64,000 nucleotides of DNA. Source: Vibrio tarriae (GTDB lineage Bacteria; Pseudomonadota; Gammaproteobacteria; Enterobacterales; Vibrionaceae). A model generated the notes under the pieces. It had not been told where the DNA came from and ran no database searches. It saw only the letters and a list, made by a program, of their open reading frames with translations. The stretch covers positions 2,232,001 through 2,296,000 of the forward strand of contig NZ_CP022353.1 in NCBI RefSeq assembly GCF_002216685.1. The letters run 5' to 3'. The position numbers and the translations under genes are program-made. The stretch's first letter is position 1. Each line of letters starts with the position of its first letter. Below are positions 1-64,000 of this stretch, in pieces.

Positions 1-579
1 ATCAGAGCGCAGAGGTTGATAGCGAATCTCTATCGGGAAACCACGTCCTTGTGATTCGACATAACTCGCTTGCGGCAGTAAGTTTTGCAAAGCCTGCTGA
101 TCGAGTGTGGCCGACATCACCACGATTTTTAAATCTTCCCGCAGCGCAGACTGCACTTCGAGCGCCAACGCCAAGGCAGTATCAGCGTGAATGCTGCGCT
201 CATGAAACTCATCGAAAATCAGCACATCTACGCCATCCAGTTCCGGATCGTTTTGTAGCATGCGCGTCATGATGCCTTCCGTCACAATCTCCAACTGAGT
301 AGCACGGCTGACTCGGTTTTCACCGCGCACCCGATACCCTACACGCTGCCCAACCTCTTCCCCCAGTTGCTGCGCCAAATAGCGGGCAATGTTACGCGCA
401 GCCAAACGCCGTGGCTCTAGCATAATGATTTTGCCGTGGAACCCTCCCGCTTGCAGTAACTGCAACGGAAAGTAGGTGGACTTACCGGCACCGGGCGCGG
501 CTTTGAGGATGAGTTGTGGAGAGTTGGTGATACCGGACAACAGCTTCGGCATCACCTCAATAATGGGCAGTGGTGACAA
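1..579 (-). CDS. hrpB: ATP-dependent RNA helicase HrpB, 5' part only
   Basis: The first 193 codons of a DExH-box helicase run off the left edge of the window. My translation shows Walker A APGAGKST at residues 28-35, the DEFH box at 123-126 and SAT at 156-158, in the order and spacing of E. coli HrpB, a large DEAH/DExH helicase of poorly defined role. The best start is a TTG at 577-579: an in-frame TAG lies just upstream and an AGGA box sits about 8 bases before it, and the residues after it line up with the E. coli N-terminus. The C-terminal helicase half and the HrpB-specific tail are outside the window. Confidence 0.9.
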   Translation of the reverse strand, partial: MSPLPIIEVMPKLLSGITNSPQLILKAAPGAGKSTYFPLQLLQAGGFHGKIIMLEPRRLAARNIARYLAQQLGEEVGQRVGYRVRGENRVSRATQLEIVTEGIMTRMLQNDPELDGVDVLIFDEFHERSIHADTALALALEVQSALREDLKIVVMSATLDQQALQNLLPQASYVESQGRGFPIEIRYQPLRSD

Positions 580-677
580 GGGCGCTTCCTACAAGGTTAA
601 ATGGCCGCGCCATTGTACATAAAACGGAGTCCGTGCCCAAAGTGCATTCCTATCAAGAGGCGCAGCAGACAAAAAAC

Positions 678-2029
678 TTACTGTGGTGCTCTCTCTTCCG
701 GTTGGGCAATCAAAGGCGCCTCAAGCGTGGGTTCAGAAATCGCAGGCACAGCACTCTCACTCTCTTGTGGCTCAAGCTCTACCGCACTTGAAAGCGGCTC
801 AGTTGCAACCTCTGTGGGTATGTTTTCCATGCTCGGCAGCACAGGCTCATCACTAAGATGGGGAGAGATAACACTGGGCTCCGCCACGGCTTCAGCAGGA
901 GCAACTTCGGTTGCTGCCGTGAGCTTAGACTTCATCCAAGCATTCAAAGCTAATGCCTGATCATCCGTTAAAATGCCGTTATGACCAGCAATCACACCAT
1001 CGGCCACAGCAAGTACCCACACCGCCTGACGGTTGGCATCTTCGCAACTTTGTACGGTTTTGCGGGCGTGCAATCTGGCGCGAATTTTCCAACCCGCCCC
1101 TTGCAATACGTGCATGCAGCCCGGTTTCGCATCGTGCTCAAGCAGCCACTGAGGGATTTTGACCACTTTATTACAATCACGCCCCGAGCACGGGTCCACA
1201 TCATGAGTGATTGCCCAAGAGTTACCCACGGCGCGCTCGCCATCTTTGATCCAGTTAAAGGCCTCACGTACCGCAAAATCGGTTTTGGACTGCAACACCA
1301 GCATGGATGGACCAAAACCTTCTGGACTCAACCACTTATCCAGCGGCTGATACTCTTTGGCAGAGGCTGCGGGGTTTAAAAGCACCGTTAAATGGGTTTC
1401 ACCGCGACCTGCCGCCAGATTATCCAACATCGCCTGTTTGCGGGCGTGCAGCGCAACCACACCACCCAAGCTGTGCCCAACTAAAATATAGCGCCCTAGC
1501 GTTCCTTGACGATGCAGTTCATCCAGCGAACTCAGCAGCTTTCTCACCCCATGCTCGCCAACTCTTCGCGCCACCTGCTTGCTGGTTAATATGGTCGGAA
1601 AATCCAATGCTTCCACTCGACTTTCAGGATCGTCTGAACCATCCAACCACAAGGGATCATATTGATCCCCCGCCAACCGATATACAGCCCGATGAGGTCA
1701 GGATTGGTCTTCGCCATCTGGCGATGAAAACGTTGAAAAGCGACAAAATTATCGTCAGTGGGAGCCGCATTATGGTGCCAACCGTGAATAAAAATCAGCA
1801 GTTCTGCTCCAGGGTTTTTGGCTAACCTCGCCTTCAACATCTCGTATTGCCCAGGCAGGTGCATTTCACCCTCATCATTAAATTCAATGACATGGAAATC
1901 AGACCGACTCAACTCAGGCGTGACTTGATGATAGGGCATATCGGGAATACGGGTAGACCAAATTGACAACGCGAGAACAGCCAGCAATACAACCTTAAAT
2001 AGGGCTATATTTTTCAAAAACTTACGCAA
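678..2029 (-). pseudogene. Alpha/beta-hydrolase (lipase-like), apparent one-base frameshift
   Basis: Two overlapping reading frames together make one hydrolase of about 450 residues. The N-terminal frame (start 2029) has a membrane anchor at about residues 4-25 and the oxyanion-side motif IFIHGWHHN. It reaches YIGWRG and then runs into unrelated sequence, stopping at 1586. The second frame continues with DQYDPLWLDG and the nucleophile elbow GHSLGG, and ends in a Pro/Glu/Ala-rich tail to 678. The switch falls in a run of five G on the coding strand (plus-strand C at 1667-1671); six G would join the frames. The second frame could in principle start alone at a TTG at 1676, but it would lack the first part of the fold. 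This may be a true mutation, a variable tract or a sequencing error. The substrate is unknown. Confidence 0.75.
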
Positions 2030-2273
2030 GAAATCTTACCAAAAACAGATACCCAGACTCGGGCGGGCGGCCATTATATGTTCAACTTCAATGCTTCACC
2101 AGAGGCGGAATGAGGGACTTTCTCACCTGCCGCTAACCTCTCGATGGCATCGGCCTTTAACAGCTTGAAACACCATGGCTACCGCTTCCAATAGGAAGGG
2201 GATTGCGATTGTGACAAAGCCACTAGGGTATGTTTAAATGCCTTCGCCATTGGCTATGAATAAGAAGAGAAAC

Positions 2274-3008
2274 ATGCACTTTTCCCCACCTCTGCAAAAA
2301 GGAACCTTACTCAAACGTTACAAACGCTTTTTGGCCGATGTCGCGCTGGAAGATGGTTCGGTGATCACCATGCACTGTGCCAACACGGGCGCCATGACTG
2401 GCTGCGCCGAGCCGGGTAGTACGGTGTGGTTTTCTACATCGGATAATCCCAAACGCAAATACGCCCACAGTTGGGAACTGACGCAGACCCAAGCAGGTCA
2501 CTGGATTTGCGTGAATACTGCGCGAGCCAACGCATTGGTGGTCGAAGCGATTTTGGCAGGAGAGATCCCACAACTGCGGGGTTATGACGCACTCAGCACC
2601 GAGGTGAAGTACGGCCATGAAAATAGCCGTATCGATATCTTGCTAAAGTCAGATTCTCAACCACACTGCTTTATAGAAGTAAAAAGCGTCACTCTTTTGG
2701 ATGAGATTCAAGGTGATAAAGGGCAAGGTTACTTTCCTGATGCGGTGACAACCCGTGGTCAGAAGCATCTGCGTGAGCTGGCGGAAGTCGCTAAAGATGG
2801 AAGCAGGTCGATACTTTTATTTGCCGTTTTGCATTCAGGGATTGAAAAAGTCGCTCCCGCTCTCCATATAGACGCGAACTATTCACAGTTACTAAAAGCG
2901 GCACAAGAAGCCGGAGTGGAAGTGTTGTGCTACAAAGCGTCACTTTCAAAACACGAGATCCGAATGGTATCTGAGGTCAAATTTGCCCATCAAGTGACAA
3001 AAAATTGA
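2274..3008 (+). CDS. sfsA: Sugar fermentation stimulation protein SfsA
   Basis: A 244-residue protein matching the SfsA family along its length, with the family blocks [13 protein letters not shown] (here ANTGAMTGC), EVKYG, SRIDI and FIEVKSVT. SfsA was named for effects on maltose metabolism and has a nuclease-like fold with proposed DNA binding; its molecular role is unsettled. I chose the ATG at 2274 (MHFSPPLQ), which lines up with the E. coli start (MEFSPPLQ) and has a purine-rich stretch just before it. Upstream in-frame ATGs at 2238 and 2256 have no evident ribosome site. As in E. coli, dksA follows. Confidence 0.92.
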
Positions 3009-3047
3009 TGGTGTCTTCACATTGACGATAACTTTACCTTCGATTGT

Positions 3048-3076
3048 TTGCCTCCCCCACTTCTTTTTGCTATAGA
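3048..3076 (+). promoter_or_regulatory. Predicted sigma-70 promoter of dksA
   Basis: A TTGCCT -35 box (3048-3053), a 17-base spacer and a TATAGA -10 box (3071-3076) lie about 57 bases before the dksA start. Spacing and strand fit a housekeeping promoter. This is a pattern call only. Confidence 0.5.
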
Positions 3077-3132
3077 TACCCGCCTTAAATTTAACTGCTC
3101 TCGCAGTTGACTAGGGTTAGTAGGAGATCTGT

Positions 3133-3579
3133 ATGACAGAGTCTAAAAAGAAAACGCTAGGCATCCTAGCCATTGCTGGTGTTGAGCCATATCAGGAGAA
3201 GCCGGGTGAAGAGTATATGTCACCTGGGCAAATCACACATTTTACAAAGATTTTGGAAGCGTGGCGCAACCAACTGAGAGAAGAAGTGGACCGTACCGTT
3301 CACCACATGCAGGATGAAGCAGCCAACTTCCCAGACCCTGTTGACCGAGCTTCTCAAGAAGAAGAGTTCAGCTTAGAACTGCGTAACCGTGACCGCGAGC
3401 GCCGTTTGATCAAGAAAATCGAAAAGACCCTCGACAAGATCAAAGAAGAGGATTTCGGTTACTGTGAATCGTGCGGTGTGGAAATCGGTATTCGCCGTTT
3501 AGAAGCGCGCCCAACGGCCGATCTTTGTATCGATTGCAAAACACTGGCTGAAATCAAAGAAAAGCAAATGCTTGGCTAA
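3133..3579 (+). CDS. dksA: RNA polymerase-binding transcription factor DksA
   Basis: DksA enters the RNA polymerase secondary channel and, with ppGpp, represses stable RNA promoters and activates biosynthetic ones. The 148 residues are close to the 151 of E. coli. The coiled-coil tip carries D68 and D71 (DPVD), the acidic residues needed for function, and the four-cysteine zinc site is complete (C111, C114, C132, C135). A strong ribosome site (TAGGAG) precedes the ATG. A hairpin terminator follows directly, while gluQ starts 73 bases on, the same order as in E. coli. Confidence 0.97.
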
Positions 3580-3594
3580 GATGGAACAGTAAGG

Positions 3595-3628
3595 AAAAGG
3601 GAGCACAAGCTCCCTTTTCTTGTTTCTT
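3595..3628 (+). terminator. Rho-independent terminator after dksA
   Basis: A 10-bp stem (AAAAGGGAGC / GCTCCCTTTT) with a four-base loop is followed by a T-rich tail. It separates dksA from gluQ, probably leaking into gluQ. Confidence 0.8.
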
Positions 3629-3652
3629 TGCATTTGAAAGGTAAATCGCCCT

Positions 3653-4543
3653 ATGAACTATATTGGTCGCTTCGCCCCCTCTCCTTCTGGTCCATTACAT
3701 TTTGGTTCTTTGATTGCGGCGTTGGGAAGCTATTTCCAAGCCAAAGCACAACAAGGAACTTGGCTGGTCCGTATTGAAGATCTCGATCCGCCCCGGGAAA
3801 TGCCGGGAGCAGCCGCGCACATTTTGCGTACATTAGAAGCCTACCGCCTGCACTGGGATGGCACTGTGGTTTACCAAAGCCAGCGTCACGCCTTATACCA
3901 AGATCAAATCGATGCTTGGCTAAGCACAGGTCAAGCTTACTACTGCCAGTGCACCCGAAAAGCCATCAAAGCCATGGGCGGCTTTTATAACGGCCACTGC
4001 AAAATCCATCCGCCAGCGCGGCAGCAAGACTGCTCGATTCGGCTACGAATGGATAATCCGGTGCAACAATTCATTGATTTGAAACACGGCACCATCACCA
4101 TACCCAAAGCATTAGCAGAAGAAGATTTCATTATTAAACGCCGAGATGGCCTGTTTGCTTACAATCTTGCTGTGGTACTGGATGATATTGATCAAGGCGT
4201 GACTCAGGTGGTACGCGGCGCAGATTTGATAGAACCAACAGGGCGGCAAATCAGCTTGTATCACACTTTAAAACAAAAGCCGGTCAGCTACTTACATTTG
4301 CCTTTGGCGATGGATGGGAACGGGAATAAACTCTCGAAACAGAATCACGCTCCGGCCATTGACTCAACCGCGCCTCGGCAGACCATTTCCCATGCGATGC
4401 AGTTTTTAGGCTTTACGCTGCCCGCGGATTTTTCCGATGCCAGCGCAGAGCAAATGCTGTCTTGGGGCTGTCAACATTGGCAGGTGAGCCAGCTACCGGA
4501 AGCGATCGAGATCACACCAAGATTCTCAAATGGTCCTGCTTAA
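3653..4543 (+). CDS. gluQ: Glutamyl-Q tRNA(Asp) synthetase
   Basis: A class I synthetase-like enzyme that attaches glutamate to the queuosine base of tRNA-Asp rather than to the tRNA 3' end. It has the catalytic domain of glutamyl-tRNA synthetase (296 residues) but no anticodon-binding domain, which is the mark of this family. The HIGH-type motif is HFGS at 16-19, the KMSKS-type motif is KLSKQ near residue 229, and the zinc site is C98, C100, Y112 and C116. It sits directly after dksA as in many gamma-proteobacteria. Confidence 0.94.
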   Translation: MNYIGRFAPSPSGPLHFGSLIAALGSYFQAKAQQGTWLVRIEDLDPPREMPGAAAHILRTLEAYRLHWDGTVVYQSQRHALYQDQIDAWLSTGQAYYCQCTRKAIKAMGGFYNGHCKIHPPARQQDCSIRLRMDNPVQQFIDLKHGTITIPKALAEEDFIIKRRDGLFAYNLAVVLDDIDQGVTQVVRGADLIEPTGRQISLYHTLKQKPVSYLHLPLAMDGNGNKLSKQNHAPAIDSTAPRQTISHAMQFLGFTLPADFSDASAEQMLSWGCQHWQVSQLPEAIEITPRFSNGPA

Positions 4544-4633
4544 GCTATTATTAGCGCCAAATTCCGTCCGTTTGAGCGTCAAATTAAGCAGCGTAGCGCT
4601 TACAGCGGCAACAGCAATCATTGTCAGAAGCAC

Positions 4634-6007
4634 ATGAATAATAACGATTTTGAACCGAGCAACACTCGCACATATCCAGACTTAGCTTTGACCATCATTC
4701 CGCGTCAGGAACACCCTATCTCGCGTCAGCAGATCAGCGAAAATGCGCTGAAAGTGCTCTATCGTCTGCATGGTGCGGGGTTTGAGGCCTTTCTGGTCGG
4801 CGGCGGTGTGCGTGATTTACTTCTGGGTGGCAAGCCGAAAGACTTTGATGTGGCCACCAACGCAACCCCAGAGCAATTGCGCCAACTGTTTCGCAACTGC
4901 CGTCTGATTGGCCGCCGTTTCCGTCTCGCGCACATTATGTTTGGACGCGACATCGTCGAAGTCGCCACTTTCCGTGGCCATCATCAAGAGTCGAGCCAGA
5001 GCCAAAATATCGCTGCACAATCCGAAGCGGGTATGCTGCTGCGTGATAACGTGTACGGCACGATTGATGAAGATGCCGAGCGCCGCGATTTCACCATCAA
5101 TGCCATGTATTACAACATTGCAGACTACAGCATCCACGACTATGCCGGCGGCATGGAAGATCTGGAAGATCGTTTGGTGCGCCTGATTGGCGATCCGGAA
5201 ACGCGTTATCGTGAAGATCCGGTACGCATGCTGCGTGCAGTGCGTTTTGCGGTCAAACTCGATTTTGATATCGAAGAAGATACCGCGGCGCCGATTGAGC
5301 AACTTGCGCCATTGCTGCGTGACATTCCTGCGGCTCGTCTCTACGAAGAGTCGCTCAAAATGCTGCAAGCAGGTCATGGTTTAGAAACCTACCACTTAAT
5401 GCGTCAATACAATCTGTTCCAGCAGCTTTTTCCAACCATCGCCGAGCATTTTACCGCCGATCACAGTTCAAAAACCGAGCAGATGTTGGATTTGGTGCTG
5501 GATGCGACCGACATTCGAGTTGAAGAAGATCTGCGCATCAATCCAGCCTTTATGTTTGCCGCCATGCTGTGGTATCCGATGATTGATCTCGCGGATCGCT
5601 TAATGGAATCGCTCAACCTAAATGAATTTGATGCAATGACCGAAGCCAGCAACCGCATTTTGGATGAAGTGGTCAAACGCATCGCGATCCCGCGTCGCCA
5701 TACCACCACCATTCGTGATATCTGGCAGTTGCAGCAGCGCTTACCCCGTCGCAGTGGTAAACGAGCCTTCCGTCTACTTGAACTGAACAAGTTCCGTGCA
5801 GGCTTTGATTTCCTCGAAATGCGTGGCGAAATTGAAGGCGGTGAAACCAAACAATTGGCGGAATGGTGGGCAACCTTCCAAAGCGCGGGACGCAATATGC
5901 GCCAAGCCATGGTGGGTGATATCGGTAATGCAACGGGCAGCAGCAAATCTGGTGCTCGCCGCCGTAAACCATCCCGCAACAAATCCAAGAGTAAATCCAG
6001 CGAATGA
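4634..6007 (+). CDS. pcnB: Poly(A) polymerase I
   Basis: Adds 3' poly(A) tails to RNAs and so promotes their decay; it also controls ColE1-type plasmid copy number. The class II nucleotidyltransferase core is clear: LVGGGVRDLLLG, then KDFDVATNA with the two metal-binding aspartates, then RRDFTINAMYY and the RLIGDPETRYREDPVRMLRA block. The C-terminus is the Arg/Lys/Ser-rich tail typical of PcnB against the CCA-adding enzymes. Length is 457 residues. The ATG at 4634 has only a weak ribosome site. E. coli pcnB uses a non-AUG start, and an in-frame ATT lies at 4583, so the true start could be upstream. The stop overlaps the folK start by four bases. Confidence 0.94.
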   Translation: MNNNDFEPSNTRTYPDLALTIIPRQEHPISRQQISENALKVLYRLHGAGFEAFLVGGGVRDLLLGGKPKDFDVATNATPEQLRQLFRNCRLIGRRFRLAHIMFGRDIVEVATFRGHHQESSQSQNIAAQSEAGMLLRDNVYGTIDEDAERRDFTINAMYYNIADYSIHDYAGGMEDLEDRLVRLIGDPETRYREDPVRMLRAVRFAVKLDFDIEEDTAAPIEQLAPLLRDIPAARLYEESLKMLQAGHGLETYHLMRQYNLFQQLFPTIAEHFTADHSSKTEQMLDLVLDATDIRVEEDLRINPAFMFAAMLWYPMIDLADRLMESLNLNEFDAMTEASNRILDEVVKRIAIPRRHTTTIRDIWQLQQRLPRRSGKRAFRLLELNKFRAGFDFLEMRGEIEGGETKQLAEWWATFQSAGRNMRQAMVGDIGNATGSSKSGARRRKPSRNKSKSKSSE

Positions 6008-6507
6008 TGCTTGCCTACATTGCGATTGGCAGTAATTTGGGCGATCCCGTCGCCCAAGCACAACTGGCCATACAACAGCTTACTCTCATACCGAAGTCGC
6101 GCCTTATCGCGGCTTCATCGCTCTATAGCAGCACTCCGATGGGGCCGCAAAATCAGCCTGATTACATCAACGCTGTTGCCGCCATCGAAACCGAATTAAC
6201 GCCACTGGAATTGCTCGATTGCACACAACGCATTGAGCTAGAACAGGGGCGTGTCCGTAAAAGCGAACGATGGGGACCGAGAACCCTCGATCTCGATATT
6301 GTGCTTTACGGCAATGAGGTGATAGAGACCGAGCGCCTCACCATTCCTCACTATGGAATGAAAGTACGTGAATTCGTGCTTTACCCGCTCGCGGAAATCG
6401 CACCAAATTTAACCCTCCCAGACGGGACTGAAATCCAAGCGTTATTGCAACAAGTACCGCTCAATGGGCTCAGCATTTGGCACTCGCCAACGTCGAGTAA
6501 GGACTAA
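6004..6507 (+). CDS. folK: 6-hydroxymethyl-dihydropterin pyrophosphokinase
   Basis: Transfers pyrophosphate from ATP to 6-hydroxymethyl-7,8-dihydropterin in folate synthesis. The 167 residues show the family start [12 protein letters not shown] and the signature [11 protein letters not shown], with the two magnesium-binding aspartates in LDLDI. The start overlaps the pcnB stop (ATGA), so it is translationally coupled; a second ATG three bases on is an equally possible start. panB follows after two bases, so this is part of a pcnB-folK-panB-panC run. Confidence 0.96.
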
Positions 6508-6509
6508 AC

Positions 6510-7304
6510 ATGAAAAAAATTACCATAAACGACCTGATGAAATGGAAGCAGGAAGGTCGCAAATTTGCTACATCAACCGCTTATGATGCGAGTTTTGCTC
6601 AGTTATTTGAGAGCCAAGAAATGCCCGTCTTATTGGTCGGTGATTCACTTGGCATGGTGTTACAAGGAGAAGCCGACACCTTACCCGTGACGGTGGATGA
6701 CATTGCGTATCACACCCGCTGTGTGCGTAAAGGCAGCCCCAATTGTCTGCTGATGGCTGATATGCCTTTTATGAGCTACGCCACACCAGAACAAGCGTGT
6801 GAAAACGCGGCCAAACTGGTTCGCGCCGGTGCGAATATGGTGAAAATTGAAGGTGGCGATTGGTTAGTCGACACCGTAAAAATGTTGACTGAACGTGCAG
6901 TGCCTGTGTGTGCTCACTTAGGCTTAACGCCTCAGTCGGTCAACATTTTCGGCGGCTACAAAGTTCAAGGCCGCGAACAAGATAAAGCAGATCGCATGGT
7001 ACGTGATGCGTTGGCTCTGCAAGAAGCGGGCGCACAAATTGTCCTGCTAGAGTGCGTTCCAGCCGAACTCGCCAACCGAATTACTCAAATTTTGGATGTT
7101 CCTGTGATCGGTATTGGCGCGGGTAATGGTACTGACGGCCAAATTTTGGTGATGCACGATATGTTTGGAATTTCGGCGAACTACATGCCAAAATTCTCGA
7201 AAAATTTCTTGGCTGAGACTGGCGATATTCGCCAAGCCGTTGCCAAATATATCGAAGATGTTGCCAGTGGCGCGTTTCCCGATCTCGCCCACACCATTGC
7301 CTAA
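6510..7304 (+). CDS. panB: Ketopantoate hydroxymethyltransferase
   Basis: First step of pantothenate synthesis: it moves a hydroxymethyl group from methylene-tetrahydrofolate to alpha-ketoisovalerate. At 264 residues it has the usual length. Family blocks include [24 protein letters not shown] with the magnesium-binding aspartate, VKIEGG and the [15 protein letters not shown] loop. It lies between folK, which supports its folate cofactor, and panC, the next pantothenate gene, ten bases away. Confidence 0.97.
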
Positions 7305-7314
7305 GGAGTCATAC

Positions 7315-8196
7315 ATGCAAGTTTTTGCTGACATCGCCGTTCTTCGCGAGCAGATCAAACAGATCAAGCGCGAAGGTCGCCGCGTCGCTTTTGTACCGAC
7401 CATGGGTAATTTACATGAAGGCCATTTAACCCTGGTTCGTAAAGCTCGTGAGCTCGCTGACGTCGTCGTGGTGAGTATTTTCGTCAATCCGATGCAGTTT
7501 GATCGCGCAGAAGATTTGAAAAATTACCCACGTACGCTTGAAGAAGACCTGAGCAAACTCAACGGCGAAGGGGTTGATCTGGTTTTAACGCCGACACCCG
7601 AAACCATGTACCCACAAGGGTTGGATAAGCAGACCTTTGTTGAAGTGCCGGGGCTCTCTTACATGCTCGAAGGCGCATCGCGTCCGGGACATTTCCGTGG
7701 CGTCGCGACCATTGTCACTAAACTGTTTAACATTGTGCAGCCAGATGTCGCTTGCTTTGGCGAAAAAGATTTCCAACAATTGGCGGTGATCCGTCAAATG
7801 GTGGAAGACTTGTGCATGGATATCGAGATTGTCGGCGTAGCGACCGTACGTGAGTTAGATGGCCTTGCCATGAGTTCACGTAATAATTTGCTGACGCTGG
7901 ATGAGCGCCAACGTGCGCCCGTTTTGGCGCGCACTATGCGCTGGATCAGTAGCGCCATTCGTGGTGGTCGTGATGATTATCCATCAATCATTGAAGATGC
8001 GGTGGATCAGTTGCGTGCGGCCGATTTAGAGCCAGATGAAATCTTCATCCGTGATGCACGTACTCTGCTACCTATCAGCAGTGAGAGTAAGCAAGCCGTG
8101 ATCCTGATGTCCGCTTTCCTCGGTAAAGTGCGTTTGATTGATAACCAAGTTCTCGATCTGCAAACCGACACCAAAGCCAGCAGCGAAGAAGAATAA
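7315..8196 (+). CDS. panC: Pantothenate synthetase
   Basis: Joins pantoate and beta-alanine using ATP. The nucleotidyl-transferase HIGH-type motif is in [11 protein letters not shown] (H34, H37), and SSRNNLL is the KMSKS-like loop. Starting at the ATG at 7315, which follows AAGGAG, gives 293 residues, near the usual 280-290. Longer in-frame extension upstream would overlap panB and lacks family similarity. It ends the operon at a strong terminator. panD, for beta-alanine, is not in this window. Confidence 0.96.
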
Positions 8197-8216
8197 TCCT
8201 CTTGTCTCTGGATCAA

Positions 8217-8242
8217 AAAAGGTCAACCTCGGTTGACCTTTT
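8217..8242. terminator. Bidirectional terminator between panC and the ABC-2 permease
   Basis: A 12-bp perfect stem (AAAAGGTCAACC / GGTTGACCTTTT) with a two-base centre has A-runs on one side and T-runs on the other, serving both convergent genes. Confidence 0.85.
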
Positions 8243-8259
8243 CTATATCGATTGCCTGA

Positions 8260-9030
8260 TTAGCTGCGCAGCCCTTTGCCTTTGGTCACTAAATAATGCG
8301 CCACACAGTACAGCGCCACCACAAATGCCATTAACACTGCAAACGAAGTCGTGATATCCACATCCGACACGCCAAGGAAACCGTAGCGGAACGCATTGAC
8401 CATGTAGACAATCGGATTGATCTTCGAGACACCTTGCCAAAACTCCGGCAGCAAGCTAATCGAATAAAATACCCCACCAAGGTAAGTCAGTGGCGTCAGC
8501 ACGAAGGTCGGGACAATTGAGATATCATCAAACGTTTTGGCAAACACCGCGTTAATCAATCCACCGAGTGAAAACACCACCGAGGTTAAAAATACCGTCG
8601 CAATAATGATGCCCCAATGATCGACCTGCAAATCGACAAACAATAGTGAAACCGCCGTCACCATAGCCCCCACCAACAAACCACGCGCGACACCGCCCAT
8701 CACGTAACCCGCGATAATCACATAGTTTGGCACAGGAGCGACTAACAGCTCTTCAATGTTCTTTTGAAACTTAGAGCTAAAGAAAGAGGACGCCACATTG
8801 GAATAAGAGTTGGTGATCACCGACATCATAATGAGGCCGGGCACGATGTACTCCATGTAGCTGAAACCATTCATCTGGCCGATTCGAGAGCCAATCAAAT
8901 TACCAAAGATGATGAAGTACAGCGTCATCGTGATGGCGGGTGGAACCAAAGTTTGTACCCAAATACGGGTAAAACGGTTAATTTCTTTGCCGAGCAGACT
9001 ACAAAATGCCGTCCAATAAATTTGATACAT
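8260..9030 (-). CDS. yadH: ABC-2 type export permease (YadH-like)
   Basis: An inner-membrane permease of 256 residues with about six hydrophobic segments and the ABC-2 signature region ending in PLTYLGGVFYSI. The nearest named relative is E. coli YadH, also encoded close to pan genes. It pairs with the ATPase gene just upstream, five bases away, to form an exporter of unknown substrate. The direction of the pair, convergent to panC, makes it a separate two-gene operon. Confidence 0.88.
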   Translation of the reverse strand: MYQIYWTAFCSLLGKEINRFTRIWVQTLVPPAITMTLYFIIFGNLIGSRIGQMNGFSYMEYIVPGLIMMSVITNSYSNVASSFFSSKFQKNIEELLVAPVPNYVIIAGYVMGGVARGLLVGAMVTAVSLLFVDLQVDHWGIIIATVFLTSVVFSLGGLINAVFAKTFDDISIVPTFVLTPLTYLGGVFYSISLLPEFWQGVSKINPIVYMVNAFRYGFLGVSDVDITTSFAVLMAFVVALYCVAHYLVTKGKGLRS

Positions 9031-9035
9031 GCTGA

Positions 9036-9953
9036 TTAACCTCGCTTACCACTGTTGACTATGCTGACAAACAGCTCTTCCAAACGGTTCACTTTGTTGC
9101 GCATCGACAGCACTTTCACCCCTTGTTCGGTAAGTTGGGTAAACACATGGTTGATCCCTTGGCTTTTTTCTAATTCAATCTCCAGCGAGCCTTCCACCAT
9201 CTGCTGTTTAACCACTCCTTGCAGCGGTGCAATGGGTGCGTTGCCATCCACATCGAGAACAAACGTCTCAACGTGCAACTTACTAAGCAGAGATTTCATG
9301 GTGGTGTTTTCAATCAGCTCGCCGCGTTGAATGATGCCAATGTGGCGACAGAGCATTTCCGCTTCTTCGAGATAGTGAGTGGTGAGAATGATCGTCACCC
9401 CTTGCGCGTTGATTTGCTTGAGAAACTCCCACATGGAACGGCGCAGTTCGATGTCAACGCCAGCGGTTGGCTCATCAAGAATCAGCAGTTGCGGCTCATG
9501 CATTAATGCACGCGCAATCATCAAACGGCGCTTCATGCCGCCAGAGAGGTTTCTTGCTCGTTCGCTGCGCTTTTCCCACAAATCGAGCTGAGTCAGGTAC
9601 TTTTTCGCGCGCTCTTTGGCTAACGCTTTCGGTACGCCATAGTAACCGGCTTGCTGCAAAACAATCTGCTCGACCGTTTCAAAGGGGTTGAAGTTAAACT
9701 CTTGCGGCACTAAACCAAGCTGCTGTTTGGCAAGCTCAAGCTGTGAATCGAGATCGTAACCAAATACTGTGACTTTGCCGGAGGTTTTATTGACCAGCGA
9801 TGAGATGATGCCAATGGTGGTCGACTTCCCCGCACCATTGGGTCCCAGCAGAGCGTAAAAATCGCCTTTTTTGACTTGTAGACTAATGCCTTTGAGGGCT
9901 TCAAAGCCACCGGCATACGTTTTTCTAAGTTGTTCTATTTCCAGTGCGTACAT
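9036..9953 (-). CDS. yadG: ABC transporter ATPase (YadG-like)
   Basis: A 305-residue nucleotide-binding subunit: Walker A GPNGAGKST near residues 38-46, signature LSGGMKRR, Walker B LLILDEP and switch histidine in TTHYLEEAE. The C-terminal third is the accessory region usual in DrrA/YadG-type ATPases that work with ABC-2 permeases. It is the first gene of the two-gene exporter operon. The substrate cannot be read from the sequence. Confidence 0.9.
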   Translation of the reverse strand: MYALEIEQLRKTYAGGFEALKGISLQVKKGDFYALLGPNGAGKSTTIGIISSLVNKTSGKVTVFGYDLDSQLELAKQQLGLVPQEFNFNPFETVEQIVLQQAGYYGVPKALAKERAKKYLTQLDLWEKRSERARNLSGGMKRRLMIARALMHEPQLLILDEPTAGVDIELRRSMWEFLKQINAQGVTIILTTHYLEEAEMLCRHIGIIQRGELIENTTMKSLLSKLHVETFVLDVDGNAPIAPLQGVVKQQMVEGSLEIELEKSQGINHVFTQLTEQGVKVLSMRNKVNRLEELFVSIVNSGKRG

Positions 9954-10018
9954 GGTCGGAACCTTGTTATCAATAACAACAAGGATGTTGCGCTTTTATG
10001 GCGCTTTTTCAACCCTTT

Positions 10019-10216
10019 GTACCAAAACTACTTGGAATTGCAGCTAGGCGGCAAGTAAATGACAAATTTGTCTGGAACAAATTTGCACAGCCATCGGCTG
10101 GCCTTTGGTGAGAGCCAAGGATGGATCTCATAATCCCCATGAGCATAGATAAACTATGTGATTGGGGTGAGCGAAAGTAGCCAACACCGCTGCAACTTCA
10201 AGTAGGAAGGGGATAT
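10019..10216. repeat. ERIC (IRU) repeat carrying a ~70-bp insertion
   Basis: In the 380-base gap between the ABC ATPase gene and the SulP gene lies a copy of the enterobacterial repetitive intergenic consensus. Its right part (AATCCCCATGAGCATAG, TGATTGGGGTGAGCG, GCTTCAAGTAGGAAGGGG-like) matches the two other copies in this window. The left part breaks off after GGCGGCAAGTAAATGA, and about 70 extra bases (roughly 10062-10131) follow before the match resumes. The insert holds short inverted repeats (CAAATTTGT...ACAAATTTG; GCCATCGGCTGGC). The rest of the gap is the SulP terminator. Confidence 0.85.
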
Positions 10217-10284
10217 TGGCTAAGGGCAATGATTAATACAGAAATCGCTAATATAGGCTTGCTCTGCATTCAAAGGTCAGAGAC

Positions 10285-10310
10285 AAAAATGCCGCATTAC
10301 TGCGGCATTT
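10285..10310 (-). terminator. Terminator of the SulP transporter gene
   Basis: A 10-bp stem (AAATGCCGCA / TGCGGCATTT) with a TTAC loop; on the minus strand it is followed by a U-run (plus-strand A at 10285-10289). Confidence 0.8.
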
Positions 10311-10333
10311 CGGCTAGCGCTATCCGTGAAGGC

Positions 10334-11980
10334 TTACTCATTGACCTGTTTGACTGCCGCATTAAGCGCTTCATAACGGAAGCTAAACATGTTCTGATCT
10401 GGAACCAGATCAATGACCTTAAACTTTTCTAACTCGGCACGCGTTTTTTCATTTGGACAGAGTAAATAGACTTCACAATGCGCTTCCTGCGCATCACGAA
10501 TCGCGTTTTCTAACGCCAAGCCAACGGTGACATCAATCATAGGGACATCGGTCAAATCGAGGATCATCGCTTGATATTGATCGACACTGCTGTGCTGGCG
10601 CGTAATGGCTTTCGAGACACTGAAAATCATCGGCCCTGATAGGTAGAAAAACAGCACCTTACCATTGGCTTTATCCAGCAGCTTACGTTCACTCTCCGTC
10701 AGTGGCACATCATCGTCATCCGCGTCACTGATCGCCTTGACTTGGCGTGCCTGCTCACGGCTTAAACGTTCAATAACCAGAATGTTGGAGATGAACACGC
10801 CAAGACCAACCGCCACAATCAGATCGACAAAAACGGTCAGCAACATAACGCCATACATGATGGCCATACCTTGCAGACTGATTTTGTGCGCACGTTGAAT
10901 AAATGCCCAGTCGAGGATATTCACCCCAACATACACCGCGATACCGGCCAATACCGCCATGGGGATTGGCTCAGTCAACCCACCAGCGACTAACACCACC
11001 AGCGCCAACATTAAAGCGCGAGTCACTCCAGACAATGGCGAACGAGCGCCCACTTGAATGTTGGTCACTGTGCCCATGGTGGCTCCCGCACCGGGTAAAG
11101 CACCAAATAATCCCGCGACCATATTGGCAATCCCCTGCCCTTGCAGCTCGCGGTCCGAATCGTGCTCTTTACGCGTGAGAGAATCGCCAATGACTGCCGT
11201 TAACAGCGTATCGATACAGCCCAGAGTACCGAGTACGAGGGCATCAATCACCATAGTCACTACCATTTCGCTGGTGAAAGTAGGGACGACGATACTTGGT
11301 AAACCTGCAGGGATTTCACCAATCCGGCGAATATCATCAGTATCAAAGAAAATCACCGAAAACAGGGTCACGACGACCAAGGCGACCAACTGCGCAGGAA
11401 CTTGTTTGCGGTATTTTTGTGGTAAAAAAAACAAAATTCCTAGGGTGAGTAAGCCCAAAAACAGCTCGCTAAATTTTAAATTGGCGAGCAAATCGGGCAG
11501 CGCCGATAAGGTACCAAGCACACCGCCACCAGGAGAAGGGTGCCCAAGCAGTGGTGAGAGTTGCAGGATAATCAGGATCACCCCAATACCGGACATAAAG
11601 CCCGAAACCACGCTGTATGGCATCAGCGTAATGTATTTACCGAGCTTGAGGGTACCGAGCAGAATCTGAAATGCACCGGCCATCATGACAACGGTAAAGG
11701 CAATCGCCGCGCCCGATTCAGGGTAGCGCGCCACCATAGCGGTTAAAATCGCCGTCATGATCACCGTCATCGGCCCTGTCGGCTCTGAAATCAGAGTGGA
11801 GGAGCCTCCAAATAACGCGGCAAAAAGGCCGACTAAAATCGCGCCCCACAAACCCGCTTCCGCTCCAGCCCCGGAAGCGACCCCAAACGCTAACGCTAAT
11901 GGCAGTGAAATGATGGCGGTGGTTACCCCGCCAAACAGGTCACCACGTAAATTAAGATCCGCAAATCTAGCCTGAAACAC
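10334..11980 (-). CDS. SulP family anion transporter with STAS domain
   Basis: A 548-residue SLC26/SulP membrane protein. The N-terminal 400 residues are a string of hydrophobic helices with the family blocks ISLPLALAFGVASG, EPTGPMTVI and GALPGAGATMGTV. The last 130 residues form a cytoplasmic STAS domain (ILDLTDVPMIDVTVGLAL). Relatives carry sulfate, dicarboxylates or bicarbonate. It is divergently arranged with a beta-carbonic anhydrase gene 147 bases away, which makes bicarbonate an attractive but unproven substrate. Confidence 0.9.
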   Translation of the reverse strand: MFQARFADLNLRGDLFGGVTTAIISLPLALAFGVASGAGAEAGLWGAILVGLFAALFGGSSTLISEPTGPMTVIMTAILTAMVARYPESGAAIAFTVVMMAGAFQILLGTLKLGKYITLMPYSVVSGFMSGIGVILIILQLSPLLGHPSPGGGVLGTLSALPDLLANLKFSELFLGLLTLGILFFLPQKYRKQVPAQLVALVVVTLFSVIFFDTDDIRRIGEIPAGLPSIVVPTFTSEMVVTMVIDALVLGTLGCIDTLLTAVIGDSLTRKEHDSDRELQGQGIANMVAGLFGALPGAGATMGTVTNIQVGARSPLSGVTRALMLALVVLVAGGLTEPIPMAVLAGIAVYVGVNILDWAFIQRAHKISLQGMAIMYGVMLLTVFVDLIVAVGLGVFISNILVIERLSREQARQVKAISDADDDDVPLTESERKLLDKANGKVLFFYLSGPMIFSVSKAITRQHSSVDQYQAMILDLTDVPMIDVTVGLALENAIRDAQEAHCEVYLLCPNEKTRAELEKFKVIDLVPDQNMFSFRYEALNAAVKQVNE

Positions 11981-12127
11981 GCACTATTCCTTAAGGTGTC
12001 ATCGAATGATCCTAGTTTAAGACCAATGTTGTAAAAACACGTCAGATGAGTTGAGCAGAAAGTAAATTAGATGAGCTTGAATTTGTAACATTGTGTATAT
12101 TGTTGGTGATTATTTAAGGGAAGTAAG

Positions 12128-12796
12128 ATGCCAGAAATTAAACAACTTTTTGAGAACAACGCAAAATGGTCTGAATCGATCAAAGCAGAAACTCCGGAAT
12201 ATTTTGCCAAACTCGCTAAAGGGCAAAACCCAGATTTTTTGTGGATAGGATGTGCAGATAGCCGAGTGCCAGCCGAGCGGCTCACCGGCCTCTACTCCGG
12301 TGAATTATTTGTCCACCGTAACGTCGCCAATCAAGTTATTCATACCGATCTCAACTGTCTTTCTGTCGTTCAATACGCGGTCGATGTGCTGCAAGTCAAA
12401 CACATCATTGTTTGTGGGCACTATGGGTGTGGCGGCGTGACCGCAGCCATCGACAACCCGCAACTTGGCTTAATCAATAACTGGTTACTGCATATTCGCG
12501 ATTACTACCTTAAACATCGTGAATATCTCGATAAAATGCCGACCGAAGACCGCTCCGATAAGCTGGCTGAAATCAATGTCGCCGAGCAAGTCTACAACTT
12601 AGCGAACTCAACCGTGTTACAAAACGCTTGGGAACGTGGACAAGCCGTAGAAGTGCACGGTTTTGTGTACGGTATTGAAGATGGCAGATTGGAATATCTC
12701 GGAGTGCGCTGTGCTTCACGCAGTGCCGTTGAAGATAACTATCACAAAGCGTTAGAGATGATCCTCAATCCAGATCATCGTTTGTTGTGTCGCTAG
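12128..12796 (+). CDS. can: Beta-class carbonic anhydrase
   Basis: Interconverts CO2 and bicarbonate in the cytoplasm. The zinc ligands are all present: C42 and D44 in the CADSR block, and the H and C of HYGCGGV. The 222 residues agree with E. coli Can and with the V. cholerae enzyme whose structure I recall. A good ribosome site (AAGGGAAG) precedes the ATG. The gene is divergent from the SulP transporter, which suggests shared inorganic-carbon physiology. Confidence 0.96.
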
Positions 12797-12823
12797 TTTT
12801 TCCTTGCACCTGCACTAAAAATC

Positions 12824-12851
12824 AAAACGCCCACAAATTTGTGGGCGTTTT
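12824..12851. terminator. Bidirectional terminator between can and hpt
   Basis: A perfect 28-base palindrome (arms AAAACGCCCACAAA) lies between two convergent genes, with A and T runs at its ends. Confidence 0.88.
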
Positions 12852-12884
12852 AGTGAGCTATTTTGGCAAATCATTGCTTTGCAC

Positions 12885-13418
12885 TTACTCAGCCAGAGGA
12901 ACCACTTTGCCAATATAAGGTAAATGACGGTATTTCTGTGCGTAGTCAATACCCACGCCCACGACGAATTCATCAGGGATCTCAAACCCGACCCAGTTCA
13001 CTTCAACGTCCACTTCACGACGAGTCGGTTTATCGAGCAAAGTACAAATACGGATCGACTTAGGCTCACGCAGCGCCAAAATCTCTTTCACTTTGTTTAA
13101 GGTATTACCAGTATCGATAATATCTTCTACCAGCAATACATCTTTACCTTTAATGTCGTCATCAAGATCTTTCAGAATGCGCACATCACGTGAGCTTTGC
13201 ATACTATTGCCATAGCTAGAAGCGGTCATAAAATCGACTTGATGAGTCAGATGAATTTGACGAGCAAGATCCGCCATAAAAACAAAGGAACCACGCAGCA
13301 ATCCAACCAAAACTAAATCACTACTCCCCTGATAATGCTCAGTGATCTGTTGACCTAATTCGCGAATGCGCTGGGCGACTTCTTGCTCAGAAATCATGAC
13401 TTCAACTGTGTGTTTCAT
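12885..13418 (-). CDS. hpt: Hypoxanthine phosphoribosyltransferase
   Basis: Purine salvage enzyme that converts hypoxanthine (and guanine) with PRPP to the nucleotide. The 177 residues carry the PRPP-binding loop [14 protein letters not shown], the flexible-loop region SYGNSMQSS and the C-terminal base-binding segment [12 protein letters not shown]. It is divergent from hapR across about 295 bases, the usual V. cholerae arrangement. Confidence 0.96.
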
Positions 13419-13600
13419 ACCATTCTCGTTGTGTTGGGCGATGTCAGCATCGCTGACTTTGGTGGCACGTATAGTACCACTTCGCTCAAATCCTGTTAAT
13501 CGTTTCCCTACTCATCCTCGCTTTGTTATCCGCTTACTCAATAAAACAAACTGAAACGACAAATAATTAACATGGCTGCACATTTTTCACCCAACAAAGA

Positions 13601-13629
13601 TTGACCTTGCATATATGCACCATTACACT
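13601..13629 (+). promoter_or_regulatory. Candidate hapR promoter
   Basis: TTGACC (13601-13606), a 17-base spacer and TACACT (13624-13629) would start transcription near 13636 and give a leader of about 80 bases before the hapR ATG. Pattern-based; the experimentally mapped start was not available to me. Confidence 0.4.
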
Positions 13630-13684
13630 CATAGGGCTTTAAGTAGCAAATAACAAAATAATCATTAGAGCAAAATGCTCAATC

Positions 13685-13704
13685 AACAACTCAATTGGCA
13701 AGGA
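13685..13704 (+). promoter_or_regulatory. Likely Qrr small-RNA pairing site over the hapR ribosome site
   Basis: The leader bases AACAAC-TCAATTGGC are complementary, with small mismatches, to the conserved Qrr1-4 core as I remember it (GCCAACUGACGUUGUU). The block ends directly at the AAGGA ribosome site (13700-13704), ten bases before the ATG at 13714. In V. cholerae, Qrr RNAs with Hfq repress hapR at low cell density by pairing here. Known mechanism plus visible complementarity; no qrr gene lies in this window. Confidence 0.75.
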
Positions 13705-13713
13705 TATACCCCT

Positions 13714-14325
13714 ATGGACGCATCAATCGAAAAACGCCCTCGAACTCGGCTATCGCCTCAAAAACGCAAACTACAACTGATGGAAATCGCGTTGGAAGTG
13801 TTTGCTAAACGTGGCATTGGTCGAGGTGGTCATGCTGATATTGCAGAGATTGCGCAAGTTTCTGTCGCAACCGTGTTCAACTACTTCCCTACTCGTGAAG
13901 ACTTGGTCGACGATGTGCTGAATTTTGTGGTTCGTCAGTACTCCAATTTCTTGACCGATCACATCGATCTTGATTTGGATGTGAAAAGCAACCTGCAAAC
14001 CCTGAGCAAGGAGATGGTGAAATTAGCGATGACCGATTGTCACTGGCTCAAAGTCTGGTTTGAGTGGAGCGCTTCAACCCGTGACGAAGTTTGGCCACTG
14101 TTTGTTTCCACCAACCGCACGAACCAACTGCTGGTCAGAAACATGTTTATGAAAGCGATGGAGCGTGGCGAATTGTGTGAGAAACACGATGTCGACAACA
14201 TGGCAAGCCTATTCCACGGCATCTTTTATTCCATCTTCTTACAAGTGAACCGTTTAGGTGAGCAAGAAGCGGTGTACAAGCTGGTCGATAGCTACCTCAA
14301 CATGCTGTGTATCTATAAGAACTAG
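13714..14325 (+). CDS. hapR: Quorum-sensing master regulator HapR (LuxR/TetR family)
   Basis: A 203-residue TetR-fold regulator. The N-terminal helix-turn-helix lies in GRGGHADIAEIAQVSVATV and FNYFPTREDL. The ligand-pocket and dimer half includes HWLKVWFEWSASTRDEVW, shared with SmcR and LuxR. At high cell density HapR represses virulence and biofilm genes and activates hapA and competence functions. The ATG at 13714 (MDASIEKRPR) follows AAGGA; an upstream in-frame ATG at 13675 lies inside the regulatory leader and is not favoured. The frame is uninterrupted, unlike the frameshifted allele I recall for strain N16961. Confidence 0.97.
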   Translation: MDASIEKRPRTRLSPQKRKLQLMEIALEVFAKRGIGRGGHADIAEIAQVSVATVFNYFPTREDLVDDVLNFVVRQYSNFLTDHIDLDLDVKSNLQTLSKEMVKLAMTDCHWLKVWFEWSASTRDEVWPLFVSTNRTNQLLVRNMFMKAMERGELCEKHDVDNMASLFHGIFYSIFLQVNRLGEQEAVYKLVDSYLNMLCIYKN

Positions 14326-14357
14326 TTTGGCTGGCAGTTGCAAGACGCAAAAGTACT

Positions 14358-14383
14358 AAGGGCGCATCCGCGCCCTTTTTTGT
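14358..14383 (+). terminator. Rho-independent terminator of hapR
   Basis: An 8-bp GC-rich stem (AAGGGCGC / GCGCCCTT) with an ATCC loop is followed by a T-run. Confidence 0.88.
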
Positions 14384-14412
14384 TTTCAGATGGGTGTCAC
14401 TTCCAGCGGTAA

Positions 14413-14540
14413 TATACCTAAACGACTTGGTGTTGCAGGTAGGCGGCAAATGAGTGAATCCCCACGAGCATAGATACACTCTGTGATTGGGGTGAGCAAA
14501 TTCTGCCAACACCGCTACAGCTTCAAGTAGGAAATGGATA
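14413..14540. repeat. ERIC (IRU) intergenic repeat
   Basis: A 128-base copy between hapR and rsmI (convergent). It contains GTGAATCCCCACGAGCATAG and TGTGATTGGGGTGAGC, the two cores that resemble the ERIC PCR primer sites, with imperfect terminal inverted repeats (TATACC at the left, GGATA at the right). It is the most diverged of the three copies here. Confidence 0.88.
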
Positions 14541-14550
14541 GAAGAGAAAA

Positions 14551-15417
14551 TTATTCGCCTAAATTCTCCAAGCCCCATTTATACAATGCATTCTTTTTCA
14601 GTTGGTGAATTTCAGCCACTAAGGCGGCGGCTTTTTTCAATGGCAGCTCTTTAGTCAGAATCGTTAACGTACGTAGAGCCTCATCCGGCAGTTGCTGGTC
14701 GCCCGCATCCCGATATCCATGAACCAGCAGCACCATCTCACCTTTCTTACGGTTATCATCTTCAGCGATCCACTCAATCAACTCAGCCAAAGGCATACCT
14801 TGAATTGTTTCGAAGGTTTTGGTGAGTTCACGGGCAAGTACCACTTCACGCTCGCCACCAAGTACATCTAACATATCTTGCAGTGACTCGCAGATCCGGT
14901 GTGGCGATTCATAAAAAATACAGGTACGGATCACTTTCGCGATCTCTAACAGTTTATCCTTACGTGCTTTGCTTTTTGCCGGCAAAAAACCTTCAAAGCT
15001 AAAACTATCAGACGGCAGGCCTGATGCACTCAGCGCTGTGATCACCGCACATGGCCCTGGAAGTGGCACAACTTTAACGCCTGCTTGACGACATTGAGTG
15101 ACTAAATGATAACCTGGATCACTGATCAGAGGCGTGCCAGCATCGGACACTAAGGCAATCGATAGGCCAGAGAGCAGTTTATCCACTAAGACTTGGGCTT
15201 TCTGCTGCTCATTATGATCGTGCAAAGCAAAAGTTTTGGTCGAGATGTTGAAGTGAGCTAATAATTTTCCGGTATGACGCGTATCTTCAGCGGCAATCAT
15301 ATCGACACTGGCTAATACATCCAGAGCGCGTTGTGTGATGTCACCCAGATTGCCAATCGGGGTTGGGACAATATAAAGAGTTGGAGCACCATTTGGCACG
15401 GTTTTATTATCTGTCAT
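14551..15417 (-). CDS. rsmI: 16S rRNA 2'-O-methyltransferase RsmI
   Basis: Methylates the ribose of C1402 in 16S rRNA. It is a 288-residue tetrapyrrole-methylase-fold protein with the N-terminal block [14 protein letters not shown], then [27 protein letters not shown] and the FYESPHRI motif. It is divergent from lpoA across about 63 bases, the same layout as rsmI-lpoA in E. coli. Confidence 0.96.
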
Positions 15418-15480
15418 TTGTTTACCATCACATCAACGATTAATATAGAGACAATTTTACACGGACTAACGAAAGAACTC

Positions 15481-17292
15481 ATGGCTATGAACCACCATCA
15501 GCGACGCAGTGTACCACGCTTACTCACTCCGATTGCATTATCAATCGTTTTATCGGCCTGTTCGACTCAACCTTCGTCACCGGATGTGGTCGATATTACC
15601 GCTCAACCACTCTTAACGGCGCAGACGTATTTGATGCGAGCCGATGCCAGCCAAGGTAATCAGCAAAATGATTGGCTGATCATGGCTCTCAAAGCCGCCA
15701 TAGAAGAAAACAATCCCGATCAAGCACAGCTTCTGATCATGCGTTTGGCTAAACAACCTTTGACCCCAACTCAGCAGGCGCAGTGGCAACTGCTACGTGC
15801 ACAGTTGCTAGCCAATGGCGAACAATATCAAGAAGCTCTAGAGCAACTGAGTTTCCAGGCCAATTGGTCGTTACCCCAAGCTCAATGGCAACAATATCAT
15901 CAGCTTCGTGCAGACATATTCACTGCTCTGGATCGCTCTTTTGACTCCACTCGCGAGCTAGTGGCGCTGTACGGCCTTTCATCCAACAAGGACAAAGAAG
16001 CATTAGCGGATCAAATCTGGGCAAACCTCAATCACTACTCCGCCAGCAAGATTATCAAGCTTTCTGCTGAACCTGATGAAGTCCAACTGGATGGCTGGCT
16101 ACAGCTTGCGATCTATATGAAAACGCTGGGTAGCGATCTGCCACAATTGAAAAACACCTTAGAAAAGTGGCTGGCTGAAAATCCACAACACCCAGCGGCG
16201 ATCTATACCCCTAGAGCCATTACCGATATTTTGGCTTTAGAGATCGTCAAACCGACTAACACGGCTTTACTGTTACCCTTGACGGGTAAGTTTGCTAAAC
16301 AAGCCCAGTTCATTCGTGATGGATTTGTGTTTGCCATGATGAACGATGCCGATCGCCAAACAAACGCGACGTTGACGATCATCGATACCAATGCAGAAAC
16401 GCTCGAATCTGTTGATGCGATTCTGACCAGCAAACAAATTGATTTTGTTGTGGGTCCACTGATCAAAGGTAATATCGAAAAACTGCAGCAATTCCAACAA
16501 AGCCGTGGCCAAATGATCCCAACTCTGGCACTGAACATCCCTGATCAAATTGATACGGCTGCGGGCGCTTGCTATCTTGCACTATCACCCGAACAAGAAG
16601 TCGCACAAGCGGCGAAACATCTGTTCACTCAAGGCTACCGTTACCCATTGATCCTCGCGCCACAAAACGCTTATGGTGAACGTGTGGTTGAAGCCTTTAA
16701 TGAAGAGTGGCGTCGTTACAGCAAAAACAAAGTGGCAGTCAATCTTTTTGGTGACAAGCGTCAATTACAACGCAATATCAACTCCATTTTTGGCTTACAG
16801 GATAGCCAGCAAAATATCGCGCAGATGGAATCTCTGCTTGGTATGGGCTTAGAAAGCCAACCTCGTAGCCGCCGTGATATCGATGCTGTGTATATTGTCG
16901 CAAACAGCTCAGAACTCACCTTGATCAAGCCATTTATTGAAGTGGCTATCAACCCAGATACCCGCCCACCCAAACTGTTCTCGAACTCGAACAGCAACAC
17001 AGGTGGTCGCCAATACGAAGATTTGTCAGGCGTGACTTACAGTGATATTCCACTGCTGATACAGCCAGCGCCAAGTATCAAAGAGCAGCTAACCCAAATC
17101 TGGCCCGAAAGCTCAAATGCAGAGCGCCGTTTGCAAGCTCTTGGGATGGATGCCTACCGTTTGATGGTGGAACTTCCACAGATGAAAATCGTCGAAGGCT
17201 ATACGATTGATGGACAAACGGGTGTGTTGAGTATTGATGAACAATGTGTGGTTCAGCGTGAAATCAGTTGGGCAGAGCATGGTGTTCGTTAA
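15481..17292 (+). CDS. lpoA: Outer-membrane lipoprotein activator of PBP1a, LpoA
   Basis: LpoA reaches from the outer membrane through the periplasm to stimulate the transpeptidase of PBP1a. The 603-residue protein starts with a lipoprotein signal ending at the lipobox LSAC (C27). An N-terminal TPR-like helical half follows (to about residue 260), then a periplasmic-binding-protein-like half (LLLPLTGKFAKQAQFIRDGF onward). The first in-frame ATG after the divergent rsmI start is at 15481, with another six bases on. The yraN start overlaps its end. Confidence 0.94.
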   Translation: MAMNHHQRRSVPRLLTPIALSIVLSACSTQPSSPDVVDITAQPLLTAQTYLMRADASQGNQQNDWLIMALKAAIEENNPDQAQLLIMRLAKQPLTPTQQAQWQLLRAQLLANGEQYQEALEQLSFQANWSLPQAQWQQYHQLRADIFTALDRSFDSTRELVALYGLSSNKDKEALADQIWANLNHYSASKIIKLSAEPDEVQLDGWLQLAIYMKTLGSDLPQLKNTLEKWLAENPQHPAAIYTPRAITDILALEIVKPTNTALLLPLTGKFAKQAQFIRDGFVFAMMNDADRQTNATLTIIDTNAETLESVDAILTSKQIDFVVGPLIKGNIEKLQQFQQSRGQMIPTLALNIPDQIDTAAGACYLALSPEQEVAQAAKHLFTQGYRYPLILAPQNAYGERVVEAFNEEWRRYSKNKVAVNLFGDKRQLQRNINSIFGLQDSQQNIAQMESLLGMGLESQPRSRRDIDAVYIVANSSELTLIKPFIEVAINPDTRPPKLFSNSNSNTGGRQYEDLSGVTYSDIPLLIQPAPSIKEQLTQIWPESSNAERRLQALGMDAYRLMVELPQMKIVEGYTIDGQTGVLSIDEQCVVQREISWAEHGVR

Positions 17293-17647
17293 TTCTAGGC
17301 ATCAAGGAAATCATTATGAACAAATGGCGGCGGACTATCTTCGCCGCCAAGGCCTTACTCTAGTCACACAAAATGTGAACTACCGTTTTGGCGAATTAGA
17401 TTTAATCATGCGTGATGGAAACACATTAGTGTTTGTCGAAGTACGCTATCGAAACAACACTCAACATGGTCACGCCGCGGAAACCGTCACAAGAACCAAG
17501 CGTGCTCGCTTGATCAAAGCCGCAAATTGTTGGATGCTCGCCAACAAGATGAATAGTCACAGTGCGGATTTTCGTTTTGATGTGATTGCCATTCATCAAC
17601 AAGGGCAACATATTGATTGGTTAAAAAACGCTATTACTGAAGGATAA
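17279..17647 (+). CDS. yraN: UPF0102 family protein YraN
   Basis: A 122-residue protein of the restriction-endonuclease-like UPF0102 family, with the conserved GELDLIM and FVEVRYR motifs (E, D and ExR of a PD-(D/E)XK-type site). Its role is not firmly known. I chose the ATG at 17279, which overlaps the lpoA stop by 14 bases, because the family similarity begins there; an upstream start would lie deep inside lpoA. diaA starts three bases after its stop. Confidence 0.9.
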   Translation: MVFVNSRHQGNHYEQMAADYLRRQGLTLVTQNVNYRFGELDLIMRDGNTLVFVEVRYRNNTQHGHAAETVTRTKRARLIKAANCWMLANKMNSHSADFRFDVIAIHQQGQHIDWLKNAITEG

Positions 17648-18241
<594 letters not shown>

Positions 18242-18243
18242 AT

Positions 18244-18813
18244 ATGAAAAGCATTAGACTTCTTATCGTTTCCGGTTTGCTCGCCACTCTAACAGGGTGT
18301 GCCGGACTGTTTATCGCGGGTGCCGCAACCACAGCCAATATCGTGACCGATCCGCGCAGCACGCAAGAGATCTGGCAAGATAACAATGTTGAACTTGAAG
18401 TTGCAGGCCTTGCCAATAAAGAACCTTATCGCAAAGATGCGCGCATTTCTGCCGTCGCTTACCGTGGAACCGTCGTTTTATTGGGACAGTCACGCAATGA
18501 AGCGATCTTAGAGCAATTTATTGCTCAGGCTCGTCAACTCAAAGGCGTCAAAGAGCTGCATAACCAAGTGCAAATTAAAGCGCCACTCTCCGTTGGTGAA
18601 ATCAGCAACGATAGCTGGATAACTACCAAGGTAAAATCGGCGCTTTTAACGAAATCTGAGCTCAACGGCATTAAAATTAAAGTGGTGACAGAGGATCGCG
18701 TCGTTTATCTGTTTGGATACGTTTCTCCTGAACACGCAGAGATGGCCATTGATGTCGCAAGAAATATCATAGGTGTGAAACAGGTTGTGAAGGCGTTTGA
18801 TTACGCTCAGTAA
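18244..18813 (+). CDS. dolP: Outer-membrane lipoprotein with two BON domains, DolP (YraP)
   Basis: The 189 residues begin with a lipoprotein signal ending at LTGC (C19), followed by two BON domains (about residues 45-115 and 118-189), each with the hydrophobic/glycine pattern VVLLGQ or VVYLFGYV. In E. coli DolP supports outer-membrane integrity, the BAM complex and NlpD-dependent amidase activation. It starts two bases after diaA, so the four genes lpoA to dolP are one operon. Confidence 0.94.
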   Translation: MKSIRLLIVSGLLATLTGCAGLFIAGAATTANIVTDPRSTQEIWQDNNVELEVAGLANKEPYRKDARISAVAYRGTVVLLGQSRNEAILEQFIAQARQLKGVKELHNQVQIKAPLSVGEISNDSWITTKVKSALLTKSELNGIKIKVVTEDRVVYLFGYVSPEHAEMAIDVARNIIGVKQVVKAFDYAQ

Positions 18814-18834
18814 CGATTTTGAGAGTGGGATATG

Positions 18835-18863
18835 AAAAAGGCAGCGATGACCGCTGCCTTTTT
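18835..18863. terminator. Bidirectional terminator between dolP and sspB
   Basis: A 12-bp stem (AAAAAGGCAGCG / CGCTGCCTTTTT) with a five-base loop lies between convergent genes. Confidence 0.88.
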
Positions 18864-18880
18864 GATTTCATGAGATTTAT

Positions 18881-19357
18881 TTACTTCACGACACGTAAAC
18901 TCGGTTTGCCTTTAGGGCGTGGAGTCTCTTCAGTGTGCTCAACCGTAACATCGCTTTCCAGTTCAATGAAGGAGTCATCTGAATCAATCTCTTCAGGAAA
19001 ATCCATCATATCTAGATAGGCAGGCTCCGGCTCAAACATAGTGCCTGCGCCATTTTCACGGGCATAAATGGCCTGCACAGCATAAATAGGCACGATAACC
19101 AAATGAGGACGACCACCGAAACGGGCATTAAAGGTGACTTCATCATTGCCCAACTCTAGGTTTCCCACTGCTCGTGGAGCAACATTCAGAATAATTTGAC
19201 CATCTTGAACGTATTCAAGTGGCACCTTAACGCCCGGTAAAGTGGCATCAACGACGAGGTGTGGCGTTAATTCATTTTCCAGTAACCAATCATAAAATGC
19301 ACGTAGCAAATATGGTCGGCGTGGTGTCATTTGACCAATATCCATTCCGGCATCCAT
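18881..19357 (-). CDS. sspB: ClpXP protease specificity-enhancing factor SspB
   Basis: Adaptor that delivers ssrA-tagged proteins to ClpXP. The 158-residue protein has the folded N-terminal domain (RPYLLRAFYDWLLENE, then NARFGG), a variable acidic linker and the conserved ClpX-binding tail LRVVK at its very end. Its start overlaps the sspA stop by one base, so the two are co-translated as in E. coli. Confidence 0.96.
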   Translation of the reverse strand: MDAGMDIGQMTPRRPYLLRAFYDWLLENELTPHLVVDATLPGVKVPLEYVQDGQIILNVAPRAVGNLELGNDEVTFNARFGGRPHLVIVPIYAVQAIYARENGAGTMFEPEPAYLDMMDFPEEIDSDDSFIELESDVTVEHTEETPRPKGKPSLRVVK

Positions 19358-19992
19358 TAGCGAGCCAGACGCATCTCGCGTTCAGCTTCAGTCAGTGAAG
19401 CCAAGAATGAATCACGTTCAAATACACGGTTCATATACACTTTCAGCTCTTTTGAGCCAGGGCCAATTAAATCAATGCCCAGCACAGGCAAACGCCATAA
19501 CAGTGGAGCAAGATAGCAATCGATCAGGCTGAACTCTTCACTCATGAAGTATTCAAACTCAGCAAACACAGGCCCTAAAGTTAACAGATCATTGCGTAGC
19601 TTATTACGCGCATTTTCAGCAACTTCAGGAGAACCATTCACTACTTTTTCTGCCAATGAATACCAGTTTCTTTCGATACGATAAATCATCAGACGGCTGT
19701 TACCACGTGCAACTGGGTAAACAGGCATAAGTGGCGGATGAGGGAAACGCTCATCTAAGTATTCCATGATGATCTTTGAGTCATACAGAGCAAGCTCGCG
19801 ATCAACCAGTGTTGGAACTGTTTTATAAGGATTTAGCTCAATCAGTTCCGCTGGAAGGTTATTCTCATCAACCAACTCAACTTCAAAACTGACGCCTTTT
19901 TCAGCTAGCACAATGCGAACCTGATGGCTATACATGTCAGATGCACTTGAAAATAGAGTCATCACAGAACGTTTGTTGGCAGCTACAGCCAT
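19357..19992 (-). CDS. sspA: Stringent starvation protein A
   Basis: A glutathione-S-transferase-fold protein without enzyme activity that binds RNA polymerase and supports acid and stationary-phase survival in E. coli. The 211 residues show the thioredoxin-like half (MTLFSSASDMYSHQVRIVLAEKG, then NPYKTVPTLVDRELALYDSKIIMEYL) and the helical half. The phage P1 late activator role and virulence links come from family knowledge. It precedes sspB, and petABC ends just upstream. Confidence 0.96.
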   Translation of the reverse strand: MAVAANKRSVMTLFSSASDMYSHQVRIVLAEKGVSFEVELVDENNLPAELIELNPYKTVPTLVDRELALYDSKIIMEYLDERFPHPPLMPVYPVARGNSRLMIYRIERNWYSLAEKVVNGSPEVAENARNKLRNDLLTLGPVFAEFEYFMSEEFSLIDCYLAPLLWRLPVLGIDLIGPGSKELKVYMNRVFERDSFLASLTEAEREMRLAR

Positions 19993-20018
19993 GGAGCCCT
20001 CCAGTACAGATGCGGGTA

Positions 20019-20048
20019 CAAAAAATCAATGGAGGCTAGAGCCTCCAC
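20019..20048 (-). terminator. Terminator downstream of petABC
   Basis: A stem GGAGGC/GCCTCC with a TAGA loop; on the minus strand it is followed by a U-run (plus-strand A at 20020-20025). It separates the bc1 operon from sspA. Confidence 0.7.
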
Positions 20049-20091
20049 TGATGAGTTAACAATCGGGAATTAGCGCAGCATAATAGCACAA

Positions 20092-20829
20092 TTAGTGCAC
20101 ATCACGCCAATACTCTTTCTTGAGTGCGACAACGACAATGGTCAAGATCACTAAGAAACCCATTGTCCACCAGCCTAAGTTTTGGCGCTCAAGCTTCATC
20201 GGCTCACCTGAATATTCCAAGAAATTCACCAAGTCACGTACTGCTTGGTTATATTCCCCTTCACTTAATTCACCGTTTCCACGCGACTTCACGCCAACCA
20301 CATGTTGAACCTCATTGCCATCGACAACTTTGGTTTCAAAAATAGGCTCAGGAGTACCTTGAAGCTCTTCAAGAACATGGGGCATACCTACGCTTGGAAA
20401 CACAATGTTATTCACGCCAAAAGGACGTGAAGGATCCGCGTAAAATGAGCGCAAATAGGTATACAACCAATCAGTTCCACGCACACGAGCAACCAGTGTC
20501 AAATCTGGTGGTGGCGCACCAAACCATTTCGCTGCCGATTTATCGGGAATCGCATTTTCCATCAATTGACCAATTTTGGTCTCAGGATCAAAAATCAGGT
20601 TTTCCTTCATTAAATCAGCTGGGATGCCAAGATCATTGGCAACCCGTTCATAACGTTGATACTGAGTAGAATGGCAACCAAAGCAGTAATTCATAAACAG
20701 CTTGGCACCATTTTGTAGCGAAGCCTGATCCGTCAAATCGTTATTGGCTTTATCTAAATGCACATTTGCTCCAGCCGCCATCGCCAGTGAAGGCAGCATA
20801 GCAAACAAAACTACAATCCATTTTTTCAT
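20092..20829 (-). CDS. petC: Cytochrome c1 subunit of the bc1 complex
   Basis: The 245 residues start with a signal peptide (to about residue 18). They carry the single c-heme motif CFGCH (C49, C52, H53) and end with a membrane anchor (FLVILTIVVVAL) that holds the heme domain on the periplasmic face. A conserved methionine in the PHVLEELQG region region probably serves as part of the heme pocket. It takes electrons from the Rieske protein and passes them to c-type cytochromes. The start overlaps the petB stop by four bases. Confidence 0.95.
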   Translation of the reverse strand: MKKWIVVLFAMLPSLAMAAGANVHLDKANNDLTDQASLQNGAKLFMNYCFGCHSTQYQRYERVANDLGIPADLMKENLIFDPETKIGQLMENAIPDKSAAKWFGAPPPDLTLVARVRGTDWLYTYLRSFYADPSRPFGVNNIVFPSVGMPHVLEELQGTPEPIFETKVVDGNEVQHVVGVKSRGNGELSEGEYNQAVRDLVNFLEYSGEPMKLERQNLGWWTMGFLVILTIVVVALKKEYWRDVH

Positions 20830-22091
20830 TTGTATGTCACCCTTGTTGGTAATGGCTTAGTGGCTTCGTTTTTGCTGTAGAAGAACAGCAACACAAAGAA
20901 CATGAAGTAACACAAGCTAAATATCTGAGCCAACAGTGTGTAGGTTGGAGTTGCAGGTAGCGCGCCTAAAATCCCTAAGGCAATAAAGCTAACAGTGAAC
21001 TGAGCAATATTGAATAAATGGAATTTGCTACGGTAACGGTAAGAACGAACCTTACAACGATCCAGCCAAGGTAACAGGAACAATACAACAATCGATGCCC
21101 CCATCGCGATAACCCCTAGCAGCTTATCTGGAACCGCACGCAAGATGGCGTAAAACGGCGTAAAGTACCAAACAGGCGCAATATGTTCTGGTGTTTTCAG
21201 TGGGTTAGCTGCTTCAAAGTTGGGCGGCTCAAGGAAGTATCCCCCCATCTCAGGATTGAAAAACAACACATAGCAGAACAAGAATAAGAATCCCGCAACA
21301 CCAATTAAATCTTTCACCGTGCCATAAGGATGGAATGGGATCGAATCGATAATGTCGTACTTCTTAGTGTAGTACTCATGGAATTTAAACTGTGATTCGT
21401 AGCCTTCACCCATTGAACCTTTTGGCAATTTGGTCTCAATACCATCAGGGTTATTTGAGCCAACTTCGTGCAGAGCCAGAATATGCAGCACGATCAAAAG
21501 TAGTAATACGATTGGCAACGCAATCACATGCAAGGCGAAGAAACGGTTTAGTGTGGCACCGGAAATGACGTAGTCACCACGGATCCATAGAGTGAGATCA
21601 TCACCAATAACCGGAATTGCACCAAACAGCGAAATGATTACCTGTGCGCCCCAGTAAGACATCTGCCCCCAAGGTAACAAGTAGCCCATAAAGGCTTCTG
21701 CCATCAACACAAGGAAAATCAGCATACCGAAGATCCACAATAGCTCACGAGGCTTTTGGTATGATCCATAAATCAAGCCACGGAACATGTGCAGATAAAC
21801 CACCACGAAAAATGCAGAAGCCCCGGTTGAATGCATGTAACGCAATAACCAACCGTACTCCACATCACGCATGATGTATTCAATCGAAGCAAAAGCGCCC
21901 TCTCCCGATGGCACATAGTTCATGGTTAACCAAATACCAGTCAGAAGTTGGTTGACCAAAACCAACATCGCAAGTGAACCAAACAGATACCAAAAGTTAA
22001 AGTTCTTTGGCATTGGGTATTCTGAAAGGTGTTTCTTGTACGCATTCATGGCAGGTAGGCGTTTTTCTACCCAATCAAGTAGAGCTTGCAT
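20826..22091 (-). CDS. petB: Cytochrome b subunit of the bc1 complex
   Basis: The quinol-oxidising membrane subunit, 421 residues with eight expected helices. The two b-hemes have the expected histidine pairs, H87/H188 and H101/H203, with 14 residues between the second pair. The Qo-site motif is PVWY at 306-309 rather than the mitochondrial PEWY. The complex moves electrons from quinol to cytochrome c1 and pumps protons. petA overlaps it by one base, so the order petA-petB-petC forms a tight operon. E. coli lacks this complex. Confidence 0.96.
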   Translation of the reverse strand: MQALLDWVEKRLPAMNAYKKHLSEYPMPKNFNFWYLFGSLAMLVLVNQLLTGIWLTMNYVPSGEGAFASIEYIMRDVEYGWLLRYMHSTGASAFFVVVYLHMFRGLIYGSYQKPRELLWIFGMLIFLVLMAEAFMGYLLPWGQMSYWGAQVIISLFGAIPVIGDDLTLWIRGDYVISGATLNRFFALHVIALPIVLLLLIVLHILALHEVGSNNPDGIETKLPKGSMGEGYESQFKFHEYYTKKYDIIDSIPFHPYGTVKDLIGVAGFLFLFCYVLFFNPEMGGYFLEPPNFEAANPLKTPEHIAPVWYFTPFYAILRAVPDKLLGVIAMGASIVVLFLLPWLDRCKVRSYRYRSKFHLFNIAQFTVSFIALGILGALPATPTYTLLAQIFSLCYFMFFVLLFFYSKNEATKPLPTRVTYK

Positions 22092-22684
22092 TATGCCTCC
22101 CCTGTCTCATCAAGACCAATCACGATCCGCGTATCACTAAGATACATGTGCGGCGGGATAACAAGATTTAGTGGTGCCGGAACAGCTTGGAATACTCGCC
22201 CTGCCATATCAAATTTTGAACCATGACATGGACAGAAGAATCCAGACTTAACCCCTTGGACTTGCTCAGAAAAAGAATCTGGAAGATAAGTTGGTGAGCA
22301 ACCCAAATGAGTACAAATACCGACTGCGATAAAGTACTCAGGCTTAATCGAACGGTAAGGATTCTGAGCATAATTAGGCTGTTGTAGCTCGTCAGAATTC
22401 GGATCACGAAGTTGGTTTTCGTGACTTTTCAAACCTTCAACGACAGCTTGTGAACGACGAACCACCCAAACAGGCTTACCACGCCATTCAACACGAACCA
22501 TCTGCCCTTCTTCGAGTTTACTGATTTCAACCTCGACAGGGGCACCGGCCGCTTTTGCTTTCGCGCTCGGGTTCCACGATTTTATAAAAGGTACGGCAAC
22601 CGCAACGGCTCCTAAACCACCCACAACGGCCGTTGTAGCGGTCAGAAATCGTCTGCGGCCTTGATTTAGAGGCGCATTACTCAT
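22091..22684 (-). CDS. petA: Rieske iron-sulfur subunit of the bc1 complex
   Basis: The 197-residue protein carries both Rieske cluster motifs, CTHLGC (C124, H126, C129) and CPCHGS (C151, C153, H154). The N-terminus has twin arginines before a hydrophobic segment (RRRFLTATTAVVGG), which fits Tat export with the helix kept as an anchor. It is the first gene of petABC. The 250 bases upstream, before the rpsI terminator, hold its promoter region but I saw no convincing box. Confidence 0.97.
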   Translation of the reverse strand: MSNAPLNQGRRRFLTATTAVVGGLGAVAVAVPFIKSWNPSAKAKAAGAPVEVEISKLEEGQMVRVEWRGKPVWVVRRSQAVVEGLKSHENQLRDPNSDELQQPNYAQNPYRSIKPEYFIAVGICTHLGCSPTYLPDSFSEQVQGVKSGFFCPCHGSKFDMAGRVFQAVPAPLNLVIPPHMYLSDTRIVIGLDETGEA

Positions 22685-23011
22685 CCAGACATTCTCCCAT
22701 TTGCTCCTTATGGATCCTGCTTATTCCGTTTAAAGAGCAAGGCTAACAAACACGAGTTTATTTTGTATTTATTTGATAGCAAATGATAAATAAAACCCTA
22801 CTTTTTGACAAGATAAAGCTACCTTTCTGTAACATTTGTCAATTCAAATCGCTCGCGGCATCACAAAAGGAACAACTTATTTATCGAGTATTGAGAAGAG
22901 GGGAATTAGGAATCTGCCAAGCAGACCTTGAGATGTAAAAAACCCGGCCATAAAGCCGGGTTTTTGAACCACATCCAGTAACACTGGAGCGTATTTTTCC
23001 AAAAGGAAAAA
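22685..23011. other. Gap between petA and rpsI
   Basis: A 327-base AT-rich stretch. It contains the upstream region of petA (plus-strand 22685 to about 22900) and, at 22937-22965, the rpsI terminator. I see no gene or repeat in it. Confidence 0.6.
22937..22965 (-). terminator. Terminator of rplM-rpsI
   Basis: An 11-bp stem (AAAAACCCGGC / GCCGGGTTTTT) with a six-base loop; the A-run on its left is the U-tract in the minus-strand transcript. Confidence 0.88.
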
Positions 23012-23419
<408 letters not shown>

Positions 23420-23848
23420 TTAGATGTCCAGTACTTTTGGTTGTTGAGCAGCATGGTTGTGCTCAGCGCCAGCGTAAACTTTCAGCTTACGGTACATAGC
23501 ACGGCCTAGAGGACCTTTTGGCAACATACCTTTAACCGCTAACTCAAGTACCATTTCTGGCTTACGCTCAATCAGCTTCTCGAAGCTGAATGACTTCAGG
23601 CCACCTGGGAACTCAGAGTGACGGTGGTACATCTTGTTCTTAGCCTTGTTACCTGTAACAGTAACTTTCTCCGCATTCACAACGATGATGTAATCACCAG
23701 TGTCAACGTGTGGAGTGTATTCAGCTTTGTGTTTGCCACGTAGGCGAGATGCAATTTCACTTGCTAGACGGCCAAGAGTTTTACCTTCAGCGTCTACAAC
23801 GTACCAGTCGCGTTTTACAGTTTCTGGTTTAGCAACGAAAGTTTTCAT
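23420..23848 (-). CDS. rplM: 50S ribosomal protein L13
   Basis: 142 residues, the standard length, with [31 protein letters not shown] and the [21 protein letters not shown] block. First gene of rplM-rpsI. In E. coli L13 represses its own mRNA leader. The 223 bases upstream (23849-24071) include a GGGAGC-GAAA-GCTCC hairpin close to the start, which could take part in such control; that is inference. Confidence 0.98.
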
Positions 23849-24071
23849 GCTAATAATAACCCGTTAATTTAAATTTACACTTCAAGGAGCTTTCGCTCCC
23901 ACTGTCTAAGAGCCCAGTCATCACCCCTTCGAGTGGGTGGCACTCTCGGCCACAAAGGACCTGCAGTAACGGTGGGTCGCAGGATTATAGAGAAGGGCGC
24001 AGAAAAAATCACCTTTTTTTGCATGAAAAGAGAAAAAAAATCCACGCCTTACTGGGGAAGCCATTTTGTGC

Positions 24072-25175
24072 TCAGCCCAAGTGCTCCTTCGCTAAGTAAT
24101 CATGACTTTGCATTTCAATTAAGCGTGATTGGCAGCGTTTAAATTCAAATTCTAACAAACCATCGGTATACAGATCGGTAAGGGGCACTTCAGCAGAAAT
24201 AATTAACTTTACATGTCGCTCATAAAACTCATCTACCAGCGCAATAAAGCGCCTCGCGGCATCATCGCTACTTTTGTTCATCTGTTTGACATCCGCCAGC
24301 AGCACAGTGTGATAAATTTTCGACAGCTCAATATAGTCATTTTGGCTACGTGCCGTTTGGCATAACTGAGCAAAGGTCGCATACAATACTCCATCGCCAG
24401 CCGCTTCAACCGTAATCATTCGGTGATTCACGTCGATCTGCGTCTCTGGAGCCTGCTCTGAGCTGATCAACTGCTGGAAGTAACGCTGTAGGTTATCAGT
24501 CGCTTTACTGTCTAAAGGGTAATGATAAATTTCCGCTTGTTGTAAGGTTCTCAAACGATAATCGACACCACTATCTACATTTAGGATCTGACAATGCGTT
24601 TCCACCAACGCAATTGCAGGTAGGAATCGGGCTCGCTGTAACCCATTGCGGTACAAATCCTTGGGGGCAATATTCGAAGTGGCTACCAATACGATACCGC
24701 GTCTAAATAAGGCCTCGAACAGAGTTCCAAGGATCATCGCATCAGTAATATCCGAGACGAAAAACTCATCAAAACAGATAATGTTTGCCTCAGCACAAAA
24801 GCGATCAGCCACAATTTCAAGTGGATCACTGACGTCTGATAAAGTGCGTAATTCATCGTGCACCCGATACATAAAGCGATGAAAATGAACCCTAAGCTTC
24901 TTTTCTGTCGGCAAGGCTTCAAAAAAAGTATCCATAAGATAGGTTTTACCGCGTCCGACACCTCCCCACATATAGAGACCTTGTGGCGGTTGCGCCACTG
25001 GTGGCTTCTTACCGATAAGCTTTTGCCACATAGAAGGTCGTACCACTGGCTGATTGAGGTAGTTTAGCCATTGGTGATACAAATCATCTAAGGCATCCAC
25101 GGCACGCGCCTGTGCTTCATCACTATAAAAATCAGTGCGTTGTAAATCTTTTTCGTATCGCTGCTTCGGAGTCAT
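24072..25175 (-). CDS. zapE: Cell-division ATPase ZapE (AFG1-like)
   Basis: A 367-residue AAA-type ATPase with Walker A GGVGRGKTYLMD near residues 71-82 and Walker B IICFDEFFVSD. In E. coli ZapE associates with the Z-ring and is needed under stress or at high temperature; the eukaryotic relative AFG1 acts in mitochondrial protein quality control. It is divergent from zapG, another division-linked gene, as in E. coli (yhcM-yhcB). Confidence 0.95.
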   Translation of the reverse strand: MTPKQRYEKDLQRTDFYSDEAQARAVDALDDLYHQWLNYLNQPVVRPSMWQKLIGKKPPVAQPPQGLYMWGGVGRGKTYLMDTFFEALPTEKKLRVHFHRFMYRVHDELRTLSDVSDPLEIVADRFCAEANIICFDEFFVSDITDAMILGTLFEALFRRGIVLVATSNIAPKDLYRNGLQRARFLPAIALVETHCQILNVDSGVDYRLRTLQQAEIYHYPLDSKATDNLQRYFQQLISSEQAPETQIDVNHRMITVEAAGDGVLYATFAQLCQTARSQNDYIELSKIYHTVLLADVKQMNKSSDDAARRFIALVDEFYERHVKLIISAEVPLTDLYTDGLLEFEFKRCQSRLIEMQSHDYLAKEHLG

Positions 25176-25328
25176 ATTGGTCTACTACAGTTACAAGGAG
25201 AGTCACAAACACAAAATGGCTGACGTGCATTTTGCTTTATCCAACTTGGGTCTCATAGTAACATGTCCCTCGTACATGTGTAACCGATGGGTAAAAAACA
25301 TGTTAAATAACAACAATAAGGAGCTGTT

Positions 25329-25766
25329 ATGCCTTGGATCTATGCCATTGCTGGATTGCTAGTGGGGATTGTTGTCGGGATGCTGATCGCTCGTTTAACT
25401 ACCCCTCAATACAAGACGCAGAAGAACCTGCAAAAAGAACTCGAGAGCGCAAAATTTACCATAGAGCAGCAGCGCCAAGAACTGTCTGATCACTTTGCGC
25501 AGGCAGCAGAAATGCTCGACACCCTAGGCAAAGATTACACTAAGCTGTATCAACACATGGCGAAAACCGCCACCGATTTGATCCCCAATTTACCTGAACA
25601 AGATAACCCATTCAGTAAATTGGCTCAGCAAAAAGAAGAGAACAAACAGCCAGAAGAGCTCGAACAACCACCTAAGGATTACGCATTGGGTGCCACAGGC
25701 CTTTTGCGCGGTGAAGAAAAAGCGATCATTCGCTCAGCCGATTTGCTTAACGCCAAAGCCAGCTAA
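25329..25766 (+). CDS. zapG: Envelope biogenesis/division protein ZapG (YhcB, DUF1043)
   Basis: A 145-residue inner-membrane protein. One N-terminal helix (about residues 3-22) is followed by a long coiled coil (about 30-90) and a polar tail. The family is tied to cell division and to coordination of envelope synthesis. AAGGAG lies seven bases before the ATG. Its neighbours are zapE (divergent) and degQ, the same context as in E. coli. Confidence 0.93.
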   Translation: MPWIYAIAGLLVGIVVGMLIARLTTPQYKTQKNLQKELESAKFTIEQQRQELSDHFAQAAEMLDTLGKDYTKLYQHMAKTATDLIPNLPEQDNPFSKLAQQKEENKQPEELEQPPKDYALGATGLLRGEEKAIIRSADLLNAKAS

Positions 25767-25894
25767 TCGATTCCCGCTACTTTACGGTGAACTTTGTAAA
25801 GGTTTTTGAGACATAACTCGCAGACTGTCAGTTGAAGTTTCTTGAAATGGACATATTTTCTACTTCAACCGGACGTTAATTTGTTGAGGAGCTT

Positions 25895-27265
25895 ATGATG
25901 AAAAAACCTTTACTTGTTTTAACTGCTCTGTCTCTTAGTTTGAGCGCGATTCTCTCGCCTTTGCCTGCAACTGCAGCGCTTCCTCTCTCAGTCAATGGAG
26001 AGCAGATTCCTAGCCTAGCCCCGATGCTTGAAAAGGTCACTCCCGCCGTGGTGAGCATCGATGTGGAAGGCACTCAAGTATCAAGGCAGCGTCTGCCGGA
26101 TCAGTTTCGTTTTTTCTTCGGACCGGATTTTCCGACCGAGCAACTCCAAGAGCGGCCTTTCCGTGGCTTAGGTTCTGGGGTCATCATTAACGCTGATAAA
26201 GGTTATGTCGTTACTAACTACCATGTCATTAATGGGGCTGAAAAAATTCGCGTCAAACTGTATGACGGTCGCGAGTTTGATGCAGAACTTGTCGGTGGTG
26301 ATGAGATGTCTGATGTCGCCTTGCTCAAGCTAAACAAAGCGAAAAACCTCACCGAGATCCGTATCGCGGACTCCGATAAACTGCGAGTCGGTGATTTTGC
26401 AGTGGCCATCGGTAACCCATTTGGCTTAGGGCAAACTGTGACCTCTGGCATTGTCTCAGCGTTAGGGCGTAGTGGTTTGAATATCGAAAACTTTGAAAAC
26501 TTCATCCAGACCGATGCCGCCATCAACAGCGGCAACTCAGGGGGTGCTCTGGTTAACCTTAATGGTGAACTCATCGGCATCAACACCGCGATCCTTGGTC
26601 CAAACGGTGGCAACGTAGGTATAGGTTTTGCCATCCCATCGAATATGATGAAAAATCTGACCGATCAAATTCTTGAGTTTGGTGAAGTGAAACGCGGCAT
26701 GCTTGGTGTACAAGGCGGTGAAATCACTTCCGAACTGGCTGACGCGCTCGGCTATGAATCCTCAAAAGGTGCTTTTGTCAGCCAAGTGGTTCCTGACAGT
26801 GCTGCGGATAAAGCTGGCATCAAAGCGGGTGATATCATTACGTCGCTGAATGGTAAAAAAATCGATACCTTCTCTGAGCTACGCGCGAAAGTTGCGACCT
26901 TAGGCGCAGGAAAAACCATTACTCTTGGAGTGCTGCGTGATGGTAAGAATCAAAATATTGATGTAACGCTTGGGGAGCAGCAAAATGCCAAGACCAAAGC
27001 AGAATCACTGCATCAAGGTTTGAGCGGCGCAGAGTTAAGCAACACCACTGACAGCGATCCTATTCAGGGCGTTAAGGTTACTGAGGTTCAAAAAGGCTCT
27101 GCCGCTGAATCTTACCAGCTACAAAAAGACGACATTATCATTGGCGTTAACCGTAAGCGGGTGAAAAATATCGCCGAGTTGCGTGCGATTATGGAAAAAT
27201 CACCGAATATTTTGGCATTGAACATCCAACGTGGAGAGAGAACGCTTTACTTAGTTGTTCGCTAA
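25895..27265 (+). CDS. degQ: Periplasmic serine endoprotease DegQ
   Basis: A DegP/DegQ-type protease-chaperone that clears misfolded envelope proteins. The 456-residue precursor has a signal peptide (to about residue 28) and the catalytic triad H110, D140 and S215 (GNSGGAL). Two PDZ domains follow, at roughly 260-350 and 370-450. The short LA loop between the first strands is more like DegQ than DegP. The start is a double ATG after GAGGAG. It has its own terminator before degS. Confidence 0.95.
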   Translation: MMKKPLLVLTALSLSLSAILSPLPATAALPLSVNGEQIPSLAPMLEKVTPAVVSIDVEGTQVSRQRLPDQFRFFFGPDFPTEQLQERPFRGLGSGVIINADKGYVVTNYHVINGAEKIRVKLYDGREFDAELVGGDEMSDVALLKLNKAKNLTEIRIADSDKLRVGDFAVAIGNPFGLGQTVTSGIVSALGRSGLNIENFENFIQTDAAINSGNSGGALVNLNGELIGINTAILGPNGGNVGIGFAIPSNMMKNLTDQILEFGEVKRGMLGVQGGEITSELADALGYESSKGAFVSQVVPDSAADKAGIKAGDIITSLNGKKIDTFSELRAKVATLGAGKTITLGVLRDGKNQNIDVTLGEQQNAKTKAESLHQGLSGAELSNTTDSDPIQGVKVTEVQKGSAAESYQLQKDDIIIGVNRKRVKNIAELRAIMEKSPNILALNIQRGERTLYLVVR

Positions 27266-27274
27266 TTATCACTC

Positions 27275-27310
27275 AGCGTTACCGCTTATTGAGCGGTAAC
27301 GCTTTCTTTC
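27275..27310 (+). terminator. Terminator after degQ
   Basis: A perfect 12-bp stem (AGCGTTACCGCT / AGCGGTAACGCT) with a five-base loop and a TTCTTTCC tail. degS therefore probably has its own promoter in the 130 bases that follow. Confidence 0.88.
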
Positions 27311-27441
27311 CTTCAAAAACCCCCAAACTTGCACAAAAACTTATTCATAAGCTACAGATGCAACTTTGGCGAAATGCCTTTCCAGTGTTATTCTTGCCCA
27401 CTCGCAGTGAGGAATTTAGTCAATATTGAGTTGGGGAAACT

Positions 27442-28501
27442 ATGCTGAAATTTTGGGTTCGCTCAATCAGCCTTGGGTTGTTGGCTGCGATTGCCATTAT
27501 TATGGTGACACCCTCACTACGCGCCAAATTAATGCCCGTTGTCGAACAACCACGCAACATCGGCGCTCTACAAATCTCATTTAATGAAGCGGTACGCAAA
27601 GCCGCCCCTGCCGTCGTCAATATTTATAACCGTAAATACAGCGAAAATGATCGCCGTAAACTCTCGATTCAAGGTTTAGGATCCGGTGTCATTGTCAGCG
27701 AAAAAGGCTACATCATCACCAACTACCACGTCGTCGCGCAGGCCGATCAAATCGTCGTTGCTCTACAAGATGGGCGAGCCGCAGCAGCACAATTGGTGGG
27801 GAAAGATCGCCGTACCGATATTGCCATATTACGAGTAGAAGGCACGGGCTTACCGGTGATTCCACTCAATCCAGATTACCATCCCAAAGTCGGGGACGTG
27901 GTATTGGCGATTGGTAACCCTTACAACTTAGGGCAAACCACGACTTTCGGAATTATCTCGGCCACCGGACGTTCATCCATCAGCGCTGATGGTCGCCAAG
28001 CCTTTATTCAAACTGATGCCGCAATCAATGACGGCAACTCGGGTGGCGCATTGGTCAATACCCAAGGTGAACTGGTCGGCATCAATACCGCCTCTTTTCA
28101 ACAAGCCACCGATCTCGAAACTTACGGGATCTCGTTTGCGATTCCCTACTCTTTGGCCAGTAAAATCATGACCAAAATCATTGCTGATGGCCGCGTGATC
28201 CGTGGTTATATCGGCGTCGACGGTCAAGATATTAACTCGATGACGTCACGTCTTCTCGGTAATGAGCATGTCGGCGGGATCATTATTTTAGGCGTCGATC
28301 TCAATGGACCCGCAGCCCGAGCAGGCTTTATAGAGCAAGATATTTTGCTGAAAATCGACGGAAAAAAAAATTAATGGTCGCCAGAATGTCACGGATACCG
28401 TCACCGATCTTCGCCCCGGCACTGTGGTGGATTTCACCTTGCTGCGTAAAGGTGAAGAGATTGTACTCCCAGTTACGATTGGTGAAGACACTCGAGATTA
28501 A
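27442..28501 (+). pseudogene. degS: Site-1 protease DegS, frameshifted inside the PDZ domain
   Basis: DegS senses unfolded outer-membrane proteins through its PDZ domain and cuts RseA to release sigma-E. The N-terminal anchor (about residues 4-24) and the triad H96, D126 and S200 (GNSGGAL) are intact. A run of nine A at 28362-28370 shifts the frame, giving KIDGKKN and a stop at 28372-28374 after 310 residues. With eight A the frame would continue as KKINGRQNVTDTVTDLRPG to a TAA at 28499-28501, for 352 residues, close to the 355 of E. coli. The open frame as read is 27442-28374. Without the second half of the PDZ the domain probably cannot fold or bind peptides. A sequencing error in the homopolymer or slippage that restores the frame is possible. 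Confidence 0.88.
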
Positions 28502-28564
28502 ACGTGAGTGATTCTGAAAGGTTCCACTCATCGACGATGAAACCTTCGACGTTAAAATGGAGCA

Positions 28565-28597
28565 CAAAAAAGCGGAGCCCTTGGGCTCCGCTTTTTA
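28565..28597. terminator. Terminator between degS and rplS
   Basis: A strong stem (AAAAAGCGGAGCCC / GGGCTCCGCTTTTT) with a two-base loop lies between convergent genes and ends the rpsP-rplS operon. Confidence 0.9.
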
Positions 28598-28620
28598 CTA
28601 CGAGAACGAGAGTTCTAGCA

Positions 28621-28974
28621 TTACTTCTTAGCCAGCTTCTCTTTGATACGAGCAGCTTTACCAGATAGGTCACGCAGGTAGTACAGTTTGGCACGACGTA
28701 CTGCACCGCGACGTTTAACTTCAATGCTATCAACTACTGGAGAGTGAGTTTGGAACGTACGCTCAACACCTTCGCCGTTAGAGATTTTACGAACGGTGAA
28801 TGCTGAGTGCAGACCACGGTTACGGATTGCGATTACGATGCCTTCAAAAGCCTGTAGACGCTCACGGTCACCTTCTTTTACCTTAACTTGAACCACAACA
28901 GTGTCGCCTGGTGCAAATTGAGGCAGGTCTTGTTTCATTTGCTCTTGTTCTAGAGCCTTGATGATGTTACTCAT
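28621..28974 (-). CDS. rplS: 50S ribosomal protein L19
   Basis: 117 residues with the L19 signature: [30 protein letters not shown] start region, [10 protein letters not shown] and the basic [22 protein letters not shown] block. Last gene of rpsP-rimM-trmD-rplS. Confidence 0.98.
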
Positions 28975-29015
28975 TGTCTAAATTCCTAGAATAAACTGAT
29001 ACTAAATTTAATAGG

Positions 29016-29759
29016 TTACTGATGACGAGTCTCTTTAATGTACTCGGTCAGTAATTGTTCCTGTTCGTCAGTCAGAGCTAGGTTTTCCAGGAGCTCCGGT
29101 CTTCTAAGCCAGGTACGGCCAAGCGACTGCTTGAGTCGCCAACGACGAATGTCCTCATGATTGCCGGATTTCAGTACCGCTGGCACCTCTTTTCCGTCCA
29201 ATACCTCGGGACGCGTGTAGTGAGGACAATCCAGCAAACCATTGGCAAAAGAGTCTTCTTCTGCTGACGCAAAATCCCCTAATACTCCCGGAATGAACCG
29301 CGAGACAGAATCAATCAACGTCATGGCTGGGAGTTCCCCACCCGTCATTACAAAATCACCAATTGACCATTCTTCGTCAACTTCAGATTCAATAATGCGT
29401 TCATCTACCCCTTCATAGCGACCGCAAATCAGAATCAGATTCTGGTTTTGCGCCAGCTCTTCCACACCTTGTTGGTCGAGTTTTCGACCTTGCGGAGAGA
29501 GGTAAATCACTTTCGTCTTACCCGGTGACGCTTGTTTCGCAGCATGGATGGCATCGCGCAAAGGTTGCACCATCATCAACATGCCGGGACCGCCACCGTA
29601 GGGTTTATCATCGACGGTGCGACGTTTGTCATGAGCGAAATCACGAGGATTCCAAGCTTCAACTGACAACAACCCTTTTTTAACCGCCTGACCTGTTACT
29701 CCAAAATCGGTAACGCTGCGGAACATTTCAGGAAATAGGCTAACGATGCCAACCCACAT
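29016..29759 (-). CDS. trmD: tRNA (guanine-37 N1)-methyltransferase
   Basis: Methylates G37 next to the anticodon to prevent frameshifting. At 247 residues it has the SPOUT knot motifs: [13 protein letters not shown] at the start, [21 protein letters not shown], and [15 protein letters not shown] at the S-adenosylmethionine site. Third gene of the operon, 27 bases after rimM. Confidence 0.98.
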
Positions 29760-29786
29760 GTTTCCTCGCTTATTCGATTTTAAGAG

Positions 29787-30341
29787 TTAAAACGCAGGAT
29801 CCCAGTCAACTTCGATCCGTTGAGCTTGGCGATCAACAACTTTGATCACTTGCTCTTCAAGAAACGGAATTAACCGTTCCTTTTGGCCGAAAGCATCTTT
29901 CAGATTCGCTTTCACCACGAGAACATCGTTGGAGCCTGTTTCCATCATATCGGTTACCACGCCAAGGTCGTAGCCGTTAGTGGTCACTACTTGCATTCCA
30001 AACAATTCACGCCAGTAGAACTCATCTTCTGACAATTCTGGTAGTGATGCGGGGTCAATGGCAATTTCAAAGTTAGTCAGCAGGTGTGCATCTTCGCGGA
30101 CATCAAGCCCTTGAAGTTTTACCACCCAACCTTTGTTGTGGCGTTTCCAGCCTTCTACTTTGTATTCCACCCACTCGCCCTTTTGGTCAATATACCAAGG
30201 GCTGTAATCAAAAATACTTTCTGGATTGTCTGTGTAGGAAAAAACTTTAAGCCAGCCACGAATGCCGTAAGAAGAACCTAATTTTCCCACAACCAATTTT
30301 TCGTTTTGCTTGCTCATCGTCTCTTTACCTTTCATCGACAT
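29787..30341 (-). CDS. rimM: 16S rRNA processing / ribosome maturation factor RimM
   Basis: Helps assemble the head of the 30S subunit and binds S19. It has an N-terminal beta barrel ([18 protein letters not shown]) and a C-terminal PRC barrel ending in the family tail [10 protein letters not shown]. The frame from 30341 gives 184 residues. An in-frame ATG at 30317 (MSKQNEK) gives 176, aligns with the E. coli start and is preceded by AAAGGTAAAGAG, so it may be the real start. Confidence 0.95.
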
Positions 30342-30368
30342 AAACTAGTTACTACTTAACAGTAATAA

Positions 30369-30617
30369 TTAAGCCGCTTTTTGAGCGGTTTTAACTAGCT
30401 GTGCTACGCGATCAGACAGAGATGCGCCTTGTGAAACCCAGTGGTTCACGCGATCTAGGTCTAGACGCAGGCCTTCTTCTTGACCAGTAGCAGTAGGGTT
30501 AAAGAAACCTACTTTCTCGATGAAACGGCCAGTTGCTGAGTTGCGGCTGTCAGCTACAACGATTTGATAGAATGGACGCTTTTTCGCGCCGTGACGTGCC
30601 AAACGAATGGTTACCAT
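30369..30617 (-). CDS. rpsP: 30S ribosomal protein S16
   Basis: 82 residues beginning [18 protein letters not shown], the universal S16 start, with [12 protein letters not shown] following. I took the ATG at 30617 rather than the upstream in-frame one at 30638, because family similarity begins there and AGAGGACG precedes it. First gene of the trmD operon. Confidence 0.98.
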
Positions 30618-30704
30618 GTCGTCCTCTTTGCTTTTCAAAAATAAAATTAACCCCGAAAACCACTTTGCAAAAAATTCACAAAATCAGTTTAGGGTCTCGT
30701 GCCA

Positions 30705-30743
30705 AAATAAAGCCTCGGGATTTTACTCTTATTCCGAGGCTTT
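30705..30743 (-). terminator. Terminator downstream of ffh
   Basis: A 10-bp stem (AAAGCCTCGG / CCGAGGCTTT) around a 15-base loop, followed on the minus strand by a U-rich stretch (plus-strand CCAAAATAAAG). It lies between ffh and the rpsP operon. Confidence 0.7.
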
Positions 30744-30852
30744 GCAAGGGGTTTAGCTACTTTTTCGCCAGCTTAAAGCGCTACAAATTACCGTGATTCA
30801 GTTAACAAATTGGAAAGTTCACTGAACACTCAAGCGGTTGCGTGCGAGTGAA

Positions 30853-32238
30853 TTAACGACCGAAGAAACCGCCGCCGAAGCCACCACGGCCACCGCCGCC
30901 CATCAGGCCTTGCATGTTACGCATCATGCCTTTCATGCCACCTTGTTGCATTTTCTTCATCATCTTCTGCATCTGGGTAAATTGCTTGAGCAGGCGGTTT
31001 ACGTCTTGCACTTGGGTACCGGAACCCGCAGCAATCCGCTTTTTGCGTGAGCCTTTGATGAGGTCGGGGTTTTGACGCTCTTTCATGGTCATTGAGTTGA
31101 TGATGGCTTCCATCTGTTTGAAAACGCGATCATCCACTTTGTCTTTCATATCCGCAGGCAGTTGAGACATTCCGGGCAGTTTATCGAGCATCCCCATCAT
31201 GCCGCCCATGTTTTTCATCTGACCTAACTGCTCGCGAAAGTCTTCTAAATCAAAGCCTTTCTTCTCTTTGAATTTTTTCGCGAGTTTTTCGGCTTTCTCT
31301 TGGTCAACGTTGCGCTGCAGATCTTCGATCAGCGACAGTACATCGCCCATACCAAGAATGCGTGAAGCAATACGATCCGGATGGAAAGGCTCTAAGGCAT
31401 CGGTTTTCTCGCCGACACCGATAAATTTAATCGGTTTACCGGTAATATGGCGTACCGACAACGCCGCACCACCACGGGCATCACCATCGACCTTGGTCAG
31501 AATCACACCCGTAAGAGGTAATGCATCACCAAACGCTTTCGCGGTATTGGCGGCATCTTGACCCGTCATGGCATCGACCACGAACAGCGTTTCAACCGGA
31601 TTGATCGCTTTATGCAGCGCTTGGATCTCCGCCATCATCTGCTCATCAATCGCCAAACGACCTGCGGTATCGACAATCAGTACGTCGTAAAATTTCTTCT
31701 TGGCGTGATCAATTGCGGCATTCGCGATATCGATCGGTTTTTGATCCGGTGATGATGGGAAGAAATCAACGCCTAAATCGTTGGCTAGGGTTTCGAGCTG
31801 TTTGATCGCCGCAGGGCGATACACGTCAGCGGAAACCACCAACACTTTCTTCTTATCACGCTCTTTTAGGAGCTTAGAGAGTTTACCAACGGATGTGGTT
31901 TTACCCGCACCTTGCAAACCGGCCATCAAAATAACCGCTGGAGGCTGAGCGGCAAGATTCAAGGCTTCGTTGGATTCGCCCATCACCGCTTCAAGTTGCT
32001 GGCGGACGATTTTGATGAACTCTTGACCCGGAGTCAGAGATTTGGAAACTTCGACCCCCACCGCGCCTTCTTTAACGCGATTGACGAAATCACGAACGAC
32101 AGGCAGCGCAACGTCCGCCTCTAACAGCGCCATGCGCACTTCGCGCAGGGTATCTTTAATGTTGTCTTCAGTAAGACGACCTTTGCCGCTGATATTTTTC
32201 AGCGTTTTGGACAATCGATCGGTTAAATTCTCAAACAT
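30853..32238 (-). CDS. ffh: Signal recognition particle protein Ffh
   Basis: The SRP54 GTPase that, with 4.5S RNA, brings nascent membrane proteins to FtsY. The 461 residues show the N domain, then the G domain with GLQGAGKTTSVGKL, DTAGRL and TKVDGDARGG, then the methionine-rich M domain (many Met from about 330, including KMMKKMQQGGMKGMMRNM) that binds RNA and signal peptides. The tail is glycine-rich. It is divergent from ypjD, as in E. coli. Confidence 0.98.
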   Translation of the reverse strand: MFENLTDRLSKTLKNISGKGRLTEDNIKDTLREVRMALLEADVALPVVRDFVNRVKEGAVGVEVSKSLTPGQEFIKIVRQQLEAVMGESNEALNLAAQPPAVILMAGLQGAGKTTSVGKLSKLLKERDKKKVLVVSADVYRPAAIKQLETLANDLGVDFFPSSPDQKPIDIANAAIDHAKKKFYDVLIVDTAGRLAIDEQMMAEIQALHKAINPVETLFVVDAMTGQDAANTAKAFGDALPLTGVILTKVDGDARGGAALSVRHITGKPIKFIGVGEKTDALEPFHPDRIASRILGMGDVLSLIEDLQRNVDQEKAEKLAKKFKEKKGFDLEDFREQLGQMKNMGGMMGMLDKLPGMSQLPADMKDKVDDRVFKQMEAIINSMTMKERQNPDLIKGSRKKRIAAGSGTQVQDVNRLLKQFTQMQKMMKKMQQGGMKGMMRNMQGLMGGGGRGGFGGGFFGR

Positions 32239-32450
32239 CTTTTTTCTCTTCGCTAAGCGGCGATAAATTGGCGTGAGTATACCTTAGACAAACGGACAGG
32301 CATACCCGTTACCCAATGCTCACATTCACGAATATCATTTTGAGCCATATTTTGTGCTCTAACCTCTCAAAAACGAAGGTGATACCAAGTAGCCCATTAG
32401 CACAGAGCAAGGTATAATTCGCCCACTTAACCCTTATCTATGTGGCAGGT

Positions 32451-33245
32451 ATGGACAACTTAATCGCGATTGCCGCGGCGATGTTATATCTCTTGTCGAT
32501 TGCGACCATCATCCCCGGGCTGGTCAATCAAACCGGGATCCGAGCAAAAACGGTGTTTATCAGTGCAGCGATTGCACTGCTGTTTCATGGCTGGTTACTG
32601 AGTGATTTGATCCTGCACAGCAGTGGGCAAAACCTGAGTATCCTTAATGTGGCTTCCTTGATTAGCTTCATCATCTCTTTAGCGATGAGCTTAGCCATGT
32701 TCAAAACTCGCCTCTGGTTTTTGCTGCCTGTTGCCTACAGTTTTTCTGCCATTAACCTTTCTGCAGCCAGTTTCCTACCGGGAACTTTTATTACCCATTT
32801 AGAAAGTGATCCCAAACTGCTGCTGCACATCTCTTTAGCGCTATTTTCTTACTCAACGTTGAGCATCGGTGCCTTGTATGCGCTGCAGCTTGCTTGGCTC
32901 GACCATAAGCTGAAAAGTAAAAAAGTCTTCTCGATCAATCCTAATTTACCGCCTCTGCTACTTGTTGAGCGTCAGTTATTTAAGATCATTTTGATTGGTA
33001 ACTTGCTGCTCACGGGTACCTTGTTGACTGGTTTTATCTTTGTGCAAGATATGTTTGCCCAAGGCAAAGCCCATAAGGGCATCCTCTCGTTTGTCGCATG
33101 GATTGTGTATTCTATTTTGCTTTGGGGTCATTACCGTAAAGGCTGGCGCGGTAAAAAAGTGACTTGGTTTGCGGTCGCAGGCGCCACGTTACTCACCTTG
33201 GCTTACTTCGGTAGCCGTTTTGTACGTGAAATCATTCTGCGCTGA
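32451..33245 (+). CDS. ypjD: Cytochrome c assembly-like inner membrane protein YpjD
   Basis: A 264-residue polytopic membrane protein of the CcmC/CcsA (cytochrome c assembly) superfamily, with about eight hydrophobic segments. It has the family pattern ITHLESDPKLLLHISLALFSY, with heme-type histidines, and the C-terminal block LLWGHYRKGWRGKKVTWF. Its precise job is unknown. I start it at the ATG at 32451; a GTG at 32442 is also in frame. corB follows after 82 bases. Confidence 0.9.
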   Translation: MDNLIAIAAAMLYLLSIATIIPGLVNQTGIRAKTVFISAAIALLFHGWLLSDLILHSSGQNLSILNVASLISFIISLAMSLAMFKTRLWFLLPVAYSFSAINLSAASFLPGTFITHLESDPKLLLHISLALFSYSTLSIGALYALQLAWLDHKLKSKKVFSINPNLPPLLLVERQLFKIILIGNLLLTGTLLTGFIFVQDMFAQGKAHKGILSFVAWIVYSILLWGHYRKGWRGKKVTWFAVAGATLLTLAYFGSRFVREIILR

Positions 33246-33327
33246 ACAAGATTCATCGAGCTGTCATTTGACACTCGCAATAGATTCAGCCTTTAATTAA
33301 AACTCTGTCATAAGGAAAATTCGCGTT

Positions 33328-34608
33328 TTGGACGACATATCAACGGGTATCTTATTTGCGCTACTCGCGTGTCTCATCATTATTTCCGCCTATTTCTCCG
33401 GTTCTGAAACCGGCATGATGGCTCTCAACCGTTACCGTTTAAAGCATTTGGCCAACAGCGGCCATAAAGGCGCTAAACGTGTTGAAAAGCTACTGGATCG
33501 TCCAGATCGTTTGATTGGCTTAATCCTGATTGGTAACAACCTCGTCAATATCCTCGCCTCTGCGATTGCCACCATTATCGGTATGCGCCTGTATGGCGAT
33601 TTAGGTGTCGCGATTGCCACGGGGGCATTAACTTTAGTGATTCTGGTGTTTGCCGAAGTCACGCCTAAAACTCTAGCCGCACTTTACCCAGAGCGAGTCT
33701 CTTACGCCAGCAGCGTGTTACTGACGATTTTGATGAAGCTGCTTTCACCTTTGGTGCTGTTCGTTAACTTGATGACCAATGGTTTGATCCGCATTCTCGG
33801 CATCTCGCCAAAACATGGCAAAGGCGATCATTTAAGCTCAGAAGAGTTACGTACTGTGGTGAATGAAGCGGGAGGACTCATCCCTCGCCGTCACCAAGAT
33901 ATGCTGCTGTCGATCCTCGATTTAGAACACGTCACCGTCAATGACATCATGATCCCGCGTAATGAGATAACGGGCATCAATATCAATGATGATTGGAAGT
34001 CGATTGTGCGGCAGTTGGTCCACTCACCACATGGGCGAGTCGTGCTGTACCGTGACAAGATTGACGAAGTGGTCGGTATTTTGCGTTTGCGTGAAGCTTC
34101 ACGCTTTATGCTTGAGAAGAACGACTTTAATAAAGAGATGCTGCTGCGCGCAGCGGATGAGATTTACTTTATCCCTGAAGGCACACCGCTTAACGTTCAG
34201 CTTCTCAAGTTTCAACGCAATAAAGAGCGAATTGGCCTTATCGTCGATGAATATGGCGAAATCATTGGTTTAATCACACTCGAAGATATTTTGGAAGAGA
34301 TTGTCGGTGAATTTACCACATCCATGTCTCCAAGCTTAGCGGATGAAATTACTCCACAAGGTGATGGTAGCTTCTTAATTGAAGGCAGCGCCAATATTCG
34401 TGACATTAACAAAAGCCTTAAGTGGAAGCTTCCTACCGATGGACCACGAACCTTAAACGGTTTGATTTTGGAGCACCTTGAAGAGATCCCAGCGAGCCAT
34501 CTGAGTGTGAAAGTGGCACAGCACAAAATGGAAATCCTCGAGTTGGAAGAGAATCGGATTAAGTTGGTCAAAGTTTACCCAAGAAAAACCAAAGTCAGTT
34601 TGGTTTAA
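33328..34608 (+). CDS. corB: CNNM/CorB-type transporter-associated protein
   Basis: 426 residues: an N-terminal DUF21 (CNNM) membrane domain with the start ISAYFSGSETGMMALNRYRL, a pair of CBS domains (about 190-320; NDIMIPRNEI marks the first) and a C-terminal CorC/HlyC domain. Family members influence magnesium and cobalt export. Translation starts at a TTG (33328) after AAGGAAA, since no ATG or GTG gives the full first helix. The same ffh-ypjD-corB neighbourhood exists in E. coli. Confidence 0.92.
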   Translation: MDDISTGILFALLACLIIISAYFSGSETGMMALNRYRLKHLANSGHKGAKRVEKLLDRPDRLIGLILIGNNLVNILASAIATIIGMRLYGDLGVAIATGALTLVILVFAEVTPKTLAALYPERVSYASSVLLTILMKLLSPLVLFVNLMTNGLIRILGISPKHGKGDHLSSEELRTVVNEAGGLIPRRHQDMLLSILDLEHVTVNDIMIPRNEITGININDDWKSIVRQLVHSPHGRVVLYRDKIDEVVGILRLREASRFMLEKNDFNKEMLLRAADEIYFIPEGTPLNVQLLKFQRNKERIGLIVDEYGEIIGLITLEDILEEIVGEFTTSMSPSLADEITPQGDGSFLIEGSANIRDINKSLKWKLPTDGPRTLNGLILEHLEEIPASHLSVKVAQHKMEILELEENRIKLVKVYPRKTKVSLV

Positions 34609-34623
34609 GTGAAGCAGTCAAAC

Positions 34624-34656
34624 AAAAGCCCGAACTCAAATTCGGGCTTTTGTATT
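34624..34656. terminator. Bidirectional terminator between corB and luxS
   Basis: An 11-bp stem (AAAAGCCCGAA / TTCGGGCTTTT) with a six-base loop between convergent genes. Confidence 0.88.
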
Positions 34657-34677
34657 TTTAACGTGCACAGAACCGAC

Positions 34678-35196
34678 TTAGTGAACCTTCAGCTCATTGA
34701 GCATAGATTCGGGCAGCGCCAACTCATCGTTACGGTTAACCGAAATACCTGCCGCAATCACGTTTTTCGCAATCGCTTTGGCTTCTTCGAGCGAGTGCAT
34801 CGCCGCGGTGCCACATTGGTATTCATTCAGCTCAGGAATGTGCTCTTGGCTTTCGACTTTCAACACATCTTGCATCGCGGCTAGCCATGCTTGTGCCACT
34901 TGCTGTTCTGTCGGCGCACCAATCAAGCTCATGTAGAAACCTGTACGGCAACCCATTGGTGAAATATCGATGATCTCCACTTGGCTGCCGTTAAGGTGAT
35001 TGCGCATAAAGCCCGCGTAGAGATGCTCTAGAGTATGGATACCGCGCTCAGACAAGATATCTTTGTTTGGCATAGTAAAACGCAAATCAAATACGGTAAT
35101 CGTATCCCCTTTTGGGGTTTGCATGGTTTTGGCAACACGCACCGCCGGTGCATTCATACGGGTATGATCGACGGTAAAACTGTCTAATAATGGCAT
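34678..35196 (-). CDS. luxS: S-ribosylhomocysteine lyase LuxS (AI-2 synthase)
   Basis: Cleaves S-ribosylhomocysteine to homocysteine and DPD, the precursor of autoinducer 2. The metal ligands H54 and H58 (HTLEH) and C129, and the catalytic C83 (MGCRTG), are all present in the 172 residues. AI-2 feeds the LuxPQ branch of the V. cholerae quorum circuit whose end regulator, HapR, is encoded 21 kb away. gshA lies just upstream on the same strand, 48 bases away. Confidence 0.98.
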
Positions 35197-35244
35197 TTCC
35201 TTTCTCCCTTTCTGGCTCGCTTACTACGCGCCACTAAAACTAAA

Positions 35245-36819
35245 TTAACTCGCCGCCTGTAGGTAGGCAAAATATTGCGTTAGGTAAGCATCAAAATTGA
35301 GCGTCTCTTTCGCTTCAATGTCGGCTTGGGCTTGAGTTGAGCGGCGCACTTCCTGCTCCATCTCATCTTGTGAGTAGAACTGGTATTGGTGCTGTAAATT
35401 AACCGCTCGGTACTCATTACCTAACGCGCAGCCTGTTTTACCTAAGCCGCCGTGCTGTTTAATTTTTGTTAGGATTTGTGCCGAGAGCGTCAGCTCAGGA
35501 TTTTCGATCCAAGTCTCTAGTTTGGCACACACCGCTTGGTAGGCATCGCCACCGAGAGCGGCATCCATAGTTTCAGCAATCACACGCAGATCGGCAAACA
35601 CACGTTTAGCCCACGCTTGCAAGGTCAACACTTCACCATGGCAGCCAATTTGCAGTTCTAAGCCCGGTTTGCGACCTTCCAGTACCACTTTACGCCAGTT
35701 GTCGCGCCAACAAGCCAGTTCACAGCCATCCATAGGATCAGAATCTGACAGCGCTGTCCATGCTAAGAATAGGTCGAGGAAACGAACCTGATCTTCATTA
35801 ATCCCAATCGGGCTAAATGGGTTTACATCGAGCGAGCGCACTTCAATATATTCCACCCCTGCACGGGCTAGGGCTTGCGAAGGCCGCTCGCCGCTTTGTG
35901 TCACACGTTTCGGACGAATCGGCGCATACAGCTCATTTTCAATTTGCAGAACGTTGCTATTGAGCTGACGATATTCCCCCTCCACTTTCACACCCAGTTT
36001 GGCAAACTCGGCTGAAGGGGTGCGGATCGCTTCATTCAATCCTTGCAGATACTGCTCTATGCTATTGAAACCAATTTGCAGCACACTTTGCGCGCTGTTG
36101 GTGTATCCCAAATCGCTTAAACGCAGTGAGGTGGCATAAGGCAGATACAGGGTTTTACCTATCGACTCGAACGGCAGATTGGTTTTGCGACCTTGTAAAA
36201 AAGACGAGCAGAGTGCGGGGGAAGCCCCAAACAGATACGGAATCAACCAACCAAAACGGTAGTAATTACGGATGACGCCAAAATAGGCCGCGGATTTACT
36301 CGCTTGACGAGCAGACTCCTCTTGCTCACCAAACAAGGCATCCCAGAAGCTTTCTGGGAATGAAAAATTGAAATGTACTCCGGAGATAATCTGCATCAAG
36401 CTGCCATAACGGCGCTTGAGCCCTTCACGGTACAAGGTTTTCATTTTTCCAGTGTTCGACGAACCGTATTGTGCCAGCACTATCCCCTCTTCACTGCCGA
36501 CATAACAAGGCATGGAGAGAGGCCAGAGTTTTTCTTCTCCCAGCTTGGTCTGCGCGAAATGGTGAATATCCGACATCTGCGCCAGCAAAGTATCGACTTC
36601 ATGCGAGACAGGGGTGATGAACTCCAGCAAGGACTCCGCAAAATCTGTGGTGATCCAACGGTGAGTTAATGCCGCTCCCAGTGCTTTCGGGTGTGGCGTT
36701 TGCGTGAGAGCACCTTCCGGCGTGTAACGCAGCGATTCGCGCTCTAATCCACGGCTAAACTTTTGAAATACTTCTGGTCTGTTTGCAACTGTTTGTAGTC
36801 GCTCGGCAAATTTACTCAA
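35245..36819 (-). CDS. gshA: Glutamate-cysteine ligase
   Basis: First step of glutathione synthesis, joining glutamate and cysteine with ATP. The 524 residues fit the gamma-proteobacterial type 1 enzyme (E. coli 518), with [15 protein letters not shown] start, SGVHFNFSF, and [17 protein letters not shown]. It shares a strand with luxS and is likely cotranscribed; gshA-luxS adjacency is also seen in enterobacteria. Confidence 0.97.
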
Positions 36820-36930
36820 AATACGCTTCGCTTATGTAAGTGGTTCCAGTCGCACGCCGCCTGTTAAGCGTAGCGCTTAAGCAGCATAGCGAGTTTGGGG
36901 CGCAATCCGCCCCACTATTAAATGTGTACT

Positions 36931-39789
36931 CTAACGGATGATTTCAAGCCCTTCTAGCGGAATGCCTAACTTTTCCAACTGCGGTTTGAGTCGCTCTGCA
37001 TCGCCCACCACAATGATTTGGTAATCATCAGGATTGAACCATTTAGCTGCCAGCTCATTGAGTGTTGAGCGATCAACGCTTTTCACTATCTCATTGCGTT
37101 GCTGCAAATAGTCGCGATCTAAACTGTAAGTCAGAATACTTGAAACAAGTTGGGATTTCTGCGCGGGTGTTTCATACATCAGCGCATCTTGTTGACCGAC
37201 GGCGAGGCGTAAAAATTTCATCTCTTCATCAGTCATACCCGTTTGGCTGAAATGACGCATCTCTTTGATCATTTCTTGAATCGCTTCAATGGTCACATCC
37301 GCACGGACTGGAGCGTTAAATACGATGGCCCCAATTTCACGGTTACTGGCAAAATAGCTTCCCGCACCGTAGGTATATCCTTTGTCTTCACGCAGATTTT
37401 GGTTTATCCGGCTATTGAAGTTACCCGCTAAGTTAAAATTCGCCAATTGAGTTAAGTACAGCTCACCCGTGGCATCAAAAGGAAGCCCTTTACGCACCAT
37501 ACGGATGATACTTTGCGGCGCTCCCGGCTTATCCACTAAATAGATTTTCTGCTTAGTTAACGTTGGCACTACTTGTGGGTTAATCAGCGGGGCCGCTTCG
37601 CCTTTCCAATCGGCAATAAACTGCAACTGCTGACGAATTTCTCGCGCACTGATATCCCCCACTACCGCAATTTGTGCGCCATGCGGGGTGTAATGTTGAC
37701 GGTAGAATTGCTTCACATCCTTCAAGGTCAAGGCAGAGATAGAAGCTTGCGTACCATCACCGGAGCGGGCAAACAAACTTTCTCCCCATAATACTTGGCG
37801 GGTGGCTTGCGATGCTAACCAGCTCGGTTGCTGGTGTTGGTAAACCACGCCTTGCAACATCTGCTGCTGTAAACGTGCAAAATCACTCTGTTTGAAAGCA
37901 GGTTTGAGCAGCATCTCTTGGGTGATTTGCAACGTCTCCGGCAGGTTCTTCTTCAAACTCGATATCACAATGCTGGTTGAGTAGGCTCCCGCCACGACTT
38001 GAATGCTTGAGCCGAGTTTATCCAGTTGCGCTTGAATGGCTTCGGCGCTGCGGTTTTGGCTGCCTTCTTGTAGCAAGCTGGCCGTTAAGTTCGCCAAACC
38101 TTCTTTCCCCATCGCGACTTGGCGCTCACCTGCAGGCAATTCAATTTCAATCAGCACTGTCGGTGTTTCACGAGTTTGCGTGCCGAGCAGTTGTACGCCG
38201 TTGTCAAAATAGACATCGTACAGTTTAGGTAAACGTGGCTGAACCGCTTGTGCCACTTGCGGCATCTGCGAGCGATCAAAGCTGTCTTTGGCTTCGCGAT
38301 AGGAAAGCTGCTCATCACCAATTCTTTGATATTCCGGCAGTTGACGTTCCGGAGTGATAAAGGTTGCCGAACGTACCGCAAAGTCCGTTTTGCCTTTTGC
38401 CACTACACTGAGTGTCACTTTCGGCTGGCCATCCAGATAGAGAGTGAACACCTGCTGCACCGACTCTGGTGTCACTGCGCGGATTTTCTCTAGCTGGCTT
38501 TCGATGCGATCTGGCTGGTCAAAGAAAGTTTGGTTGGCGGCCAGTTGGCTAACTTTGCCTTCGACACTCTCTAGCGCAAATACAGCACTGGCCTCTTCTG
38601 AGCCGATGATCTGTTCTAGACGCGAAGCAGAGACGCCCTGCTGCTTAAACTTTTCCAGCACTTGCAGAGTTTCTTGATACAGTGGGGCAAGCTTACCTTT
38701 GGCTCCCGAGGGAGCCATGGCATACACATAAAAGGTACAAGCGAGCTCAGCACAGTCTTGGAATGCGCCCGCATCAACTGCCTTTTGAGTTTTCACCAGC
38801 TCTTGATAGAGCAGGCTGTTGTTGCCACTGCCTAGGGCAGTGGCTAGAGCATCCAGTGCGACTTGATCCTCTGCGCCCAAATATTGCGTTGGCCACCCAA
38901 TCAGCAGCATCGGCTGCTGCACACGATCTTCCAACGTAATAAAACGATCTTCACTCAAACGTGCTGGCTGCTTCGGTGCATCCACTACTTCTGGGCCTTT
39001 CGGAATCGAGCCAAAGTATTGTTGTACCCAAGCTAAGGTCTGTTTCACATCCAGATCACCACCTATGGTTAACACCGCATTATTTGGGCCATACCAACGT
39101 AGGAAAAAGGCTTTTAAATCATTGACATCAACTCGGTCTAAATCGCTGACATAACCAATCGTTTGCCAAGAGTAAGGATGCCCTTCGGGATAAAGCGCTT
39201 CACCCATTTTTTCCCACATCAAGCCATAAGGGCGGTTGTCATAATTCTGAGCGCGCTCATTTTTCACGGTATCACGCTGGATCTCAAACTTGCGCTGCGA
39301 AACCGCATCGAGCAAAAAGCCCATTCGATCCGCCTCAAGCCACAACATTTTTTCTAATTGATTGGCAGGAACCGTTTCAAAATAGTTGGTACGGTCGCGG
39401 TTGGTGGTGCCATTGAGCGAACCGCCCGCTTCAGTGATCAAACGAAAATGCTGCTGATCACCGACATGTTTAGAGCCTTGGAACATCATGTGCTCAAAGA
39501 AATGAGCAAAGCCAGATTTACCAATCTCCTCACGAGCGGAACCCACGTGATAGGTTACATCAACATGCACCAAGGGATCGGAGTCATCCGGTGAAAGGAT
39601 CACGGTCAGTCCATTATCCAAACGATACTTCGAGTACGGGATCATGACTTTACCCGGTTCGGCTTTCACCTCTTCGACCAAGGTGACGCCTTTCGGCAAA
39701 GAAGAAAACAGCGTCAGCGATGAGTCAGAACTACTGCATCCCACTAATAACAAAAGAGAAAATCCAAACAACCCGACTTTTCTCATCAC
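36931..39789 (-). CDS. M16 family zinc metallopeptidase lipoprotein
   Basis: A 952-residue insulinase/pitrilysin-type protease. A lipoprotein signal ends at LLVGC (C18). The inverted zinc motif HFFEH lies in SGFAHFFEHMMFQGSKH near residue 95, with the downstream glutamate expected in the VKNERAQNYDNRPYG segment. The C-terminal half repeats the fold without a zinc site. That two-half plan is usual in the family. It is probably anchored in the envelope; the substrate is unknown. It is the last gene of a three-gene run with the yqaA-like gene six bases upstream. Confidence 0.92.
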   Translation of the reverse strand: MMRKVGLFGFSLLLLVGCSSSDSSLTLFSSLPKGVTLVEEVKAEPGKVMIPYSKYRLDNGLTVILSPDDSDPLVHVDVTYHVGSAREEIGKSGFAHFFEHMMFQGSKHVGDQQHFRLITEAGGSLNGTTNRDRTNYFETVPANQLEKMLWLEADRMGFLLDAVSQRKFEIQRDTVKNERAQNYDNRPYGLMWEKMGEALYPEGHPYSWQTIGYVSDLDRVDVNDLKAFFLRWYGPNNAVLTIGGDLDVKQTLAWVQQYFGSIPKGPEVVDAPKQPARLSEDRFITLEDRVQQPMLLIGWPTQYLGAEDQVALDALATALGSGNNSLLYQELVKTQKAVDAGAFQDCAELACTFYVYAMAPSGAKGKLAPLYQETLQVLEKFKQQGVSASRLEQIIGSEEASAVFALESVEGKVSQLAANQTFFDQPDRIESQLEKIRAVTPESVQQVFTLYLDGQPKVTLSVVAKGKTDFAVRSATFITPERQLPEYQRIGDEQLSYREAKDSFDRSQMPQVAQAVQPRLPKLYDVYFDNGVQLLGTQTRETPTVLIEIELPAGERQVAMGKEGLANLTASLLQEGSQNRSAEAIQAQLDKLGSSIQVVAGAYSTSIVISSLKKNLPETLQITQEMLLKPAFKQSDFARLQQQMLQGVVYQHQQPSWLASQATRQVLWGESLFARSGDGTQASISALTLKDVKQFYRQHYTPHGAQIAVVGDISAREIRQQLQFIADWKGEAAPLINPQVVPTLTKQKIYLVDKPGAPQSIIRMVRKGLPFDATGELYLTQLANFNLAGNFNSRINQNLREDKGYTYGAGSYFASNREIGAIVFNAPVRADVTIEAIQEMIKEMRHFSQTGMTDEEMKFLRLAVGQQDALMYETPAQKSQLVSSILTYSLDRDYLQQRNEIVKSVDRSTLNELAAKWFNPDDYQIIVVGDAERLKPQLEKLGIPLEGLEIIR

Positions 39790-39795
39790 ATCTCC

Positions 39796-40257
39796 TTAAA
39801 ACAAACCGTAATACAACGCAGCAAGCAATGAATAACGCAGCGCCTTACCAATCAAAATCATCAAAAATGCAGGGAGTACGTTTAAACGTAGCCAACCTGC
39901 CGCTAAACAGAGTGGGTCACCAATAATCGGCAACCAACTCCCAAGCAACGCCCAATAACCGTAACGCTGCAACCAGAGCTTGGCTTTATGACCTTGTTTT
40001 TGCGAATCAGTTCGATGCGGCAGCCATAAACCTAACCAATAGTTGGTCATGCCACCTAAAGTGTTCCCGGCCGTTGACACCGCAACGATGAGCCAAACCG
40101 GATGTTGAGCGAGCGATAAACTCGCCAACAACGCCGCTTCTGAGCCGCCCGGTAATAATGTTGCACTGAGAAAACCACTCCAGAACAGTAAGCTCAGCGG
40201 CGATTCAGCAAAGAGAGAAGTGAGTAGCGCAGAAGAGTCATTCCACCACTCTAGCAT
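39796..40257 (-). CDS. yqaA: DedA/VTT-like small membrane protein YqaA
   Basis: A 153-residue membrane protein with four or so hydrophobic segments and the VTT-type pattern LLPGGSEAALLASL, then GNTLGGMTNYWLG and GDPLCLAAGWLRLN. Relatives (YqaA, DedA) act in lipid scrambling or envelope physiology, but this member is uncharacterised. Its start overlaps the stop of the upstream oxidoreductase by seven bases. Confidence 0.88.
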   Translation of the reverse strand: MLEWWNDSSALLTSLFAESPLSLLFWSGFLSATLLPGGSEAALLASLSLAQHPVWLIVAVSTAGNTLGGMTNYWLGLWLPHRTDSQKQGHKAKLWLQRYGYWALLGSWLPIIGDPLCLAAGWLRLNVLPAFLMILIGKALRYSLLAALYYGLF

Positions 40258-41201
40258 TTCATATCAAGAAGCAACTTGCCTCGCGTGTGTCCGGATTCAA
40301 TCTGCTCATGCGCTTGCGCCGCGTCTAACAGTGAATAGATGTGCTGAATTTCGATTTTCAGTAGCCCGACACTGACCATATACAGCATGGTATCGAGCTG
40401 CTCTGGATTCGGATCTACCAACATGCCCGTAGCTTCAAAACCGAGTAGCTTGGCTTTTTCGCAGATAAGCTCGGCGGTTAACGTCGGTACAGTAATGACG
40501 CGAGCGTTATCTTTTAGGCATTTAAGCGCATCCAACGCTGCCTCTCCCCCCACCAGATCGATCAACACATCCACCTCTTCTAAACGCTGAGAGACGGGCG
40601 AAAATTGGTAATTGATCGCATGAGCGCCAAGCGTCGCCAGATAATCTAAATTCGCTTCACTGCAAGTGGTAAATACTTCTGCCTTAGCGGCGAGTGCAAT
40701 TTGCACCGCGATATGCCCAACGCCCCCCGCCCCCGCAAGAATTAACACACGTTCACCTTCTTGGACCTGCGCTTTGCTCAAGGCTTGCGCAGCGGTTTGC
40801 CCAGCAAGAGGCAGTGCGGCAGCCGCTTCGAGCGTTACCGCATCAGGCACTACACTCAGTTCTTGTTCTGGCACGCAGAGATATTGGCTATAACCCCCAC
40901 CTCGCAGTGGAAATCCAATAAATCCCGCCACATTATCCCGCTCTTTAAGACGAGTTACCCCCTCTCCCACAGCCATGACTCGTCCTGAGATATCGTAACC
41001 GGGTGTCCACGGCAGTTTGTCTTTATTTTGTGCCGCCGCCCATCCTAACCCCGCTCGGGTTTTCACATCGATAGGGTTAACACTCGCGAAAGCAACTTTC
41101 ACTAATACTTCACCCGCTTTGGGGGTTGGAATTGGCGTACTTTGCATGGCCAACACATCCGGTGTACCAAATTGGGTAATGACGATTCGTTTGTTTTCCA
41201 T
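40251..41201 (-). CDS. Zinc-independent MDR-type quinone oxidoreductase
   Basis: A 316-residue medium-chain dehydrogenase/reductase: GroES-like N-terminal half (NPIDVKTRAGLG, PGYDISGRV) and a Rossmann half with GAGGVGHIAVQIA for NADPH. No zinc-binding cysteine pattern is seen, as in quinone oxidoreductases. The ATG at 41201 (MENKRIVI) is the family start; an upstream in-frame extension to 41264 crosses the oadB terminator and is not believable. First gene of the run with yqaA and the M16 peptidase. Confidence 0.9.
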   Translation of the reverse strand: MENKRIVITQFGTPDVLAMQSTPIPTPKAGEVLVKVAFASVNPIDVKTRAGLGWAAAQNKDKLPWTPGYDISGRVMAVGEGVTRLKERDNVAGFIGFPLRGGGYSQYLCVPEQELSVVPDAVTLEAAAALPLAGQTAAQALSKAQVQEGERVLILAGAGGVGHIAVQIALAAKAEVFTTCSEANLDYLATLGAHAINYQFSPVSQRLEEVDVLIDLVGGEAALDALKCLKDNARVITVPTLTAELICEKAKLLGFEATGMLVDPNPEQLDTMLYMVSVGLLKIEIQHIYSLLDAAQAHEQIESGHTRGKLLLDMKC

Positions 41202-41225
41202 TTCCACTATCCCTATCGCGCGAAT

Positions 41226-41251
41226 AAAAAGGGATGCCGAAGCATCCCTTT
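41226..41251 (-). terminator. Terminator of oadGAB
   Basis: A 10-bp stem (AAAGGGATGC / GCATCCCTTT) with a four-base loop, followed on the minus strand by a U-run. It lies just before the start of the next gene. Confidence 0.85.
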
Positions 41252-41323
41252 GAATATATACCAATTTCTTTTAAGCCGTTAACTTTGCATCGCTATTTTG
41301 AGCAAGGTGTAACCAACTTATGG

Positions 41324-42454
41324 TTAACCTACTAGAGCCAGCAGTACACCCGCCGCAACCGCCGAGCCTAAAACACCAGCCACATTTGGCCCCATGGCAT
41401 GCATCAACAAGAAGTTTTGCGGGTTAGCTTCTAAGCCCACCTTATTCACTACTCGAGCCGCCATAGGTACCGCAGAAACGCCTGCAGCACCAATCAATGG
41501 GTTGATATCCTCTTTGGAAAATTTATTGAGGATCTTCGCCATGATCACTCCACCCGCCGTGCCAATACTGAAAGCGGCCGCCCCGAGTGCCAAAATGCCT
41601 AAGGTTTCCAAATTGAGGAAAGTATCAGCTTTCAGTTTTGAGCCAACTCCCAATCCTAAGAAGATTGTGACGATATTGATCAGCTCGTTTTGCGCAGTTT
41701 TGGACAAACGATCCACCACACCCGCTTCACGCATCAAATTCCCCAAACAGAACATGCCGACCAAGGGTGTTGCCGCAGGCAAAAACAGAATGGTCATTAG
41801 CAGCACCACAAGTGGGAACACGATCTTCTCGGTTTTACCCACGTGGCGTAGCTGAGCCATCTTGATTTTGCGCTCTTCCGGCGTCGTCAAGGCCTTCATG
41901 ATCGGTGGCTGAATAATCGGAACCAATGCCATATAGCTATACGCAGCGACCGCAATTGCCCCAAGCAGATCCGGCGACAACTGGCTGGCGAGGAAAATGG
42001 CCGTTGGACCATCCGCTCCGCCAATGATCGCAATCGACGAGGCATCAGCCATGGTGAATTCCATGCCCGGTACAAAGTTGAGCAAAATGGCGCCGAACAA
42101 GGTAGCAAAAATGCCTAACTGAGCCGCAGCGCCTAACCACAAGGTTTTCGGGTTGGCAATCAGTGCACCGAAGTCCGTCATCGCCCCCACACCCATAAAG
42201 ATCAGCAATGGGAAAACGCCTGACTCAATACCGATATGGTAAACGTAGTACAGCAAGCCTCCGGGCTCGGTAAATCCTGCATTAGGAATATTGGCTAACA
42301 CCGCACCAAAACCAATCGGCAGCAGCAATAACGGCTCAAAGCCTTTACGAATGGCCAGAAACAGTAACATACAGCCGACCAAGATCATGATGATCTGCCC
42401 TAGCTCAAAATTGGCAATCCCCGTCTCTTGCCATAAGGTGATTAATCCGTCCAT
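41324..42454 (-). CDS. oadB: Oxaloacetate decarboxylase sodium pump, beta subunit
   Basis: The membrane subunit that decarboxylates carboxybiotin and pumps Na+ outward. The 376 residues are nearly all hydrophobic helices. The key block [15 protein letters not shown], with the Na+-binding aspartate, is intact, as is [15 protein letters not shown]. Third gene of oadG-oadA-oadB. Confidence 0.96.
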
Positions 42455-42463
42455 GACTTTCCC

Positions 42464-44257
42464 TTATGCCAAGCTTAACAGTGATGCGCCAACGCGAACG
42501 CTATCGCCTTCTTTGACATGCAGTTCCTGAATCACACCACTGCGCGCTGCACGAATTTCGGTTTCCATCTTCATCGCTTCTAACACGATAAGCACATCAC
42601 CTTCTGCAACTTCATCGCCTTGTTCAACTTGAATTTTGAAAATGGTTCCCGCCAACGGTGCAGCAACCGCTTCTGCGCCTTGAGTGGCTGTTGCAACCAC
42701 CGGTTTTGGTGCTGCTTTTTGGCCAGCAGGTACCACTGAGGTCAATTGACCTTGTGGACCCACTTCAACGTCATACACCACGCCGTCCACTTTCACACTG
42801 TAGCTCTCGATACCTGCTGCAGGTTTGGTGCTCGCAGGGGCGGTAGCCACCGGAGCGGGCTCTTTGCCGGGCGCAGGTTCAAACGCCTCTGGATTATGGC
42901 GATTTTTCAGGAATTTCAGGCCAACTTGTGGAAACAGCGCATAAGTCAGAACATCGTCTACCTTCGCATCCGCTAAGGTGATTTTTTCTACTTGCGCTTT
43001 TTCAAGCAGCTCTTTAGTGAGATGGTCCAGCTCATCTTGCAGCAGATCAGCAGGACGACAAGTAATCGCTTGTCCACCTTCTAATACGCGCGCTTGCAGC
43101 TCAGCATTCACGCTAGCAGGCGTTGCACCGTATTCACCTTTAAGGACGCCTGCGGTTTCTTTGGTAATGCTCTTATAGCGCTCACCCGTTAATACGTTGA
43201 TCACCGCTTGAGAACCAACAATCTGCGAGGTGGGTGTCACCAATGGTATATACCCAAGATCCTGACGAACGCGTGGGATCTCTTCCAATACCTCATCGAT
43301 ACGGTGCGCCGCACCTTGCTCTTTCAACTGGCTTTCCATATTGGTCAGCATGCCACCGGGCACCTGCGCAATCAGAATGCGCGAATCCACACCTTTTAAC
43401 TGACCTTCAAACTTGGCGTATTTTTTACGAACCTCACGGAAATACGCGGCGATCGGTTCAAGTTGCTCCAATTTAAGTTGTGTATCACGTGGCGTATCCT
43501 GCAGCATAGCGACCACGGTTTCCGTCGGCGTATGGCCATAAGTCTGGCTCATTGAGGAAATCGCCGTATCAAGAATATCAATCCCCGCTTCCACCGCTTT
43601 GACTGCCGTAGCCGTAGATAAACCCGTTGTCGCGTGACAATGGAGCGCCAAAGGCACCGCGCAAGAGTACTTAATACGTGAGATTAACTCTTCGGCTTCA
43701 TAAGGTTTGAGCAGACCCGACATGTCTTTGATACATAAAGAGTGGCAGCCGAGATCTTCAAGGCGCTTTGCTAAATCCACCCAAGTTTGCGTATTGTGCA
43801 CAGGGCTCGTGGTATAAGAGAGCGTGCCTTGCGCGTGAGCGCCCACATCAATCGTCGCTTTTACCGCTTTTTCAAAATTGCGCACATCGTTCATCGCATC
43901 AAAAATACGGAATACATCCATGCCATTGGCATGGGCGCGCTCGACAAATTTCTCGACGACATCATCCGCGTAATGGCGATAACCGAGTAAGTTTTGGCCG
44001 CGCAGTAACATCTGCATTGGGGTATTCGGCATCGCTTTTTTCAAAGCGCGTAGACGTTCCCATGGATCTTCGCCAAGGAAACGGATGCAAGCATCAAACG
44101 TCGCTCCACCCCAAGTTTCCAACGACCAGTAACCGATTTTATCCAGCTCAGCCGCGATCGGCAGCATATCTTCAATACGCATACGCGTAGCAAAGAGTGA
44201 TTGGTGGGCGTCACGTAGGACGACATCGGTGATGGCTAATGGTTTAGACATGCTCAT
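42464..44257 (-). CDS. oadA: Oxaloacetate decarboxylase, alpha subunit
   Basis: Cytoplasmic subunit of 597 residues that moves CO2 from oxaloacetate to biotin. The carboxyltransferase barrel starts with [18 protein letters not shown], and ALHCHATTG carries metal ligands. A Pro/Ala-rich linker (about 465-515) leads to the biotin domain with EAMKMET, whose lysine is biotinylated. With OadG and OadB it forms the sodium pump used in citrate or oxaloacetate breakdown. V. cholerae has two oad operons; this one lies apart from the citrate genes. Confidence 0.97.
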
Positions 44258-44285
44258 TAACTCCTTTTAATCCTTGTAATCCAGA

Positions 44286-44546
44286 CTACTGTTTCGCTGT
44301 CGCACTGCGGTGCTGATGCACAGCCGCAGCGATTGCCGCCACGACTTGTGGGCTAACGGAATCAGTGACTGGTTGAACTTTTTGACTTTTCTTGGGCGTT
44401 GCAGCAGCCTCGGGTACCTCTTGCGGTATCACACGGGACATAAACTGAACGAGATAAACGAGAAGAGTAAGAAATAGGAATACCACAGCCATTCCGGTGA
44501 CCATCAGAGTGGCGGCATCCAATAAGAGACTTCCAATATGTGTCAT
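44286..44546 (-). CDS. oadG: Oxaloacetate decarboxylase, gamma subunit
   Basis: A small 86-residue assembly subunit: one N-terminal helix (LMVTGMAVVFLFLTLLVYLV) and a polar Pro-rich tail ending in HQHRSATAKQ, whose histidine-rich end is the zinc-binding region in this family. I took the ATG at 44546 (MTHIGSLL) because AAGGAAG precedes it; a longer frame to 44639 has no family support. First gene of the operon. Confidence 0.93.
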   Translation of the reverse strand: MTHIGSLLLDAATLMVTGMAVVFLFLTLLVYLVQFMSRVIPQEVPEAAATPKKSQKVQPVTDSVSPQVVAAIAAAVHQHRSATAKQ

Positions 44547-44876
44547 GTTGCTTCCTTTGCGTGTCATCCTGACATTCTTCGGCTTGTGCACATTTTTTGC
44601 GCTTAACGCAGAAGAAGTGGGATTATCTCGACTGAACAATAATTGTCAATTTGGTTACAAGCACTCTTTTAGCTCTGGCACAAACTGGAACAATAAATCA
44701 TCACCTGAGATTGAAAACCAGCACAAGTGCAAGGCCAAGAGGCTGCTTTTTGACCGACTGAAGCTAACTTAGCGCGAAAGAGGGGCAAATACTGCGATGA
44801 AGTTAATATAGCGGGGAATATCCTTCACAAAACAATAAGTTGTAGCGCAAGGGTAAATGAGGTGTTTGCGACATGT
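44547..44876. other. Upstream region of oadGAB
   Basis: About 330 bases between oadG and the tRNA terminator. It must hold the oad promoter. I see no gene, ERIC copy or clear -35/-10 pair in it. Confidence 0.5.
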
Positions 44877-44909
44877 AAAAAAAGCCCTGCATTTTCATGC
44901 AGGGCTTCT
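44877..44909 (-). terminator. Terminator of the tRNA operon
   Basis: An 11-bp stem (AAGCCCTGCAT / ATGCAGGGCTT) with a TTTC loop; the seven-A run to its left is the U-tract of the minus-strand transcript. Confidence 0.9.
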
Positions 44910-44913
44910 AATA

Positions 44914-44990
44914 TGGCGCGCTCGAGAGGATTCGAACCTCTGACCGCCTGGTTCGTAGCCAGGTACTCTATCCAGCTGAGCTACGAGCGC
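44914..44990 (-). tRNA. tRNA-Arg (ACG)
   Basis: 77 bases with encoded CCA. Acceptor stem GCGCTCG/CGAGCGC, D-loop AGCTGGATAGAG, anticodon ACG in loop CTACGAA, T-loop TTCGAATC. The adenosine at position 34 is expected to be edited to inosine. Last of eight tRNAs. Confidence 0.97.
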
Positions 44991-45061
44991 GCAATGTTTA
45001 ATGATTCGATACCGATATCTCAGTATCAGGGCATTACCCTTCTCTCTTAACGAGATAAAAG

Positions 45062-45138
45062 TGGCGCGTCCGAGAGGATTCGAACCTCTGACCGCCTGGT
45101 TCGTAGCCAGGTACTCTATCCAGCTGAGCTACGGACGC
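45062..45138 (-). tRNA. tRNA-Arg (ACG)
   Basis: Same body as the other Arg copies but with acceptor stem GCGTCCG/CGGACGC. CCA is encoded. With the copy at 44914 it forms a two-tRNA unit that is repeated next door. Confidence 0.97.
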
Positions 45139-45193
45139 GCAGGCTTTGATTGTTTTCACAATCGACTCCCGAAAATTCAGGAGCTTTAAATAG

Positions 45194-45270
45194 TGGCGCG
45201 CTCGAGAGGATTCGAACCTCTGACCGCCTGGTTCGTAGCCAGGTACTCTATCCAGCTGAGCTACGAGCGC
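45194..45270 (-). tRNA. tRNA-Arg (ACG)
   Basis: Identical to the 44914-44990 copy, acceptor stem GCGCTCG. The flanking spacer (ATTTAATGATTCGATAC...) is nearly the same as after the first copy. Confidence 0.97.
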
Positions 45271-45340
45271 GCAATATTTAATGATTCGATACTGATATTT
45301 CAGTATCAGGGTATTACCCTTCTCTCTTACGAGATAAGAG

Positions 45341-45417
45341 TGGCGCGTCCGAGAGGATTCGAACCTCTGACCGCCTGGTTCGTAGCCAGGTACTCTATCC
45401 AGCTGAGCTACGGACGC
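45341..45417 (-). tRNA. tRNA-Arg (ACG)
   Basis: Identical to the 45062-45138 copy, acceptor stem GCGTCCG, CCA encoded. Second member of the second two-tRNA unit. Confidence 0.97.
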
Positions 45418-45472
45418 GCAGGCTTTGATTGTTTTCACAATCGACTCCCGAAAATTCAGGAGCTTTAAATGG

Positions 45473-45549
45473 TGGCGCGCTCGAGAGGATTCGAACCTCT
45501 GACCGCCTGGTTCGTAGCCAGGTACTCTATCCAGCTGAGCTACGAGCGC
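45473..45549 (-). tRNA. tRNA-Arg (ACG)
   Basis: Acceptor stem GCGCTCG type, CCA encoded. The upstream spacer differs from the repeated units, so the duplication ends here. Confidence 0.97.
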
Positions 45550-45615
45550 GCAGGTTGTGAACTATATCACAAATATTTTCTTCTAGAACAAAAAAATTGA
45601 CCATAGGCCAATAAA

Positions 45616-45708
45616 TGGCGGTGAGGGAGGGATTCGAACCCTCGATACGGCTATAAACCGTATACTCCCTTAGCAGGGGAGCGCCTTCAGCCTCTCGGCC
45701 ACCTCACC
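45616..45708 (-). tRNA. tRNA-Ser (GCU)
   Basis: 93 bases with CCA. Acceptor stem GGTGAGG/CCTCACC, anticodon GCT in CTGCTAAG, and the long variable arm (TATACGG-TTTATAG-CCGTAT) that marks serine tRNAs. Confidence 0.97.
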
Positions 45709-45730
45709 ACTTTCATATTCCAGAAGAATA

Positions 45731-45807
45731 TGGCGCGTCCGAGAGGATTCGAACCTCTGACCGCCTGGTTCGTAGCCAGGTACTCTATCCAGCTGAGCTA
45801 CGGACGC
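45731..45807 (-). tRNA. tRNA-Arg (ACG)
   Basis: Acceptor stem GCGTCCG type, CCA encoded; placed between the two serine tRNAs. Confidence 0.97.
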
Positions 45808-45840
45808 GCTGTGGCTTATCGAAATAAGCATTGCAAGAAA

Positions 45841-45933
45841 TGGCGGTGAAGGAGGGATTCGAACCCTCGATACGGCTATAAACCGTATACTCCCTTAGCA
45901 GGGGAGCGCCTTCAGCCTCTCGGCCACCTCACC
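45841..45933 (-). tRNA. tRNA-Ser (GCU), first gene of the array
   Basis: 93 bases with CCA. It differs from the other Ser copy by one base in the 3' acceptor strand (CTTCACC), giving a G-U pair instead of G-C. The rest, including the variable arm, is the same. Confidence 0.96.
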
Positions 45934-45948
45934 GTCTTGCGGAGGCAC

Positions 45949-45976
45949 ATATTACGATTTACCAAAAATATGTCAA
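45949..45976 (-). promoter_or_regulatory. Predicted promoter of the tRNA operon
   Basis: On the minus strand a consensus TTGACA (45971-45976), a 16-base spacer and TAATAT (45949-45954) lead into a GC-rich discriminator (GTGCCTCCGC) and, about nine bases later, the first tRNA-Ser. A GC-rich discriminator is typical of stringently controlled stable-RNA promoters, the class acted on by DksA and ppGpp. Confidence 0.75.
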
Positions 45977-46076
45977 ACACTTTCTTGGTGAAAACTCGGC
46001 AAAACAACTCAACCGTTGGCAAATTAACCAAAGCGCTGAGAATTTGCACTTTCTAAATAAAAACACGGGGATAAAC

Positions 46077-46105
46077 AAAAAGGTCGGCGTTGACGGCCGA
46101 CCTTT
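46077..46105 (-). terminator. Terminator of csrA
   Basis: A 10-bp stem (AAAGGTCGGC / GCCGACCTTT) with a seven-base loop; on the minus strand it is followed by a U-run. Confidence 0.87.
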
Positions 46106-46114
46106 CTTCGATAA

Positions 46115-46312
46115 TTAGTAGTTGCCAGACGCAACGCCACCATTACCTTTTTCAGCTTGAATGCGCATGTAGATTTCTTCACGGTGCACAGACACTTCTT
46201 TCGGTGCGTTCACACCGATACGGACTTGGTTACCTTTTACACCTAATACTGTCACGGTCACTTCGTCACCGATCATCAGGGTTTCGCCAACGCGGCGAGT
46301 CAAAATAAGCAT
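46115..46312 (-). CDS. csrA: Carbon storage regulator CsrA
   Basis: A 65-residue dimeric RNA-binding protein that blocks translation by binding GGA motifs in mRNA leaders. It has the universal start [16 protein letters not shown] and the RNA-contact patch VHREEIY with the critical arginine. In V. cholerae CsrA, under the CsrB/C/D RNAs, feeds into the same quorum circuit as HapR. AGGAG precedes the ATG. It lies between lysC and the tRNA array, as in E. coli (alaS-csrA-serV-argV). Confidence 0.98.
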
Positions 46313-46403
46313 TCTTAGCTCCTTGAGTAATCTCTGTATTTTCTTGCAACCACACTATTATCCATCAAAAGTTATGACATCGTAAACTCTCAATGGTGCC
46401 CGT

Positions 46404-47591
46404 TTAACCTAAAAAGGTGTGTTTTAGACCAAACTCTTGAGGGATTTCCGACGTCACATAGGTCTCGTGCAAAATATTTGCCGCACGATCCACATTCGCA
46501 GGGTCTAACATTAGCATAGATGATTGTTCCGAGGCCGAGACATAACGCACATCGATATAATGTTGCGCTAAGGTCTGACGCGCATGGGCAACTAATGTAC
46601 CCGCCTGTAAACCGACCTTAGTAATGATACTCACGGGCTCTGAACCACGAATTTTATCTGCACCGACTAATTGTAGCTTGGCATAAGCATCGCGTTTAAT
46701 CACAAATGCACTATTGGTAGGCTCATCAATGGTTGTGCAGACTTCAATTCCGAGCATTTGGCACTGCTTGATGATGCTTGGAAAAAATTCACTCTCCACA
46801 CTTATCAGCGCCATATCGCGCTGAATAGCAATACCACATACTGCGTGAGTTGCGGCACTGCCTTTAATTAAACTGCCTTGGTTCACTTCAAAGGTAGAGA
46901 GCACTCTGAGTGGCACGGCATGCTTCCAAGCATACTGCACGCACGGTAGGTGCAACACTTTTGCGCCTTTGCGCGCCATCTCTTCCATGGAAGGAAAATC
47001 AATCACATCCAGCTTACGAGCACTTGGTACAATACGTGGATCACAAGTGTATATCCCATCGACATCAGTGAATATTTGGCATTCGTCGGCATTCAGTGCC
47101 CCAGCCAATGCTACAGCACTGGTGTCTGAGCCACCACGGCCTAACGTAGTGATATCCCCATTTTCATTAATGCCCTGAAAACCCGCGACTATCACAATAA
47201 AATCTTGTTCTAGCAGCTCGGTAATCGTTCGAGTATCAATATGTTTAATCGTCGCGTCATTGTGTTGATTGTCCGTCACAATATTCGCTTGAGCTCCGGT
47301 TAGTGAGCGGGCGGCATAGCCCATTTTGTGCAGTGTCATTGCCACTAAGGCCATTGACACCTGCTCACCAGCAGAGAGCAAAACATCAAGTTCTCTAGCG
47401 TTTGGTACGCTATCTACTTCTTGAGCTAAACCCACCAGTCGATTGGTTTCCCCTGCCATGGCAGAGACTACTACGACAACTTGATTGCCATCATTCTTCG
47501 CCTTAATGATGTGTTCGGCTACGGTTTGCATTCTTTCTATTGAACCCACCGAAGTTCCGCCGAACTTTTGCACGATAAGGGGCTTTTTCAC
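46404..47591 (-). CDS. lysC: Aspartate kinase
   Basis: Phosphorylates aspartate at the head of the lysine, threonine and methionine pathway. The 395 residues show KFGGTSVGS at the start, GRGGSDTSAVALA in the kinase domain and a C-terminal pair of ACT domains (EVCTTIDEPTNSAFVI, then VSASEQSSMLML). Monofunctional kinases of this short length next to alaS/csrA are usual in Vibrio. Which amino acid inhibits it cannot be read here. Confidence 0.92.
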   Translation of the reverse strand: MKKPLIVQKFGGTSVGSIERMQTVAEHIIKAKNDGNQVVVVVSAMAGETNRLVGLAQEVDSVPNARELDVLLSAGEQVSMALVAMTLHKMGYAARSLTGAQANIVTDNQHNDATIKHIDTRTITELLEQDFIVIVAGFQGINENGDITTLGRGGSDTSAVALAGALNADECQIFTDVDGIYTCDPRIVPSARKLDVIDFPSMEEMARKGAKVLHLPCVQYAWKHAVPLRVLSTFEVNQGSLIKGSAATHAVCGIAIQRDMALISVESEFFPSIIKQCQMLGIEVCTTIDEPTNSAFVIKRDAYAKLQLVGADKIRGSEPVSIITKVGLQAGTLVAHARQTLAQHYIDVRYVSASEQSSMLMLDPANVDRAANILHETYVTSEIPQEFGLKHTFLG

Positions 47592-47705
47592 CAGTATTCA
47601 CCTTCCCAAGACCAAAGTCTCATCGGGATCAAACTTGTTTAACTTACATGTCGAACAAGGTTTGATCGTTACCAAAATAAAACCAAGCGGCTAATTGGCT
47701 TAGCC

Positions 47706-47835
47706 TATACCCAAACTACTTGGAGTTGCAGGTAGGCGGCAAGTGAGTTCATCCCCATGAGCATAGATAAACTATGTGATTGGGGTGAACGAACGTAGCC
47801 AACACCGCTTCAGCTTCAAGTAGGAAGGGGATATA
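47706..47835. repeat. ERIC (IRU) intergenic repeat
   Basis: A 130-base, near full-length copy in the 329-base gap between lysC and alaS. Terminal inverted repeats are TATACCC at the left and GGGGATATA at the right, with the cores TTCATCCCCATGAGCATAG and TGTGATTGGGGTGAAC. Because both neighbours read on the minus strand it lies between an upstream terminator (alaS) and lysC, so it may fall in the lysC leader. Confidence 0.9.
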
Positions 47836-47867
47836 TTTGCGCCAATTAAACCACTTGGTTAACCAGA

Positions 47868-47908
47868 TAAAATTACGCTCAATCAACAAATATTGATTGA
47901 GCGTAATC
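47868..47908 (-). terminator. Terminator of alaS
   Basis: A perfect 15-bp stem (ATTACGCTCAATCAA / TTGATTGAGCGTAAT) with a six-base loop, followed on the minus strand by a short U-run. Confidence 0.85.
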
Positions 47909-47920
47909 TATTTATCACTG

Positions 47921-50503
47921 TTATAGACGCTCGGCAATCCAAGCGTCGACAGACTCTAAGGCCGATGGCAGAGCGTGAGCATCTGTCCCTCCAGCTTGAG
48001 CCATATCTGGGCGGCCACCACCCTTACCACCGACTTGTAGTGCGACCATATTGACCAGCTCACCCGCTTTGACTTTATTGGTCAAATCGTTGGTTACGCC
48101 CGCAATTAGGCCAACTTTGCCTTCAGCCACATTACCCAGCATGATGATGCCGCTGCTTAATTGGTTTTTGAGATCATCTACCATGCCACGTAGCGCTTTG
48201 TTGTCTGCACCGTTGAGCTGCGCAACCAGTACGTTAACGCCAGCGATCTGCTTAACTTGGTTGATAAGACCCGCGCTCTCTTTCGCCGCCAGCTTATCTT
48301 TCAACTGTTGGATCTCTTTCTCCAGCAGTTTGGCTTTTGCCGCCATTTCAGACACTTTGGCATCATGCTGTGCTTGCTGTACGTCGAGGTAATCTAATGC
48401 GCCTTCACCAGTCACCGCTTCAATACGGCGAATACCCGCAGCAATACCACCTTCAGAGATGATTTTGAACAGGCCAATATCGCCTGTGTTGCTTGCGTGG
48501 ATACCACCACACAGCTCAGTAGAGAAGTCGCCCATCGACAATACGCGCACTTGGTCATCATATTTCTCACCAAACAACGCCATCGCACCTTTCGCTTTCG
48601 CTTCATCAATATTCATGATGTTGGTTTCGATGTTGTGATTGTGGCGGATCTCTTGGTTCACCAAACGCTCCACTTCTTTGATCTCAGCGGGCGTCATCGC
48701 TTCAAGATGAGAGAAGTCAAAACGCAGGGTTTCCGCACGCACTAGAGAGCCTTTCTGCGCCACGTGTTCACCCAGCACTTTACGTAGTGCAGCATGCAAC
48801 AAGTGAGTCGCCGAGTGGTTCAGAGAAATTGCCGCACGGCGCTTTTCATCGACGATGGCATCCACCTGATCGCCTGTCGCCAATACGCCTTGGGCGAGCA
48901 CACCGTGATGAGCAATCGCGTTACCTAATTTTTGGGTATCTTCAACATGGAAAATACCTGCGTCGGTTTTCAAAACGCCAGTATCGCCGCATTGACCACC
49001 TGATTCTGCGTAGAATGGCGTGTTGTCTAGTACGATGATGGCTTTATCACCAGCTGACAGCGCAGAAACTTCCGCGCCCTCCACGAACATTTCGCGTACC
49101 ACACTTTGGCCACGACTCGCCGTGTAACCGCAGAATTCGGTATTGGTGGCGGATTTGATCAGCGAATTATAATCCGTACCAAATTGGCCGGCTTCACGAG
49201 CGCGTTGACGCTGCTCTTCCATCGCTTGTTCAAAGCCCGCTTCATCAATGCTAAAGCCACGCTCACGCGCCACGTCATTGGTTAAATCCGCAGGGAATCC
49301 GTAGGTGTCGTAGAGTTTGAAGACGGTTTCACCATCCAGCACTTGGCCTGATAGTTGATCCAGCGCGTCATTCAAAATGCTCATGCCGCGATCAAGAGTA
49401 CGACCAAAATTCTCTTCTTCGATACGAAGGACTTTTTCAACCAGAGCCTGCTGCTTTTTCAGCTCAGCACCCGCTGTACCCATCACTTCCGCTAGCGGTC
49501 CTACCAGCTTGTGGAAGAACGCACCTTGCGCACCAAGCTTGTTGCCATGACGAACTGCACGACGAATGATACGACGCAGTACATAACCGCGACCTTCATT
49601 CGACGGCATCACGCCATCAACGATCAAAAATGCGCAAGAACGAATGTGGTCAGCCACAACACGCAGTGATTGATTGGTCAAGTCTTGGTAACCAATCGCT
49701 TCCGCTGCCGCTTTGATCAGAGTCTGGAATACATCGATTTCGTAGTTTGAGTGCACGCCTTGCATGATCGCAGAGATACGCTCAATACCCATGCCCGTAT
49801 CTACAGACGGCTTAGGTAATGGCTCCATCGTGCCATCCGCATGACGGTTGAACTGCATGAAAACGTTGTTCCAAATCTCGATGAAACGATCGCCATCTTC
49901 TTCAGGCGAGCCTGGAGGTCCACCCCAAATGTGGTCACCGTGGTCGTAGAAGATTTCAGTACATGGACCGCAAGGACCGGTGTCACCCATCTGCCAGAAG
50001 TTATCCGAATCGAACTTCTTGCCGCCTTTTTTATCGCCGATGCGAATAATGCGATCAGCAGGAATACCCACTTTCTTATTCCAAATATCAAAGGCTTCGT
50101 CATCGGTTTCATAAACCGTGACTAACAAGCGCTCTTTCGGCAGTTGCAGAACGTCAGTCAGAAACTCCCATGCATACTGGATAGCATCTTCTTTGAAATA
50201 GTCACCGAAACTGAAGTTACCCAGCATTTCGAAGAAAGTGTGGTGACGTGCGGTGAAACCGACGTTTTCTAGGTCGTTGTGCTTACCGCCTGCGCGGACA
50301 CAACGTTGAGCGGTCGTGGCGCGAGTGTAGGCGCGCTTTTCCAAGCCCAAGAAACAGTCTTTAAATTGGTTCATCCCTGCGTTGGTAAACAACAGGGTCG
50401 GATCGTTAGCAGGCACCAGAGAAGAACTTTCTACAATTTGGTGACCTTTGCTTTCAAAGAATGAGAGGAACGCGCGGCGCACCTCATCCGTGCTCATAAA
50501 CAT
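47921..50503 (-). CDS. alaS: Alanyl-tRNA synthetase
   Basis: An 860-residue class II synthetase. The aminoacylation core has [26 protein letters not shown] motif 2 blocks, the editing domain has the zinc motifs NHSATHLLH and CGGIH, and the C-terminal oligomerisation (C-Ala) domain follows a coiled coil. The start at 50503 (MFMSTDEV) has AGGAAG six bases before it; a second ATG lies six bases on. It sits between recX and lysC. Confidence 0.98.
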
Positions 50504-50675
50504 GCAGCTCTTCCTGAAATACTCAAGTTAGAATTTTGCGTTATTGTAAAGCAAGGATAACAGTTCGCCTAGTTTCTTCTCTTCAGCAAACAGAATGTGT
50601 GGCTAGCGGCAGCTCAGCCAAGATGCATAAAATCCAGAGCGGGATTAATAAGAGGAATGTAGAGGGTGAAAGCGA

Positions 50676-51134
50676 TTACTCATCACTCTCACTGGCTTGA
50701 AGCGCATAACGGATTTGCTCAAAGTTGAAACCACGGTACTGTAAGTACCGAACTTGTTTGGCGTATTGCGAGCGCTCGTGGCTGATGCCGCTTTTGAATT
50801 TCTTGTGTGCGACCTCTTTCGCTAGTTCAAACCAATCTATCGTTTGCTCGGCGAGGGCTTGCTCAATCACCTCTTCCGCGACCCGCTTTTCTTTGAGTTG
50901 CTGGCGCAAACGCTGCTCACCGTAACCTTTGTGAACCATTTGCCGCGCCTGACTCGCTGCGTAACGGGCATCGCTCAAATACCCTAGCTCTAAAACGTAC
51001 TTCACAACCTCATCAATCACTTCAGTAGGATGGCCTTTGAGGGCTAATTTTTGGTGTAGTTCATATTCGCTATGATCGCGACGACTCAGAAGTTGTAAGG
51101 CACTTTGTCGGCAAGTGGCTAAGTCGAAACTCAT
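50676..51134 (-). CDS. recX: RecA regulatory protein RecX
   Basis: A 152-residue all-helical protein of three-helix RecX repeats (LLSRRDHSEYELHQKL, VVKYVLELGYLSDARYA, YLQYRGFNFEQI) that restrains RecA filament growth. I start it at the ATG at 51134 (MSFDLATCRQ), which has GGGAG in front; an upstream frame to 51176 crosses into the recA terminator area. It is expressed by partial read-through of the recA terminator, as in E. coli. Confidence 0.94.
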   Translation of the reverse strand: MSFDLATCRQSALQLLSRRDHSEYELHQKLALKGHPTEVIDEVVKYVLELGYLSDARYAASQARQMVHKGYGEQRLRQQLKEKRVAEEVIEQALAEQTIDWFELAKEVAHKKFKSGISHERSQYAKQVRYLQYRGFNFEQIRYALQASESDE

Positions 51135-51189
51135 GGAACTCCCTATTAGGCTAACGGTGAGTTTTGAGTCACTCACTCAATTGGCAGCC

Positions 51190-51218
51190 AAAAAGAAGCC
51201 CTGCATTGCAGGGCTTCA
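51190..51218 (-). terminator. Terminator between recA and recX
   Basis: A stem AGAAGCCCTGCA / TGCAGGGCTTC with a T-run on the minus strand, about 50 bases after the recA stop. Read-through would set the lower level of RecX. Confidence 0.82.
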
Positions 51219-51266
51219 TTCACATCGAGATTGAGAGGCTGAACCTCTTTGTATTCAGTCTGCCGA

Positions 51267-52331
51267 TTAAAACTCTTCTGGCACCGCGCCAAATTCGACG
51301 TCATCCGCCGCAGAAGATGTTTCACTGATCAACTGCATGTTTTCTGGGTTTAACAGCATTTCACGCAGTTTTTTATCTAGAGTTTTCGCAATTTCTGGGT
51401 TTTCTTTCAGATACTTGCAGGCATTCGCTTTACCTTGGCCGATTTTATCGCCGTTATAGCTGTACCAAGCACCTGATTTTTCAACCATTTTGTGTTTAAC
51501 ACCAAGATCGATAAGCTCGCCTTCGCGGTTGAAACCTTGGCCATACATAATTTGCGTGTTGGCTTCTTTAAACGGTGCCGCAATCTTGTTCTTCACAACC
51601 TTGATGCGCGTTTCATTGCCTACCACTTCTTCGCCATCTTTGATTGCGCCAGTACGGCGAATATCCAAACGAACAGAAGCGTAGAATTTCAGTGCGTTAC
51701 CACCAGTGGTGGTTTCTGGGTTACCAAACATCACACCAATCTTCATACGGATTTGGTTGATGAAGATACACATACAGTTGGATTGCTTGAGGTTACCCGT
51801 CAGTTTACGCATCGCTTGCGACAGCATACGCGCTTGCAGACCCATGTGGCTGTCGCCCATTTCGCCTTCAATTTCTGCTTTTGGTGTCAAAGCCGCGACC
51901 GAATCGACGACAATCACATCCACCGCACCTGAGCGAGCCAGCGCATCACAAATTTCCAGTGCTTGCTCGCCGGTATCGGGCTGAGAAACCAGTAGCTCAT
52001 CGATATTCACGCCTAGTTTCTTGGCATAAACCGGATCCAGCGCGTGCTCGGCATCGATAAACGCACAGGTTTTGCCTTCACGTTGCGCGGCAGCAATCAG
52101 TTCCAGAGTCAGCGTTGTTTTACCCGAAGATTCAGGGCCGAAGATCTCAACGATACGTCCCATTGGTAGGCCACCAGCACCCAACGCGATATCCAGAGAC
52201 AGAGAACCGGTCGAAATGGTTTCTACATCCATCGCGCGGTTGTCGCCTAAGCGCATGATGGAGCCTTTACCAAATTGCTTTTCAATTTGACCGAGGGCGG
52301 CAGCAAGTGCCTTCTGTTTATTCTCGTCCAT
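51267..52331 (-). CDS. recA: Recombinase RecA
   Basis: 354 residues starting at the ATG at 52331 ([13 protein letters not shown]), which follows GGAGAGAG. Walker A is GPESSGKTT, Walker [11 protein letters not shown], and the DNA-binding loops include NQIRMKIG and [21 protein letters not shown]. It pairs homologous DNA and stimulates LexA self-cleavage. The tail is acidic, as usual. An upstream frame to 52505 runs through its own promoter and is not real. Confidence 0.99.
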
Positions 52332-52412
52332 TACTCTCTCCGGATAGTCACTCTCAGGTGATAGGTAATTGTGTCGAAATCGGGTCGACGCTGATTTGTC
52401 ATGTTGGGGCTC

Positions 52413-52440
52413 ATTATACTGTTGATTTGTACAGTGTCCA
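52413..52440 (-). promoter_or_regulatory. recA promoter with LexA (SOS) box
   Basis: On the minus strand, TGGACA (52435-52440) and TATAAT (52413-52418) are 16 bases apart. The spacer is exactly the LexA-box pattern CTGT-N8-ACAG (52419-52434; CTGTACAAATCAACAG). LexA bound here would block polymerase, giving SOS induction of recA. Consensus for gamma-proteobacterial LexA is established knowledge. Confidence 0.92.
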
Positions 52441-52464
52441 CCCCTGTATAGAAAAAAGTTTGGC

Positions 52465-52971
52465 TCAGTTAACGTTTTGAACCTGATCTGCTGCGAGATG
52501 TTCAATCAAGCTTTGCAACACATGCGCTATGGCTTGCTGACGCACTTGTTCGCGATCACCTGCAAAATGACAGGTTTCCACTTTGAGCCAACCTTGAACA
52601 CTGGCAAAGCCGAAGCAAACGGTGCCAACTGGCTTTTCTACGCTACCGCCACCGGGGCCAGCAATGCCGCTAATCGAAGCTGCTAGCGTAGCCCTTGAAT
52701 GCAAGAGCGCGCCAAGCGCCATCTCTTCAACGGTCTGTTCAGAAACCGCACCAAATTGTTGTAATGTTGTTTGCCGAACACCGAGCATTTCTTGTTTAGC
52801 TTCATTACTGTAAGTCACGAAGCTGCGATCAAACCATGCCGAACTTCCAGCCACTTCAGTCACCCAATAAGCCACGCCACCGCCGGTGCAAGATTCTGCG
52901 CTAGCGAGGATCTGCTGCTGGTTAGCCAGTAGCCCCCCTAACTGCTCACTCAAGGAATGCAGTGTTTTCAT
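52465..52971 (-). CDS. pncC: Nicotinamide mononucleotide deamidase PncC (CinA C-terminal family)
   Basis: 168 residues of the stand-alone CinA C-terminal domain, which deamidates NMN in NAD recycling. Blocks [48 protein letters not shown] and [10 protein letters not shown] are all present. The ATG at 52971 ([10 protein letters not shown]) has GAGAGG in front. It lies just upstream of recA, as in E. coli (ygaD-recA). Confidence 0.93.
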
Positions 52972-53078
52972 ACGCTTGCCTCTCGCTTCTGTTTCATTGT
53001 GTCGCTTGTGTTTCATTTTGCTCGGTAAAACTGCAAGCTAAACTACCGAATTAGGCGCTAATTGCAATCGTCCCAAAT

Positions 53079-53106
53079 AGAAAGAGTGCCGAAGGGCACT
53101 CTTTCT
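53079..53106 (-). terminator. Terminator of the cysPTWA operon
   Basis: A 10-bp stem (AAAGAGTGCC / GGCACTCTTT) with a four-base loop, followed on the minus strand by a short U-rich stretch. Confidence 0.85.
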
Positions 53107-53137
53107 CGGTCTAATTTCAACCCTCGTATTTCAAGCA

Positions 53138-54268
53138 TCAGATTTCAAACATCAAGCTATCCGGAGCCAAGAATGGCCAGCGTAGGACGCTTGGGCTACT
53201 TTGCCCTTCACTGGCAAAGAAATAGCCCACTTGCGGTGTGGCGAAGACTTGATCGCCGCGACTCAAGCGTTTTTCGCTTAAAGAGCGATGTGAAAGTTTG
53301 GCTTCCCACAGCTCTTGGCTTTGCCAACCGACAGGCGCTAACTCAACGCGCACTTCTGCCCCAACAGGATTAATCGAGACCACTTCAAACGGCAATGAGG
53401 CTTGGCTGTTCTCTTTATCCGACAACGCCAACTCATGGCTGCGCACATAGAGCAAACCACTTTGACGCGTCGCGTCACTCTCTGGTGGCTGAATAAAGGC
53501 AGAGCCATTGACCCACTGGCCATTTTGCCACTCACCCGCAAACTGATTAACGTTCCCAAAGAAATCAAACACAAAGCGGCTATTGGGCTGAGCGTAAAGC
53601 TCAACGGGTGAATCAATCTGCTCAATGCGGCCATTGCTCATCACCACTACGCGATCGGAAAGCTCTAAGGCTTCATCCTGATCGTGGGTCACAAACACGC
53701 TGGTAAAACCTAACTCGTCATGCAGACTACGCAGCCAACGGCGCAGCTCTTTACGCACTTTGGCATCCAAAGCGCCAAACGGCTCATCCAACAGTAGCAC
53801 TTCAGGTTGGGTTGCCAGTGCGCGAGCCAGTGCAATACGCTGTTTTTGACCACCAGAAAGCTGCTCTGGATAACGATGCGCCAAATGGCCAAGCTGTACG
53901 ATTTTAAGCAGTTGCTTCACACGCTTTTGAATTTCCGCCGGATTTGGACGCCGAGCACGCTCCATCACCTGCAAGCCAAACGCTACGTTATCGGCCACCG
54001 TCATATGACGAAACAGCGCATAGTTTTGGAACACAAAGCCGACTCGGCGATCGCGCACATGCACGTTGGTGACGTCACGATCTCGAAAATGAATCGTGCC
54101 GGAATCCGCCCCTTCCAAACCGGCAATAATGCGCAGTAACGTGGTTTTGCCGGAGCCAGATGGCCCTAACAAACCAATCATTTCACCATCTTCAATCTTG
54201 AGAGAAAGCGGGGCAAGCGCCTGAAACTGGCCAAAATGTTTAGAGATATTATCTAGACGAATGCTCAT
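53138..54268 (-). CDS. cysA: Sulfate/thiosulfate ABC transporter ATPase
   Basis: 376 residues: Walker [10 protein letters not shown], signature LSGGQKQR, Walker [12 protein letters not shown] and switch TTHDQDEA-type (here VTHDQDEA), then a regulatory TOBE-like C-terminal third. It powers uptake of sulfate and thiosulfate with CysT, CysW and CysP. Its start overlaps the cysW stop by four bases. Confidence 0.96.
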
Positions 54269-55128
54269 AAGGTTCCCTGCTCATTATGCTCGACCGCCTG
54301 AAGGCGCTCTTGACGCCACTCGACCAAAGCTTTCAGTAATAGTGTTAATAGGGCGATAAACGCCAGTAGCGAAGCGCTAGCAAAAGCCGCTTGCGATTGA
54401 TAATCCTCGTACAGAAGCTGTACATGCAAAGGCAAGGTATTGGTTTCACCACGAATGTTGCCTGAAACCACCGCTACCGCGCCAAACTCTCCCACCGCGC
54501 GAGCATTGGTGAGGATCACACCATAAATCAGCGCCCACTTAATGTTAGGCAGAGTGACTCGGCGAAACAGTTGCCACCATGATGCGCCTAAAATCACCGC
54601 TGCTTCTTCATCCGAACGTCCTTGCTGCTGCATAAGAGGAATTAGCTCACGCGCCACAAACGGACAGGTCACAAACACGGTCACTAGCACAATGCCCGGC
54701 CAAGCAAACATGATTTGTAGATCGCGCTCATACAACCATTCGCCCAACCAACCACTGGTGCCATAGAGCAGCAGGTAAAGTAGCCCCGCCACCACCGGAG
54801 AAACAGCGAACGGAATATCAATCAAGGTGATCAAAAACTTGCGACCAACAAATTCAAAGCGGGTCACTAGCCAAGAGAGCAGCACACCAAACACCAGATT
54901 GATTGGCACTGTCAGTAGCGCCACCACCAGCGTTAACCCAATCGCGTGGCGCGTATCGGGGTCATTAAAGTAACTAAAATAAGCGCCAATGCCGTTGGCG
55001 AACGCTTGTTGGAAAATGCTCAGCAGTGGGATCAGCAGCAGCACGGCCACCAATAGCAGAGCCAATGCGATCAAACTCCATTTCACCCACGGCTTTTCAC
55101 CGACACGTAAAGGTTGAGAATGTGCCAT
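54265..55128 (-). CDS. cysW: Sulfate ABC transporter permease CysW
   Basis: 287 residues with six expected helices and the ATPase-coupling EAA loop REL-type block ([25 protein letters not shown]). The C-terminal part [20 protein letters not shown] matches CysW rather than CysT. It is one half of the sulfate channel. Confidence 0.95.
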
Positions 55129-55138
55129 AAACTGATTC

Positions 55139-55990
55139 CTATCGTCCGTGAATGCGACGCAGATAAGCGCCTTGCCAGAGGTTAATCATCAGCAGTAACA
55201 AAAGTGAGGTCAGCAGTACAACTGAGGCAATTGCACTCGCCGCTGGGAAATCAAACTCTTGCAGACGTACGAAGATCATTAACGAGGTAATTTCGCTGAT
55301 GTAAGGCATATTGCCTGCAATAAAGATCACCGCTCCGAACTCCCCTAAACTGCGCGTAAAAGACAACGCCGTTCCGACCAATAAAGCGGGTTTGAGTGAA
55401 GGGAGAATCACTTTCCAAAACACAGCGCCGTCGGATGCGCCCAACGTCATGCCCGCTTCTTCTTCCTCGCGGGAAATTTCTTCTAACACTGGCTGAACAG
55501 TGCGCACCACAAAGGGAATACTGGTAAAAGCCATCGCCACAATAATACCAAGTGGCGTATAAGCGACCTTGATGCCTAACTCGGCAAGTACACTACCAAT
55601 CCAGCCATTGGCCGAATACAGCGTTGCCAAGGTAATCCCAGCGACCGCGGTGGGCAGCGCAAAAGGAAGATCGACCAGCGCATCAAGAATACGTTTGCCG
55701 GGAAAAGTGTAACGCACCAACACCCAGGCAAGCAGCAAACCAAACAAGCCATTAAACAGTGAAGCAATCAAGGCCGAGCCAACCGTCACTTTATAACTTG
55801 CCACCACACGAGGGTCGGCAATCACTTGCCAATACTCGCTAAAGGTCATGTTGCTGGTCTGCATAATAAGTCCAGTGGCAGGTAGCAGCAGGATCAAGCT
55901 GACAAACAGCAAAGAGACACCGAGGCTCAACGCAAAACCGGGTAAAACCCGTTGCTGGTGCGGGCGAGAGTGTGCAAGCGTTTGACCCAT
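55139..55990 (-). CDS. cysT: Sulfate ABC transporter permease CysT (CysU)
   Basis: 283 residues, six expected helices, with the coupling loop REEEEAGMTLGASDGAVFWKVILPSLK and GEFGAVIFIAGNMPYISEIT. It pairs with CysW. It starts 76 bases after cysP, a gap with a hairpin. Confidence 0.95.
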   Translation of the reverse strand: MGQTLAHSRPHQQRVLPGFALSLGVSLLFVSLILLLPATGLIMQTSNMTFSEYWQVIADPRVVASYKVTVGSALIASLFNGLFGLLLAWVLVRYTFPGKRILDALVDLPFALPTAVAGITLATLYSANGWIGSVLAELGIKVAYTPLGIIVAMAFTSIPFVVRTVQPVLEEISREEEEAGMTLGASDGAVFWKVILPSLKPALLVGTALSFTRSLGEFGAVIFIAGNMPYISEITSLMIFVRLQEFDFPAASAIASVVLLTSLLLLLMINLWQGAYLRRIHGR

Positions 55991-56023
55991 AAAACCTCTT
56001 TCGATACATCAGGGTGGAATTAT

Positions 56024-56046
56024 GGTTGCCCATCCATTGGGCAACC
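56024..56046 (-). other. Hairpin between cysP and cysT
   Basis: A 9-bp stem (GGTTGCCCA / TGGGCAACC) with a five-base loop and no U-run. In operons led by a binding-protein gene such hairpins often protect the upstream mRNA so that the binding protein is made in excess; here that is inference. Confidence 0.6.
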
Positions 56047-56066
56047 TAGAGAAATGTCAGACAAGA

Positions 56067-57068
56067 TTAGCGGCGCAGCAGTTGATCCAACTTTGCCCCA
56101 TTGGCGAACTGGGTTTTCATCGCTTGTTCCCAACCACCAGCAATCTCGTCTACGGTCAGTAACTCAACAGTAGGGAAACGTTCAGCAAATTCAGCTTGTA
56201 CCTTGGCATCGTGCACTCGGTAGTTGAACTGAGCTAACAGGCGTTGTGCTGGTTCACTGTACAGGTATGAAACGTATTCGGTCGCCACATCATAAGTCCC
56301 ATTACGTTTTGCCACTTTCTCCACTACCGCGACTGGGAATTCAGCCAAAATCGAGGTTTTCGGCACCACCACTTGGTAATCATCCGCACCGTATTGCTGA
56401 CGAATGTTATTCACTTCCGATTCAAAGGTGATCAGCACATCGCCAATCCCACGCTCAACGAATGATGTGGTTGCACCACGACCGCCAGTATCAAATACCG
56501 CGACGTTTGCCAGAAACTTCTTCAAAAACTCATCTTGCTGCGCTTGGTTATCCTGACCAAATTGTTTTTGTGCAAAGCCTAGCGCTGCCAAGTAGGTGTA
56601 ACGCGCATTACCTGAGGTTTTCGGGTTCGGGAACACACTTTTCACATCATCACGTACCAAATCACTCCAATCTTGAATGTTCTTGGGGTTGCCTTTGCGC
56701 ACCAAAAATGCGGTGGTGGAGTAATAAGGCGAGCTCGCGTTTGGTAGCAGGGTTTGCCAGTTTGCTGGGATCAGCTTGCCTTTGTCGTGCAGAATTTGCA
56801 CATCGGTCACTTGGTTAAACGTCACCACATCTGCCGCTAGGCCTTGCAGAATAGAACGCGCTTGAGCCGATGATCCAGCGTGCGACTGTTTAATTTCGAC
56901 CGTCTTCCCTGTTTTTTGTTGCCAATGCTCAGCAAACACGGGGTTGTAAGCCACAAACAGCTCACGAGCAATATCATAAGATGAGTTGAGAATGGTTTGA
57001 TCAGCCGCAGAGGCTTGGAACGAGCCTGCTAGCAGTAACGCTGTTAATGTCGATTTAATTCGGTTCAT
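56067..57068 (-). CDS. cysP: Periplasmic sulfate/thiosulfate-binding protein CysP
   Basis: 333 residues with a signal peptide cut near ASA-ADQ (residues 20-22). The blocks [68 protein letters not shown] and [15 protein letters not shown] favour CysP over Sbp of E. coli. It hands sulfate or thiosulfate to CysTWA. First gene of the operon. Confidence 0.93.
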
Positions 57069-57325
57069 GTTGTTCTACTCCAGAATCACAAGTGCCAAGA
57101 TGGCTTCCTTTATGCTGCTAGATTATGAGGAAAATCGTTTATAAAAAAGAACATTAATAGAACGTTTTGGAATAATTTCTAGCAATAAATTGTATGCCGA
57201 AGATAAAGTCGTTCTTATACTGCTGACATGAAAATAACGCCGCTGGCAAAGAGTCGTCTTACGCTTGTGCCGTCAATCAACAGAAGCTTTATCGGTTGTC
57301 ACTATTAGAATAGAAGGATCGCTCT
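57069..57325. promoter_or_regulatory. Divergent control region of cysPTWA and cysM
   Basis: 257 AT-rich bases between two divergently read sulfur genes. In enterobacteria the corresponding promoters need CysB and an acetylserine inducer, and this stretch is the natural place for CysB sites. I could not define a specific site by eye. Confidence 0.5.
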
Positions 57326-58213
57326 GTGTCTGATTTCCCCACTCTTGAAGATTATGTAGGTCAAACGCCCTTGGTGCGTTTACAGCGCCTCAATGCAGGC
57401 CGCTCTACAGTATTGGTGAAGCTCGAAGGCAATAATCCAGCGGGTTCCGTGAAAGATAGACCAGCGCTTAATATGATTGTGCAAGCCGAGGCGCGCGGCA
57501 GTTTGCAGCCCGGCGATACCATCATCGAAGCCACCAGTGGTAATACTGGCATAGCGTTGGCTATGGCCGCCGCCATCAAAGGCTACAAGATGATTCTGAT
57601 CATGCCCGATAACGCCACTCAAGAGCGCAAGGATTCGATGCGCGCGTATGGCGCTGAGCTGATTTTGGTTAGCAAAGAACAAGGGATGGAAGGCGCACGC
57701 GATTTAGCCTTACAGATGCAGCAAGAAGGTAAAGGTAAGGTATTGGATCAATTCAATAACTTGGATAACCCTGACGCGCATTATCGCTCAACCGGGCCGG
57801 AAATCTGGCAGCAGAGCCAAGGTAAAATCACCCATTTTGTTTCGAGCATGGGCACCACAGGCACCATCATGGGCGTCTCTCGCTACCTGAAACAGCAAAA
57901 TCCGCAGATCCAGATCATCGGCTTACAACCCTCGGAAGGCAGTGCGATTCCCGGTATTCGCCGTTGGCCACAAGCCTACCTGCCCGGCATTTTTGATGCT
58001 GCAAGAGTCGATCAGGTGCTGGATGTAACTCAAACTGACGCCGAACAGACCGCACGCGCCCTTGCGCGTGAAGAAGGAATTTGCGCCGGCGTCAGCTCTG
58101 GCGGAGCCGTGTTTGCCGCTTTGCAGATTGCCCAGCAAAATCCGGGATCCGTAGTGGTAGCGATTGTGTGCGATCGTGGCGACCGTTATCTATCTTCAGG
58201 ATTATTTTCTTAA
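57326..58213 (+). CDS. cysM: Cysteine synthase B
   Basis: A 295-residue PLP enzyme making cysteine from O-acetylserine and sulfide, or S-sulfocysteine from thiosulfate. The PLP lysine is K43 in NPAGSVKDR, the phosphate loop is TSGNTG (70-75), and SGGA occurs near the end. Translation starts at a GTG (57326) after AGAAGGA. In E. coli cysM is the last gene of cysPUWAM; here it is divergent from cysP. Confidence 0.96.
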   Translation: MSDFPTLEDYVGQTPLVRLQRLNAGRSTVLVKLEGNNPAGSVKDRPALNMIVQAEARGSLQPGDTIIEATSGNTGIALAMAAAIKGYKMILIMPDNATQERKDSMRAYGAELILVSKEQGMEGARDLALQMQQEGKGKVLDQFNNLDNPDAHYRSTGPEIWQQSQGKITHFVSSMGTTGTIMGVSRYLKQQNPQIQIIGLQPSEGSAIPGIRRWPQAYLPGIFDAARVDQVLDVTQTDAEQTARALAREEGICAGVSSGGAVFAALQIAQQNPGSVVVAIVCDRGDRYLSSGLFS

Positions 58214-58223
58214 CTGAGCTTTC

Positions 58224-58250
58224 CGACACTCGGCTTAGGCTGAGTGTCGA
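58224..58250 (+). other. Hairpin downstream of cysM
   Basis: A near-perfect stem (GACACTCGGC / GCTGAGTGTC, one G-U pair) with a four-base loop lies 11 bases after the cysM stop. No T-run follows, so it is a weak terminator or an mRNA-stabilising hairpin. Confidence 0.5.
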
Positions 58251-58479
58251 AACCGGTTTGACTTGGTATCCATATCACGCTCCCTACGCGCTTTTCGGCA
58301 AACCTCTTGCGGCGATGGCCTGATGAGCCTTAAGGTCATCACCATGCAAAGCAAGAGCTCAATTGCCCCGCCCTAGTCAGGTTTGCTATTCTCTGTAACC
58401 GTTTTTAAGTGACCCATGCCGCCTTGTGATGAAATGCCGCAAGGCCTACGCAGATGATGATAAGCAGCGACATAAGATT

Positions 58480-61068
58480 ATGATGAAATCGAACGCCTCA
58501 CCAAGCGAGTCTCTTTCGCACCACACCCCGATGATGCAACAGTATTTAAGGCTCAAGGCGGAAAACCCAGACATTCTGCTGTTCTATCGCATGGGTGATT
58601 TTTACGAACTGTTTTATGACGATGCGAAACGCGCCTCTGAACTGCTAGATATTTCCTTAACCAAACGCGGCGCATCGGCGGGTGAACCCATTCCTATGGC
58701 GGGTGTGCCTTTCCATGCCGTGGAAGGTTATTTGGCGAAACTCGTCCAGATGGGGGAATCGGTCGCGATCTGCGAACAGATTGGCGATCCAGCCACCAGC
58801 AAAGGCCCCGTTGAGCGCAAAGTGGTGCGGATTGTGACACCGGGAACGGTGACCGATGAGGCCCTGCTCTCAGAGCGAGTCGATAACCTGATCGCGGCGA
58901 TTTATCACCATAACGGCCGCTTTGGCTACGCGACCATGGATATCACCTCCGGCCGTTTTCAGCTCAGTGAACCGCAAACCGAAGAAGAGATGGCGGCAGA
59001 ACTGCAACGCACTTCGCCTCGTGAACTCTTGTTTCCTGAAGATTTTTCGCCAGTGCATCTAATGGCCAATCGCCAAGGCAATCGCCGTCGCCCGATTTGG
59101 GAATTTGAGCTCGATACTGCGAAACAGCAGCTCAACCAGCAATTTGGCACGCGCGATCTGGTTGGCTTTGGGGTTGAGCAAGCAAAACTTGGCTTGTGCG
59201 CTGCCGGCTGCTTGATCCAATACGTGAAAGATACTCAGCGTACTGCTTTGCCACACATCCGTTCACTGACTTGGGATCGCCAAGATCAATCGGTGATTTT
59301 GGATGCCGCGACGCGGCGCAACCTTGAGCTCACTCATAACTTGGCGGGTGGAACAGATAACACGCTTGCAGAAGTACTCGACCATTGTGCGACCCCGATG
59401 GGCAGTCGTATGCTCAAACGTTGGATCCACCAACCGATGCGCGATAACGCCACCCTCAATCAGCGTTTAGATGCGATCACTGAGCTCAAAGAAACCGCTT
59501 TGTATGGGGAACTGCATCCCGTACTCAAGCAGATTGGCGACATTGAACGGATCCTCGCCCGTCTAGCGCTGCGCTCGGCGCGGCCGCGCGATTTAGCTCG
59601 CCTGCGCCACGCCATGCAGCAATTACCAGAATTGCACTCGGTCATGAGCGATCTTACGCAGCCTCACCTTGCCGAGTTACGCACCCATGCCGAGCCGATG
59701 GATGAATTGTGCGATTTACTCGAACGTGCGATCAAAGAAAACCCACCCGTGGTGATTCGTGATGGCGGTGTCATTGCCGATGGTTACAGTGCCGAACTGG
59801 ATGAATGGCGCGATTTAGCCAATGGCGCAACCGAATTTCTGGAACGCTTGGAAGCCGAAGAGCGCGATCGTCACGGCATTGATACCCTAAAAGTGGGTTA
59901 TAACAATGTGCACGGTTTCTACATTCAAGTGAGTCGGGGTCAGAGCCATTTAGTGCCTCCCCACTATATACGCCGTCAAACCTTAAAAAACGCTGAGCGT
60001 TACATCATCGAAGAACTTAAACAGCATGAAGACAAAGTGCTCAATTCTAAGTCTCGTGCTTTAGCGTTAGAAAAACAGCTATGGGAAGAGTTGTTCGATT
60101 TGCTGTTGCCGCATCTTGAGCAGCTGCAACAACTGGCGGCTTCCGTTGCTCAATTGGATGTGCTGCAAAACCTCGCAGAGCGTGCAGAAAACTTGGAATA
60201 TTGTCGCCCAACGCTGGTTCAAGAGGCGGGCATTCACATCCAAGGTGGTCGCCACCCTGTGGTAGAGCGAGTAATGAATGAGCCGTTTATCGCCAACCCG
60301 ATCGAACTTAATCCACAGCGACGCATGCTGATCATTACTGGCCCGAATATGGGCGGTAAATCGACTTACATGCGTCAAACCGCCTTGATTGCACTGATGG
60401 CGCATATCGGCAGTTATGTGCCTGCTGAAAGTGCGTCAATCGGCCCACTGGATCGTATTTTTACCCGTATCGGCGCGTCCGATGATCTTGCGTCTGGCCG
60501 CTCAACCTTTATGGTGGAGATGACGGAAACCGCCAATATTTTGCACAATGCGACCCGTAACAGTTTGGTGTTGATGGATGAGATTGGCCGCGGGACCAGT
60601 ACTTATGACGGACTCTCGCTCGCTTGGGCGAGTGCCGAGTGGCTCGCCAAAGAGATTGGTGCCATGACCCTGTTTGCCACTCACTATTTTGAGTTAACCG
60701 AACTGCCGAATGTGTTACCTCATCTGGCGAATGTCCATTTAGACGCGGTTGAACATGGTGATGGCATCGCCTTTATGCACGCAGTGCAAGAGGGTGCCGC
60801 GAGTAAATCGTATGGTTTAGCCGTAGCAGGACTGGCTGGCGTACCGAAGCCCGTGATTAAAAATGCGCGCGCCAAGTTGCAACAGCTTGAGCTATTAAGC
60901 TCGCAACCTGCCGAGACTCGTAAGCCAAGCCGCGTCGATATTGCCAACCAACTGAGCTTAATTCCTGAACCGAGCGCGGTTGAACAAGCATTAACAGCGT
61001 TGGATCCCGATGAGCTAACACCACGTCAGGCACTTGATGCGCTGTATCGCTTGAAAAAGATGCTTTGA
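58480..61068 (+). CDS. mutS: DNA mismatch repair protein MutS
   Basis: 862 residues from the ATG at 58480 ([10 protein letters not shown]). The mismatch-reading wedge [15 protein letters not shown] has the intercalating phenylalanine and glutamate. The ATPase end has Walker [10 protein letters not shown], and [15 protein letters not shown] and THYFELTEL follow. An in-frame ATG at 58426 exists but lacks family similarity. No ribosome site is strong. It is convergent with rpoS. Confidence 0.97.
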
Positions 61069-61095
61069 CTCTCTATTTCTCAGCCCAGAAAAACC

Positions 61096-61122
61096 AAAGG
61101 CACTCTTAAAGAGTGCCTTTAT
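61096..61122. terminator. Bidirectional terminator between mutS and rpoS
   Basis: A 10-bp stem (AAAGGCACTC / GAGTGCCTTT) with a five-base loop in the 78-base gap between convergent genes. Confidence 0.87.
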
Positions 61123-61146
61123 ATTTAAATACAGAAGGAAAATGGG

Positions 61147-62157
61147 TTAGTTGACATCGTATTCAACGTTAAACAGAGCTTCCATATTCAAACCTTGTTT
61201 CACCAGAATCTCACGCAGACGACGTAAGCCTTCCACTTGGATTTGGCGTACTCGCTCACGAGTGAGATTGATCTCACGACCCACTTCTTCCAAAGTAGAC
61301 GGCTCATAACCCAGCAGCCCAAAGCGACGAGCAAGCACTTCTTTTTGCTTTGGATTGAGTTCATCCAACCAGTTGAGCAGCGATTCACGAATGTCATCAT
61401 CTTGAGTCGAAAACTCAGGATCGGCATTGTGAGAGTCTGGCAAAATATCCAGCAGCGCCTTATCCCCATCACCACCAATTGGTGTATCCACTGAGCTGAT
61501 CCGTTCGTTAAGACGCAGCATCTTAGTGACATCATCGACAGGTCGGTCTAACTCAAGAGCTATTTCTTCTGGCGTAGGTTCGTGGTCAAGGCGCTGTGAT
61601 AATTCGCGAGCAGTACGCAAATAAATGTTCAGCTCTTTGACGACATGAATCGGTAGACGAATGGTGCGTGTTTGGTTCATCAGCGCACGTTCAATGGTTT
61701 GACGGATCCACCATGTTGCGTAGGTAGAGAAGCGGAAACCGCGTTCTGGATCGAATTTCTCAACCGCACGGATCAGACCAAGATTACCTTCTTCAATCAG
61801 ATCGAGCAGTGCTAATCCTCGGTTACTGTAACGGCGTGAAATTTTTACCACCAAACGCAAGTTACTTTCAATCATGCGTTTACGTGCGGCTTCATCGCCA
61901 CGTAAGGCACGACGAGCATAAAGCACTTCTTCTTCGGCGGTAAGGAGCGGTGAAAAACCAATTTCGCTGAGATACATCTGGGTCGCATCAAGACTTTTCG
62001 CAGAAGCATCAAACTCTTCACGAACGTCTTCACTTGCCCCTTCAACAGCAACTAATTCTTCATCATTGGCGAGCTCGGCATCAGTTTCTAGCACTTCCAG
62101 TGCTTCATCTTCAAAATCGAACTCTTCTACTTTGGTTACGGTATTGCTGACACTCAT
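61147..62157 (-). CDS. rpoS: RNA polymerase sigma factor RpoS (sigma-38)
   Basis: 336 residues with the sigma-70 regions: 1.2 ([21 protein letters not shown]), 2 ([45 protein letters not shown] block), 3 and the 4.2 helix-turn-helix ([19 protein letters not shown]). It directs the general stress and stationary-phase response. The reading frame is intact. In relatives the main rpoS promoter lies inside nlpD, giving a long leader; only 73 bases separate the genes here. Confidence 0.98.
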
Positions 62158-62230
62158 AGCGGCCTCCCCCTGGCAACTTTGCGAGTCATTGCGATTTACA
62201 ACCTTTGCAGTATGACCTTAGCAATATGAG

Positions 62231-63166
62231 TTAAGGTAAGTAGCGTTTAGGATTCACTGACTTCCCTTGATAACGGATCTCAAAATGCAAGCGTACGCTG
62301 TTAGTACCAGAACTTCCCATGGTGGCGATCTTCTGGCCTGCTTGCACTGTTTGTCCTTCCTTTGCTAGCAGCTGATCGTTGTGGGCATAGGCACTTAGAT
62401 AGTGCTCATTATGTTTTATGATTATCAGGTTGCCATAACCACGTAATGCATTGCCCGAATACACTACGGTTCCCTCTGCAGTGGCAACGACAGCCTGACC
62501 ACGTTGGCCTGCGATGTCTATCCCTTTGTTGCCTTGATCGCCCGCAGAAAAATTCTTTATGACTCGCCCTTTGGTCGGCCATAGCCACTTCGCTATCTTC
62601 TCATCTGAAGGTTTAGCTTTTGCTACATTCACATTAACATTTTGTTTACCGACAGGTTCAACATACTCCTTTGTTTTTGTTTGTTCAACCGCCTTAACTG
62701 GATCTTTTTTAGTCAAATTTTGACTATTTGCTGATCCTTTTTGTGCAATTTTGGCATTAGAGCTTTTGCTCGCAGATTGAGCAATCGTTGCCGTCGTCGC
62801 CGTTTTTACCGCAGTCGCACTAGCGCTTGAAGCCACAGCCACTGTTGTTGCACCACCGGTTCCACCGTAAGCAGGAGGCGTGTAGTTGGGCAACCAGAGC
62901 TTAATTTTTTGCCCAGGATGAATAGTGTAAGGTGGAGCGAGATCGTTGTAACTGATCAGATCATTTACATCTTTATCTGTGAGGTAGGCAATAAAATAGA
63001 GCGTGTCGCCTTTTTTAACTTCATAGTAACTTCCGCGATAGCTACCACGCTCAACACTGTTGTAATTTTTACCCAATCCAGAGACTGGTGCTGGCGTAGG
63101 CGCAGTACAGCCGAATAATAAGCTGCAAAACAATAACAAGCCCAGTCGGAAAGAGTAAAGCGTCAT
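62231..63166 (-). CDS. nlpD: Lipoprotein NlpD, amidase activator
   Basis: 311 residues: lipobox LFGC, a LysM peptidoglycan-binding domain (YYEVKKGDTLYFIAYLTD, to about residue 92), a Ser/Ala/Lys-rich linker and a C-terminal M23 (LytM) domain. The M23 zinc site is degenerate: NKGIDIAG lacks the first histidine and RLHFEIR lacks the HxH pair. That is normal for NlpD, which activates the amidase AmiC rather than cutting. Its start meets the pcm stop with a one-base overlap. Confidence 0.96.
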   Translation of the reverse strand: MTLYSFRLGLLLFCSLLFGCTAPTPAPVSGLGKNYNSVERGSYRGSYYEVKKGDTLYFIAYLTDKDVNDLISYNDLAPPYTIHPGQKIKLWLPNYTPPAYGGTGGATTVAVASSASATAVKTATTATIAQSASKSSNAKIAQKGSANSQNLTKKDPVKAVEQTKTKEYVEPVGKQNVNVNVAKAKPSDEKIAKWLWPTKGRVIKNFSAGDQGNKGIDIAGQRGQAVVATAEGTVVYSGNALRGYGNLIIIKHNEHYLSAYAHNDQLLAKEGQTVQAGQKIATMGSSGTNSVRLHFEIRYQGKSVNPKRYLP

Positions 63167-63792
63167 CAGGCAAGATCTCCCGCGACCAGTGGCACAAAAC
63201 GCACAGCTTCAACCCGCTCAGAGATAAACTGCCCACCTTGGCGCACAATTCTGTACAGATATTGCTCGTCTTCGCCCACAGGGATCACCATACGACCGCC
63301 CTCAGCAAGCTGATCCAATAGACTTTGCGGCACCTTTGCCGCTGCTGCCGTCACAAGGATCGCATCAAAAGGTCCACGAGCGGGCCAACCTTGCCAGCCA
63401 TCGCCATGTTTCGTCGACACGTTATAGATATCCAACTGCTTCAAGCGTCGTTTCGCATCCCATTGCAGGGTTTTGATCCGCTCAACAGTAAACACATGAT
63501 TAACCAGTTTGGCGAGAACTGCGGTTTGATAACCAGAGCCCGTACCAATTTCTAGCACTTTGGTTTCTGGGGTTAACGCCAGTAGCTCTGTCATCTTCGC
63601 CACGATATAGGGTTGCGAGATGGTCTGGCCTTGACCTATGGGCAGGGCATTATTGTCATAAGCTTGATGCATCATGGCCGGTGCGACGAAAAACTCGCGT
63701 GGCAGTGCATGGATTGCCGCCAACACTTGTGGTGAGGTAATCCCCTGCTCAGTTAAAAATTGAATCAGTCTGTCGGCTTTTGGGTTAGCCAT
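63166..63792 (-). CDS. pcm: Protein-L-isoaspartate O-methyltransferase
   Basis: 208 residues. It methylates isoaspartate in ageing proteins so they can be repaired. The S-adenosylmethionine motif is [16 protein letters not shown], and [19 protein letters not shown] and VTAAAAKVP are family blocks. The start overlaps the surE end by eight bases, so surE, pcm and nlpD are translationally linked. Confidence 0.97.
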
Positions 63793-64000
63793 TCACCTTT
63801 TCCTTTAACCAATGATCCATGCTACGCAGTGACTCATGTGCCGTTAGGTCAACTTGTAGCGGCGTGAGTGATACCCAGCCACGTTCAATCGCATGAAAAT
63901 CCGTTCCCGGACCGGCATCTTGCTCTTTACCCGGAGGACCAAGCCAATAAATATCATGCCCACGCGGATCTTTCTGCTTTATCATGCTTTCGGCGTGATG
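63785..64000 (-). CDS. surE: 5'/3'-nucleotidase SurE, 3' part only
   Basis: The last 71 codons of SurE enter from the right edge. The tail [11 protein letters not shown], then [21 protein letters not shown], is the family C-terminus. In E. coli SurE is a stationary-phase nucleotidase and survival factor in the surE-pcm-nlpD-rpoS group. The catalytic N-terminal half is outside the window. Confidence 0.93.

What the first reader, a model, noticed from the sequence alone, without database searches (positions are those of the whole stretch)
28362..28374. DegS truncated inside its PDZ domain by an extra A in a homopolymer
Nine A at 28362-28370 put degS out of frame; it stops after 310 residues with the protease triad intact but half of the PDZ domain missing. 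Dropping one A restores a 352-residue product with the normal DegS C-terminus up to 28501. In E. coli the PDZ domain both senses misfolded porins and holds the protease off, and removing it gives inducer-independent cleavage of RseA. A cell with this allele could therefore have altered sigma-E signalling. The long A-run is also a natural site for phase-variable switching, or for polymerase slippage that would yield a mix of full and short DegS from one gene.
Basis: partly seen in the sequence, partly recalled or inferred. Interest (0 to 1): 0.72.

Follow-up and report, generated by a model that had tools for sequence, protein, structure and literature searches.

The report
Private frameshift in Vibrio cholerae DegS
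In this one cholera-bacterium genome assembly a stress-sensing protease gene is cut short at a run of nine As; the same assembly shows the same kind of break in an unrelated gene and a broken partner protease, so an assembly slip or a private recent mutation explains it better than a built-in switch.

Summary
Nine A lie at 28362-28370; degS (27442-28374) stops after 310 codons with its protease triad intact, the distal PDZ half missing and the normal C-terminus in another frame. Intact copies exist in named V. cholerae proteins and in nearly all relatives examined. The run is not conserved in Vibrio (longest A-run 1-7 in 70 placed relatives), so nothing suggests an evolved switch. The sigma-E reading is weak: in the same assembly rseP, the next protease of the pathway, is also frameshifted, so a signal-blind DegS could not release sigma-E if both breaks are real. 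Residual indel error is now my leading origin: four frameshifts private to this assembly in 264 kb (degS, rseP, acetolactate synthase 3, a gene near window 1670), a btuF-like gene broken at another A9 run, and no trace of the ompU suppressor reported for degS-null V. cholerae. For a real event speaks a second PDZ change, Leu287 where 198 of 201 comparators have Pro. Another Vibrio has degS split near the protease/PDZ border by an IS200-like element. Verdict: a private, non-programmed frameshift, technical or biological; reads would decide.

The parts
27442..28374 (+). degS as written: 310 codons, protease domain plus first half of PDZ
28362..28370 (+). run of nine A where the frame is lost
28372..28374 (+). 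premature stop codon TAA
   Evidence: three-frame view
28370..28501 (+). normal DegS C-terminal coding sequence, in another frame, undecayed
   Evidence: TIGR02038 profile 310-350; identical to the P0001 C-terminus
28300..28302 (+). Leu287 codon (PDZ), where 198 of 201 comparators have Pro
25895..27265 (+). upstream DegP/DegQ-like protease gene (456 aa), same order as E. coli degQ-degS
   Evidence: E. coli order

Best explanation
degS of this assembly carries a private, recent, non-programmed one-base length change in an unconserved A-run. It is either a residual indel of the assembly (somewhat more likely) or a replication slip in the sequenced clone. As written (shown) it encodes a DegS with the whole protease domain, a PDZ stopping after residue 309 of the normal protein, and a further Pro-to-Leu change in that PDZ. 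Inferred from E. coli: such a protein has lost the acidic contacts that hold the protease off and the second half of the PDZ, so it could not sense porin ends as usual and would be weakly active without a signal, or unstable. It would not by itself switch sigma-E on here if the rseP break is real, because RseP must cut RseA after DegS.
For: Private: full-length open frames in 44 of 45 other genomes with a match (61 searched incl. own, 15 without a match at 1e-80) and in 80 of 80 named loci; intact proteins named V. cholerae (P0002, P0003). Recent: downstream frame identical to P0001. Non-programmed: longest A-run 1-7 in the eight codons at the site in the 70 of 80 loci placed. Technical origin: (see rival 1). 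Mechanism: E. coli residues 317/319/320/324 fall beyond the break (contacts from PMC11642142 passages); [quoted passage not shown] The PDB holds DegS chains whose match ends at query residue 250-255, so the protease domain folds alone. Slippage-prone runs: most single-base indels of V. cholerae mutator lines fell in homopolymers and scaled with length (PMC5854121 passages). Pathway: rseP lies in two frames. mutS is open, so a mutS-null mutator need not be invoked.
Against: Leu287 at a near-invariant PDZ site hints that the PDZ was already drifting or under selection, so the frameshift may be more than chance. An insertion between protease and PDZ coding in G011 hints that such DegS forms can be tolerated. 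A8/A9 tracts act in V. cholerae phase variation in other genes (PMC3441752 passages).
Confidence: 0.83

Rival explanations
1. Assembly error: the length of the A-run is a residual indel and the isolate has an ordinary DegS frame. (This is one of the two origins inside the best explanation; I raised it from 0.45 to 0.55 after finding the btuF-like break on re-check.)
For: Four frameshifts private to this assembly in 264 kb against G138 (220 of 240 ORFs compared): degS, rseP, acetolactate synthase 3 large subunit, a gene near window 1670; none clear in G185 (141 of 145 ORFs compared, 160 kb). A btuF-like gene loses its frame at another A9 run: 249-aa frame matches BtuF profile 19-232 of 266, a 37-aa piece in another frame matches 235-263. 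The presumed ompU operator run and the ompU ORF are unaltered, though degS and rpoE deletion strains carried a suppressor in that operator.
Against: 4/220 against 0/141 is not significant (Fisher p 0.16); G138, also 2 contigs, shows about three breaks of its own. Six of 26 A9+/T9+ tracts examined lie at least 100 nt inside stop-to-stop frames of 100 aa or more, so long runs are not broken wholesale. Leu287 is a substitution, not an indel. A real slippage-prone strain would look the same.
Confidence: 0.55
2. Real PDZ-loss allele: the cell makes a stimulus-blind DegS and so an altered sigma-E tone.
For: All inhibitory contact residues are lost while the triad is intact; no ompU suppressor scar seen, as expected if some DegS activity remains; rpoE, rseA, rseB open.
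Against: RseP of the same assembly lacks its second half, so sigma-E could not be released; half a PDZ may destabilise the protein.
Confidence: 0.2
3. Stepwise decay of the sigma-E proteolysis pathway: DegS and RseP were both lost in this isolate.
For: Two successive proteases broken by separate lesions plus Leu287; at about 1% background the chance that one of the six pathway or control genes checked (rpoE, rseA, rseB, rseP, mutS, ompU) is also broken is near 5% (hand estimate counts).
Against: The known ompU suppressor is not seen; genes outside the pathway are broken too (acetolactate synthase 3, btuF-like, window 1670); a truncated V. cholerae RseP like this one was not among the 120 listed of 123 database hits.
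Confidence: 0.12
4. Phase-variable switch or programmed transcriptional slippage at the A-run giving two DegS forms.
For: wbeL (A8) and manA (two A9) of V. cholerae O1 vary at poly-A tracts (PMC3441752 passages); an A11 tract in Citrobacter tssM1 gives about 20% transcriptional frameshifting (PMC4256274 passages).
Against: The tract is not kept in the relatives placed; no mixture could be looked for; no precedent for degS in the listings of the searches made.
Confidence: 0.05

Closest known systems
E. coli DegS and its PDZ-lacking solved forms (e.g. PDB 3lgi, 2r3u)
   Same: Same protease domain and triad; inhibitory PDZ contacts missing
   Different: Here half the PDZ remains, with a Pro-to-Leu change; allele of one assembly, activity unmeasured
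V. cholerae wbeL/manA poly-A contingency loci (PMC3441752, passages)
   Same: Frame lost at an A8/A9 coding tract in the same species
   Different: Those tracts are conserved in nearly all 37 O1 strains examined there and manA reversion was shown; the degS tract is not conserved among other Vibrio species and no reversal is known
Citrobacter rodentium tssM1 transcriptional frameshifting (PMC4256274, passages)
   Same: A-run shortly before a premature stop, rest of the protein in another frame
   Different: Longer run (A11), two products shown; here one allele in one assembly and no RNA or protein data
degS split by an IS200-like element in another Vibrio (G011, L236)
   Same: Protease coding separated from PDZ coding
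   Different: Insertion near residue 244 instead of a one-base change
Gene-fragmenting indel errors of long-read assemblies (PMC12007338, passages)
   Same: One-base indels, largely at homopolymers, that break genes in otherwise clean assemblies
   Different: How this assembly was sequenced is unknown to me

Membership tests
DegS (site-1 sigma-E protease) | DegS model match above cut-off | tested here: met
   TIGR02038 540 bits, cut-off 423; the other DegS model NF008147 is just below its cut-off (396 against 408)
DegS (site-1 sigma-E protease) | His-Asp-Ser triad | tested here: met
   H96, D126, S200
DegS (site-1 sigma-E protease) | one complete PDZ domain | tested here: not met
   PDZ models matched in their first half only and below cut-off; so a truncated DegS allele, not a working member as written
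DegS (site-1 sigma-E protease) | PDZ residues contacting loop L3 and Lys243 | tested here: not met
   positions 317/319/320/324 absent
DegS (site-1 sigma-E protease) | gene order DegP/DegQ-like then degS | tested here: met
DegS (site-1 sigma-E protease) | N-terminal membrane anchor | not tested
   hydrophobic stretch visible in the ORF; no predictor run
Phase-variable contingency locus | long homopolymer in the coding region | tested here: met
   A9
Phase-variable contingency locus | tract kept in relatives | tested here: not met
   longest A-run 1-7 in 70 of 80 named loci placed, 10 not placed by my motif; other V. cholerae strains' DNA not available
Phase-variable contingency locus | reversible length change in one population | not testable with these tools
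   no reads
Programmed transcriptional slippage | two products from one allele | not testable with these tools
   no RNA or protein data

The most novel reading that the evidence does not exclude
The isolate has truly lost both steps of the proteolytic release of sigma-E: DegS is cut inside its PDZ and RseP before its second catalytic motif (motif name recalled), without the ompU suppressor found in degS-null strains. It would be a natural V. cholerae living with sigma-E permanently held by RseA, or freed by an unknown route.
Probability: 0.12. Interest if true: 0.6.

Novelty: new member of a known kind. Interest (0 to 1): 0.27.

Why it matters
If an error, it is a caution: this assembly shows two broken envelope-stress proteases that may not be broken in the cell. 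If real, it is a natural case for asking what sigma-E signalling is needed for outside the laboratory, and whether a DegS without its sensor half is tolerated. Separately, the cholerae group has Thr where the other DegS compared have Met or Leu at the peptide-clash position, which bears on how DegS is activated in this group whatever the frameshift turns out to be.

Tried and rejected
Programmed -1 ribosomal frameshifting: the native third frame gives an unrelated tail, so it would not yield DegS. mutS-null mutator: mutS open; other mismatch-repair genes not checked. Loss of rseA as compensation: rseA, rpoE and rseB open. ompU suppressor: the A-run between the presumed ToxR boxes has the length seen in 4 of 5 relatives (G137 differs) and the ORF is open; the TNAAA box motif and the placing of operator O1 at this run are recalled or inferred. 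In one search, 2 of 6 loci (G140, G137) were laid in the wrong orientation; one search corrected that for the run length only. Database search with the 43-aa downstream piece found 2 proteins (71 and 74 aa), uninformative. A 310-aa DegS cluster was not among the 120 listed of 2690 hits, but clustering at 90% identity may hide it. PMC7483581 proved irrelevant ('DEGs'). Structure prediction was never run.

Rows dropped: of the 6 frameshift rows of G138 against own I dropped SW_51473 (a break of G138) and S2_52964 (128 aa, with a long gap). Of the reverse 4 frameshift and 5 stop rows I count three as breaks of G138; the others look like antisense or start artefacts by my reading. Both rows of G138 against G185 were dropped (a short N-terminal piece; G138's own break), as was the one stop row of G185 against own. 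One search flagged 7; three had only terminal stops or start artefacts. The script labels '144 kb' for G138/G185 are wrong; 160 kb of each were compared. One search marked 4 candidate rows: degS, the btuF-like gene, and two rows on the antisense strand of degS and of L152, which I dropped.

Full report
What is there. The window is G000:C2:2232001-2296000 of a 4.12-Mb, two-contig genome. Among proteins with a source name, DegS of V. cholerae is nearest (97 and 95%), and V. mimicus, V. metoecus and Vibrio sp. HDW18 follow at 92-95% (records of this or a very near genome may be left out there), so I take it as V. cholerae or a very near sister. degS starts at 27442 and, at nine A (28362-28370), leaves its frame; it stops at 28372-28374 after 310 codons. 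The downstream sequence still codes the normal DegS end in another frame, identical to that of P0001, an intact 352-residue protein whose source is not shown. Within the 310 residues only 287 and 310 differ from P0001. Residue 287 is Leu here and Pro in 198 of 201 comparators (1 Thr, 1 Gln, 1 gap); the comparator sets overlap.

Relatives. Full-length open frames run through the site in 44 of 45 other genomes with a match at 1e-80 (61 searched with own, 15 without such a match) and in 80 of 80 named loci, 353-355 aa. In the genus-wide search with P0001 (225 of 227 genomes with any match, which includes DegP-like proteins; 2 without), every printed row but the window's reached residue 350 or beyond; later rows were not printed. 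I looked at three of those genomes by hand: G011 carries an IS200-like transposase gene (Y1_Tnp, 143 bits) between residue about 244 and the PDZ; G246 changes frame at residue 173/174 (draft, 91% complete); G105 has ten N inside degS. So a broken degS is uncommon but not unique.

The tract. In 70 of the 80 named loci my motif placed the site, and the longest A-run in the eight codons there is 1-7 (10 loci not placed); codons vary freely. V. cholerae DNA other than this genome was not available, so the species' usual tract was not seen. Genome-wide there are 33 distinct A9+/T9+ tracts. I examined 26 (loci of 30 of the 40 matches): 6 lie at least 100 nt inside stop-to-stop frames of 100 aa or more, and 2 show a long frame ending within about 20 nt behind the run with the family's remainder in another frame: degS and a btuF-like gene (BtuF profile 19-232 in one frame, 235-263 of 266 in the other). 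That the same fault appears at two unrelated A9 runs speaks for a fault of homopolymer length in the assembly, or for a slippage-prone strain, rather than for anything special about degS.

What the lost part does. E. coli DegS is held off by PDZ residues 317, 320 and 324 contacting the protease, and Met319 clashes with loop L3 when a porin end binds (PMC11642142, passages). All four positions lie beyond the break. [quoted passage not shown] Hence the inference: weak, signal-blind activity, or an unstable half-PDZ protein.

The wider pathway. rpoE, rseA and rseB are open. rseP is not: a 226-aa frame matches RseP profile 1-214 and a 206-aa frame matches 247-450 of 450. The first holds the N-terminal M50 half, the second the rest with MLDGGHL. 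In 27 of 29 other genomes rseP is one frame; G105 has masked or unknown bases there and G010 is split. PMC8359247 (passages and section 6) says V. [quoted passage not shown] In the own genome the presumed O1 run has the length seen in 4 of 5 relatives and ompU is open. That speaks against a dead pathway, and so for error in rseP or for an unknown suppressor.

Is it an assembly fault? Over 264 kb of own and 280 kb of G138 sequence, 220 of 240 ORFs were compared and four are broken by frameshift in own as against G138 and G185: degS, rseP, acetolactate synthase 3 large subunit, and a gene at window 681-2029 (that last gene is also broken, elsewhere, in G138). About 62 per genome would follow (17-160). 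G185 shows none clear in 141 of 145 ORFs (160 kb), but the difference is not significant (p 0.16), and G138 has about three. The sample was chosen around degS, rpoE and rseP, so it is not random; the btuF-like break came from the tract census, not from this sample.

Verdict. The sequence observation holds. The switch reading has no support here beyond the presence of a long A-run. The constitutive sigma-E reading is possible only if rseP is in fact intact. A private slip, technical more likely than biological, is the best account; reads decide. Odds changed on re-check: assembly error up from 0.45 to 0.55, the others down a little, because of the btuF-like break. Literature: I searched for degS frameshift in V. 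cholerae, degS with homopolymer, and the pathway and saw no report of this allele in the listings; most subscription papers are not held.

Noticed in passing
G000:C2 about 476395-477750 (L182:1492-2849): rseP (yaeL) lies in two frames, 226 and 206 aa; no run longer than four bases was seen near the break.
   Followed up: yes
L149:1399-2227 (-) (G000:C2 near 339839): A btuF-like gene (vitamin B12 binding protein) loses its frame at an A9 run; BtuF profile 19-232 in one frame, 235-263 in another.
   Followed up: partly
P0001 residue 317 (window: beyond the break, in the 28370-28501 piece): At the E. coli Met319 position the cholerae group (P0001-P0004, L032-L034) has Thr, while 192 of 199 comparators with a residue there have Met or Leu (group); the steric-clash activation lever may differ in this group.
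   Followed up: partly
L236:887-2690: In Vibrio G011 an IS200-like element separates the DegS protease frame (293 aa) from a PDZ frame (110 aa).
   Followed up: partly
window 681-2029 (-): A gene of about 450 aa (G185 length) is frameshifted here near 1670 and, at another place, in G138; no clear NCBIfam match.
   Followed up: partly
L198:4838-6564: Acetolactate synthase 3 large subunit lies in two frames in the own genome.
   Followed up: partly
window 44914-45933: Cluster of eight tRNA genes, six Arg(acg) and two Ser(gct).
   Followed up: no
L237 (G246): degS changes frame at residue 173/174 in a draft genome.
   Followed up: no
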